Source of the DNA: an uncultured Anaerolineales bacterium | GTDB lineage: Bacteria > Chloroflexota > Anaerolineae > Anaerolineales > Villigracilaceae | DNA: 38,058 nucleotides | Assembly (NCBI GenBank): GCA_903873975.1 | Contig: CAIQQN010000016.1 | Coordinates: 1-38,058, forward strand | Direction: 5' to 3' | Shown: one piece after another, positions 1 through 38,058 of the stretch | Layout: the number at the start of each line of letters is the position of its first letter | How positions within the stretch are numbered: position 1 is the first letter of the stretch | Made by a program: the position numbers and the translations under genes | The notes under the pieces: generated by a model | What the model was told of the DNA's origin: nothing | The model's database searches: none | What the model saw: the letters and a program-made list of their open reading frames with translations, nothing else

Positions 1-239
1 CGGGTACCAGCCTCCTGGATCGGTCCGTGCCAGGGATCCAGGCCCACGTCGATAATGCGGTCAAAGGCAGCTTGGGCGAAATGGCCGTCGCCACAGCCCA
101 CATCCAGGACAGGCGCGGGCAAATCCAGATCCTGGTACATGGCTGCCTCCACTGCTCGAAGCATGGAGCGAAAATAAGGCAGCTCACGCAGGTTGAGCCA
201 TAGATAATCTTTTTGAGCGGTCCTGGTTTGTGTGAGCAT
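1..239 (-). CDS. Class I SAM-dependent methyltransferase, N-terminal part (runs off the window)
   Basis: Only the first 79 codons are present; the gene continues past the left edge. The protein starts with MLTQTRTAQKDYLWLNLREL, and a glycine-rich SAM-binding motif I (VLDVGCGDGHFA) follows at about residues 47-58, then an acidic loop (IDVGLDP) that would bind the ribose of SAM. This is the ordinary Rossmann-fold methyltransferase layout. The substrate cannot be told from this fragment. There is no clear Shine-Dalgarno sequence before the ATG at 239. It lies 129 bp downstream of a glycosyltransferase on the same strand, so a role in cell-surface glycan or lipid chemistry is possible but only inferred. 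Confidence 0.8.
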   Translation of the reverse strand, partial: MLTQTRTAQKDYLWLNLRELPYFRSMLRAVEAAMYQDLDLPAPVLDVGCGDGHFAQAAFDRIIDVGLDPWHGPIQEAGT

Positions 240-306
240 TGATTTGACTTTGTTTGGTTTTTAGGAATGTTGTCCAGGTCAGTTCATTACTCACGGGATG
301 ACGCCA

Positions 307-360
307 ATTGTACCACCCGGAGGTTTTTGTTTTCCGGACGGCAAAACCAGACTTACCTCC
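307..360 (-). other. Intergenic hairpin and -10-like box between glycosyltransferase and methyltransferase
   Basis: GGAGGT at 319-324 and ACCTCC at 355-360 can pair around an inner GTTTT/AAAAC stem, giving a long hairpin just after the glycosyltransferase stop. No U-run follows on the minus strand, so it is not a standard terminator. A TACAAT box (minus strand, 307-312) follows it and could start transcription of the methyltransferase, but no good -35 was found. Confidence 0.3.
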
Positions 361-368
361 CTGGCAAT

Positions 369-1532
369 TTAACTCTTTTTCTTCAGTAAATGCTCGAATA
401 ACATCTCATATTCCGCCGCAACTGTATCCGGATCGTACTGGTGTGCAAGTGCCGCTGTATCGCAACGATATTGTTCCTTCCCGGCGAAAATCTCCAGCAG
501 TGCCTCTGCCAGCGCGGACGCGTCGCCAACCGGTACTGCTTTGCCCATGGCGTGCATCTGCACGGGCCACCGCACGCCTGGCAGGGCTGACGCCACGCAC
601 GGGACGTTGTTCATCATCGCTTCCACCTGCACCAGCCCGAAGGCCTCGGTCGAGTTCAAAGATGGAACGACCAGCACGTCTATATTGGGATAAAAAGCAG
701 CGAGTTGCTGCTGGCTGAGGTTGCCCAGGAACTTCCAGCAGCCCATCTCTTCGTATTTCCCGATGCGAGGCATCAACCGGTCAGCATATGCCTGTTCGCC
801 CATCACATTCTGGTACTGGCCGGCAAAGAGCACCTGCGCCTGCGGGTATTTCTCCAGCACGGCAGGCAGGGCATCGAGCAGGACCTCCACACCTTTCTCA
901 GCAGCGAAGCGCGTTACCATCCCGATCACAGGACGCTGCTGGCAGGTCTGGTATCTTACGGCAAAGGCTTCGGCAGAACCGGGTTCGGCAGGCGGAAGCA
1001 CCACCGGCGGGAGGAAGGGAGTCAGTTTGCGCTGGTAACGGGAAAGGTAGGCAGAGTTGTCGGCATAATCCTGGGTGTACGTGACGATGTGGTTTGCCAG
1101 CAGGGCCGCCATGTTGTTCTGGAACTGCACCACCAGGTTGACAAAGCGGTTGAAGAGGCTGGGCGGCAGGATCAGGTCGCAGTGATAGGTGAGAACGACA
1201 GGTTTGCCTAACAGACGGGCGCGCAGGGCCACACCAGGCGCGTCGAACTGTGGCAGGTGCAACTGGACCACATCGTGCCTGGCGACCAGCCTGGTAGCGA
1301 CCATGCCGAAGGTGGGGGCAATCACGCCCTTGCTGATGCGCAGCGCCACCGGGACACGGATCACCCGCACACCATCCATCATCTCTTCGCGCGGCAGCGA
1401 CTTATCGTATTGGGTGGTCATCACGGTCACCTGGTGACCGCGTTTGGCAAAAGCACGCGCCAGCCGTTCGGCGTAGATGGTCAGACCGGAGGTATGGGGA
1501 CGGTAGTAGGTGAGAACGGTAAGAATACGCAT
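369..1532 (-). CDS. GT4-family glycosyltransferase
   Basis: A 387-residue GT-B-fold glycosyltransferase that should move a sugar from a nucleotide donor to a cell-surface or lipid acceptor at the cytoplasmic membrane face. The N-terminal domain opens with MRILTVLTYYRPHTSGLTIY, typical of family 4, with the glycine-rich acceptor loop. The C-terminal domain shows GMVTRFAAEKGVEVLLDALP and the E-x7-E donor-binding motif EAFGLVQVE near residue 300. I chose the ATG at 1532, 2 bp after the stop of the CDF gene, because the protein then begins at the usual family start; a longer reading frame upstream overlaps that gene. The two genes are probably translated together. Donor and acceptor are unknown. 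Confidence 0.9.
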   Translation of the reverse strand: MRILTVLTYYRPHTSGLTIYAERLARAFAKRGHQVTVMTTQYDKSLPREEMMDGVRVIRVPVALRISKGVIAPTFGMVATRLVARHDVVQLHLPQFDAPGVALRARLLGKPVVLTYHCDLILPPSLFNRFVNLVVQFQNNMAALLANHIVTYTQDYADNSAYLSRYQRKLTPFLPPVVLPPAEPGSAEAFAVRYQTCQQRPVIGMVTRFAAEKGVEVLLDALPAVLEKYPQAQVLFAGQYQNVMGEQAYADRLMPRIGKYEEMGCWKFLGNLSQQQLAAFYPNIDVLVVPSLNSTEAFGLVQVEAMMNNVPCVASALPGVRWPVQMHAMGKAVPVGDASALAEALLEIFAGKEQYRCDTAALAHQYDPDTVAAEYEMLFEHLLKKKS

Positions 1533-1534
1533 AG

Positions 1535-2464
1535 TTAATGATCGTGGTTGTTGGCGTAGATATCGCAATACAGGCCAACCGGGGCACAGTCCACGCACTC
1601 CAATTGGAGTGTAGCGTGAGTGATGTCGTAATCATGTGCCAGCATCTCCCCCACCACCGCCTGGACTTTTGCCCCAACACTGACCGGTACATCATCGATG
1701 ATCAGGTGGGCGGAGAGCGTGCGCAGCGAACGGGTGATGCTCCAGACGTGCAGGTCATGGACGCCGCGCACGCCTTCAATAGCCAGCACGTCGCGCCGCA
1801 GGGCGGCCATGTCAATATCGGCGGGAGTGGATTCCATCAAAATTTGCACCGACTCGCGCAGGATGCCCCAGGCGTTCCACAGGATAAGAACCCCGATGAA
1901 CACGCTAACCAGTGCATCCAGCCAGTTCCAGCCAGTGAAGCGGATGATGATGCCCGCAATCACCGCCCCGGCTGTCGAGAGCACGTCACCCATCAGGTGC
2001 AGGAAGGCTGACTTGAGATTCAGGTCATGTCCCGCCCCGCGCCGGACCAACAGGGCTGTCACCAGGTTGACGACGACCGCCGCTGCCCCGACGCCGATGA
2101 GGATGTCGGCCCGCACTTCCGGCGGGGCGAGCAAACGTTTCCAGGCTTCGTAGAAAATCCCGAGGGCGATGAGCGCAAGAGTGGTTGAGTTGGCCAGCGC
2201 CACCAGGATGCCGGCACGGTGGTAGCCGTAGGTCTTGGCGGAATTGGCCGGCTTGGTCGTAATCCACAACGCCCACCAGGTTAGCGCCAGGGCCAGCACG
2301 TCGGTGAAGTTGTGGGCCGCGTCGGTCAGCAGGGCCAGCGAATTGGCAAATGCCCCCGCAAGGATTTCAACGACGACAAAAACCAGCGTGATGAACAACG
2401 AGAGTGCCAGCCGGCGGATGGTGGAATGGGTCAGTTCAGGGAGGTGAGTGTGGTCGTGTGCCAT
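1535..2464 (-). CDS. Cation diffusion facilitator (CDF) zinc/divalent-metal exporter
   Basis: A 309-residue CDF-family antiporter that exports Zn2+ or a similar divalent ion in exchange for protons. The N-terminus is histidine-rich (MAHDHTHLPELTH). Six membrane segments are followed by a C-terminal cytoplasmic domain. The metal-site motifs on the second and fifth helices are visible as DAAHNFTD (about residues 48-55) and HLMGD (about 157-161), both of the H-x3-D type seen in the CzcD/ZitB branch. The C-terminal domain includes HDLHVWSIT, characteristic of the family dimer domain. The gene starts a two-gene unit with the downstream glycosyltransferase (2-bp gap), although no functional link between them is known. 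The exact metal is not predictable. Confidence 0.93.
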   Translation of the reverse strand: MAHDHTHLPELTHSTIRRLALSLFITLVFVVVEILAGAFANSLALLTDAAHNFTDVLALALTWWALWITTKPANSAKTYGYHRAGILVALANSTTLALIALGIFYEAWKRLLAPPEVRADILIGVGAAAVVVNLVTALLVRRGAGHDLNLKSAFLHLMGDVLSTAGAVIAGIIIRFTGWNWLDALVSVFIGVLILWNAWGILRESVQILMESTPADIDMAALRRDVLAIEGVRGVHDLHVWSITRSLRTLSAHLIIDDVPVSVGAKVQAVVGEMLAHDYDITHATLQLECVDCAPVGLYCDIYANNHDH

Positions 2465-2480
2465 AGGTCAGGACTGCCCG

Positions 2481-2486
2481 ATTATA
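2481..2486 (-). promoter_or_regulatory. -10 box for the CDF exporter gene
   Basis: A perfect TATAAT on the minus strand ends 16 nt before the ATG at 2464. No convincing -35 hexamer is found 16-18 bp upstream. Transcription would start about 10 nt before the start codon, leaving no room for a usual ribosome-binding site, and none is seen. Confidence 0.5.
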
Positions 2487-2496
2487 ACCCAAGGGG

Positions 2497-2529
2497 AAAT
2501 AAAACTTCCGAAGTGTTCAGCTTCGGAAG
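2497..2529 (-). terminator. Rho-independent terminator of the epimerase/flippase unit
   Basis: A perfect 9-bp stem, CTTCCGAAG pairing with CTTCGGAAG around a 7-nt loop, is followed on the minus strand by TTTTATTT. It lies 8 bp after the epimerase stop codon and separates that unit from the CDF exporter. Confidence 0.88.
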
Positions 2530-2537
2530 GTCAGCAC

Positions 2538-3563
2538 CTAGAACAAATTCTTATTGGCTTTCACCCACTCAAATAGCCTCCCTACCCCCTGCTCAACACC
2601 GATCTTCGGCTGCCAGCCCAATTCCCGCTCCGCTTTGCGGATGTCGGCCACGAAGACCTTCTGGTCGCCGGGACGCCAGTCGCCGCGCCCCACCGGGACG
2701 GGCTTGCCCAACAATTTTTCCAGCAGCGGCCCGAACTCGGTCCAGATGGACATCGTATTTTCCGGCCCGCCGCCCAGGTTGTAGACCTGGCCCTTGACCG
2801 CCTCAATCTTTGCGATGACAGCGTCATAGGCATCCAGCAGATCGTCCACTTGAAGCACGTCCCTGATCTGTTTTCCGTCGCCACAGATCGTCAGGGGGCG
2901 ACCGGTGACAGCCGCGATGATCATCCACGCCACCCAGCCCTGATCCTCCACGCCGAACTGGCGCGGCCCATAGATGCAGGATTGACGGAGCACGACGGTT
3001 GGCAGATCATAAATTCTTGCATAATCACGGACATACTGGTCGCCGGTGCCCTTCGAGCAGCCGTAGGGCGAGTGGAAGTCGAGCGGCTGGGTCTCCGGGC
3101 AGCCCAGTGGCAGGTCAGCGTAGCGCCAGCGGGTGGTGTCTTCGACCACTTTTATATCCTCCATCCCGCCGTAGACCTTGTTCGTGGACGTATAAAGGAA
3201 GACCGGCTTGAGCTCGTTGAGACGCGCCGCTTCCAACGCGTTGAACGTCCCCTGGGCATTGATCTCGAAATCCTCACGAGGATGGGTAACCGAAGTGGTT
3301 ACCGCCACCTGTGCCGCCAGGTGGACGATGACTTCCGCCAGGCGGCTGGAGGCTGTTAATAGGGCCGCGTCGCGCACATCCCCAACGACAAGCTGGAAGG
3401 CGGTTTTCCCGAATTTTTCCTGCAACCAGGCCAGGTTGCGCGAGGCACCGGGCCGGCTGAGATTATCATAGACGGTGACATTTTCGCCGCGTTCCAAAAG
3501 GCGGCTGACATAGTTGGAACCGATGAACCCGGCTCCACCAGTGATGAAATAATTACGGGACAT
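2538..3563 (-). CDS. NAD-dependent epimerase/dehydratase, CDP-paratose 2-epimerase-like
   Basis: A 341-residue extended SDR enzyme acting on a nucleotide sugar in the cytoplasm. The Rossmann motif GGAGFIG is at residues 9-15. The catalytic Tyr-x3-Lys appears as YGCSK, with the upstream Ser/Thr in STNKVYG. The blocks STNKVYG and RQSCIYGPRQFGVEDQGWVA are hallmarks of the CDP-tyvelose/CDP-paratose 2-epimerase branch, so that activity is the best guess. Related dehydratases cannot be ruled out. The ATG at 3563 follows a clear AAGGAG site and lies 2 bp after the stop of the flippase-like gene, so the two are surely co-transcribed. Context points to building surface polysaccharide or glycolipid. 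Confidence 0.9.
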   Translation of the reverse strand: MSRNYFITGGAGFIGSNYVSRLLERGENVTVYDNLSRPGASRNLAWLQEKFGKTAFQLVVGDVRDAALLTASSRLAEVIVHLAAQVAVTTSVTHPREDFEINAQGTFNALEAARLNELKPVFLYTSTNKVYGGMEDIKVVEDTTRWRYADLPLGCPETQPLDFHSPYGCSKGTGDQYVRDYARIYDLPTVVLRQSCIYGPRQFGVEDQGWVAWMIIAAVTGRPLTICGDGKQIRDVLQVDDLLDAYDAVIAKIEAVKGQVYNLGGGPENTMSIWTEFGPLLEKLLGKPVPVGRGDWRPGDQKVFVADIRKAERELGWQPKIGVEQGVGRLFEWVKANKNLF

Positions 3564-3565
3564 GG

Positions 3566-4681
3566 CTACTCCTTTTTTTCCGTATCGTTGCCAAGGGGCG
3601 AAGCGACTGAAATTGTATCCGAAGAGTGAGCAATCTCACCACCCGAAGCGTGGATCCCATCGTCAGCCTCAGCGGGGCTGCCTCCCAATGACACTTGACT
3701 CTTCCGCAACTGACGGTAGATGCCCATCAGCGTCTCGCCTTCGGTGGAAAGCGCATAAGCGCCGATAATTCCGGTGACGATGTAATTGAAAGAATGACTG
3801 ACCAGAGCCACCGCCAGGGAGGTACCCTGATCGCCACTCACCAGTGTCAGCGCCCCGACCAGAAATGCTTCGAAGATGCCGATCGCGCCAGGCAGGGACG
3901 GGACGGCATTCCCAAGAGCCACCATGCCCAGACCAAACAGCACCCAGACCAGTTGCGGATGCGGAAAGAAAGCCCGCAGGGTGAGATAAAACTGGCAGAT
4001 CGAAATCGCCCAATCGAGAGCCTCCCAAAGCAGGGCCCGCAGGAACAACCAGCTATCGGTCAGGATGGCCAGCCCACTAAACAGGGGTGCCAGGAAGCTG
4101 CTGCCCTGCTTTTGCAGCCGCGGCCAGCGCCCGGTGAGACGGTCGAAGGTGCCCAAGGCCCAGGTGCTGTTGCGCGCCAGCAAAAACATGACGACCAAGC
4201 CCAGGACCATCAGGCCGCCGATGAGGATGGCGATGGTGCCTTTACTGCTGGCTCCCACGACGAACGGGACGGAGATGATCAACAGGCACGCCGCAAACGC
4301 AAAATCCAAGGCGCGTTCGACCACGATGCTCGGCAGGATGCCCATGAAACCCAGGTCCGATTTCCGGCCCAACAAAAAGGCGCGCCCCAACTCCCCCAGG
4401 CGGAACGGCAGGACGTTATTCAGCAGATAACCTTCTGACACCGTCAGGAAGACGTCCCGATAGGAGGCCTTGTTCTGCAGCAGGGTGCGCCAGACCAAGC
4501 CTCGCACTCCCAGCCAGATTAGAGAAATACCTAGGACAACCAGCAGCAGCCAGTAGTTCGCCGAGCGGATCGCCTGGGTCGTCTGGCGCAGATCGACTTT
4601 GTAGAGAATGGCGGCGATGGCAACCAGGCTGATGAGCACCCCCGGCAGCCAGCGGCGGGTGGATTTCCAGAAATTTGACAT
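3566..4681 (-). CDS. Lysylphosphatidylglycerol synthase TM-region / UPF0104 (AglD-like) membrane protein
   Basis: A 371-residue polytopic membrane protein of the LPG_synthase_TM family. Its many hydrophobic segments start at about residue 12. Conserved family blocks are VSEGYLLNNVLPFRLGELGR and NAVPSLPGAIGIFEAF. The soluble aminoacyl-transfer domain of true MprF is absent, so this is the stand-alone membrane type found beside glycosyltransferases, thought to help lipid or glycolipid translocation. The C-terminal ~45 residues are polar and low in complexity. I prefer the ATG at 4681; an in-frame ATG at 4714 falls inside an intergenic hairpin. It is coupled to the epimerase downstream. Confidence 0.85.
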   Translation of the reverse strand: MSNFWKSTRRWLPGVLISLVAIAAILYKVDLRQTTQAIRSANYWLLLVVLGISLIWLGVRGLVWRTLLQNKASYRDVFLTVSEGYLLNNVLPFRLGELGRAFLLGRKSDLGFMGILPSIVVERALDFAFAACLLIISVPFVVGASSKGTIAILIGGLMVLGLVVMFLLARNSTWALGTFDRLTGRWPRLQKQGSSFLAPLFSGLAILTDSWLFLRALLWEALDWAISICQFYLTLRAFFPHPQLVWVLFGLGMVALGNAVPSLPGAIGIFEAFLVGALTLVSGDQGTSLAVALVSHSFNYIVTGIIGAYALSTEGETLMGIYRQLRKSQVSLGGSPAEADDGIHASGGEIAHSSDTISVASPLGNDTEKKE

Positions 4682-4690
4682 ATAGATTAT

Positions 4691-4770
4691 CACCACGGAG
4701 AACACAGAGTTCACAGAGTTTTTTCTCTGTGAGAGAAATGAACTCTCTGCTCCCGGCGTGCTCTGTGGTG
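4691..4770. repeat. Long imperfect hairpin of the CACCACGGAGAACACAGAG type
   Basis: The left arm begins CACCACGGAGAACACAGAG and continues TTCACAGAG. After a short T-rich loop, the right arm carries CTCTGTG, AACTCT and CTCTGTGGTG, the imperfect complement. It fills most of the 91-bp gap between lepA and the flippase-like gene. On the minus strand it could act as a weak terminator or mRNA end for lepA. It looks like a dispersed intergenic repeat, but copy number cannot be judged from one window. Confidence 0.6.
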
Positions 4771-4772
4771 AT

Positions 4773-6572
4773 CTACTCCTCTTCCAATCTTAGCACAGCC
4801 ATGAAGGCTTCCTGCGGGATCTCCACGTTACCGATCATTTTCAGGCGTTTCTTGCCCTTCTTCTGTTTTTCGAGCAGTTTCTTCTTGCGGGTGATGTCGC
4901 CACCGTAGCATTTGGCGAGCACATCCTTGCGGGTGGCTTTGACATTGGCGCGGCTGATGATGCGCCCGCCCGAGGAGGCCTGAATGGCAACGTCAAACAA
5001 CTGGCGCGGGATGAGTTCCTTGAGCTTGGTAATGAAGCGCTGGCCCTTGTGATAGGCATCCCTCTCGTGGACAATCGCCGCCAGCGCATCCACCGGCTCG
5101 CCGTTAACCAGGATCTCGAGTTTCTGCAAGGCGTCGGCGCGGTACTCGGCGAACTGGTAATCCAATGAAGCGTAGCCGCGCGTGCGGCTCTTGAGCTCAT
5201 CGAAAAAGTCAATGATGATCTCGGAGAGCGGGATCTCGAAATTGAGCTGAACGCGGTGCGGAGCAGGGTATTCCTGGCTTTTGTAGGTGCCGCGCCGCTT
5301 GGTGACCAGGTCCATGATCGGGCCGTAATAGTCCGTGGGCGTGATGATCTCAATGTTCATCCACGGCTCGCGGATCTCGGCGATCAGGCCCTCATCGGGC
5401 AGATCCGCGGGGGAAGCCACGATTTTGGTTGCGCCGTCGTACAACATCACTTCGTAAGCCACCGTCGGGGCGGTGAAGACCATGTCCAGGTCGTACTCGC
5501 GCTCCAGTCGCTCCTGGATGATCTCCATGTGGAACAGGCCCAGGAACCCGGCCCGGAAGCCGAAACCCAGCGCCTGGGAGGTCTCCGGCTGGAAGGTCAG
5601 GGAAGCGTCGTTGAGCTGCAGTTTATCGAGCGCCTCGCGCAGGGACTGGTAATCATCAGCTTCGGCGGGATAAATCCCGGCGAAGACCATCGGCTTGGGA
5701 GTACGGTAGCCGGGTAATGGGTTAGGGGCTGGGCGGGCAGTGCTGGTGATCGTATCGCCGACGCGGGCATCATGGACGGTCTTCAGCCCGGTGGCCACGT
5801 AGCCCACCTCGCCTGCCGCCAGGCCCGGCACCGGTTTCATCATAGGAGCAAAGATCCCCACCTCGATCGGTTTCACATCCACGCCGGTGGACATCAGGTG
5901 GATACTTTCGCTGGCGGTCAGCTTGCCTTCCACCACGCGCACGTAGGTGACCACGCCTTTGTAGGAGTCGTAGTGCGAGTCAAAGACCAGGGCGCGCAGG
6001 GGAGCGTCCTCGTCCGCCTTGGGCGGTGGGATCTTCTGGACGATGGCCTCGAGCACCGCAGCGATGTTCGTCCCGTCCTTGGCCGAGACGCGGATCACCG
6101 ACCCAGGCGGGACACCCAGCAGGCTGCCGACATCCTCAGCAACTTCGTCGGGACGGGCGGTGAGGAGGTCGATCTTGTTGATGACCGGCACAATCACCAG
6201 GTCCGCTTCGAGGGCGGAGTACAGGTTGGCGAGCGTTTGGGCTTCGATGCCCTGGGTGGCGTCCACCACCAGCACCGCGCCTTCGCAGGCATTCAGGGCG
6301 CGCGAGACTTCGTAACCGAAGTCCACGTGGCCGGGGGTGTCGATCAGGTTGAGCTCGTAGGTCTGGCTGTCGCCAGCTGTATATTTCATGCGCACGGCCG
6401 AGGCCTTGATGGTGACACCCTTCTCACGTTCCAGGTCCATCGAATCCAGGATCTGCTCGGTGGTATCGCGGTCAGGGACCGTGCCAGTGAGATGAAGGAG
6501 CCGGTCGGCCAGGGTGGACTTGCCGTGGTCAATATGGGCGATGATGCAGAAATTGCGGATTTTTTCAGACAT
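4773..6572 (-). CDS. lepA: Elongation factor 4 (LepA), ribosomal back-translocase GTPase
   Basis: A 599-residue translational GTPase of exactly the usual LepA length. The P-loop is AHIDHGKST (about residues 12-20), the effector region includes GVTIKASAVRM, DTPGH is switch II and NKID is the guanine-specificity motif. Domains II-V follow, ending in the LepA-specific C-terminal domain with the lysine-rich GGDITRKKKLLEKQKKGKKR. LepA binds stalled or wrongly translocated ribosomes and influences initiation and ionic-stress tolerance. A TATACT box 10 nt before the ATG suggests a very short leader. It is separated from the CoA-binding protein gene upstream by a GC-rich hairpin. Confidence 0.98.
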   Translation of the reverse strand: MSEKIRNFCIIAHIDHGKSTLADRLLHLTGTVPDRDTTEQILDSMDLEREKGVTIKASAVRMKYTAGDSQTYELNLIDTPGHVDFGYEVSRALNACEGAVLVVDATQGIEAQTLANLYSALEADLVIVPVINKIDLLTARPDEVAEDVGSLLGVPPGSVIRVSAKDGTNIAAVLEAIVQKIPPPKADEDAPLRALVFDSHYDSYKGVVTYVRVVEGKLTASESIHLMSTGVDVKPIEVGIFAPMMKPVPGLAAGEVGYVATGLKTVHDARVGDTITSTARPAPNPLPGYRTPKPMVFAGIYPAEADDYQSLREALDKLQLNDASLTFQPETSQALGFGFRAGFLGLFHMEIIQERLEREYDLDMVFTAPTVAYEVMLYDGATKIVASPADLPDEGLIAEIREPWMNIEIITPTDYYGPIMDLVTKRRGTYKSQEYPAPHRVQLNFEIPLSEIIIDFFDELKSRTRGYASLDYQFAEYRADALQKLEILVNGEPVDALAAIVHERDAYHKGQRFITKLKELIPRQLFDVAIQASSGGRIISRANVKATRKDVLAKCYGGDITRKKKLLEKQKKGKKRLKMIGNVEIPQEAFMAVLRLEEE

Positions 6573-6582
6573 AAACAGAGAA

Positions 6583-6588
6583 AGTATA
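6583..6588 (-). promoter_or_regulatory. -10 box for lepA
   Basis: TATACT on the minus strand lies 10 nt upstream of the lepA ATG. No good -35 is visible. The predicted transcript would have a leader of only about 3-4 nt and no Shine-Dalgarno site. Confidence 0.4.
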
Positions 6589-6606
6589 ACCTATTTTAAA
6601 CACGAA

Positions 6607-6628
6607 GCCGGGGATATAAGTCCCCGGC
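6607..6628 (-). terminator. GC-rich hairpin between the CoA-binding gene and lepA
   Basis: A perfect 8-bp stem, GCCGGGGA/TCCCCGGC, with a 6-nt loop. On the minus strand it is followed by TTCGTGTTT, a weak U-rich tract, so it may terminate the CoA-binding gene that ends 27 bp upstream. A REP-like element is the alternative. Confidence 0.5.
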
Positions 6629-6654
6629 CAAGGGTTCAAAGCCGCTAAAGGTGG

Positions 6655-7146
6655 TTACTCTACATTAAGGAACCCAAAGAGGCGCCACAGCCCGTGCATC
6701 ATGCCGTGACCAATATCCGGCTTCAAGAACTGGTTCGGGCACGAACCAGGGATGACCGCGATGCCGTTCTCGTGGCACAGGCGCACCGCCTCGGGCGAAA
6801 CGCTGGTCATACTGGCCACCAGGCCAGGCTTGGTGCCCATCATGCAGTGCATCCAGACATGCTTGATGCCCAGGTCCACACACTGCTGGACGATCTGCTC
6901 GGTCACTTTTGGATTGGCGAAGATGAAGACGGCGTCGGGCTTCTCGGGGATGGACTTCAAGTCCGGGTAGCATGGATCGCCATCATACGTGGTGATGCGT
7001 GGGTTGACAGCAAAGACCTGGTAGCCGGCCTCCTTGAACTTCTTGTAGTTCGAGTTACAGCCGGTCTCGCGTTGGTCGGACACGCCGACCACTGCGATCT
7101 TCTTCTGCGCCAGGAAATCTTGTACGAGGGATTCGATTTTTGTCAT
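6655..7146 (-). CDS. CoA-binding domain protein (YccU-like)
   Basis: A 163-residue single-domain protein with a Rossmann-type CoA-binding fold, the same fold as the N-terminal domain of succinyl-CoA synthetase alpha and acetyl-CoA synthetases. The family signature is seen as KKIAVVGVSD near the N-terminus, then YKKFKEAGYQVFAVNPR and PDAVFIFANPK. The C-terminal IAVIPGSCPNQFLKPD takes the place of the more common VVMDRCLKIE ending. The biochemical role of stand-alone members is unknown. The ATG at 7146 is preceded by GGAGA at good spacing; an upstream in-frame ATG would lie beyond the promoter. Confidence 0.88.
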   Translation of the reverse strand: MTKIESLVQDFLAQKKIAVVGVSDQRETGCNSNYKKFKEAGYQVFAVNPRITTYDGDPCYPDLKSIPEKPDAVFIFANPKVTEQIVQQCVDLGIKHVWMHCMMGTKPGLVASMTSVSPEAVRLCHENGIAVIPGSCPNQFLKPDIGHGMMHGLWRLFGFLNVE

Positions 7147-7165
7147 GGGAATTCTCCTGAGCAAA

Positions 7166-7193
7166 ATAATAACACGATAACCCAAAAAAGCAA
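7166..7193 (-). promoter_or_regulatory. Sigma-70-like promoter of the CoA-binding gene
   Basis: On the minus strand TTGCTT (7188-7193) and TATTAT (7166-7171) are separated by 16 bp. The -10 has 5 of 6 consensus bases and the -35 only 3. The predicted start leaves room for the GGAGA ribosome site. Confidence 0.5.
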
Positions 7194-7238
7194 CGAAAAA
7201 AAGCGCCGAACTATTCTCTCAGGACTCCCTTTGCAAAG

Positions 7239-7267
7239 TGAAGTTTTTTCTCACTAGTAGCGTCTAA
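7239..7267 (+). promoter_or_regulatory. ECF-type promoter upstream of the sigma factor gene
   Basis: TGAAGT at 7239-7244, followed by a T-run, and CGTCTAA at 7261-7267 are separated by 16 bp. This matches the general ECF form (TGAAC-like -35, CGTC -10) and not sigma-70. ECF sigma factors often transcribe their own operon, so this is the likely autoregulatory promoter. The transcript would begin within about 10 nt of the first ATG. Confidence 0.6.
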
Positions 7268-7276
7268 TTAAGTAGA

Positions 7277-7822
7277 ATGACCGTCATGGACAGCCGTTGG
7301 CTCGAACAATGCCGGGAGGGAGATTCACTCGCCATTGAGAAAATGGTGCAATTGTATCAAAACGATGTGTACCGCTTGGCGCTCTCCATTCTCGACAATT
7401 CCGATGAAGCAGAAGACGGTACGCAGGAAACTTTCCTTGCCGCCTTGCGTGCTTTGGATTCGTACCGAGAAGGTGCGGCATTCCAGACCTGGCTGTTCAG
7501 TATCACCATCAACATGTGCCGTTCCCGATTGCGAGGCAGAAAAAGTCGGTTGCGGGTGCAACAGATCCTGCAGGGCCTGTTTCACCTGCACAGCGAGGAT
7601 GAGCATCCTGAAAGGTCAGCGATGCAAAACGAAGCGGATGCTGAACTGTGGCGTGCCATTTGTACCTTGAACGATAAACACCGCATCCCGGTCGTTTTGC
7701 GCTACTATCACAACCTGCATGTCGCCGATATTGCTGCCATTCTCGATATTCCCCCCGGAACGGTCCACTCCCGACTAAACCATGCGCGTAAGAAGCTGCG
7801 CACGTTGTTGAAAGAAGAATAA
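7277..7822 (+). CDS. ECF (sigma-70 family) RNA polymerase sigma factor
   Basis: A 181-residue extracytoplasmic-function sigma factor. Region 2 covers about residues 12-80, with the core-binding and -10-binding sequence DEAEDGTQETFLAALRALDS. Region 4 covers about 120-175, with the helix-turn-helix HVADIAAILDIPPGTVHSRL that reads the -35. There is no region 1.1 or 3. It would direct a small regulon and be held inactive by the anti-sigma factor encoded 2 bp downstream. An ATG at 7286 is an equally good start; neither has a Shine-Dalgarno site. An ECF-like promoter just upstream points to autoregulation. Confidence 0.95.
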   Translation: MTVMDSRWLEQCREGDSLAIEKMVQLYQNDVYRLALSILDNSDEAEDGTQETFLAALRALDSYREGAAFQTWLFSITINMCRSRLRGRKSRLRVQQILQGLFHLHSEDEHPERSAMQNEADAELWRAICTLNDKHRIPVVLRYYHNLHVADIAAILDIPPGTVHSRLNHARKKLRTLLKEE

Positions 7823-7824
7823 GA

Positions 7825-9465
7825 ATGAGCAGGATCACACATGAACAAGCCCAACGATACCTGAACGCCGCGGCGGACGGGATGCTCCGCGACGATCAAC
7901 GCACTCTGCTCGACGCACATCTGCGTGATTGCGCCTCCTGCCGCACGGAAGCGGAGAAGTTGAACGCCCTCGAAACGCGTTTGAAACAAACCTTTCAGTC
8001 TAGATGGGATGTTCAAGACGGCCCTTCTAAAAATGTGATGGCAAATATTAGCTCAAAAATCAGGATTAATATTATGTCGCATCGAATCAAGTTGGGATGG
8101 AGATTTCTTGCAGGTATAGTTCTACTTTTAGTATTGGTCATCGTTTTCAATGCCATTTTCTCTTACTGGAGAACATCACCAGCCAGCAATGTGATGTCTA
8201 CAATCTCACCAACCGGTTTGCCCACGAACACACCTGTAACTTCTCAACCTGACAACGGTCTGATCGGATTCGTCTCGAGAAAAAGCGGGAATGATGAAAT
8301 CTACACGATGCACTCAGATGGCACCAATGTAACCAACTTAACCAATAACCCCTCAAATGATGGCAACCCAATTTGGTCGCCAGACGGAAAACGGATCGCC
8401 TTCGAAAGCAACCGCGATGGGCATGTTCATATTTTTACAATGAATACTGATGGCTCTGGCGTAGTCCAATTGTTGAACGATAACACGGATGATCAACTTG
8501 GCCTATATTATGGAGAGAGCGCCAATATCTGGTCGCCAGATGGCAGTAAGCTAATTATTACTAGGAATCCATCTAAAACTGATAATTTAATGCGTTATAT
8601 TGTCAACGCTGATGGAAGCGTAGCCACACAACTGGAAGATAATGCAGTCTCACCTGTCTGGTCACCGGACGGAAAACAAATTGCCTATGCAGTGGAAAAT
8701 CCGCAAAACACCAGTCGTTTCCAGGTTTACGTTGCCAACGCGGATGGCAGTAACCGTCATGCGATCATTAATAATCCTGATCTGCTTAATGCTCAGGAAA
8801 ATGCTGGCGACGTTGTTATGAAATGGTCTACAGATGGTCAGTATATTTACTTCATGCTTACTTCCAGCCCTTATGAAGATGGTATGAGATGGAGAATTTT
8901 CCAGGTAAATATAAACGGCAAAAACGCGATACAACTGGCAACCTCAACTTCACCGATTGATGGATGGTCCGGAGAAATACCATCTCTGGTCTATCCAACG
9001 CTCAGCCCACAGGGCTGGAACTGGTTCCGCACGGATGGTAAAAACAAAACCTACCTGAAAAAGTGGAATCCTATCGGAATATGTGAGGACCCCACCAATT
9101 ATTTCGACACCTTTACTTCACCAGATGTGTCATATCTATGGTCGCCAGATAAAACGAAACTTGTCGTTGGCGTTTATTGCGACAAAGACAAGGGTTGGTG
9201 GTTCTTCCTTATGTATGCAGAGGATCTTGAAGTCAGTCAACTCACAAATGCTCCCTTATACACCAACGATCCCCGCAATCTGCGAATCACAAGTTGGTCA
9301 CCTAATAACAAGTCAATCCTCTTTACAATTCAGAAAATTAACAATATCCCCGTTGGCGATGTTGACCTTTACACTTTGGATCTGGAAGGTGGTAAAACAC
9401 AACCCGTTCAATTAACAAGCGATGATCTTAACAGTGGAAACCCCGCTTGGCAACCTCGGCCTTAA
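7825..9465 (+). CDS. Membrane anti-sigma factor fused to a TolB/WD40-like beta-propeller
   Basis: A 546-residue protein in three parts. Residues 1-60 form a zinc-finger anti-sigma (ZAS) domain with the H-x3-C-x2-C motif HLRDCASC. One membrane helix lies near residues 92-112 (FLAGIVLLLVLVIVF). After a Ser/Thr/Pro-rich linker, the outer part (about 150-546) has repeated TolB/PD40 blades marked by WSPDGKRIAF, WSPDGSKLII, WSPDGKQIAY, WSPDK and WSPNNKSILF. The inside domain should hold the sigma factor encoded 2 bp upstream, and the outer propeller probably senses a ligand or protein. The coding sequence after the helix is more AT-rich than its neighbours. The stop codon overlaps that of tlyA, which is convergent. 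Confidence 0.88.
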   Translation: MSRITHEQAQRYLNAAADGMLRDDQRTLLDAHLRDCASCRTEAEKLNALETRLKQTFQSRWDVQDGPSKNVMANISSKIRINIMSHRIKLGWRFLAGIVLLLVLVIVFNAIFSYWRTSPASNVMSTISPTGLPTNTPVTSQPDNGLIGFVSRKSGNDEIYTMHSDGTNVTNLTNNPSNDGNPIWSPDGKRIAFESNRDGHVHIFTMNTDGSGVVQLLNDNTDDQLGLYYGESANIWSPDGSKLIITRNPSKTDNLMRYIVNADGSVATQLEDNAVSPVWSPDGKQIAYAVENPQNTSRFQVYVANADGSNRHAIINNPDLLNAQENAGDVVMKWSTDGQYIYFMLTSSPYEDGMRWRIFQVNINGKNAIQLATSTSPIDGWSGEIPSLVYPTLSPQGWNWFRTDGKNKTYLKKWNPIGICEDPTNYFDTFTSPDVSYLWSPDKTKLVVGVYCDKDKGWWFFLMYAEDLEVSQLTNAPLYTNDPRNLRITSWSPNNKSILFTIQKINNIPVGDVDLYTLDLEGGKTQPVQLTSDDLNSGNPAWQPRP

Positions 9466-10277
9466 AACAATTTTTCAACCATCTCATTCAGGGATGCGGC
9501 CTGCACCCCTGAAATACTAAACCACGCCAAGAACTCGACATTGCCCTTTGGCCCCAGCAGCGGGCTTCGCATCAACCCGCGCACGGTGAAGCCCTGTCCC
9601 TGGGCAAAGGCCAGCACATCCCTCAGCACCGCTTGATGGACTTGCGGGTCGCGAATGACGCCCTTGTTGCGGGCCGTCTCCTTGCGCCCGGCTTCGAATT
9701 GGGGCTTGATGAGGGCAATGATACCCCCCTCTTTCTCTCCCCCCATTTCTGACATATGGGGGGAGCCGGAGGGGGGTCCAAACCACCCATTCACCACCGG
9801 CAGCAGGATCTTCAACGAGATAAACGAGACGTCCACCGTGACCAGGCTGACCGGCTCCGGCAAGCTCTCCACGTGCCGGGCATTGGTCTCTTCCATGACC
9901 ACCAGGCGCGGGTCGGTGCGCAGTTTCCAGTGCAGCAAGCCCTTGCCCACGTCAATGGCGTAGACTTTGGCCACCCCGTGCTGGAGCAGGCAGTCCGTGA
10001 ACCCGCCCGTGGAGGCACCCACGTCCGCACAGACGCGGCCGGCCACGTCCACCGGGAAGGTCGCCAGCGCGGCCTCCATTTTTTCGCCGCCGCGCGAGAC
10101 GAAACGCGGACCCGTTTCCAGTACTAGGCGCGCAGCGGAGGAGACTTGGGACGAGGGTTTGATCTCCACCTGCCCATCCACGCGCACCTGCCCGGCCATG
10201 ATCAACGCTTGAGCCTTAGCGCGCGATTCAGCCAGCCCGCGTTCAACTAGCAGGAGGTCCAGGCGAATTTTTTGCAT
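9462..10277 (-). CDS. tlyA: TlyA-family rRNA (cytidine-2'-O)-methyltransferase
   Basis: A 271-residue TlyA/FtsJ-like protein. Residues 1-60 form an S4 RNA-binding domain (RLDLLLVERGLAESRAKAQA). The methyltransferase domain has SRGGEKMEAAL, SAM motif DVGASTGGFTDCLL, and the catalytic K-D-K-E set: K in GGEK, D in VTVDVSFIS, K in LIKPQFEAG and E in GNVEFLAWF. TlyA proteins 2'-O-methylate 16S and 23S rRNA and affect capreomycin sensitivity in mycobacteria. Residues ~167-185 are an in-frame insertion encoded by a palindromic DNA element. I chose the ATG at 10277 because it begins the S4 domain and lies 6 nt after a perfect TATAAT. The stop shares bases with the stop of the convergent anti-sigma gene. 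Confidence 0.95.
   Translation of the reverse strand: MQKIRLDLLLVERGLAESRAKAQALIMAGQVRVDGQVEIKPSSQVSSAARLVLETGPRFVSRGGEKMEAALATFPVDVAGRVCADVGASTGGFTDCLLQHGVAKVYAIDVGKGLLHWKLRTDPRLVVMEETNARHVESLPEPVSLVTVDVSFISLKILLPVVNGWFGPPSGSPHMSEMGGEKEGGIIALIKPQFEAGRKETARNKGVIRDPQVHQAVLRDVLAFAQGQGFTVRGLMRSPLLGPKGNVEFLAWFSISGVQAASLNEMVEKLF
9723..9777. repeat. 55-bp palindromic element inserted in frame within tlyA
   Basis: The left arm 9723-9746 (ACCCCCCTC, then CTC, then TCCCCCCAT) is mirrored by the right arm 9756-9777 (ATGGGGGGAG, CCGG, AGGGGGGT). Each arm has two runs of six C or G, and the loop is about 9 nt. It codes for about 18 low-complexity residues (Gly, Ser, Pro, Glu-rich) in a loop just before the LIKPQFE motif, where TlyA proteins normally have a shorter loop. 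Confidence 0.75.
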
Positions 10278-10283
10278 GAATTG

Positions 10284-10289
10284 ATTATA
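10284..10289 (-). promoter_or_regulatory. -10 box for tlyA, leaderless arrangement
   Basis: A perfect TATAAT on the minus strand, followed by exactly 6 nt and the tlyA ATG. Initiation would fall at or next to the start codon, so the mRNA is probably leaderless. No Shine-Dalgarno sequence exists. Confidence 0.6.
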
Positions 10290-10336
10290 TCGCTCCGGAG
10301 GGGGATAAACCCGCGCCAAAGCAGGGAATAATCATG

Positions 10337-10342
10337 TAAAAT
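10337..10342 (+). promoter_or_regulatory. -10 box for the UbiA-family gene, leaderless arrangement
   Basis: TAAAAT followed by exactly 6 nt (AGAGCC) and the ATG at 10349. The spacing is the same as for the divergent tlyA box, and the transcript is again predicted to be leaderless. Confidence 0.5.
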
Positions 10343-10348
10343 AGAGCC

Positions 10349-11218
10349 ATGCTGCGCGCCCTCTTGAAAACCATGCGCCCCCGCCAGTGGACGAAGAACG
10401 TTTTCGTCTTCGCCGCGTTGGTCTTCGACGGCAAATTGCTCCACCTGCACGATTTCCTGCGGACCCTGGCAGGGTTCGGGCTGTTCTGTCTCATTTCCAG
10501 CGCAGTCTACATTTTCAACGACCTGCTGGATGTGGAAGCCGACCGGCAGCACCCGGTAAAGAAGAACCGTCCCATCGCGTCGGGGAAACTGTCCGTACCA
10601 GCCGCCCTGACCGCAGGCGCGATATTAAGCCTGCTCGCCATCGTGCCCGGCTATCTGCTGGCCTGGCAGTTTGCCCTGACCATCCTGGTTTACATCGCCA
10701 TGATGCTGGTTTACTCGAGGTGGCTCAAGCATGTGCCCATCCTGGATGTGCTCATCCTGGCCGCCGGGTTTGTCCTGCGGGTGCATGCCGGGACAACGCT
10801 TATCACAGTCGAGCGCTTCTCGCCTTGGCTGTACGTGCTGATGACGCTCCTGGCTCTCTACCTCGGTTTCGGCAAACGACGGGCTGAAATGGCCCTGCTG
10901 GCCGAGGATGCCTCCAATTACCGCAAAGTGCTCGACGGTTATACCATTCCCCTGCTTGACCAGTTCATCACGATCGTCTCCGGCACGACCATCGTAGCCT
11001 ACTCACTCTACACGTTCTTCCGCCCGGCAGCTCCTGACAACCACGCCCTGATGCTGACCATTCCGTTCGTGATCTACGCCATCTTCCGCTACCTCTACCT
11101 CATTCAGGTCAAGCAGATCGGCGGCGAACCGGAAGAGATCCTGCTCTCCGATCGGCCTTTCCAGATCTCCATTTTCCTGTGGGGATTGGCTGTACTGGCG
11201 GTGTTCTATCTGACCTAG
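10349..11218 (+). CDS. UbiA-family prenyltransferase, decaprenyl-phosphate phosphoribosyltransferase-like
   Basis: A 289-residue integral membrane protein with about eight to nine helices. The aspartate-rich motif is NDLLDVEADRQHPVKKNRP near residues 57-75, and the second conserved region contains LGFGKRRAEM. The D-x3-DR-x-HP-x-K pattern and the N-terminal MRPRQWTKN fit the Rv3806c branch, which moves phosphoribose from PRPP to a polyprenyl phosphate, and not the quinone-forming UbiA/MenA branch. In mycobacteria the product feeds arabinan synthesis; here it may supply a pentose-lipid donor for surface glycans. Mevalonate kinase follows 26 bp downstream, linking it to isoprenoid supply. Confidence 0.87.
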   Translation: MLRALLKTMRPRQWTKNVFVFAALVFDGKLLHLHDFLRTLAGFGLFCLISSAVYIFNDLLDVEADRQHPVKKNRPIASGKLSVPAALTAGAILSLLAIVPGYLLAWQFALTILVYIAMMLVYSRWLKHVPILDVLILAAGFVLRVHAGTTLITVERFSPWLYVLMTLLALYLGFGKRRAEMALLAEDASNYRKVLDGYTIPLLDQFITIVSGTTIVAYSLYTFFRPAAPDNHALMLTIPFVIYAIFRYLYLIQVKQIGGEPEEILLSDRPFQISIFLWGLAVLAVFYLT

Positions 11219-11244
11219 GGCGGACACCATCCGCACCCAAACCT

Positions 11245-12171
11245 ATGACAACAGCTTCTGCTCCCGGAAAGATCATCCTGTTTGGCGAACACGCGGTTGT
11301 ATACGGGCGCCCGGCGCTGGCCGTGCCGGTGACCCAGGTAAATGCGACGGCGACGGTAAGCGAGAATTCGCGCGGCGGGATCATGGTCGAAGCTCCCAAT
11401 ATCAACCTTTCGGTGGAGCTTTCCAGCCTCGCCCCTGACCATCCTCTGGCCGCCGTTATCCACAGCGTTTTCTCCACCCTGGGGATTTCGAACCCGCCGG
11501 CATGCACGGTATATCTTCAATCCACCATCCCGGTTGCTTCCGGACTCGGGTCCGGTGCGGCAGTATCGGTTGCCATCATCCGGGCCCTTTCAGCATTCCT
11601 CGGCCAGCCCCTGCCAGACGAACAGGTGAATAAGCTGGCCTTCGAAGCCGAGAAGCTCTATCATGGCACGCCTTCCGGGATTGACAATACCGTCGTCACC
11701 TACGCCAAACCGGTCTATTTCATCAAAAGAAAGCCTATTAAGACATTCCGTGTCGGGGCGCCATTCACAATCATGATCGCCGACACCGGCATATCCGCCC
11801 CAACCAAAGAATCCGTGGACGCAGTGCGAAAACTCTGGGAAGCAGACAAACCCCGCTGGGAAAAAATCTTCACCAGGGTAGGGGAGATCGTCTGGAATGC
11901 ACGCCAGTCCATTGAGTGCGGGGAAACGGCGGAACTGGGAAGGTTGATGGATGCCAATCATGCCCTCCTGCAGGAAATGACCGTCTCCAGCGTGGAATTG
12001 GACCAATTAGTGGAAGCCGCCCGCGAGTCCGGCGCGCTTGGAGCCAAGCTGTCGGGCGGCGGGCGTGGCGGAAACATGATCGCGCTGGTCCAGAAAGAAA
12101 ACGCCCCGCTGGTTGCGAGAGCGTTAAGTTCCGCTGGGGCAAAACGGACGATCGTCACGCAGGTGGCGTAA
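11245..12171 (+). CDS. mvk: Mevalonate kinase
   Basis: A 308-residue GHMP-superfamily kinase that phosphorylates mevalonate with ATP, an early committed step of the mevalonate route to isopentenyl diphosphate. The three family motifs are present: SAPGKIILFGEHAVVYG (residues 5-21), IPVASGLGSGAAVSVA in the ATP-binding loop, and KLSGGGRGGNMIAL near the C-terminus. A catalytic Asp is in the GTPSGIDNTV region. The frame extends upstream to 11179 inside the prenyltransferase gene, but the ATG at 11245 gives the usual family N-terminus. Presence of this gene indicates at least part of a mevalonate pathway, which most bacteria lack; no other pathway gene is in the window. Confidence 0.94.
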   Translation: MTTASAPGKIILFGEHAVVYGRPALAVPVTQVNATATVSENSRGGIMVEAPNINLSVELSSLAPDHPLAAVIHSVFSTLGISNPPACTVYLQSTIPVASGLGSGAAVSVAIIRALSAFLGQPLPDEQVNKLAFEAEKLYHGTPSGIDNTVVTYAKPVYFIKRKPIKTFRVGAPFTIMIADTGISAPTKESVDAVRKLWEADKPRWEKIFTRVGEIVWNARQSIECGETAELGRLMDANHALLQEMTVSSVELDQLVEAARESGALGAKLSGGGRGGNMIALVQKENAPLVARALSSAGAKRTIVTQVA

Positions 12172-12285
12172 TGTCCAGTTCCCTTGTGCCAAGAGAGTTA
12201 GGTTGCACCCATTGAAAGTTGGGGCTTGAACCAAGAAGAGTATCTTCTTTCTCTAATGAGTGTTCTTTTTGTAGGCAATTCCCAG

Positions 12286-12315
12286 TTGACAAGTCCACAC
12301 CCTTCTTTTCAAAAT
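12286..12315 (+). promoter_or_regulatory. Candidate promoter of the GPH symporter gene
   Basis: A perfect TTGACA at 12286-12291, an 18-bp spacer and CAAAAT (4 of 6) at 12310-12315. It lies in the 210-bp gap after mevalonate kinase. I see no gene in that gap; a 71-codon frame on the minus strand has no recognisable features. Confidence 0.45.
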
Positions 12316-12381
12316 TCATAAGCCAACACTGAAGATTGCGGCAAAAACGTTCTTCATCCCTGGCGAACATAGGAAACTCAC

Positions 12382-13752
12382 ATGACCACCGCCATCCAAG
12401 ACCGCCTGCCCCGCCGGACCGAATTCTTCTACGGCATCAGCGACTTCGGGTTCGCCTGCACCGATACAACCATGCAGGTGCTTTTTGCCATCTTCATGAC
12501 CGATGTGGTGGGGGTGAAAGCCGCCTATGCCGCCCTGGCCATCTTCATCGGCCGCACCTGGGACTACATCAACGACCCTCTGATCGGCTTCTACACCGAC
12601 CGGGTGCGCAGCCGTTGGGGAAGGAGGCGGCCTTTCCTGCTCTTTGGCTTCATCCCCTTCGGGTTGATGTTCGCCATGCTCTGGTTCCGTCCGCCGACTG
12701 ATAACCAGTTCCTACTCTGCGCATATTACGCTGTCGCTTACTTCCTGTTCGACACTTCCTACACCTTCGTCACGATGCCTTACTCTGCTCTGACCCCCGA
12801 ACTGACCCAGGATTACGATGAGCGCACTTCCCTGACGACCTTCCGCATGGCATTTTCAATATTTGGCAGCCTGGTCGCCTTCATCGTACCACTGTTGATC
12901 ATTGGCACAATGCGCCCGGAAAACACCAGCCGGGTCTTCACAATGGGGATCATCTTCGGGGCGGTCTGCGCCTTGCCGTTGTTGCTTACCTTCTTCGGGA
13001 CACGCGAGAAACCCGAATATGCCGCCCAATCCCAACCGACCCTGCGCGAGTCGCTTCGCGCTGTTTGGAGGAACCGGCCCTTCCTGTTCGCGGCCGGCAT
13101 TTTCCTCTTCACCTGGACCGCGGCAGACATAATCCAGGCCTTCCTGCTCTACTTCCTGAAATACCGCATGAACCTTGAAGCCCAGAGTGACATCATCCTC
13201 GGGACGATTTTTGTCACCGCCCTGCTGGTCTTGCCGTTCTGGGATTGGGCCTCCCGTAAAACGGACAAGCGTAAAGCCTACGTGGCCGGCATGGTTTTCC
13301 TGTCGGTCATCATGGTCGCCCTCATTTTCCTCAGTCCATCCGCGGGGCTGCCGTTGGTCCTCGTTATGGCCGCCCTGGCAGGCATCGGTGTCTCGGCCAT
13401 CCATGTGCTGACCTGGGCCATCATCCCCGACGCGGTCGAAGTGGATGAACTGGCGACCAGTCAGCGCCACGAGGGTATTTTTTACAGCCTGGTTTCCCTC
13501 TTCAAGAAAGTCGCCTCCTCCATTGCCATCCCCCTGACCCTGCTTGTCCTGGACTGGAGCGGGTATGTGTCGAATGCCGCGACGCAGAAACCTTCGACCA
13601 TCCTCGCCATCCGTATCCTGATCGGGCCGGTACCTTCCGTCTTGTTGTTGGGAGGTATTATCTTTGCTCTCTTTTATCCGCTTAGCCGCGCCGGTCACGC
13701 CCAAGCGCGCGCCGAAATCGCCGCCAGGAGAAAAGACAAGCAAGGAGAATAA
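12382..13752 (+). CDS. GPH-family (MelB/YicJ-like) glycoside/sugar-cation symporter, MFS fold
   Basis: A 456-residue, twelve-helix major facilitator of the glycoside-pentoside-hexuronide:cation symporter family. Family marks are the N-terminal FYGISDFGFACT, RTWDYINDPLIGFYTDR with the acidic residues that bind the coupling cation in MelB relatives, the basic loop RSRWGRRRPFLLFG, and SLFKKVASSIAIPLTL in the C-half. The substrate is probably a sugar or glycoside, but cannot be named. An AGGAAA site precedes the ATG. It is followed by a strong terminator and has no sugar-catabolic neighbours, so it is likely transcribed alone or at the end of the mevalonate kinase unit. Confidence 0.92.
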   Translation: MTTAIQDRLPRRTEFFYGISDFGFACTDTTMQVLFAIFMTDVVGVKAAYAALAIFIGRTWDYINDPLIGFYTDRVRSRWGRRRPFLLFGFIPFGLMFAMLWFRPPTDNQFLLCAYYAVAYFLFDTSYTFVTMPYSALTPELTQDYDERTSLTTFRMAFSIFGSLVAFIVPLLIIGTMRPENTSRVFTMGIIFGAVCALPLLLTFFGTREKPEYAAQSQPTLRESLRAVWRNRPFLFAAGIFLFTWTAADIIQAFLLYFLKYRMNLEAQSDIILGTIFVTALLVLPFWDWASRKTDKRKAYVAGMVFLSVIMVALIFLSPSAGLPLVLVMAALAGIGVSAIHVLTWAIIPDAVEVDELATSQRHEGIFYSLVSLFKKVASSIAIPLTLLVLDWSGYVSNAATQKPSTILAIRILIGPVPSVLLLGGIIFALFYPLSRAGHAQARAEIAARRKDKQGE

Positions 13753-13822
13753 CCCGAAAAAGCCCTGGGCAGGCTTCTCACAACCGGCATCTGTCTTAAT
13801 CACACATTCAAGCGCAGAATCG

Positions 13823-13859
13823 GCATCCGCCAGCTGTTTAGCTGGCGGATGCATTTTTT
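13823..13859 (+). terminator. Rho-independent terminator after the GPH symporter
   Basis: A 13-bp perfect stem, GCATCCGCCAGCT/AGCTGGCGGATGC, with a short GTTT loop is followed by ATTTTTT. It lies about 70 bp after the symporter stop and just before the convergent NRAMP gene. No U-run is present on the minus strand. Confidence 0.95.
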
Positions 13860-13885
13860 GGGAAACTGTTTGTGGATCCGAATCG

Positions 13886-15163
13886 CTACAACTTGAGAAA
13901 ATACGATATTAACGTTACTACCGAGGCAATCACAATGACCACAGTGCAGGTAATTGCGAAATATTTTTGGAATTTATTGTTCGCAAAATGGCCCATGAGT
14001 TTGCGGTCATTTGTCAACTTGATCAGGTAATAAAAGACCAGTGGAAGTGCAACGGCATTGATCGTCTGTGTGACGATCGCCACCTTGAACAAAGATAAAT
14101 TCGTGAACACGACGATTACGCCCACGACAAAGAGCTGCAAGGCGAAAAGGATATAGAACGTCTTACTTTTCTTGTAGCTGTCATTGAGACTTCCCGAAAG
14201 ACCGAAGAATTCAGCAAAAGCATAAGCGGTGGAAAGCGAGACGATCACAACTCCCATGAACCCGGCATTGAGAATCCCGATGGCGAACAATGTGCCCGCC
14301 AGGTTGCCTGCAAAGGGTTTGATCGCCAGTGCGGCCTGTTCGCCTGCCACGAGCGGAATATGGTTCACAAACAGCGTTGCCGCAGTCGCCACAATCATAA
14401 AGAAAGAAAAGAAGTCGGTTAAAAACGCACCCCAATAAGTTTCGAGTTGGGAATAGTTGATTTTCCCCTTCTCAATTCTCTTGTCATAGGCAAAACTGCT
14501 GATAAAGAACTGTCCCCAGGGAGTGATCGTCGTCCCCAATACACCCATGCCAATCAACAGGTAATCGCGCATATATGTCGGTGTGGTTTGAACGCCATGA
14601 GGGTAAAACAAGTTGCTGACCGCCAGACCCCAATCCGGTTGCGCCCTGATCGCCGAGACAATATAAGTAATATAGAACAGGCTGGCGAGCAGCATAATGG
14701 CCTGGGTCAGCTTGTAGTTCCCCTTCACAATGAAAAGGAAGGAAATAAACAGGATGACCACCACCGATGGAATGGCCGGCAGATGCAGCATCCCGCTGGT
14801 TATCTTGACCGCTGACAGGTCGGTGATCAAGGTACCGATGTTCGCGATCAGCAAAGCACCGAACATGAACATCGCTGTCCGGACGCCAAACTTCTCCCGG
14901 ATCAAATCCGCCAGTCCCTTGCGGCTGATGATAGCCAGCCGCATACCCATTTCCTGGGTCACGCCGAGCAAGATGGTGATGATGACAAGCAGGAAAAGGA
15001 TGGGGTAACCGAGTTTTGCACCTGCAATCGAATAGGTGGCGACACCACCAGCATCATTATCTGACATGGCAGTAATGGTCGCCGGGCCGAAGACGGAAAG
15101 GAAGATCAGGATATTCTTCCAATACCGTTTGAAAAAGCTGCGTTTGGTGATGATATTAGTCAT
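13886..15163 (-). CDS. NRAMP-related transporter with altered metal site, probable Mg2+ importer (NrmT type)
   Basis: A 425-residue, eleven-helix SLC11/NRAMP-family protein. Helix 1 reads GPATITAMSDNDAGGVAT (residues 26-43); the usual metal-binding DPGN is DAGG here, so the Asp (37) is kept and the Asn is Gly. In helix 6 the usual A-x2-M-P-H is T-T-I-T-P-W (211-216), so the sulphur ligand of Mn/Fe transporters is Thr. Such replacements are known from NRAMP-related magnesium transporters. The gene lies 17 bp behind an MgtE-like sensor gene under an M-box Mg2+ riboswitch, which strongly supports Mg2+ as the substrate. This is inference from motif and context; a broader divalent-metal role remains possible. 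Confidence 0.88.
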   Translation of the reverse strand: MTNIITKRSFFKRYWKNILIFLSVFGPATITAMSDNDAGGVATYSIAGAKLGYPILFLLVIITILLGVTQEMGMRLAIISRKGLADLIREKFGVRTAMFMFGALLIANIGTLITDLSAVKITSGMLHLPAIPSVVVILFISFLFIVKGNYKLTQAIMLLASLFYITYIVSAIRAQPDWGLAVSNLFYPHGVQTTPTYMRDYLLIGMGVLGTTITPWGQFFISSFAYDKRIEKGKINYSQLETYWGAFLTDFFSFFMIVATAATLFVNHIPLVAGEQAALAIKPFAGNLAGTLFAIGILNAGFMGVVIVSLSTAYAFAEFFGLSGSLNDSYKKSKTFYILFALQLFVVGVIVVFTNLSLFKVAIVTQTINAVALPLVFYYLIKLTNDRKLMGHFANNKFQKYFAITCTVVIVIASVVTLISYFLKL

Positions 15164-15180
15164 GGAGCCCTGCTTTGATC

Positions 15181-16425
15181 TCAGCGGTAAAAGCGCGGCA
15201 AGCGTTTCTTCCAGGCCGTTGGGATGACCTTGTCCAGCGCATCGTCGGCGGTGACGATCCCATGCAGGCAGTTCTGGTCGTCCACCACCGGGACAGCCAG
15301 CAGGTCGTATTTCGCCACCGTCTGTGCGACGGTCTCCTGGTCATCGGTCAGGTTGACTGTGATGACACGTTTCGCCATGAAATCTTTCACCATCGCACCG
15401 GGGCTGGCAAAAATGAGATTATTCAGTGAAAAAGTGCCCAGGAGGTGATTCTCCTCGTCAGTCACATAGACATAGAACATCGTCTCAACCTCATCCGACA
15501 TGGCACGCAAAGCCTCAATGGCCTGCGCGGCTGCTAGTTCCGGGCGGATGGAGGCATATTCAGTGGTCATGATACCGCCCGCCGATTCCTCAGGGTAGGT
15601 CAGGAGTTTACGGACATCGTCTGCATCCTCCTTTTCCATCAAGGCCAGCAAGCCTTCCTTGCGGTCTTTAGGCATATCGGCCAGCAGGTCAGCTGCTTCA
15701 TCCGGTTCCATCTCTTCAAGCAAGTCGGCAACTTTTTCGTCCGACATGTGCTCGATCAGTTCAGCTTGGAATTCCGGTTCCACCTCTTCGAGGGTATCCG
15801 CTAGGTGCTGGACATCCAGAGTGTCCAACAGTTGACCGCTCTCCAGCTTGTTCAGGTCCCTGACAATTTCTGCCAGGTCGGCTGGGTGCAGTTCATGAAG
15901 TTTCTCCGCCGGGACACGTAAATGCATCTCCTGGTCACGGCGCATCAGTTCCACATCGTCCCAGGCAATCCCTTTCTTCTTGAGATGACCGCTTAGATAA
16001 TGCGCCAGCCCGACCAGCCCCAACCGGCGCATAATCCCCACCCAGGAAACATCCACGTTGCTGACATAGATCGTCCCGTTGACACGCACCAGTTCCACGT
16101 CATTGACGCGCACCACGCGCGCCCCTTCCGTGTCAATAATCTGCTTATCCAGCACATCGCGGGAAAGCAGGATATCATCCTCTTTCAATTCAAATAAAGG
16201 GGCATCGTTAAACCGGTATTTCAACGGGATGACCGGTGAGAGCAAAGCTGCCACCGCTGCAAAGGGCAGGATCCGTGTCCCGCCTTTGCCTTCAATCGCC
16301 ACCGCCTCGATCAGCGGGTGTGGAAATTCCGCCCAGGGCCGCACGATTACATCGGTTAATTTGCCAACAGCCACCCCGTCCAGATCTGTGACGGGGCGTC
16401 CAAGAATTTCGCTCAAGTAAGCCAT
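15181..16425 (-). CDS. PRC-barrel / MgtE-N / CBS-pair protein without the MgtE channel
   Basis: A 414-residue soluble protein. Residues 1-75 form a PRC-barrel (YLSEILGRPVTDLDGVAVGK), and a second PRC-like unit follows at about 85-145 (DTEGARVVRVNDVELVRVNG). An MgtE intracellular N domain covers about 165-275 (HPADLAEIVRDL, LLEEMEPDEAADLLADMP). A CBS pair covers about 280-405 (YPEESAGGIMTTEYASI, VTADDALDKV). In MgtE the N and CBS domains bind Mg2+ and close the channel; here the membrane domain is absent and an NRAMP-type permease is encoded next. It may therefore gate or sense for that permease. The ATG at 16425 follows TGGAGG at ideal spacing. Expression is under the M-box upstream. Confidence 0.9.
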   Translation of the reverse strand: MAYLSEILGRPVTDLDGVAVGKLTDVIVRPWAEFPHPLIEAVAIEGKGGTRILPFAAVAALLSPVIPLKYRFNDAPLFELKEDDILLSRDVLDKQIIDTEGARVVRVNDVELVRVNGTIYVSNVDVSWVGIMRRLGLVGLAHYLSGHLKKKGIAWDDVELMRRDQEMHLRVPAEKLHELHPADLAEIVRDLNKLESGQLLDTLDVQHLADTLEEVEPEFQAELIEHMSDEKVADLLEEMEPDEAADLLADMPKDRKEGLLALMEKEDADDVRKLLTYPEESAGGIMTTEYASIRPELAAAQAIEALRAMSDEVETMFYVYVTDEENHLLGTFSLNNLIFASPGAMVKDFMAKRVITVNLTDDQETVAQTVAKYDLLAVPVVDDQNCLHGIVTADDALDKVIPTAWKKRLPRFYR

Positions 16426-16499
16426 AATTGCCTCCAAAAAACAGGGTACACGTAAGCAGTAGAATATGGCGGAAATATGAAATGCTATGTAAGCAGTAA

Positions 16500-16533
16500 A
16501 ACGCCGCCTGATTTACCAACAGAAGGCGGCGTT
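16500..16533 (-). other. Stem-loop between the small ORF and the MgtE-N/CBS gene
   Basis: AACGCCGCCT (16524-16533, minus-strand 5' arm) pairs perfectly with AGGCGGCGTT (16500-16509) around a 14-nt loop, followed by TTAC. With its short U-run it is a weak terminator or attenuator on the minus strand. Downstream, a 10-bp repeat TACTGCTTAC occurs twice (16452-16461 and 16489-16498). Confidence 0.6.
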
Positions 16534-16544
16534 CTTTGGACTTA

Positions 16545-16700
16545 TTAGCAGGATACCATCCATTTGGCTGGTAATCCCCGGAAGAATATCTTACCGGTGC
16601 GGGAGTTGGTGATGCGCGGACATGCGCCGCACACCTGGTCCAAAAATTGCGCTTTCTGACCGTGCGCTATCGTACTTAGCGGAATACCATCAGCGTCCAC
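16545..16700 (-). CDS. Small ORF in the magnesium leader, 51 residues, GTG start
   Basis: This frame starts at a GTG 7 nt after an excellent AAAGGAGG site and ends in two tandem stop codons. The product begins MDADGIPLSTIAHGQKAQFL, has a C-x2-C pair (CGAC) near residues 24-27, a basic middle and a final Cys (WMVSC). It has no membrane helix or signal peptide. I do not recognise the family. It lies after the M-box terminator and before the MgtE-N/CBS gene, so it is made only when the riboswitch permits. It could be a small partner protein of the importer, or a leader peptide whose translation controls the hairpin right after it. The strong ribosome site argues that it is translated. Confidence 0.55.
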   Translation of the reverse strand: MDADGIPLSTIAHGQKAQFLDQVCGACPRITNSRTGKIFFRGLPAKWMVSC

Positions 16701-16743
16701 GCGATCACCTCCTTTCATTTTGCAATGCGATTTGCCAAAACCA

Positions 16744-16795
16744 TAACCATGCAGGAACCGGGACTACCGTACCCGTGCAAGAACCGGGACTACCG
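16744..16795. repeat. Two tandem 26-bp direct repeats in the magnesium operon leader
   Basis: Units 16744-16769 and 16770-16795 match at 23 of 26 positions and share GAACCGGGACTACCG at their right ends. They lie between the riboswitch terminator and the ribosome site of the small ORF. Confidence 0.8.
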
Positions 16796-16801
16796 TCCAC
16801 C

Positions 16802-16835
16802 AAAAAGAAAAACCTCCGGCAGGCCAGGAGGTTTT
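16802..16835 (-). terminator. M-box expression-platform terminator
   Basis: On the minus strand AAAACCTCC (16827-16835) pairs with GGAGGTTTT (16809-16817) around TGGCCTGCC, followed by TCTTTTTG. Its 5' arm includes ACCTCCTGG (16824-16832), exactly complementary to CCAGGAGGT (16872-16880) at the 3' end of the aptamer. This gives an antiterminator that excludes the terminator. Mg2+-bound aptamer would sequester the aptamer strand in P1 and let termination occur. Confidence 0.88.
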
Positions 16836-16871
16836 GAAAACACGCGTACACCCCGCGGGGGTTCCGCGGGC

Positions 16872-17032
16872 ACCTCCTGGTTGAGCTTTGGCACTGCGTG
16901 TCGTAGGGGACATGCTCCCAGCCACTTTGAGCGGGGCCTTAATCCGGCCCGGCCTGGTCTATCCCTTGGCGTCTTTCGACGTTTCGGGACAATGGCCTTT
17001 TTATCACGCAGACGCCTCGCCTAACGAGGTAT
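16872..17032 (-). promoter_or_regulatory. M-box (ykoK leader) Mg2+ riboswitch aptamer
   Basis: The minus strand shows the M-box consensus in order: CTCGTTAGGCGAGGCGTCTG at the 5' end, AAAGACGCCAAGGG in the middle, and CACGCAGTGCCAAAGCTCAA at the 3' end. CTGCGTG and CACGCAG pair as a long stem, and ACCTC with GAGGT closes P1. The M-box folds on binding several Mg2+ ions and turns off magnesium-uptake genes. Downstream are a terminator and the small ORF, MgtE-N/CBS and NRAMP-type genes, all on the same strand. The call rests on visual match to the known consensus. Confidence 0.93.
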
Positions 17033-17046
17033 TTGGTTGAATTGCA

Positions 17047-17076
17047 AGGATACACCCGCCCCTTGTAACCCGTCAA
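17047..17076 (-). promoter_or_regulatory. Promoter of the M-box / magnesium operon
   Basis: On the minus strand TTGACG (17071-17076) and TATCCT (17047-17052) are 18 bp apart. Predicted initiation near 17040 lies about 10 nt before P1 of the M-box, as expected for a riboswitch leader. Confidence 0.6.
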
Positions 17077-17108
17077 GGAGGAAAAATAACGTTTTCGTAT
17101 TAAATAGA

Positions 17109-17155
17109 AGACTCCCAAAGCCGGGAGTCTCATCCTGTCGGGGCGGGCGGAGTTG
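17109..17155 (-). repeat. Partial copy of the tRNA-Pro 3' end with its terminator
   Basis: These 47 bp match 17195-17241 at 45 positions. The copy holds the 3' half of the T-loop, the T-stem and acceptor strand and the downstream AGACTCCC/GGGAGTCT hairpin. The rest of the tRNA is missing, so it is a remnant and not a working gene. The two copies start 86 bp apart. Confidence 0.85.
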
Positions 17156-17186
17156 CGACAGTCCCCGCAGGGGGGAACCACCGCCT

Positions 17187-17216
17187 AAGACAAAAGACTC
17201 CCAAACCAGGGAGTCT
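17187..17216 (-). terminator. Terminator of tRNA-Pro
   Basis: On the minus strand, the 8-bp stem AGACTCCC/GGGAGTCT with a 6-nt loop is followed by TTTGTCTT. It begins 7 nt after the tRNA discriminator base. Confidence 0.85.
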
Positions 17217-17223
17217 CATCCTG

Positions 17224-17298
17224 TCGGGGCGGGCGGAGTTGAACCGCCGACCTCTGCGTCCCGAACGCAGCGCTCTAACCGGACTGAGCCACGCCCCG
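17224..17298 (-). tRNA. tRNA-Pro, anticodon CGG
   Basis: The minus strand folds as a full cloverleaf. The acceptor CGGGGCG pairs with CGCCCCG (C1-G72, typical of bacterial tRNA-Pro), the D-arm contains GGCTCAGTCCGGTTAGAGC, the anticodon stem is CTGCG/CGCAG with loop TTCGGGA (anticodon CGG, 17261-17263), and the T-arm is GGCGG-TTCAACT-CCGCC. The discriminator base is A and the CCA end is not encoded, so it must be added after transcription. It decodes CCG. A consensus promoter lies just upstream and a terminator just downstream. Confidence 0.97.
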
Positions 17299-17313
17299 AA
17301 CAAGCAAGGCGGG

Positions 17314-17342
17314 ATTATACCCGCCCGCCACCGATTTGACAA
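17314..17342 (-). promoter_or_regulatory. Strong promoter of tRNA-Pro
   Basis: On the minus strand TTGTCA (17337-17342) and TATAAT (17314-17319) are 17 bp apart, near consensus. Initiation would fall about 9 nt before the tRNA. Its -35 overlaps a TTGACA on the plus strand facing gyrA. Confidence 0.85.
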
Positions 17343-17385
17343 GCCGTTTGCGGTATAATCGCTGGGCTTAAGATTCAAACACGAT

Positions 17386-17421
17386 GGACACGAAGGATCA
17401 TTGAAGGTTTCCTTCGTGTCC
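17386..17421 (+). repeat. Hairpin in the gyrA leader (GGACACGAAGGA arms)
   Basis: A perfect 12-bp stem, GGACACGAAGGA/TCCTTCGTGTCC, with a 12-nt loop ends 31 nt before the gyrA ATG. No U-run follows, so it is not a terminator. The word type (ACACGAAGG, CTTTGTG) resembles the CACAGAG hairpin at 4691-4770. Confidence 0.75.
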
Positions 17422-17452
17422 CTTTGTGCTCTTTGAGTTAAAAGGAATTGTT

Positions 17453-20017
17453 ATGGTAGAACCCGAAGAACCCACCGGCCAGGCCCCGGACCCCGTCAAA
17501 CAGATCATCGGCACCGTCCAATTGGCGGACATTGATGAGACCATGCGCGCAGCGTATCTCGATTATGCCATGTCCGTCATCGTCGCGCGCGCCCTGCCGG
17601 ATGCCCGCGATGGATTGAAACCTGTCCACCGCCGCATCCTGTACGCAATGCAGGATATGGGCATCCGCGCCAACACGGCTTTCAAGAAATCCGCCCGTAT
17701 CGTTGGCGAAGTGCTGGGCAAATACCACCCGCACGGCGACTCGGCAGTTTACGAGTCGATGGCACGCATGGCTCAGGATTTCTCAATGCGCTACCTGCTG
17801 GTGGATGGTCAGGGTAACTTCGGCTCGGTGGACGGCGACGCCCCGGCTGCCATGCGATACACCGAAGCCCGCCTGCACAAGATGGCCGAGGAAATGCTGG
17901 CCGACCTCGACAAAAACACGGTGGACTTCACCGACAACTTCGACGGCTCGCTCCAGGAACCAACCGTCCTCCCCTCCCGCATCCCCAACCTGCTGCTCAA
18001 TGGCTCGTCCGGTATCGCCGTCGGCATGGCGACCAACATTCCCCCGCACAACCTGAAAGAGCTGGCCGCGGCCCTGATCTACCTGATCAACAATTACGAC
18101 ACAATGGACGACGTACCCATCGAGTTCCTGATGAAATTCATCCCGGGACCTGACTTCCCTACCGGCGGGATCATCGTCGGGACGGAAGGCATCGAAGCCG
18201 CTTACGGGTCCGGGAAGGGGCGCATCGTCCTGCGCGGTAAAGCCCACATCGAAGAAATGGCCGGCAACCGGTACCGCATCGTCATCACCGAAATTCCTTA
18301 CCAGGTCAACAAATCCACGCTGATTGAGCGCATCGCCGACCTGGTGCGCAATGAAAAAATAGACACCATTTCAGACCTGCGGGATGAGTCTGACCGGCGC
18401 GGCATGAGCATCGTCATCGAACTCAAGCGCGGTGCCCAACCGAAGAAAGTGCTCAACCAGCTCTACAAATACACTTCGCTGCAGACCACCTTCGGCGTCC
18501 AGATGCTGGCGCTGGTGAACGGCGAGCCGCGCCTGCTGCCGCTCAAGAAAGCCTTGCAGATATTCCTCGAGCACCGGATGTTGGTCATCACCCGCCGCAC
18601 CCAGTTCGAGTTGGAAAAGGCACGCGCTCGGGCCCATATCCTCGAGGGACTGACAATAGCGCTCAACAACCTGGACGCGGTCATCCAGACCATCAGGGAG
18701 TCACCGGATGCTGATACAGCCAAAGAGCGCCTGATGAAGCGCTTCAAACTATCCGAACTCCAGGCCCAGGCCATCCTCGACATGCAGTTGCGCCGCCTGG
18801 CGGCACTCGAGCGTCAGAAAATCGAAGATGAGTACAAGCAGGTCAAAGGACAGATCGCCCACTACGAAGATCTGCTTGCCCATCCCAAGAAGATCCTGAC
18901 CCTGATCCAGGATGACCTGCGCGAACTTTCGGACAAGTATGGCGACGAGCGCCGCACTCACATCGCCGCCGAGGCTGTCGAAAACCTGAGCGAGTCGGAC
19001 CTGGTACCCGATGAAGCCGTCCTGATCTCGCTCACCGCCCGCGGCTATGTCAAGCGCGTCGCCGCGACCGCTTACCGGTCGCAAGGCGCTGGCGGCAAGG
19101 GCGTCACCGGTCATGCCACGAAGGAAGAAGATGAAGTCCTGACCCTGATCCCGGCCCGCTCGCTGGACACGATGCTGTTCTTCTCCGACCACGGCAAGGT
19201 CTACTCCGAAAAGGTCTATCAAATCCCGGACGCAGACCGGACCACCAAAGGCATCCCGCTGGTCAATGTCCTGTCGCTGAATGCCGGTGAGGTCATTACA
19301 GCCGCCCTTTCCGTTCCGAACTTCGAGGCCGCAGGATATATTACGCTGGCTACGCGTAACGGAAGAATCAAACGCATGGCTCTCGCCGAGCTGGCTGCCG
19401 TCCGCCCCTCGGGTATTATTGCCATCGGTCTGGAAGACAGCGACCTGCTCGGCTGGGCGCGCCTGACGCACGGCGACAGCGAAATCATCCTTGTCACCGA
19501 ACTGGGAAAAGCCCTGCGCTTCGCCGAAGACAAGGTCCGCACCATGGGCCGCAACGCCGGCGGTGTGACCGGCATCAAACTATCCGGAAAAGATAAAGTC
19601 ACCAGCATGGAAGTGATCGAAAAAGGTGGCGATCTGGTACTGATCACCACGCAGGGTTACGGCAAGCGCACTCCGCTGACGGAATATCCGTCCAAAGGTC
19701 GCGCCACCGGCGGTGTGCAGACCATCACCAAAGATATAGCCGATAAGATTGGCATCATCACCGCCGCGCGTGTCGTCCAGGAAGCTGACGATCTGACCAT
19801 CATCTCAGCCAACGGCATGGTTCTGCGCATGAAAGTCAAGGATATAAAGCAAGCCGGGCGCGTCACCCGCGGCAATCACATGATGGATGTCAAGGAAGGC
19901 GACCGGGTGGCTTCCATCGCCCGCATCGCCATCGCCGAACTCAAGCGCGTGGGTGTCAAAACGAATGGGGAACCAATCCCGGAACCGGGAACGCAGTTTG
20001 AAATGCCGTTGAAATGA
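17453..20017 (+). CDS. gyrA: DNA gyrase subunit A
   Basis: An 854-residue type IIA topoisomerase subunit that cuts and rejoins DNA to introduce negative supercoils, working with GyrB. The active-site Tyr is residue 136 in MRYTEAR. The quinolone-determining stretch is [17 protein letters not shown], with Ser97 and Glu101 at the usual Ser/Asp-Glu positions, so no classic resistance change is seen. The C-terminal domain has six-bladed GyrA repeats. The GyrA box reads QGAGGKG near residue 544 where the canonical form is QRRGGKG, so both arginines are missing. The ATG at 17453 follows AAAGGAA; an in-frame upstream start would lie in the leader. gyrB is not in the window. ParC is less likely given the box and length. 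Confidence 0.95.
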
Positions 20018-20059
20018 TCCTGGAGTCCATCGGCAAGCTGACGGATTACCCGTTAAAGA

Positions 20060-20099
20060 AAAGCGATGCTCACCAGAGCACCGCTTTTTGTTTTTTTTT
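20060..20099. terminator. Bidirectional terminator between gyrA and the small membrane protein gene
   Basis: AAGCG-AT-GCTC pairs with GAGC-AC-CGCTT around ACCA. On the plus strand it is followed by TTTGTTTTTTTTT; on the minus strand by TTCTTT. It can end both convergent transcripts. Confidence 0.9.
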
Positions 20100-20128
20100 C
20101 TGTCATCAGGGGAATTTAACCCGTAATT

Positions 20129-20362
20129 CTAAAATATGGACGATGGAACTACCTTCCCGGAAATCACCAGGAACATTGTCCCCAATAAAAATATCATAAA
20201 AGCAAGCATCACTGCCAGGACAAAACGCTGCTGGGCAGTTGTGTGAGTAATCTTGTCAATACTGCGGCGCGGTTTACGCGGCTTGGGGAGTTCAGGTGCG
20301 TTGGGATCCGGCGATCCTTCTTCTTCCGTAAAAGAAGCCTGGTCACGCAAATTATCAAGCAT
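20129..20362 (-). CDS. Small single-pass membrane protein of unknown function
   Basis: A 77-residue protein. The first half is charged and proline-rich (PNAPELPKPRKPRRSIDKIT). A hydrophobic helix follows (FVLAVMLAFMIFLLGTMFLV, about residues 47-66), then a short tail. It is probably an N-in membrane protein. I do not recognise a named family; the TTAQQRF-helix layout looks like a conserved small protein. The ATG follows GAGGTGA at good spacing, which supports it as a real gene. It is downstream of birA on the same strand and may be co-transcribed with it. Confidence 0.7.
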   Translation of the reverse strand: MLDNLRDQASFTEEEGSPDPNAPELPKPRKPRRSIDKITHTTAQQRFVLAVMLAFMIFLLGTMFLVISGKVVPSSIF

Positions 20363-20430
20363 AAGTCACCTCATCAGCAAGATAGCCAACACCGGCAATG
20401 CAAATTACCAACTTGTCCTCTAAAAGTATA

Positions 20431-21210
20431 TCACAAGACCGGACTCAGACGCACTTCCCCAAATTGTACTGTGAAGGCCCGCCCCTCCTTGGAACGCAGC
20501 CGCAGACTCCCATCACATTCCAGCCCTTCAAGCAGTCCCGTTCTCACTGGGAATCCCTCGGCCCGTATTTCCACCTGCTCCCCACGAAAAGCCAGGTGGT
20601 TTTCCCAGACGTTGGAAAAAACATCCTTTGTCAACAAACCCCGCCAGGTGAGCAAGGCCTGGAGAATATCTCGAAGCAAAATCGGCCGGTCCACACTCTC
20701 TCCCATTTCAGCTTCGACACAGGTCGCAGGAAAATTCAACTGGTCAGGTGGCGGGAGCGCTTCAGGTTTAACATTCACACCGATCCCCAGAACAATACTA
20801 TCGACTTTTTCTCCCATCCAGACAGCCTCAGCCAGTACACCGCAGACTTTGCTACGATGGAGTAGAACATCATTAGGCCACTTGATTTCCGGATGCAGTC
20901 CACGCATTTCCAGTGCCTCGCAAACTGCCGTGGCCCCCAGCCCGGAGAATAACTGTACGGATTGTTCCTCACCCGGCAAGGGTCGCAGCACAAGACTGAA
21001 TGCCAGCGCTGTCCCCGGCGGGGTAAACCAGCGGCGGTCGCCCCGGCCGCGGCCGGAGGTCTGCTCCTCGGCGCAGACCAGTGCCAGGTCCGGTGCACCA
21101 TCGGCGGCCCAAGCCAGGGCTACATCGCTCGTGGAACCAGTCTGCTCAAAGGTTCGCAAACCGCCCAGCGGAATATTTAAAAGGGTTTTTCGGAGGATGC
21201 GTTCGTCCAT
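20431..21210 (-). CDS. birA: Biotin-[acetyl-CoA-carboxylase] ligase (BirA, no HTH domain)
   Basis: A 259-residue enzyme that makes biotinyl-AMP and attaches biotin to the lysine of biotin carboxyl carrier proteins in the cytoplasm. The biotin/ATP loop is SGRGRGDRRWFTPPG (about residues 52-66), followed by KWPNDVLL and the C-terminal SH3-like domain (VEIRAEGFPVRTGLLEGL). There is no N-terminal winged-helix, so it is a monofunctional ligase and not a biotin-operon repressor. It starts 44 bp after the M23 peptidase stop, so it may be the end of the rho-peptidase-birA transcript. Confidence 0.95.
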   Translation of the reverse strand: MDERILRKTLLNIPLGGLRTFEQTGSTSDVALAWAADGAPDLALVCAEEQTSGRGRGDRRWFTPPGTALAFSLVLRPLPGEEQSVQLFSGLGATAVCEALEMRGLHPEIKWPNDVLLHRSKVCGVLAEAVWMGEKVDSIVLGIGVNVKPEALPPPDQLNFPATCVEAEMGESVDRPILLRDILQALLTWRGLLTKDVFSNVWENHLAFRGEQVEIRAEGFPVRTGLLEGLECDGSLRLRSKEGRAFTVQFGEVRLSPVL

Positions 21211-21253
21211 AAGATAAAAGACACCCGGTGTTCAGAAGCAGCAGGTATCAATA

Positions 21254-22303
21254 TCAAGGCAGTACATACCACGGGTCGACATATTGCCCGTTAAGACGGA
21301 TTTCAAAGTGAAGGTGCGGACCGGTCGAATTTCCCGTGCTGCCCGCCAGACCAATCACCTGGCCTTGTGTCACGCCTTGGCACAATGAGACATTGATTTG
21401 ACTTAAGTGGCCATAGACGGTGGAATAGCCATTCCCATGGTCAATCATGATCACGTTGCCATAACCGGACGAATTCCAGCCAGCCGTAACAACGACTCCG
21501 CCATCGGAAGCATAAATGGGAGCTCCGAGGCCAGCGGCAATATCAATTCCCAAGTGTGAAGATGAAAAGTCATTACCGGAAAGAAAGTGATTCCCTGCCG
21601 GCCAGATGAAACCTCCGGTGCCTATAGGTCCATCGCAGGTTGCACCGGCCATGCTCGACGTACCCGAACGACCGCGTGCCACTTGTGGTCTAATCCAATC
21701 AACAGGCTTGTCCTTTCCTCCAGGTATCATCACAAATGTACCAGGAGAAATAATAGGGTTGGTCAGGTCCATATTATTTCCCGGCCAGTTCAGGATATCC
21801 TCTGCATTGGCTTTAAACTTACTGGCTACCGAATCCAGCGTATCCCCCTGCTGCCACTGATAATACACGCCATCTGTCGGCGGTACTTCCAAAGCCTCGC
21901 CGCTGCGGATGTTTTCGGGGTTATCTTGCAAGGTTTTGGAATTTGCCCAAAACAGTGTTTCCGGCGTAATATTATATTTTTTGGCAATGCTGAAAATTGC
22001 ATCCCCGGGTGCGACAGTGTATTCGACGATATTGTAAATGGCGTTCGAGGAAATATCTGTCTTAAGCACAATTTGCCGAACAATGGCCTGGGCACCGGCG
22101 TCCAAACCTGTCGTAACAGGAAGGGATGCAGGCGCTCCTTCTTCAGACTGAGTTGGAGTGGGTTCGGGCGCGGCTGAGACCCGCTGAGGGGTAATTTTCC
22201 AGTACGCGAAACCCAGCAGCACGGAAATAAACAGCACCGTCACGCCCCAGGAAATACCACTAAGAAGCCGGGGGGATTTGGTTAATCTACCAAATAAGCT
22301 CAT
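21254..22303 (-). CDS. LysM-containing M23 family metallopeptidase
   Basis: A 349-residue envelope protein. A membrane anchor lies at residues ~14-35 and a low-complexity PEPTPTQSEE linker follows. Two LysM domains (about 91-145, VEYTVAPGDAIFSIAKKYNI; about 147-193, YYQWQQGDTLDSVASKF) would bind peptidoglycan. The C-terminal M23 domain has the zinc ligands in HLGID and HLHFE, and a substrate-site His in YGHLSQ, so it appears catalytically complete. It likely cleaves peptide cross-links in the cell wall or helps activate another hydrolase. Its ATG overlaps the rho stop by 4 bp (ATGA), so translation is coupled to rho. Confidence 0.93.
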   Translation of the reverse strand: MSLFGRLTKSPRLLSGISWGVTVLFISVLLGFAYWKITPQRVSAAPEPTPTQSEEGAPASLPVTTGLDAGAQAIVRQIVLKTDISSNAIYNIVEYTVAPGDAIFSIAKKYNITPETLFWANSKTLQDNPENIRSGEALEVPPTDGVYYQWQQGDTLDSVASKFKANAEDILNWPGNNMDLTNPIISPGTFVMIPGGKDKPVDWIRPQVARGRSGTSSMAGATCDGPIGTGGFIWPAGNHFLSGNDFSSSHLGIDIAAGLGAPIYASDGGVVVTAGWNSSGYGNVIMIDHGNGYSTVYGHLSQINVSLCQGVTQGQVIGLAGSTGNSTGPHLHFEIRLNGQYVDPWYVLP

Positions 22304-23577
22304 AGACCTTCTGTCAGAGTCTCCAGGAATTCCTGGTTATTCTTGGTTTTGGAGATGCGCTGTAAAAGCGCCTCGGTCGCCACCGCCGAATCCATGCCTG
22401 CCCCCTGCGGCGGTGCGGATACCATCTGGATATACATGCGGCGCATGGTCCAAACACGCTGAAGAATATCCGGGCCGAGTAGCAAATCTTCGCGGCGGGT
22501 GGACGAACGCTCGATGTCCACAGCCGGGAAGATGCGGCGTTCCTGAAGTTTGCGCGTCAGGATCAATTCCATGTTGCCGGTGCCCTTGAACTCTTCGTAG
22601 ACCACATCGTCCAGGCGGGAACCGGTATCCACCAGGCAGGTGGCAATGATGGTCAGCGAGCCGCCTTCTTCGATGTTGCGCGCCGCCCCGAAGAAGTGCT
22701 TGGGCGGATACAAAGCCGAGGGGTCCATACCACCTGAAAGTGTGCGCCCGGATGGGTTGACAACCAGGTTATAAGCACGCGCCAGGCGGGTGATGGAGTC
22801 CACAAGAATAACCACATGGCGGCCGATCTCGGTCAGGCGCTTGGCCCGGTCGAGGGCGATTTCAGCCGTGCGGACATGGGAGGTCACCGGCTCGTCGAAA
22901 GTGGAGGCAACCACTTCAGCATCCACTGAGCGGTCCATATCGGTGACTTCTTCAGGACGTTCTCCGATCAAGGCAACCATCAAAGTCACATCCGGATATT
23001 GCGTTGAAATCGCGTTAGCGATCTGTTTCAGGATGGTGGTTTTACCAGCCTTGGGCGGTGAGACGATCAGCCCCCGCTGGCCGCGTCCGATGGGAACGAT
23101 CAGGTTGATCAGGCGGGTGGCAAGGATATCACCCCTGGTTTCCAGGTCAAAACGCCGGTCGGGAAAGATGGGGGTAAGATCCTCGAAGCGCGGCCGCCGG
23201 CGGGCCTCTTCCGGATCAATCCCGTTGACAGATTCAACTTTTATCAGTCCAAAGTGCCGCTCTGATTCGCGCGGCGGGCGGACATGACCGATCACCAGGT
23301 CGCCGGAGCGCATTTCATAGCGTCTGAGCTGCGCCTGCGAGACGTAAACATCGTCTTCGCCAATGTTGTAGCGCGCGGAGCGCAGGAAACCGATGCCTTC
23401 GCTCATGATCTCAAGGATACCGCCGCGCATGTCGATGCCCTGCTGGGCCGCCTCTGCCTGGCAGACGCTCAGGATGAGAGCTTCTTTCTTCAGGCGATGG
23501 GCATTTGGCACGTTGAATTCCTTGGCCATGTCACGCAATTCAGCCAAGGGTTTATTTTCGAGTTCAAGAATGTTCAT
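22300..23577 (-). CDS. rho: Transcription termination factor Rho
   Basis: A 425-residue hexameric RNA helicase that ends transcription at untranslated C-rich RNA. The N-terminal Rho_N helices (LAELRDMAKEFNV) and the cold-shock RNA-binding fold (GILEIMSEGIGFLRSARYN) come first. The ATPase core follows with Walker A SPPKAGKTT, Walker B VVILVDSITRLARAYN and the Q/R-loops. The large insertion seen in actinobacterial Rho is absent. It is transcribed from a strong promoter through a leader of about 180 nt that holds a stem-loop and a C/U-rich repeat, suggesting self-regulation. The downstream peptidase overlaps its stop codon. Confidence 0.98.
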   Translation of the reverse strand: MNILELENKPLAELRDMAKEFNVPNAHRLKKEALILSVCQAEAAQQGIDMRGGILEIMSEGIGFLRSARYNIGEDDVYVSQAQLRRYEMRSGDLVIGHVRPPRESERHFGLIKVESVNGIDPEEARRRPRFEDLTPIFPDRRFDLETRGDILATRLINLIVPIGRGQRGLIVSPPKAGKTTILKQIANAISTQYPDVTLMVALIGERPEEVTDMDRSVDAEVVASTFDEPVTSHVRTAEIALDRAKRLTEIGRHVVILVDSITRLARAYNLVVNPSGRTLSGGMDPSALYPPKHFFGAARNIEEGGSLTIIATCLVDTGSRLDDVVYEEFKGTGNMELILTRKLQERRIFPAVDIERSSTRREDLLLGPDILQRVWTMRRMYIQMVSAPPQGAGMDSAVATEALLQRISKTKNNQEFLETLTEGL

Positions 23578-23601
23578 TTCGCTTTCTCAAGGTGTGGTTT
23601 G

Positions 23602-23633
23602 AAAGATGGGAAGATGGGAAGATGGGAAGATGG
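23602..23633 (-). repeat. 8-bp tandem repeat in the rho leader (CU-rich in mRNA)
   Basis: The plus strand holds GAAGATGG three times in a row plus a degenerate first unit. In the rho mRNA this reads as CCATCTTC units, so about 40 nt contain no G at all and place a YC dinucleotide every 8 nt. It ends 24 nt before the rho ATG. Confidence 0.85.
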
Positions 23634-23645
23634 AAATAGTCAAAG

Positions 23646-23672
23646 AACAAGCGCCCCCAGGGCAGGCTTGTT
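23646..23672 (-). other. Stem-loop in the rho leader
   Basis: AACAAGC and GCTTGTT pair, with an inner GCCC/GGGC stem and a small bulge. In the mRNA it comes immediately before the CU-rich repeat and could hold or release it. Confidence 0.5.
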
Positions 23673-23763
23673 TGGGGTTTTCGATTTTAAGAGGTTGGGT
23701 AAGGGTTCAAATGAATCAACTTGTCATCCTGATAGGATGAACCAAGCGGTCAAGTTCGTGCGC

Positions 23764-23792
23764 ATTATAGCATGTAACCATAGGTGGTGCAA
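23764..23792 (-). promoter_or_regulatory. Extended -10 promoter of rho
   Basis: On the minus strand TTGCAC (23787-23792), a 17-bp spacer and a perfect TATAAT (23764-23769) preceded by TGC, an extended -10. It lies just after the cydDC stop and predicts a leader of about 180 nt. Confidence 0.85.
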
Positions 23793-23798
23793 GCGGGT

Positions 23799-26700
23799 TC
23801 AAGACCCATTTCTGTCTGACAGAATACGGTTCTGCATATCCCACAGGCGGCGGTAGAGACCGCCCGCAGCAAGCAAGCCGGCGTGGGCGCCGCTCTCGAT
23901 CATACGCCCGTGGTCAAGCACAAGGATTTCATCCATATGCTCCAGCCCCACCAGCCGGTGGGTGATGAGCAGGAGGCTCCGGCCACGCGTCAGCGAGAAA
24001 AGCATATCGAGGATGAGCCGCTCGGTGAGCGGGTCAAGGTTGGCGGTCGGTTCATCCAGCAGGAAGATGGGAGCATTTTTCAGCAAGGCACGCGCAATCG
24101 CGAGCCGCTGGCGTTCCCCGCCACTGAGACGAAAACCGCGTTCGCCAATGATCGTTTCATAACCCTGCGGTAACCCGGCAATGAACTCATGGATTTGCGC
24201 TCGTTGCGCAGCGTTCTGGACCTCGGTCTCGGTGGCCGTTGGCAGGGCCAGAAGCAAATTCTGACGGATGGTGTCATTAAAAAAATAGGTCCGCTGGGTG
24301 ATAACGCTGACCAGCCGCCGCACACCCTCCTGGGCAAACTCGTGAAAGTCGCGGCCATCGAGCAAAATCCGGCCCTGCGAGTAGTCCCAGAAGCGCAGCA
24401 GGAGATTCGCCAGCGTGGACTTCCCCGCCCCGCTCGGCCCGACGATGGCAATCCGTTTTCCGGGAGCCAGTTGGAAAGTCATATCCTGCAAAGCGGGCTG
24501 GGATTGGGCAGGGTAGGAAAACGTGAGATTGGTTATTTGCAATTCGTGAGTGGTGGTGGGTAATCCGGACGACAAATCGCGCCGAACGGATGGCAATTCC
24601 GGAACCATCGGTTCCGCATCCACCACTTCGAACAGCCGCCTCGCAGATTGCAGACTGGACGAAAGCATCTGTGCGGCAAGCGGGAGCGGCATGACTGCCT
24701 CGAAGCCAGCCAATGCTGAGAGAGTCAACACAGCCAGCATCACGCCGGAAATCCTTCCCGTCGCGACCAGCGGAATGGCAAGCGCCAGCACTGCCAGCAT
24801 CCCCAGGTTCACCAGCAGGGTGGTCAGCGCGTTGGAAAAGCCGGTAAGCGAGGCGAGATGCCGCTGGGTCTGGCCGTAAGAACTTCCGTCTGCCACGAGA
24901 CTCTCGGAGTAGTCGCTCCCGCGGCCAAAAACGAGTAAATCGGCCAGGCCCTGGATGCCGTCCACCAGGCGAGCCTGGAGTGCGGCGCGGCGGAGGACAA
25001 GCTCGATACCAGAACGCCGGCTGAGGGTCCAGGAGAGCAGCGGTACGGCCATCCCAAGTACGAGCGTAAATGCCAGGTAGACCCAAGCCAGGTGCAGGTC
25101 AACCCGGCTGAAGAAAATCATCATTCCTGCAGCAACGACCGTTGCCACCAGCGGCGGAGCGACCACGCGTACGTAAAAGTTCTCCAACATTTCCACGTCA
25201 GCAACGATGCGGGACAATATATCCCCGGCGCGATATTCCATCAGCCGGGCCGGGGCGAGCGGTTCCAGCGCCCGGTAGAACCAGAGGCGCAGGCGGGCAA
25301 GCAGGCGAAAGGTTACATTGTGGGATGTCAGGCGTTCGACATAGCGGAAAACGCCGCGCGCAATCCCGAAAAAACGCACGCCAACAATGGCAATCTGCAG
25401 AGCACCCAATTCCGGGTGCAGCGCGGCAGCGGAAACCAGGAAGGCGGATGTGCCCATCAAACCGACATTGCTACCGACCGTCAGCGCGCCGAGCAGCACC
25501 GAGAGCGCCACCCAGCCCCAGGAACCATTCAAGAACTGCAACAGGCGGAAAGCAACCGGCAACTGAGGTTTGACCGTGGAGTCCTGCCGGCCGGATTCAG
25601 AGCCGGGCAGGCTTGAAGAATCAAGTTCATTTATTCCTTTGTACCCTTGCGATCTGGCGGGAATATCCACTATTTGCTCGGCAGCGCCAACCAGCCGGGA
25701 ATAGATGCCGCCCTGCGCCAGCAGTTCGCGATGTGTGCCTTCTTCCACCAGATGGCCCTGATCCAGAACAAAAATCCGGTCAGCTTGAAAAACAGTGTTC
25801 AAGCGGTGAGCGATGGTGATGACCGTGCGCCCGCGCATCAGGATGTGCATGGCGGATTCCACCAGCATTTCATGCTCCGGGTCCAAGCTGGAGGTCGGTT
25901 CATCAAGGATTAAGATGGGAGCATTTTTTAGGAACGCCCGTGCCAGGGCTAGGCGTTGGGACTGCCCGCCGCTGAGATGGGCACCTTCTTCGCCAATGAC
26001 GGTCTCGTACCCCTGCGGCAGGGACCGGACAAACTCATCCAGGTACGCAGCTCGGGTTGAAATGGCAAGTTGCTCGTTAGTGGCATCCGGTCGCGCCAGG
26101 CGCAGGTTGGCGGCAATCGTGTCGTGAAAAAGGTACGGATTCTGGGGAACCCAGGCAACCATGCTGCGCCAGGATTCGAGTGAAATACCAGTTAATGGTT
26201 CATTGTTAATGGTGATTTTCCCACTGCCTGGATGGATAAATCGCAGCAGCAGCGCGGCCAGGGTGCTTTTCCCCGACCCGCTCATACCGACCAGGGCAAT
26301 GTGCTCGCCGGCATGGATCTCCAGTGAAATATCCTGCAGAGCGGGGACGGTCACACCCGGGTAGGTATAAGAAAGAGCAGATAAAGAGAGAATAGAAAAC
26401 AGCGGCGTGTCCGTCCTGACTGGTTGACTGCTTTCCTTTCCCTCCTCTCTAATATCCAGAATGGCAAAGATCCGGCGCGCGGCGGTCGTCCCCGACATCC
26501 CGGCGTGGAAGCGCACGCCAAGCATCCGCAGCGGGATATAAAACTCCGGAGCCAGGAGCAGCAGGAAAAAAGCCTGCTGGAAGGCAAGATGTCCATAGAG
26601 CAGGCGCAGACCCACTTCCACGGCCACCACCGCGGTGCTGACCGTGGCCACCAGTTCGAGAACCAGCGCCGAAAGGAAGGTGACGCGCAAAACACTCAAA

Positions 26701-27392
26701 GTTCCATCGCGGAAACGGTTGCTGGCCTCGGCTATTGAGTTGGCATGATCCTTGCTGCGGCCCAGTTCCTTGAGCGTGGTCAGCCCCTGCAGGCTGTCGA
26801 GGAAATGGGCGCTCAGGCGGCTGAGCGTATCCCACTGGCGTTTGGTCAACGCTTCAGCGGTTTTTCCGATCAAGTACATGAAGACCGGGATGAGCGGAGC
26901 AGTCAGCAGGAGCACAAGCCCCGAAAGCGGATCACGGGGAAAGACAACGATCAGGATGGAAAGTGGAACAAGCGCGGCGATGATTAACTGTGGCAGGTAC
27001 TGACTGAAATAGGCGTCCAGCGTCTCAACCCCCTCGACCGCCGCGTTGACCAGTTCTCCGGTGCGCTCGCGGCGGGTATAGGCAGGGCCGAGACTCAGAA
27101 TCTTGTCAAATAGCCGCTGGCGCAGGTCGCTCTTGACGCGCACCGCCACTGCGTTGGCGCTGACTTCACTCCCCCAGGCCAGCAATGCCCTACACAAAAC
27201 AATCACAAGCAACAGCCGGAGAAGTCCCGCCACATCCGATAACAACTGGCCACCCAAAAAGACCCCGTCCACGATGCGGCTGAGGCCGGCTGCCTGACCG
27301 ATGGTCAACAAACCGGTCAAGAGTCCTGAAAGAACCGCAGCCGCCAGGGCAAGGCGGCTATCACGGGCAAGAGTCAGCAACCGGCGGGTCAT
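23799..27392 (-). CDS. cydDC: CydDC fused heterodimeric ABC exporter (cytochrome bd assembly)
   Basis: A 1197-residue single polypeptide holding both halves of the CydDC exporter. Residues ~1-560 are CydD-like, with Walker A GMSGSGKSTLAALLL near residue 371 and signature LSGGQSQRLALARA. A ~50-residue linker follows. Residues ~615-1197 are CydC-like (SNVGLMGTSAFLVSAAALHP), with Walker A GPSGAGKSTLANLLL near residue 987 and signature LSGGERQRLAIARA. CydDC exports cysteine/glutathione or handles heme and is needed for mature cytochrome bd. In most bacteria it is two genes. Here it ends the minus-strand block that also holds cydAB. Both ATP sites look intact. Confidence 0.94.
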   Translation of the reverse strand: MTRRLLTLARDSRLALAAAVLSGLLTGLLTIGQAAGLSRIVDGVFLGGQLLSDVAGLLRLLLVIVLCRALLAWGSEVSANAVAVRVKSDLRQRLFDKILSLGPAYTRRERTGELVNAAVEGVETLDAYFSQYLPQLIIAALVPLSILIVVFPRDPLSGLVLLLTAPLIPVFMYLIGKTAEALTKRQWDTLSRLSAHFLDSLQGLTTLKELGRSKDHANSIAEASNRFRDGTLSVLRVTFLSALVLELVATVSTAVVAVEVGLRLLYGHLAFQQAFFLLLLAPEFYIPLRMLGVRFHAGMSGTTAARRIFAILDIREEGKESSQPVRTDTPLFSILSLSALSYTYPGVTVPALQDISLEIHAGEHIALVGMSGSGKSTLAALLLRFIHPGSGKITINNEPLTGISLESWRSMVAWVPQNPYLFHDTIAANLRLARPDATNEQLAISTRAAYLDEFVRSLPQGYETVIGEEGAHLSGGQSQRLALARAFLKNAPILILDEPTSSLDPEHEMLVESAMHILMRGRTVITIAHRLNTVFQADRIFVLDQGHLVEEGTHRELLAQGGIYSRLVGAAEQIVDIPARSQGYKGINELDSSSLPGSESGRQDSTVKPQLPVAFRLLQFLNGSWGWVALSVLLGALTVGSNVGLMGTSAFLVSAAALHPELGALQIAIVGVRFFGIARGVFRYVERLTSHNVTFRLLARLRLWFYRALEPLAPARLMEYRAGDILSRIVADVEMLENFYVRVVAPPLVATVVAAGMMIFFSRVDLHLAWVYLAFTLVLGMAVPLLSWTLSRRSGIELVLRRAALQARLVDGIQGLADLLVFGRGSDYSESLVADGSSYGQTQRHLASLTGFSNALTTLLVNLGMLAVLALAIPLVATGRISGVMLAVLTLSALAGFEAVMPLPLAAQMLSSSLQSARRLFEVVDAEPMVPELPSVRRDLSSGLPTTTHELQITNLTFSYPAQSQPALQDMTFQLAPGKRIAIVGPSGAGKSTLANLLLRFWDYSQGRILLDGRDFHEFAQEGVRRLVSVITQRTYFFNDTIRQNLLLALPTATETEVQNAAQRAQIHEFIAGLPQGYETIIGERGFRLSGGERQRLAIARALLKNAPIFLLDEPTANLDPLTERLILDMLFSLTRGRSLLLITHRLVGLEHMDEILVLDHGRMIESGAHAGLLAAGGLYRRLWDMQNRILSDRNGS

Positions 27393-27428
27393 GGAAGAAT
27401 GGGCGGAAATTCAAGGTTCCAGAATTTT

Positions 27429-28469
27429 TTACTTCATCATCCAAAAAGACGGCAAGAAAATGCGCAGCAGTGTATCCGCGAGCACACCCAGGATGAGCAG
27501 ATTACCAAACAAGCGGTTATGGTAGAAGGCAAAGCCGGAGAACCAGGTGGGCCAGCCCGGCCATTCCTTGGGCGGTTCGGTTGGACGCGGTTTGGTCAGT
27601 ACGCCCACGGCATACAGCAGGCGTTTCCCGGCCATAAAAACGATGAGCATCACCGGAGTGAAATAACACGGCACGAAAACCAGGTAGAGGATGACGGCAT
27701 AGATCAGGATGAACACAGCGATATTAACGTAACGCGCCGCTTTTTCCCCGATACGGACCGGAAGGGTACCAACCCCTTTTTTCTTATCCTCGGCGGATTT
27801 GTCAATGTGCTTGCCGATATTGATGCTGACCACGCTCAATCCGAAAGGCACGCCCGCCAGGGCAATATTCCACACATTATCGGTCCAGCCACGCGCCAGG
27901 ACGATATACACGCCTGCCACAAGAATCGGCCCCCAGATCAGGAATATAGCCAATTCGCCCAATCCCAGGTATTTGAGCGGCCAGGTGTAAAACAACAGCA
28001 CCAGCGCACCAAAGGCGAACAAGCTAATGACCGCCAGAGAAAAATTGGTGTAGAAAAGTGCATATATGCCCGATAGAAAGGCCAAAACCCCGCTGACCAG
28101 GAACCAGGTGATTTGCTGGCGTTTGGTCCAAAAGCCCTGCACCAGCGGGTGGACGCCGTATTGCGTGCGAAAATAGTTGTCCTTATCTATGCCGCGGCTG
28201 AAGTCGGTGTAATCGTTGAGCAGGTTATTCGTCCCGTGGGCGATGAAAAGGCCAAGCGTCACGACCAGCCAGGGCAGGAATGAAAAATGATGGTCGCGCC
28301 AGGCCAGGAGTCCAGCAATGGCGCAGGCATAAATCGTCACATTGGTGACCGCCGAGCGGGTGGCGATCAACCATTTTGAAATAACATCAAGCGCATCCCA
28401 CTCTTCTTTCTTTTCCATTTTAACCAGCGTGGAAAGAGCGGTCCACCACATTTTGAAATTGATTTTCAT
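27429..28469 (-). CDS. UbiA-family prenyltransferase, MenA-like
   Basis: A 346-residue polytopic UbiA-superfamily protein. The first aspartate motif is NNLLNDYTDFSRGID (about residues 80-94) and the second is NIGKHIDKSAEDKKKGVGTLP. The N-D-x2-D-x3-G pattern fits MenA, which attaches the polyprenyl tail of menaquinone, better than the phosphoribosyltransferase type at 10349. Similar proteins also include chlorophyll and archaeal lipid synthases, so the substrate is inferred. Its position between cydDC and cydAB supports a quinone role, since cytochrome bd oxidises a quinol. The ATG at 28469 is 8 nt after GGAGG; an ATG two codons earlier is too close to that site. Confidence 0.85.
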   Translation of the reverse strand: MKINFKMWWTALSTLVKMEKKEEWDALDVISKWLIATRSAVTNVTIYACAIAGLLAWRDHHFSFLPWLVVTLGLFIAHGTNNLLNDYTDFSRGIDKDNYFRTQYGVHPLVQGFWTKRQQITWFLVSGVLAFLSGIYALFYTNFSLAVISLFAFGALVLLFYTWPLKYLGLGELAIFLIWGPILVAGVYIVLARGWTDNVWNIALAGVPFGLSVVSINIGKHIDKSAEDKKKGVGTLPVRIGEKAARYVNIAVFILIYAVILYLVFVPCYFTPVMLIVFMAGKRLLYAVGVLTKPRPTEPPKEWPGWPTWFSGFAFYHNRLFGNLLILGVLADTLLRIFLPSFWMMK

Positions 28470-28483
28470 TGACATCTCCTCCT

Positions 28484-29911
28484 CTACAGATCCTTGAGTT
28501 TCCTCACCCGCCGGGCGATCGCCCGGATCAGTCCTGCAAACACCAGCTCATGCACTGGCCAGAGCAGATACCAATAAACGAATCCCAGCATGCCCCTGGG
28601 GGCAAAGAACGCCGTCTGTGACAGCACCGTTCCTCCGCCGTCAGGAGTGGTGCGCCATTCCATCCAGCCCTGCCCGGGAGTCTTCAGCTCCGCCTTCAGC
28701 CGGAGTATTCGTCCCGGTTCAAGCGCTTCCACGCGATAATAATCCACGACATCATTTTCGGACAGGGTCATCTCCGAGCTTCGCCCGCGCATGCCTGGGC
28801 CTCCAGCCAGCCTGTCCAGCAAACCGCGCAGGTGCCACAACCAGTTCAGGTACAACCAACCATTTTTTCCTCCCATACCAGACACCACCCTATACACCGC
28901 TTCGGGCCGAGCCTCGATCATAATCTCCCGATTCTCAATGAAAAAACCTTCCATCCTGATCCTGTGCAAAGGAGCGCCATTCCTCCAGGCCGGTTCCAAC
29001 CGGGACGGGGAGAGCTGCTCCAGCGCAAGCAGGATGGAATTCCGGTACGTTTGCGGATGGATATCAGGAAATACCTTATCCGCGACTGAAATGCGAACAA
29101 TACTGCTGCCGCACATCCCGCCAATGAGCGGCCTGGCAATGCGCTGCGGTATCGGTGTCAGCCTGCCCACAAAGAATGCCATCAAATCCGCCGGGATCCA
29201 TGGAAGCAACAGTGCGCCCCGTCTCAACCCCCGCAGGCGTGCGTAGGCCAGCATCGTCTCCGCGTACGACATGATATCGCTGCCACCGATCTCGTAAATG
29301 CCACCACGGCAGGCAGGGATCTCCAGCGCGGCGAGAAGATATGCCAATACATCCTGCGCGGCAATCGGCTGAGCCAGGTTCTTCAGATCGCGCGGCCCGA
29401 TAAGCAAAGGGAACTGCTCGGTCAGGTAACGGATCATCTCGAATGAAATACTCCCGGAGCCGATGATGAGGCTGGAACGGAACTCAGTCACCGGGACGCG
29501 GCCCGAACGGAGGATTTCCCCCGTTTTCAGTCGTGAGCGCATGTGCGCGCCGATCTTTTCCTCCGGGTGGGCCAGGCCGCCAAGGTAGATAATTTGCTCG
29601 AGGCCGGTTGCAGCTGCCATGGTGGCAAAGTTGTGTGCCGATTCGGTTTCGCGGGCCTCATAATGTCGCCCGCTTGACATGTTGTGAACCAGGTAAAACG
29701 CTGCAGCCACATGCTCCAGCGCGGAGGCGAGCGAATTCGCCTCGAGCAGATCGCCCTGCGCCACCTCGACTTGCGACAACCACGCACGTCCGCGCAGGCG
29801 CTCCGGCTCCCGCACCAGAACGCGGACACGATAGCCTTTTTCCAGCAGGCAGGGGATGAGGCAGTTTCCGATGTAGCCAGTCGCGCCGGTCACAAGGATT
29901 AACTTTTCCAT
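28484..29911 (-). CDS. SDR-family NAD(P)-binding protein with C-terminal DUF2867 domain (copy 1)
   Basis: A 475-residue two-domain protein. Residues 1-300 form an NmrA/atypical SDR Rossmann fold with GATGYIG at residues 8-14 and a YLVHNM motif; the classical Tyr-x3-Lys is not evident. Residues ~320-475 form a DUF2867/SRPBCC-like domain (NGWLYLNWLWHLRGLLDRL, SQTAFFAPRGMLGFVYWYLL) with a hydrophobic C-terminal part that may sit on the membrane. The biochemical function is unknown; such fusions are generally labelled SDR oxidoreductases. It is a tandem paralogue of the next gene upstream (12-bp gap) and is followed 14 bp on by the MenA-like gene. Confidence 0.85.
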   Translation of the reverse strand: MEKLILVTGATGYIGNCLIPCLLEKGYRVRVLVREPERLRGRAWLSQVEVAQGDLLEANSLASALEHVAAAFYLVHNMSSGRHYEARETESAHNFATMAAATGLEQIIYLGGLAHPEEKIGAHMRSRLKTGEILRSGRVPVTEFRSSLIIGSGSISFEMIRYLTEQFPLLIGPRDLKNLAQPIAAQDVLAYLLAALEIPACRGGIYEIGGSDIMSYAETMLAYARLRGLRRGALLLPWIPADLMAFFVGRLTPIPQRIARPLIGGMCGSSIVRISVADKVFPDIHPQTYRNSILLALEQLSPSRLEPAWRNGAPLHRIRMEGFFIENREIMIEARPEAVYRVVSGMGGKNGWLYLNWLWHLRGLLDRLAGGPGMRGRSSEMTLSENDVVDYYRVEALEPGRILRLKAELKTPGQGWMEWRTTPDGGGTVLSQTAFFAPRGMLGFVYWYLLWPVHELVFAGLIRAIARRVRKLKDL

Positions 29912-29923
29912 GGGAAAATCACC

Positions 29924-31381
29924 TTATGAAGGTGCGAGGGCGCGAGCACGGTCAGCGATCTTGCGGATCATCCCGCTGAAAATAAACCCGTGGATTGGAT
30001 AAAGCAGATACCAGTACAGGAACCCCGCCAGCCCGCGCGGAGCAAAATAGGCCGTCTGCATGAGCAATGTCTTGCCATCCTCCTGCGGGAGGGATTGGAA
30101 TTCCAGCCAGGCTTTACCCGGAACTTTCATTTCGGCTCGCAGGCGAATGAGCCGGTTCGGTATGACGGCTTCGACACGCCAAAAATCCAGCGACTCACCC
30201 ACGCGGATTTCGTCGGGATGCCGGCGACCACGACGAAGTCCCACTCCGCCGATCAGTTTGTCCATCCAGCCGCGAATCTGCCATGTCCAATTCAAGTACA
30301 GCCAGCCGCGCTCCCCGCCCAACCCGGTAAAAGCCTGAAAAACAGGAGCAGGCGGCAGATTCAGAACGAGACGGCGGCGCTCGAGCAACATTCCCTCACT
30401 GTTTGCCAGCATCAATGGACGGTTATCTCCCTGCGTGACAACCAGCGCATCGCTCCAGGAAGTTTCCACATCATCGTTTGATATGCGTCCGAGTGCCAGG
30501 TGGACAGCCTGCTGATAGTCCAGCGGTTTAATGTGCGGGAAGATTTGCAGGGCCAGGTCATTTTGTGCGGTACTGTCCACGTGCAATCCTTGGATGAGCG
30601 GCAGGACAACCCGCCAGTGGATGGGGGTAACCATATGGACCCAGTACGCCGAAAGCCGCGGGGCATACACAGGAATGGGAATAAGCAGGCGCTTCAGGCC
30701 GCGTTCGCGCGAGTAGTCAAGCAGCATGTTGGCATAACTTAATCGAGTGGCGCCGCCTATCTCGATCAGTTTCCCGGTGCTGGCGGGATTATCTGGAGCC
30801 GCGATCAGGTATTGAAGCACGTCCCGGATGGCAATTGGCTGAGCCATGGAAAACCACCATTTCGGGCAGACAAAAACCGGCTGTCTTTCCGCTGTGTATC
30901 GCACCATCTCGAACAGGGCGCTCCCCGACCCAATGACCATACCAGCCTGAAATTCCGTTGCCGGAATCCGACCCTGCCGCAGGATAACGCCGGTCTCATG
31001 GCGGGATTGCAAGTATGGCGAGGATTTGTCAGAGGCCATAGCCAATTCACCCAGGTAAATTATCCGTTGCAGGCCCGCTTCTTCTGCCGCTGATGTAAAA
31101 TTATGCGCTGCGCGCAGGTCACGTTCGGTATCTGGTCGCAACCCCTGCATCCCATGGATCAGGTAATAAGCAATCCTTATCCCCTGCATGGCACCAACGA
31201 TCGAAGAAAAATCCAGCGCATCCCCTTCCCGGATCTCGATTCGTTCGCGCCAGGGATAACCCTGGAGACGGGAGGTGTCCCGCACCAGGCACCGGACCCG
31301 GTATCCGGCCTGCAGCAACCGGGGAACGAGCCTCCCTCCAATATAACCAGTAGCACCGGTGACAAGAATCAATTTATCCAT
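29924..31381 (-). CDS. SDR-family NAD(P)-binding protein with C-terminal DUF2867 domain (copy 2)
   Basis: A 485-residue paralogue of the neighbouring gene with the same layout. GATGYIG is at residues 8-14, YYLIHGM is in place of YLVHNM, and the C-terminal DUF2867 block has RGWLYLNWTWQIRGWMDKL and YFAPRGLAGFLYWYLL. The two clearly diverged after duplication: the N-terminal and C-terminal blocks match well and the middle much less. A distinct pair of substrates is possible. It is the first gene of the unit that continues through MenA-like and cydDC, and starts 28 nt after a predicted transcription start. No clear Shine-Dalgarno site is seen. Confidence 0.85.
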   Translation of the reverse strand: MDKLILVTGATGYIGGRLVPRLLQAGYRVRCLVRDTSRLQGYPWRERIEIREGDALDFSSIVGAMQGIRIAYYLIHGMQGLRPDTERDLRAAHNFTSAAEEAGLQRIIYLGELAMASDKSSPYLQSRHETGVILRQGRIPATEFQAGMVIGSGSALFEMVRYTAERQPVFVCPKWWFSMAQPIAIRDVLQYLIAAPDNPASTGKLIEIGGATRLSYANMLLDYSRERGLKRLLIPIPVYAPRLSAYWVHMVTPIHWRVVLPLIQGLHVDSTAQNDLALQIFPHIKPLDYQQAVHLALGRISNDDVETSWSDALVVTQGDNRPLMLANSEGMLLERRRLVLNLPPAPVFQAFTGLGGERGWLYLNWTWQIRGWMDKLIGGVGLRRGRRHPDEIRVGESLDFWRVEAVIPNRLIRLRAEMKVPGKAWLEFQSLPQEDGKTLLMQTAYFAPRGLAGFLYWYLLYPIHGFIFSGMIRKIADRARALAPS

Positions 31382-31415
31382 AATGTTTTCTGATCAGGGT
31401 CAAATATATGCGGTG

Positions 31416-31443
31416 ATTATACTGCCTGGGATTAAAACAGCAA
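31416..31443 (-). promoter_or_regulatory. Promoter of the SDR-SDR-MenA-CydDC unit
   Basis: On the minus strand TTGCTG (31438-31443), a 16-bp spacer and a perfect TATAAT (31416-31421). The -35 is the last part of the cydAB terminator stem, so the two elements share DNA. Confidence 0.7.
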
Positions 31444-31464
31444 GAGCGCGAGACGCTCTTGCTG
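31434..31464 (-). terminator. Rho-independent terminator of cydAB
   Basis: A perfect 11-bp stem, CAGCAAGAGCG/CGCTCTTGCTG, with a 5-nt loop is followed by TTTTAAT on the minus strand. It lies about 150 bp after the cydB stop. Confidence 0.9.
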
Positions 31465-31468
31465 TATA

Positions 31469-31558
31469 TTACGGGAACCGGTCAGGATGTGTATGCAGAT
31501 GCGCTGGAACAGTCTCGATAAGGATATTGCAATGGTCGAATAGGTTGTTTTCAACCAT
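31469..31558 (-). CDS. Possible 29-residue ORF after cydB
   Basis: MVENNLFDHCNILIETVPAH and nine more residues, ending just before the cydAB terminator. There is no ribosome site, it is not hydrophobic and it does not resemble the CydX subunit that follows cydB elsewhere. The frame stays open for 14 codons upstream without a standard start, so it may be a remnant of a longer gene. Confidence 0.15.
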   Translation of the reverse strand: MVENNLFDHCNILIETVPAHLHTHPDRFP

Positions 31559-31611
31559 GTCTGGACCCGCAATACCCTGTTCAACCGACCTTATCCCTCT
31601 TTATACAGACT

Positions 31612-32628
31612 CTAATAAACCAATTTCTCCGGTTCGACTTCCACGCGCTTGCGGAAGATCCAATAAGACCAGATTTGATACGCAAGCACAATCGGCACAA
31701 AGATGGCTGCAACAATGGTCATAACCTTTAGGGTATAAGGCGACGAAGCGGCATTCACGATGGTCAGGCTCCAGGCTGGATCCAGACTGGAGACAAGAAT
31801 TCGGGGATACAGCCCGGTAAAGACCATGAGCGTGGCAAAGACGACCGTCAGCGAACCGGTGATAAAAGCCCAGCCGCTCTTCCTGGTACGAATGAGCCAG
31901 CCGGTCACGAGCAGGGCCACTGCCGCCAGGAGGGCAGGGATAAGACCATTGAGGCCGGGCTTGGTCAGGATATCGGTGGCAAAGAACGTCCATGCCACAA
32001 ATGCGACTGTCAGGACAGTGGCAACAATCCAAAAAGAAAAGGCTGCCTTCTTTGCACGTTCTAAAATTACATCAGAGACCTTGCGAGTCAGGAAGTTCGC
32101 CCCGTGCATGGTAAACAGGGACACGAAGACCAATCCGCCAAGCAGTGCATACGGGTTGAGCAAGGGCAGCAAGCCGCCGTAGTAGTTCATATCCTGCTCA
32201 ATGGCGAAACCGCGCATCAGGTTCGCCACTGCCACGCCCCACAGTAAGGCCGGGAGCAGGCTGCCGGTGAAGATGGCCCAGTCCCACAAGGTGCGCCAAT
32301 TTTTGCTTTCGCGCTTGCCGCGGAACTCGAATGCAACGCCGCGAAGAATCAGCGCCACCAACATCAAGACCAGCGCCAGATAGAACCCGCTAAAAAGTGT
32401 GGCATAGACATTCGGGAAAGATGCGAACAACGCGCCACCAGCGGTTATCATCCAGACTTCGTTGCCGTCCCAGACCGGGCCTATGGAATTGATAATCGCC
32501 CGGCGCTCATCGTCATCCCTCCCCAGGAAAGGCAGGAGCAACCCAACACCATAGTCAAAGCCTTCCAGGAAGAAGAAGCCGATGAACAGGATGGTTACGA
32601 GAATAAACCAAACAGTATTGAGGGTCAT
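31612..32628 (-). CDS. cydB: Cytochrome bd ubiquinol/menaquinol oxidase subunit II
   Basis: A 338-residue, eight-helix subunit of the terminal oxidase that reduces O2 to water with electrons from quinol. The family start FLEGFDYGVGLLLPFLGRDD and GPVWDGNEVWMITAGGALFA are clear, and ALLWGVAVANLMRGF is the third conserved block. CydB binds no heme but shapes the proton and oxygen channels. The ATG follows AAGGAGGAG and lies 15 bp after cydA. Length is slightly shorter than the E. coli type, normal for the bacterial short-loop class. Confidence 0.97.
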   Translation of the reverse strand: MTLNTVWFILVTILFIGFFFLEGFDYGVGLLLPFLGRDDDERRAIINSIGPVWDGNEVWMITAGGALFASFPNVYATLFSGFYLALVLMLVALILRGVAFEFRGKRESKNWRTLWDWAIFTGSLLPALLWGVAVANLMRGFAIEQDMNYYGGLLPLLNPYALLGGLVFVSLFTMHGANFLTRKVSDVILERAKKAAFSFWIVATVLTVAFVAWTFFATDILTKPGLNGLIPALLAAVALLVTGWLIRTRKSGWAFITGSLTVVFATLMVFTGLYPRILVSSLDPAWSLTIVNAASSPYTLKVMTIVAAIFVPIVLAYQIWSYWIFRKRVEVEPEKLVY

Positions 32629-32643
32629 TTTTCTCCTCCTTAT

Positions 32644-33999
32644 TTACTCTATGGGCTTTCCGGCCGCTGGCTCAGATATGCCGGATTTATACATCAACCA
32701 GCCAGTGACTGCCACGAGCGCGCCCAGGAGTATAAAAAACAGGATCAGCGAAAACAAGACATCGCCTGTGGTCACATTGGGTGAGACGGCGTCCTGCACT
32801 TTTTGCAGGCCATAGACGATCCATGGCTGGCGGGCAGACTCGGTCAGAACCCAGCCCGCCGTACTGGCAAGGTAGGGCAGAGCCATGCCCGGGAGCAGGA
32901 GCTTCAAGAATAACTGACTCTTATCCAGGAATTTGAACCTGGGCTTGACAAGCGCCAGAAAGGCCAGCAAGGCCATGATCAGGCCTGTCCCCACCATGAT
33001 GCGGAAGGACCAGAAGGAGAGCGTCACGGAAGGAATATAGTTCCCAGGGCCATACTTGGCTACAGCTTCGGCCTGCCAATACTGCAATCCATTAATTCCG
33101 CCCGTGAAATTGCTATACAGAAGGAATGAAAGGGCTTTCGGTATTCGAATTTCGAAGGTATTCTCCTCTCCTTTTTGATCAATCCCTGCAATTAAAACAA
33201 GATCAGCAGGCTGTTCATCCTCCCAAATTGCTTCCGCGGCACAGATCTTCATTGGTTGGGTTTTTGCCAGGAATTTACCGTGAGCATCCCCGACCACGCC
33301 AACCATAACTGTACCAATCAGCGCATAGACCGCAGCCCAGCGGAAGGCCTTCTGAAAAAATTCAACATCGGTGGCATTCTTGCGCAGGAGGTGCCAGGCA
33401 CTGAACCCCAGCACAATAAAACCAGCGGTGGTGATACCCGCCGCCAGGACATGAGAGAATTGGAAGGGCAGATTAGGGTTGGTGACCAGGGCTATGAAAT
33501 TCGTCATTACCGCCCGGCCGTTCTCGATGGCGTACCCAACCGGGTTCTGCATGAATGAGTTGGCAATCAGGATCCACAGGGCGGAAATGTTCGAGCCGAT
33601 CGCCACCAGCCAGGCTGCCGCCAGGTGCACCTTCTTCGAGAGTTTGTCCCAGCCGAAGATCCACAGGCCGATGAACGTGGATTCCAGGTAGAAGGCCAGC
33701 AGAGCTTCAATCGCCAGTGGTGCACCGAAGATATCGCCCATAAAGCGGGCATATCCCGACCAATTCAAGCCAAAGTGGAATTCCTGCACGATGCCTGTCA
33801 CCACACCCGCCGCAAAATTGATCAGGAAAATCTTGCCCCAAAACTTCGCCAGGCGCTTGTAGGTCTCATTGCCAGTGGCGACATAGCAGCTTTCGAATAT
33901 TGCAACCAGGATGGACAATCCAAGCGTCAGGGGGACCAGGAAGAAGTGGTAGATCGTGGTAACAGCAAATTGCAAACGCGAAAGAGTCACGGGATCCAT
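32644..33999 (-). CDS. cydA: Cytochrome bd oxidase subunit I
   Basis: A 451-residue subunit carrying hemes b558, b595 and d. His18 (IYHFFLVPLTLG) and His183 (FQFSHVLAAG) match the axial ligands of b595 and b558. The Met ligand is in FRIMVGTG, and Glu98 and Glu106 of the proton/heme-d region are in IEALLAFYLEST. The Q-loop is short, as in the non-E. coli class. I chose the ATG at 33999, 8 nt after AGGAGG, since it gives the usual N-terminus MDPVTLSRLQFA; the frame extends further upstream. A promoter overlaps the end of ggt. High-affinity cytochrome bd suits low-oxygen life. Confidence 0.97.
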   Translation of the reverse strand: MDPVTLSRLQFAVTTIYHFFLVPLTLGLSILVAIFESCYVATGNETYKRLAKFWGKIFLINFAAGVVTGIVQEFHFGLNWSGYARFMGDIFGAPLAIEALLAFYLESTFIGLWIFGWDKLSKKVHLAAAWLVAIGSNISALWILIANSFMQNPVGYAIENGRAVMTNFIALVTNPNLPFQFSHVLAAGITTAGFIVLGFSAWHLLRKNATDVEFFQKAFRWAAVYALIGTVMVGVVGDAHGKFLAKTQPMKICAAEAIWEDEQPADLVLIAGIDQKGEENTFEIRIPKALSFLLYSNFTGGINGLQYWQAEAVAKYGPGNYIPSVTLSFWSFRIMVGTGLIMALLAFLALVKPRFKFLDKSQLFLKLLLPGMALPYLASTAGWVLTESARQPWIVYGLQKVQDAVSPNVTTGDVLFSLILFFILLGALVAVTGWLMYKSGISEPAAGKPIE

Positions 34000-34038
34000 A
34001 ATATTCGCCTCCTGGAAGAAATTCTGACTACCATAATG

Positions 34039-34068
34039 ATTATATATTAAGACAATGTCATTGCACAA
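34039..34068 (-). promoter_or_regulatory. Promoter of cydAB
   Basis: On the minus strand TTGTGC (34063-34068), an 18-bp spacer and a perfect TATAAT (34039-34044). The -35 lies inside the last codons of ggt. Predicted leader is about 33 nt. Confidence 0.6.
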
Positions 34069-35690
34069 CCATCCGCACGCGGATCAGACCCTCCGGTCAG
34101 GACGCCGGTTTCCGGATCACGGACGATGACCTGACCGCGGCCAAACAGAGCCCGCTCCCAGCCCGTCACTTCCCGCACCGGGTGGCCGCGTCTCGTCAGA
34201 TCGGCAATGGTCTCCGCCGGTATACCATCCTCCAGTGCCACCTCCCCACCGGCGGTCCCATCGCTGATACAGAAGCGCGGCAACTCCAGGGCGGACTGCG
34301 GATCAAGACCCTGAGCCAGAGCCAGGAAGACTTGCAAGTGTCCCTGTGGTTGCATGAAGCCGCCCATCACCCCCATCGGACCGAAAAGGGTCCCGTCGTA
34401 AACGCGCGTGATCATCGCTGGGATGATGGTGTGGTATGGGCGTTTGCTCGGCGCAAGTTCATTCGGGTGACCCGGCTCCAGGCTGAAATTGTGACCCCGG
34501 TTCTGGAGCGTGAAGCCCCAGCCATGCGGAACAATCCCCGTCCCGAAGCCCATGTAATTACTATTAATGAAGGAGCAGGCGTTACCCCACTGATCTACGA
34601 CGCAAAAATAAACTGTATCAGAACCTGCCACCGGCGTGCCGCGTTGCTGGTCAAGTGTAGCGCGGCGCGCGTCGATCAATTTACGGCGCCCGGAGGCATA
34701 TTCTTTGGAAATCAAGGCTGGATAGACCTCCGCAGTCTTAAAAACTACGGAAGTCTCGCGATGACGCGGATCTGCCACGTACCAGCGGCTGTCAGCAAAA
34801 GCCAGGCGCAATGCCTCGATTTCCAGGTGCAGGCGGTCGGCGGCGAGCGGGTCGGAGGGCAGGTCAAACCCCTCGAGGATGTTCAAAGCAAGCAGCGCGG
34901 CAATCCCCTGCCCGTTGGGTGGACATTCCCACAGCCGCAGACCACTGTAGGTGGTGGAAATCGGTTCGTCCCATGTGGACGTATGCGCCGCCAGGTCGTC
35001 CACCGTCAAACAGCCGCCTGCCTGCTGAACAGTGGAAGCTATCGCTTCGGCAATTTCGCCTGTATAGTAGGCCGTCTTACCACCTGCGGCGATCGTTTTC
35101 AGGGTGCGCGCCAGGCCCGGGTTGTGGAAGATCTCGCCGGGGTTCGGACCGCGCCCGTCGATCGTCATCTCGCCACCATTGAGGGACTCTTTCAACTGTC
35201 GCCCGGCAGCTTGCCTCCAGAAATGGGACGTGACCGGTGCAACCGGAAAACCCTGCTCCGCCAGGCGGATGGCCGGGGCAAGCACAGCGGATAGACTCAG
35301 GGCAGTTCCGTGGCGCTCGATCAGATCGCACCACCCCGCGCATGCCCCGGGGATGGTGATCGTGTAGGGATGGTAGGGTGGAAGTTCCGTCAACCCGTTC
35401 TTCCGCAGCAGGTCCAGGTTCAGGGAAGCGGGTGCACGGCCAGAGCCATTGAGGGCGGTCACCTGCCCGGTCGCCGCCTCGTAGAACAAGGCAAACATGT
35501 CCCCGCCCAGGCCGGTGGAGGTTGGCTCGGTAACATTAAGCGCCGCGGCAGTTGCCACGGCTGCGTCGGCAGCATTGCCGCCCTGGGATAGAATTTCCAG
35601 CCCGGCGGCGGTTGCCAGCGGCTGGGAGGAAGCCACCATCCCGCCGCGCCCGAAGACGGGGGAATGCCGGGATGGGAAAGCAGGTTCCAA
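34047..35690 (-). CDS. ggt: Gamma-glutamyltransferase family protein
   Basis: A 547-residue N-terminal nucleophile hydrolase. The precursor should cut itself before the catalytic Thr in GSDTVYFCVVD to give two subunits; VVDQWGNACSFINSNYMGFG follows as expected. LSQGGNAADAAVATAAALNV and STGLGGDMFALFY are family blocks near the N-terminus. No signal peptide is seen, so it may be cytoplasmic, and relatives include enzymes for other gamma-glutamyl or acyl-peptide substrates. The start is uncertain: an ATG at 35777 would overlap the upstream gene by 68 bp, so I prefer the TTG at 35690 which gives a family-like start; an ATG at 35639 is also possible. Confidence 0.9.
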   Translation of the reverse strand: MEPAFPSRHSPVFGRGGMVASSQPLATAAGLEILSQGGNAADAAVATAAALNVTEPTSTGLGGDMFALFYEAATGQVTALNGSGRAPASLNLDLLRKNGLTELPPYHPYTITIPGACAGWCDLIERHGTALSLSAVLAPAIRLAEQGFPVAPVTSHFWRQAAGRQLKESLNGGEMTIDGRGPNPGEIFHNPGLARTLKTIAAGGKTAYYTGEIAEAIASTVQQAGGCLTVDDLAAHTSTWDEPISTTYSGLRLWECPPNGQGIAALLALNILEGFDLPSDPLAADRLHLEIEALRLAFADSRWYVADPRHRETSVVFKTAEVYPALISKEYASGRRKLIDARRATLDQQRGTPVAGSDTVYFCVVDQWGNACSFINSNYMGFGTGIVPHGWGFTLQNRGHNFSLEPGHPNELAPSKRPYHTIIPAMITRVYDGTLFGPMGVMGGFMQPQGHLQVFLALAQGLDPQSALELPRFCISDGTAGGEVALEDGIPAETIADLTRRGHPVREVTGWERALFGRGQVIVRDPETGVLTGGSDPRADGCAMTLS

Positions 35691-35709
35691 GTCGAGAGAG
35701 GATGCCAGA

Positions 35710-37005
35710 TTATTTCTCCGGGGCAGGCGGCTTGGCCGGGAGGGTCGTAACGAGGATCTTGTCCACGCGTTTTCCATCCATATCCATCACTTCGAAACGC
35801 ATACCGTTCCACTCGAACAGGTCGGCAGACTGCGGGATGCGGCCAAGGTGCAGCATGACAAAGCCGCCGAGGGTTTCATATTCTTCCTCGTCCGGCAGGC
35901 GGCGCAGGTTGAAGATTTCCTTGAACTCATCGTTGGGGAGCATCCCATCCAGCAGCCAGGAACCGTCCTGGCGCTGGGTGGCCTGCGGCCCGCCCTCGAA
36001 GGCACCGACGATTTCCTCGAGGATATCGGCCAGGGTCAGCAAGCCCTGCACCACACCGAATTCATCCACCACCAAAACCATTTCGCGCTTGGCTTCTTTC
36101 AGGATTTCCAGGGCACGCGAGCCGAAGGCGGTTTCCGGGACGTAAAGCGGCGGACGGGCAATCTCCTTGAGTTGCTTGCCATTTTTCAAATCTGCCAAAA
36201 GCAAGTCTTTGGCTTTGATCACGCCCACCACATTATCCAGGCTGTCGTCGCCCACCGGAAAACGGGAGAACGGACTGTCCTTCACTTTCCGGCGGATCTC
36301 CGCAACCGTATCGTTCACGTCCAGCCAGATGATTTCGTTGCGAGGCGTCATGAGTGCATTCACGCGCTGGTCGGAGAGCGAGAAGACACCTTCGACCATA
36401 TCCTGCTCCGCCTCTTCAAAGACGCCCGCCTGTGTACCTTCGTTGAGTTGGACAAGCAATTCTTCCTCTGTCACGGGAGGTTCATCGGTATGCTTCACTC
36501 GCAACAGGTGCAGCATTACATCAGTGGATTTGCCCAGCAGCCAGACAACCGGGTACAGGACAGCCGACACGAAGGACATGAAGCCCGCAATCCCGCTGGC
36601 GATCTTTTCAGCATTGTAGAGCGCCAGTCGTTTGGGCACCAGTTCCCCCAACAACATGGTGACGAAGGTAAGCACGATGACAACCAGGGTCAGCGAAAGC
36701 GAATGAGAATAAGGGATAAGAGCCGGGATCTTATCCAGTTGTGCCGCCAGGGTGTCTGCAATCGGTCCACCGACGATTGCGCCGGTAAGAATACTAACCA
36801 GTGTAATGCCGATTGTGACCGTCGGGAGAAAACGGTTAGGCTTTCCTGAAAGATCGAGGGCGCGCTGGGCACGCAGGTCCCCCTCGTTTGCGCGATGCTG
36901 AAGGCGCGACCTGCGCGCCGCAAAGATGGCTGCCTCCGACATCGCGAAGAAACCGCCCACCAGGATTAGTAAAAAAATGATCAGGATCTGAATTCCAATA
37001 TCCAT
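35710..37005 (-). CDS. CNNM/CorC-like hemolysin-family protein (DUF21-CBS-CorC_HlyC)
   Basis: A 431-residue protein with three parts. The DUF21 membrane domain (about residues 1-180) includes FAMSEAAIFAARRSRL, TVTIGITLVSILTGAIVGG and LGELVPKRLAL. A CBS pair (about 210-330) has LMTPRNEIIWLDVN and VVDEFGVVQGLLTLADILEE. A C-terminal CorC_HlyC transporter-associated domain (about 345-425) has LDGMLPNDEFKEIFNL and YETLGGFVMLHLGRIP. Members are linked to Mg2+ efflux or homeostasis and were once called hemolysin C. It is a second magnesium-related gene, far from the M-box unit. The start follows AAAGGGG. ggt begins 19 bp after its stop. Confidence 0.92.
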   Translation of the reverse strand: MDIGIQILIIFLLILVGGFFAMSEAAIFAARRSRLQHRANEGDLRAQRALDLSGKPNRFLPTVTIGITLVSILTGAIVGGPIADTLAAQLDKIPALIPYSHSLSLTLVVIVLTFVTMLLGELVPKRLALYNAEKIASGIAGFMSFVSAVLYPVVWLLGKSTDVMLHLLRVKHTDEPPVTEEELLVQLNEGTQAGVFEEAEQDMVEGVFSLSDQRVNALMTPRNEIIWLDVNDTVAEIRRKVKDSPFSRFPVGDDSLDNVVGVIKAKDLLLADLKNGKQLKEIARPPLYVPETAFGSRALEILKEAKREMVLVVDEFGVVQGLLTLADILEEIVGAFEGGPQATQRQDGSWLLDGMLPNDEFKEIFNLRRLPDEEEYETLGGFVMLHLGRIPQSADLFEWNGMRFEVMDMDGKRVDKILVTTLPAKPPAPEK

Positions 37006-37022
37006 ACCAATAACCCCTTTCT

Positions 37023-37664
37023 CTATATAACTAACAGCGCAAGCCGGTCGTAACCATCGCAGGCAGCCATTCCGCTCTTTCGCATCGATTCCAACTCGCT
37101 GTGCTCATATAAACACCGCCCCAAGCCAATCCCCTCCGGAATAGCCTCACTATACATTTCCCAAAATAACCCTTCCGGGAATTTCCCGGCATGAAACCTG
37201 AGCTCCTGTTCCACGAACAGCGCCACGATGGCAGACTCAAGCACCGGGTCAGGGCCAAGAACCTTAATCGGCTTGCGGCTCAGGTACCAGGTGGTGCCGA
37301 GCATATTGACACTGCCCCCAAAGGGGTCGCGCGCCGCATAATGCAGCGTTCGCACGCCTGACATATAAAACGCACCCATGCACATCGGGCAGGGTTCGGT
37401 GGTGGTATAGAGGATGCAGGAATGCTGGTCAAGGCCGGTGTAATCCAGTTGTTGCAGTGCCTCCAGCTCGGCATGGGCAATTTCCACGCCTGGGGAGGGT
37501 CGTTGTTCCCACACCCTGCGCGGGTAGACACGATTGCGGCCGCGGGAAAGGATTTTCCAATCCGCATTGGTCACGACCGCACCGATGGGAACGCAATCGT
37601 CACAGTAGGCTTCCCAGGCCAGTTCGAAACAAGCCTGCCAGGGTTCGAGTAGGTCAGACCACAT
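37023..37664 (-). CDS. Nucleoside deaminase (CDA superfamily) with C-terminal extension
   Basis: A 213-residue protein of the cytidine deaminase fold. The zinc/catalytic residues are in HAELEALQQL (about residues 63-72) and PCPMCMGAF, and VPIGAVVTN is the usual N-terminal block. It resembles TadA/guanine deaminase-type enzymes, but carries about 80 extra residues after the core (LFVEQELRFHAGKFPEGLFW onward), so the substrate is uncertain. The ATG at 37664 overlaps the end of selD by 11 bp, implying translational coupling; a longer N-terminal frame within selD is not needed for the domain. Confidence 0.85.
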   Translation of the reverse strand: MWSDLLEPWQACFELAWEAYCDDCVPIGAVVTNADWKILSRGRNRVYPRRVWEQRPSPGVEIAHAELEALQQLDYTGLDQHSCILYTTTEPCPMCMGAFYMSGVRTLHYAARDPFGGSVNMLGTTWYLSRKPIKVLGPDPVLESAIVALFVEQELRFHAGKFPEGLFWEMYSEAIPEGIGLGRCLYEHSELESMRKSGMAACDGYDRLALLVI

Positions 37665-38058
37665 TGATCCCTGCGCCTTCGACTGCCTCCCCGATGACCC
37701 AGACCGGCAGTTCAATTTCCTTCGCCCTCTTCAAAAACGCAGCTTTCCTGGATTTCGGGATTGCCAGTAAGAGCCCGCCGCTGGTCTGCGGGTCGAACAG
37801 GAGCACCTGCTTTTCTTCTGAAATATTCGCTGAAAAGCGGATGTGTGGCCCAAAATATAGACGGTTGTCCGCGGCACCTCCAGGGAAAGTATGCATTTCA
37901 GCGTACTTCTGCGCGCATGAGACGAAGGGGATCTTCTCCATCTCCAGCCGGAAGCCGACGCCTGAATCTGCGGCCATTTCGTACCCGTGACCGAGTATGC
38001 TGAAGCCGGTCACGTCCGTGCCGCCGCGCAGACCAAACTCCACGGCCAGAGCGCCGGC
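37654..38058 (-). CDS. selD: Selenide, water dikinase (SelD), C-terminal part (runs off the window)
   Basis: The last ~134 codons of SelD are present; the N-terminus and catalytic Cys/Sec are beyond the right edge. The GGTDVTGFSILGHGYEMA block and LLFDPQTSGGLLLAIP near the C-terminus are diagnostic. SelD makes selenophosphate from selenide and ATP for selenocysteine or 2-selenouridine in tRNA. Neither selA, selB nor mnmH is in the window, so which use applies is unknown. The nucleoside deaminase start overlaps its end. Confidence 0.95.
   Translation of the reverse strand, partial: AGALAVEFGLRGGTDVTGFSILGHGYEMAADSGVGFRLEMEKIPFVSCAQKYAEMHTFPGGAADNRLYFGPHIRFSANISEEKQVLLFDPQTSGGLLLAIPKSRKAAFLKRAKEIELPVWVIGEAVEGAGINVV

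Follow-up and report, generated by a model that had tools for sequence, protein, structure and literature searches.

A magnesium-uptake operon on the minus strand (13886-17076) of the window, by which we mean the whole 38,058-nucleotide stretch of uncultured Anaerolineales DNA analysed here, probably carries three layers of Mg2+ feedback, namely an M-box riboswitch, a leader-peptide attenuator and an MgtE-like sensor protein; we put the probability of this reading at about 0.6. The operon type, in which a magnesium riboswitch, an MgtE-like sensor gene and a magnesium-type NRAMP gene are combined, is already known. The novelty looks to be the leader, with a conserved acid-starting peptide and its own terminator, a candidate ribosome-based Mg2+ switch not previously described in this group. 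Every part noted beforehand is present, and the parts are as follows.

17047..17076, minus strand: sigma-70-like promoter, TTGACG - 18 nt - TATCCT (consensus scan, 9/12; a consensus match only)
16867..17035, minus strand: M-box (ykoK) magnesium riboswitch aptamer (Rfam RF00380, 131.1 bits, full length)
16872..16880, minus strand: CCAGGAGGT, portion of the aptamer 3' side, putative antiterminator (MFE fold)
16809..16835, minus strand: terminator 1, the M-box expression platform, then TCTTTTT (hairpin and U tract)
16708..16714, minus strand: Shine-Dalgarno sequence AAGGAGG of the leader ORF, 7 nt before GTG (sequence; conserved in 33 distinct leaders)
16545..16700, minus strand: leader peptide ORF, 51 aa, MDADGIPLSTIAHGQKAQFLDQVCGACPRITNSRTGKIFFRGLPAKWMVSC (conserved MDxD N-terminus, codon periodicity, pN/pS)
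16624..16666, minus strand: putative antiterminator stretch within the leader ORF, with complementarity to the terminator 2 5' arm (duplex predictions, permutation tests)
16502..16531, minus strand: terminator 2, CGCCGCCTTCTG...CAGGCGGCG TTTT (hairpin energy against shuffles)
15181..16425, minus strand: MgtE-like soluble sensor, PRC - MgtE_N - CBS - CBS - tail IPTAWKKRLPRFYR, without channel (Pfam, alignment, Foldseek)
13886..15163, minus strand: NRAMP-related magnesium transporter (NRMT/NrmT), DxxG / TxxT (Pfam/PDB, site alignment)

The promoter, M-box and terminator of the original prediction, which had been read directly from the sequence, were all recovered by the consensus scan, by the RF00380 match (E 2e-29, 131 bits against the curated 44, model positions 1-169, which is the full aptamer) and by a hairpin with a T-run. 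This M-box was the only one found when the genome was searched; it lies, as had been proposed, upstream of the sensor and NRAMP genes, and it is also conserved in members of the genus and in others, as terminator 1 is across the genus. In the MFE fold of 16800-16886, CCAGGAGGT on the 3' side of the aptamer pairs with ACCUCCUGG of the terminator 1 5' arm, and in this model the M-box and terminator 1 pairings are seen to be mutually exclusive, giving a competing terminator/antiterminator fold. At high Mg2+ the aptamer would keep its 3' strand, terminator 1 would form and transcription would stop, which would make up the first layer.

The leader ORF has a strong Shine-Dalgarno sequence and a GTG start, and its 51-aa product begins with MDADGIPL. 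The start, earlier placed at an ATG at 16718, is most likely the GTG at 16700 (ORF 16545-16700), 7 nt past AGGAGG. A scan for a Shine-Dalgarno sequence and a start, in which the peptide sequence was unconstrained, detected the ORF in 22 of the 23 distinct leaders that have an M-box, and it is also present in 11 further distinct operons without an M-box. Longilinea arvoryzae, which has been cultured, is among the relatives with an operon of this kind, and its leader peptide begins MSADDNS. Acidic residues stand at the very N-terminus, Asp2 being kept in 31/34 leaders and Asp4 in 32/34 (the filter used favoured D/N/S at position 2, not at position 4), and the peptide body past residue 6 has diverged to chance, with 9% identity. 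Differences at the three codon positions number 15, 12 and 36, a codon periodicity, and pN/pS is 0.28 in codons 2-10 vs 0.82 in codons 21-45. Judged from these comparisons, the leader ORF is shown to be real and its N-terminal amino acids to be under selection.

The second intrinsic terminator (16502-16531), which was absent from the original prediction, sits downstream of the small ORF and ahead of the sensor gene. Its hairpin has an energy of -20 kcal/mol including the A/U flanks (z -5.75 against shuffles), and a terminator is found at this place in 30/34 leaders, compared with 22% of shuffles. In 25 of 32 leaders, where 5.7 are expected, the 5' arm has its complement at one constant position of the ORF, nt 31-54. 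Pairing of a leader's own arm and body beats permutation (p = 2e-5, kin-collapsed, 14 kin groups), a signal that is strong across the family, the window's own pairing being no better than shuffles (p 0.4). By anatomy and comparison, the leader combines a short ORF under coding selection, an intrinsic terminator and an alternative pairing, and at the sequence level the case for a translation-dependent attenuator is strong.

In the second layer, ribosomes would initiate at the strong site past the M-box and synthesise MDAD.... With ample Mg2+ they would translate through the ORF and block the pairing of body and arm, so that terminator 2 would form; at low Mg2+ the acidic N-terminus would cause the ribosome to pause or drop off after a few codons, and the ribosome-free ORF body could then pair with the terminator 2 5' arm, so that transcription would continue. 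Ribosome-destabilising leader peptides are known at a few enterobacterial Mg2+ transporter genes. MgtL has Glu2 and Asp4, and ribosome drop-off at low Mg2+ opens mgtA; mgtQ, with Asp2 and Glu5, is also an enterobacterial precedent for early acidic residues, and there too ribosomes are lost when Mg2+ is low. Because the early acidic residues of our leaders match those of MgtL and mgtQ, we infer that the leader senses Mg2+, by destabilisation or drop-off of the ribosome, and it likely follows the M-box in series as a further Mg2+ sensor; the direction of switching would be the one given above.

The leader of mgtA in E. coli and Salmonella, mgtL, is alike in that a Mg2+ transporter gene is preceded by a short ORF, whose residues 2 and 4 are acidic, and by a decision on stopping transcription downstream of that ORF. 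The leader here differs in having no Pro at 3 and 5, a longer ORF, no sequence relation, an intrinsic terminator in place of Rho and an M-box upstream. In Salmonella mgtCBR, mgtQ is likewise a short ORF with an acidic start and alternative RNA pairing at Mg2+ transporter genes, and it raises expression; it is, however, only 8 aa long and intergenic and affects mgtB translation, whereas the ORF here lies in the 5' leader, ahead of a terminator. Di-acidic residues alone are insufficient (PMC11282234), and it does not follow that in Chloroflexota Asp codons close to a start destabilise the ribosome.

Such an attenuator could instead respond to a signal other than Mg2+, such as charged tRNA-Asp or the general translation rate, which would suit the two Asp codons in fixed places and the layout of ORF, terminator 2 and antiterminator that is common to attenuators generally. 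We consider this unlikely, since the Asp codons number just two, are separated by a different codon and form no single-codon run, the operon products and the M-box concern Mg2+, and MgtL and mgtQ, which serve Mg2+ transporters, rely on acidic residues at position 2 and at 4 or 5. It is more improbable still that the locus is only the known NrmT operon (M-box, MgtE-like gene and NRAMP), with the small ORF an unimportant remnant. The gene pair and M-box are indeed already published, and the ORF has a variable C-terminal part and a length of 27-67 aa, but its start, Shine-Dalgarno spacing and MDxD are conserved though the body is free to vary, a second terminator almost always follows it, and it persists where the M-box is absent.

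Several other origins were also considered. That the small ORF might be a decayed version of a known protein was rejected, there being no Pfam or NCBIfam match and the bodies being unrelated between relatives. When six of the leader operons without an M-box were checked for an undetected riboswitch, only two chance-level Rfam matches were obtained, outside the leader. A phylum-wide search for the leader motif gave 14 strict pattern matches, of which only three, at these operons, resemble free short leader ORFs, the others beginning or sitting within other reading frames. Since 45 of the 78 surveyed operons, including nearly all with a TxxA-class NRAMP, are without such a leader, it is dispensable for the sensor-NRAMP gene pair.

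For magnesium sensing by the leader, we hold at even odds the wider claim of a new MDxD... leader family in Anaerolineae that has no sequence relation to MgtL, acts in series with the M-box, has the MgtE-like protein as a third check and provides its peptide layer also without an M-box. If true, one mRNA would read Mg2+ by both RNA folding and ribosome stability, and nascent-chain Mg2+ sensing would have arisen more than once, in a distant phylum, with no sequence relation and alongside a riboswitch that reads the same ion. The more than 30 leaders provide a natural comparison set, across which conservation is limited to the acidic start, the terminator and a single site of pairing.

The third layer would lie in the operon products: the Mg2+ sensor, which is soluble and MgtE-like, and the Mg2+ importer of NRAMP type, whose gene starts 17 nt past the sensor stop. 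The sensor (414 aa) was expected to be an MgtE-N/CBS protein without its channel, and this held: Pfam finds MgtE_N (2e-27), two CBS (3e-16) and PRC (2e-6). It is not an MgtE, because the membrane channel domain PF01769 is absent from the protein by Pfam; this domain was not found in the genome either. With MgtE it has in common the N domain, the two CBS domains and most of the Mg2+ ligands, and it differs from MgtE in lacking the channel, in the added PRC and in the conserved tail IPTAWKKRLPRFYR in the plug-helix position. Equivalents of MgtE D91, D95, D247 and D250 are invariant in 13 sensor homologues, D226 is D/N and E59 is D, and Foldseek matches the sensor to the MgtE cytosolic domains 2oux/2yvy. 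The protein is predicted to work like the sensor part of MgtE, and the Mg2+ ligands are kept, so protein-level feedback is plausible; the sensor would act on the permease, probably damping it at high Mg2+.

The PRC barrels and the small ORF had been singled out as unusual. The small ORF, with terminator 2, is the unusual part, the PRC domain being standard in the sensor family and not peculiar to this locus. Of the plural barrels, Pfam recognises one; a second small beta domain at about residues 95-125 is suggested by the AlphaFold model only, whose overall confidence is low (pTM 0.39). Frames of 650-750 aa in other Chloroflexota, expected to be sensor-NRAMP fusions, proved in those examined to be full-length PRC-MgtE with channel (two Pfam-confirmed).

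An MgtE-like gene beside an M-box-controlled NRAMP is seen here as proposed, but the idea is not new: Shin et al. 2014 (PMC4072509) describe this arrangement, name the transporter NrmT and propose a feedback role. As far as these accounts go, the NrmT / NRMT operons (PMC4072509; EleNRMT structure, PMC8806188) share with ours the M-box, the MgtE N-terminal-like gene and the NRAMP-related DxxG-TxxA/T Mg2+ transporter. Their hosts are Clostridia/Deltaproteobacteria and ours is a member of Chloroflexota, and ours adds to the sensor a PRC domain at the N-terminus and a tail that is basic and conserved, and to the leader an acidic leader ORF and second terminator. The portions of the main texts dealing with those operons (PMC4072509, PMC8806188) make no mention of a leader peptide. 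The present operon provides a testable handle on why an MgtE-like sensor accompanies NRAMP Mg2+ importers, a question dating from 2014.

The original prediction of an NRAMP-type permease for magnesium is supported by the similarity of the protein (13886-15163; Pfam 5e-71) to its nearest solved relative, the Mg2+ transporter EleNRMT (7qia, 9e-63), to which it is closer (216 bits) than to bacterial MntH structures (about 48 bits), and by a Mg2+-type site, D-A-G-G (DxxG) in helix 1 and T-T-I-T (TxxT) in helix 6. DxxG with Txx[A/T/S] occurs in all aligned sensor-linked NRAMPs, and we predict a Mg2+ importer of the NRMT/NrmT type. Import of Mn2+/Fe2+ with Mn2+ sensing by the MgtE-like gene is very improbable: the A. 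capsulatum pair is reported to have rescued mainly Mn uptake, better than Mg2+, with no gain in Mg2+ rescue from its MgtE-like gene (PMC4072509), but that operon is without an M-box and the window's has one, the window's NRAMP has the DxxG/TxxT site, a separate canonical MntH (DxxN/AxxM) lies elsewhere in the genome, and CorA and an MgtE channel were not found in that genome.

No NRAMP was found in four genomes with the sensor; the genomes that retain both leader and sensor yet show no NRAMP number three, two of these having a complete M-box. The adjacency of sensor and NRAMP, whose conservation in relatives had been proposed as a check, is present in 72 of 80 named relatives, and within the genus the presence of the operon and that of CorA are largely mutually exclusive (p = 0.015).

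The Mg2+ operon is encoded on the minus strand, with its elements arranged as follows.

17076-17047, minus strand: promoter
17035-16867, minus strand: M-box aptamer (131 bits)
16835-16809, minus strand: terminator 1
16700-16545, minus strand: short leader ORF, after terminator 1 and before the sensor gene
16425-15181, minus strand: sensor gene
15163-13886, minus strand: NRAMP gene

The original prediction had placed an M-box in front of genes for an MgtE-N/CBS protein without its channel and an NRAMP-type permease, and all three were recovered: the aptamer is clear, the sensor protein contains PRC, MgtE_N and two CBS domains with the channel absent, and the closest relative of the NRAMP is the Mg2+ transporter EleNRMT, whose site class (DxxG with TxxT) it shares. 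In the fold predicted for the M-box 3' end and terminator, ACCUCCUGG of terminator 1 pairs with CCAGGAGGU from the 3' side of the aptamer, which would be the usual either/or of the M-box switch. No further M-box was found in the window's genome. The stretch separating terminator 1 from the leader ORF holds two copies of a ~20-nt direct repeat (GGTAGTCCCGGTTC.TGCA; window 16745-16795), of which the genus relatives L025 and L029 have a single copy. Downstream of a tRNA gene at 17224-17298 are two near-identical terminator-like hairpins (GAGACTCCC...GGGAGTC; window 17108-17217).

The headline idea of that prediction, an MgtE-like sensor combined with an M-box-controlled NRAMP, is already published, since Shin et al. 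(2014, PMC4072509) described M-box-controlled NRAMP-related Mg2+ transporters, named NrmT, most of whose genes adjoin a homologue of the MgtE N-terminal domain. Cytoplasmic feedback was proposed there for this neighbour, and adding its gene brought no benefit in the single pair tried, which has no M-box and whose behaviour was closer to that of a Mn transporter. Word searches of a collection of open-access papers found neither the leader peptide nor PRC combined with MgtE.

A short acid-starting ORF is present in 22 of 23 distinct M-box leaders, as found by a scan for SD-preceded starts with the peptide sequence unconstrained; L123 has none. The ORF is also found in 11 distinct M-box-less operons, and no other Rfam riboswitch was found in the six of these that were checked. 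Among 34 leader ORFs, Asp occupies position 2 in 31 and position 4 in 32; the way these ORFs were selected gave preference to D, N or S at position 2 but to no residue at position 4. In L074 and L076, the two ORFs without Asp at position 4, it stands at positions 2 and 5. Agreement over positions 7-30 is 9%, near chance. For codons 2-10 of close pairs, differences over the three codon positions number 15/12/36 (pN/pS 0.28), against a pN/pS of 0.82 for codons 21-45. The kept Asp residues, the near-chance body and these substitution patterns indicate selection on the N-terminal amino acids of the leader ORF and not on its body. Start codons are GTG, ATG, TTG and, in three related Roseilinea-like genomes (L124, L128, L129), apparently ATA. 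An alignment of the leaders of five genus members has the conserved AAAGGAGGTGAT(C/T)GC-GTG-GACGC(T/C)GATGG... and a second terminator ahead of the sensor gene. The leader is largely restricted to operons with a TxxT-class NRAMP (28/39 vs 2/30 with TxxA/S). Elsewhere in the phylum, M-box operons that variously carry an NRAMP, an MgtE or unidentified genes (L167, L176, L170, L171) also possess short leader ORFs, which begin differently and in some cases with acidic residues (MDAGPSSS, MEEGG).

A terminator between the leader ORF and the sensor gene (terminator 2; 16502-16531 in the window) was found in 30 of 34 leaders vs 22% of shuffled sequences, and at least three of the remaining four show, by eye, a hairpin with a weaker T-run. 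If this is an attenuator, some place in the ORF is expected to compete for the 5' arm of terminator 2. In 25 of 32 leaders, the best arm-body duplex falls 31-54 nt past the start codon (uniform expectation 5.7), and pairing of each arm with its own body beats randomly dealt arms (p = 5e-5 for 32 leaders; p = 2e-5 for 14 kin groups assigned by hand from peptide sequences). For the window leader alone this pairing is no better than in shuffles, and thus the pairing evidence rests on the family. From these comparisons, a translation-dependent attenuator very probably exists in the leader (about 0.85).

Early acidic residues destabilise ribosomes, and Salmonella and E. coli exploit this at Mg2+ transporter genes with MgtL (Glu2, Asp4) and mgtQ (Asp2, Glu5) (PMC11282234, PMC8092293). 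The window leader has the same acidic spacing and likewise precedes a Mg2+ importer. At low Mg2+, ribosomes would stall on or quit the leader ORF after MDAD, its body would pair with the 5' arm of terminator 2, and the terminator would fail so that the operon is transcribed; with ample Mg2+, ribosomes would continue through the ORF and terminator 2 would form. The analogy makes Mg2+ as the signal and ribosome drop-off as the means a reading that we somewhat favour.

The nearest solved relatives of the sensor are MgtE cytosolic domains, both by sequence search and by Foldseek with an AlphaFold model of moderate quality. Across 13 sensor homologues, the equivalents of MgtE D91, D95, D247 and D250 are unchanged, that of D226 is D or N and that of E59 is D; D95 belongs to the Mg2+ site of MgtE. 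D91, D226, D247, D250 and E59 are listed as residues of this site in PMC5882242. The C-terminal end DDALDKIIPTAWKKRLPRFYR is almost invariant among homologues and occupies the place where, in MgtE, the plug helix follows. Full-length MgtE of other Chloroflexota (L038-L044; e.g., L038:2031-4094 and L044:2815-5067) carries the same N-terminal PRC domain; the PRC-sensor thus occurs both joined to the channel and free of it, which hints at the origin of the soluble form.

Conserved adjacency in relatives, which had been proposed as a check, was borne out: the NRAMP is immediately downstream of the sensor on the same strand in 72 of 80 named sensor loci fetched, almost all from metagenome genomes of Anaerolineae and other Chloroflexota; a small number of records bear the names of other phyla. 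Searches for CorA and the MgtE channel, the two importer types covered, found neither in the window's genome (~90% complete). Among 11 genomes of the genus, CorA is absent in 5/6 with the operon and present in 5/5 without it (p = 0.015), and among 61 relatives the operon occurs in 7/10 genomes lacking both CorA and MgtE vs 7/51 others (p = 0.0007, indicative only, being taken over related genomes). In the three Roseilinea-like genomes, the sensor stands behind the leader, CorA is present and no NRAMP was found in the genome, so the sensor may act there on something other than NRAMP; the M-box is full in two of them and a 25-bit fragment in L129.

All NRAMPs aligned from sensor loci have DxxG, paired with TxxT, TxxA or TxxS (two cases). 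The other NRAMP of the window's genome (contig C170, L002) is a canonical MntH with DxxN/AxxM (DPGN / AxxM), and adjoins a frame resembling a universal stress protein. A second NRAMP lies in tandem behind the first in L024/L058, L027/L064 and L107, and the second copy of L027 is split into two frames.
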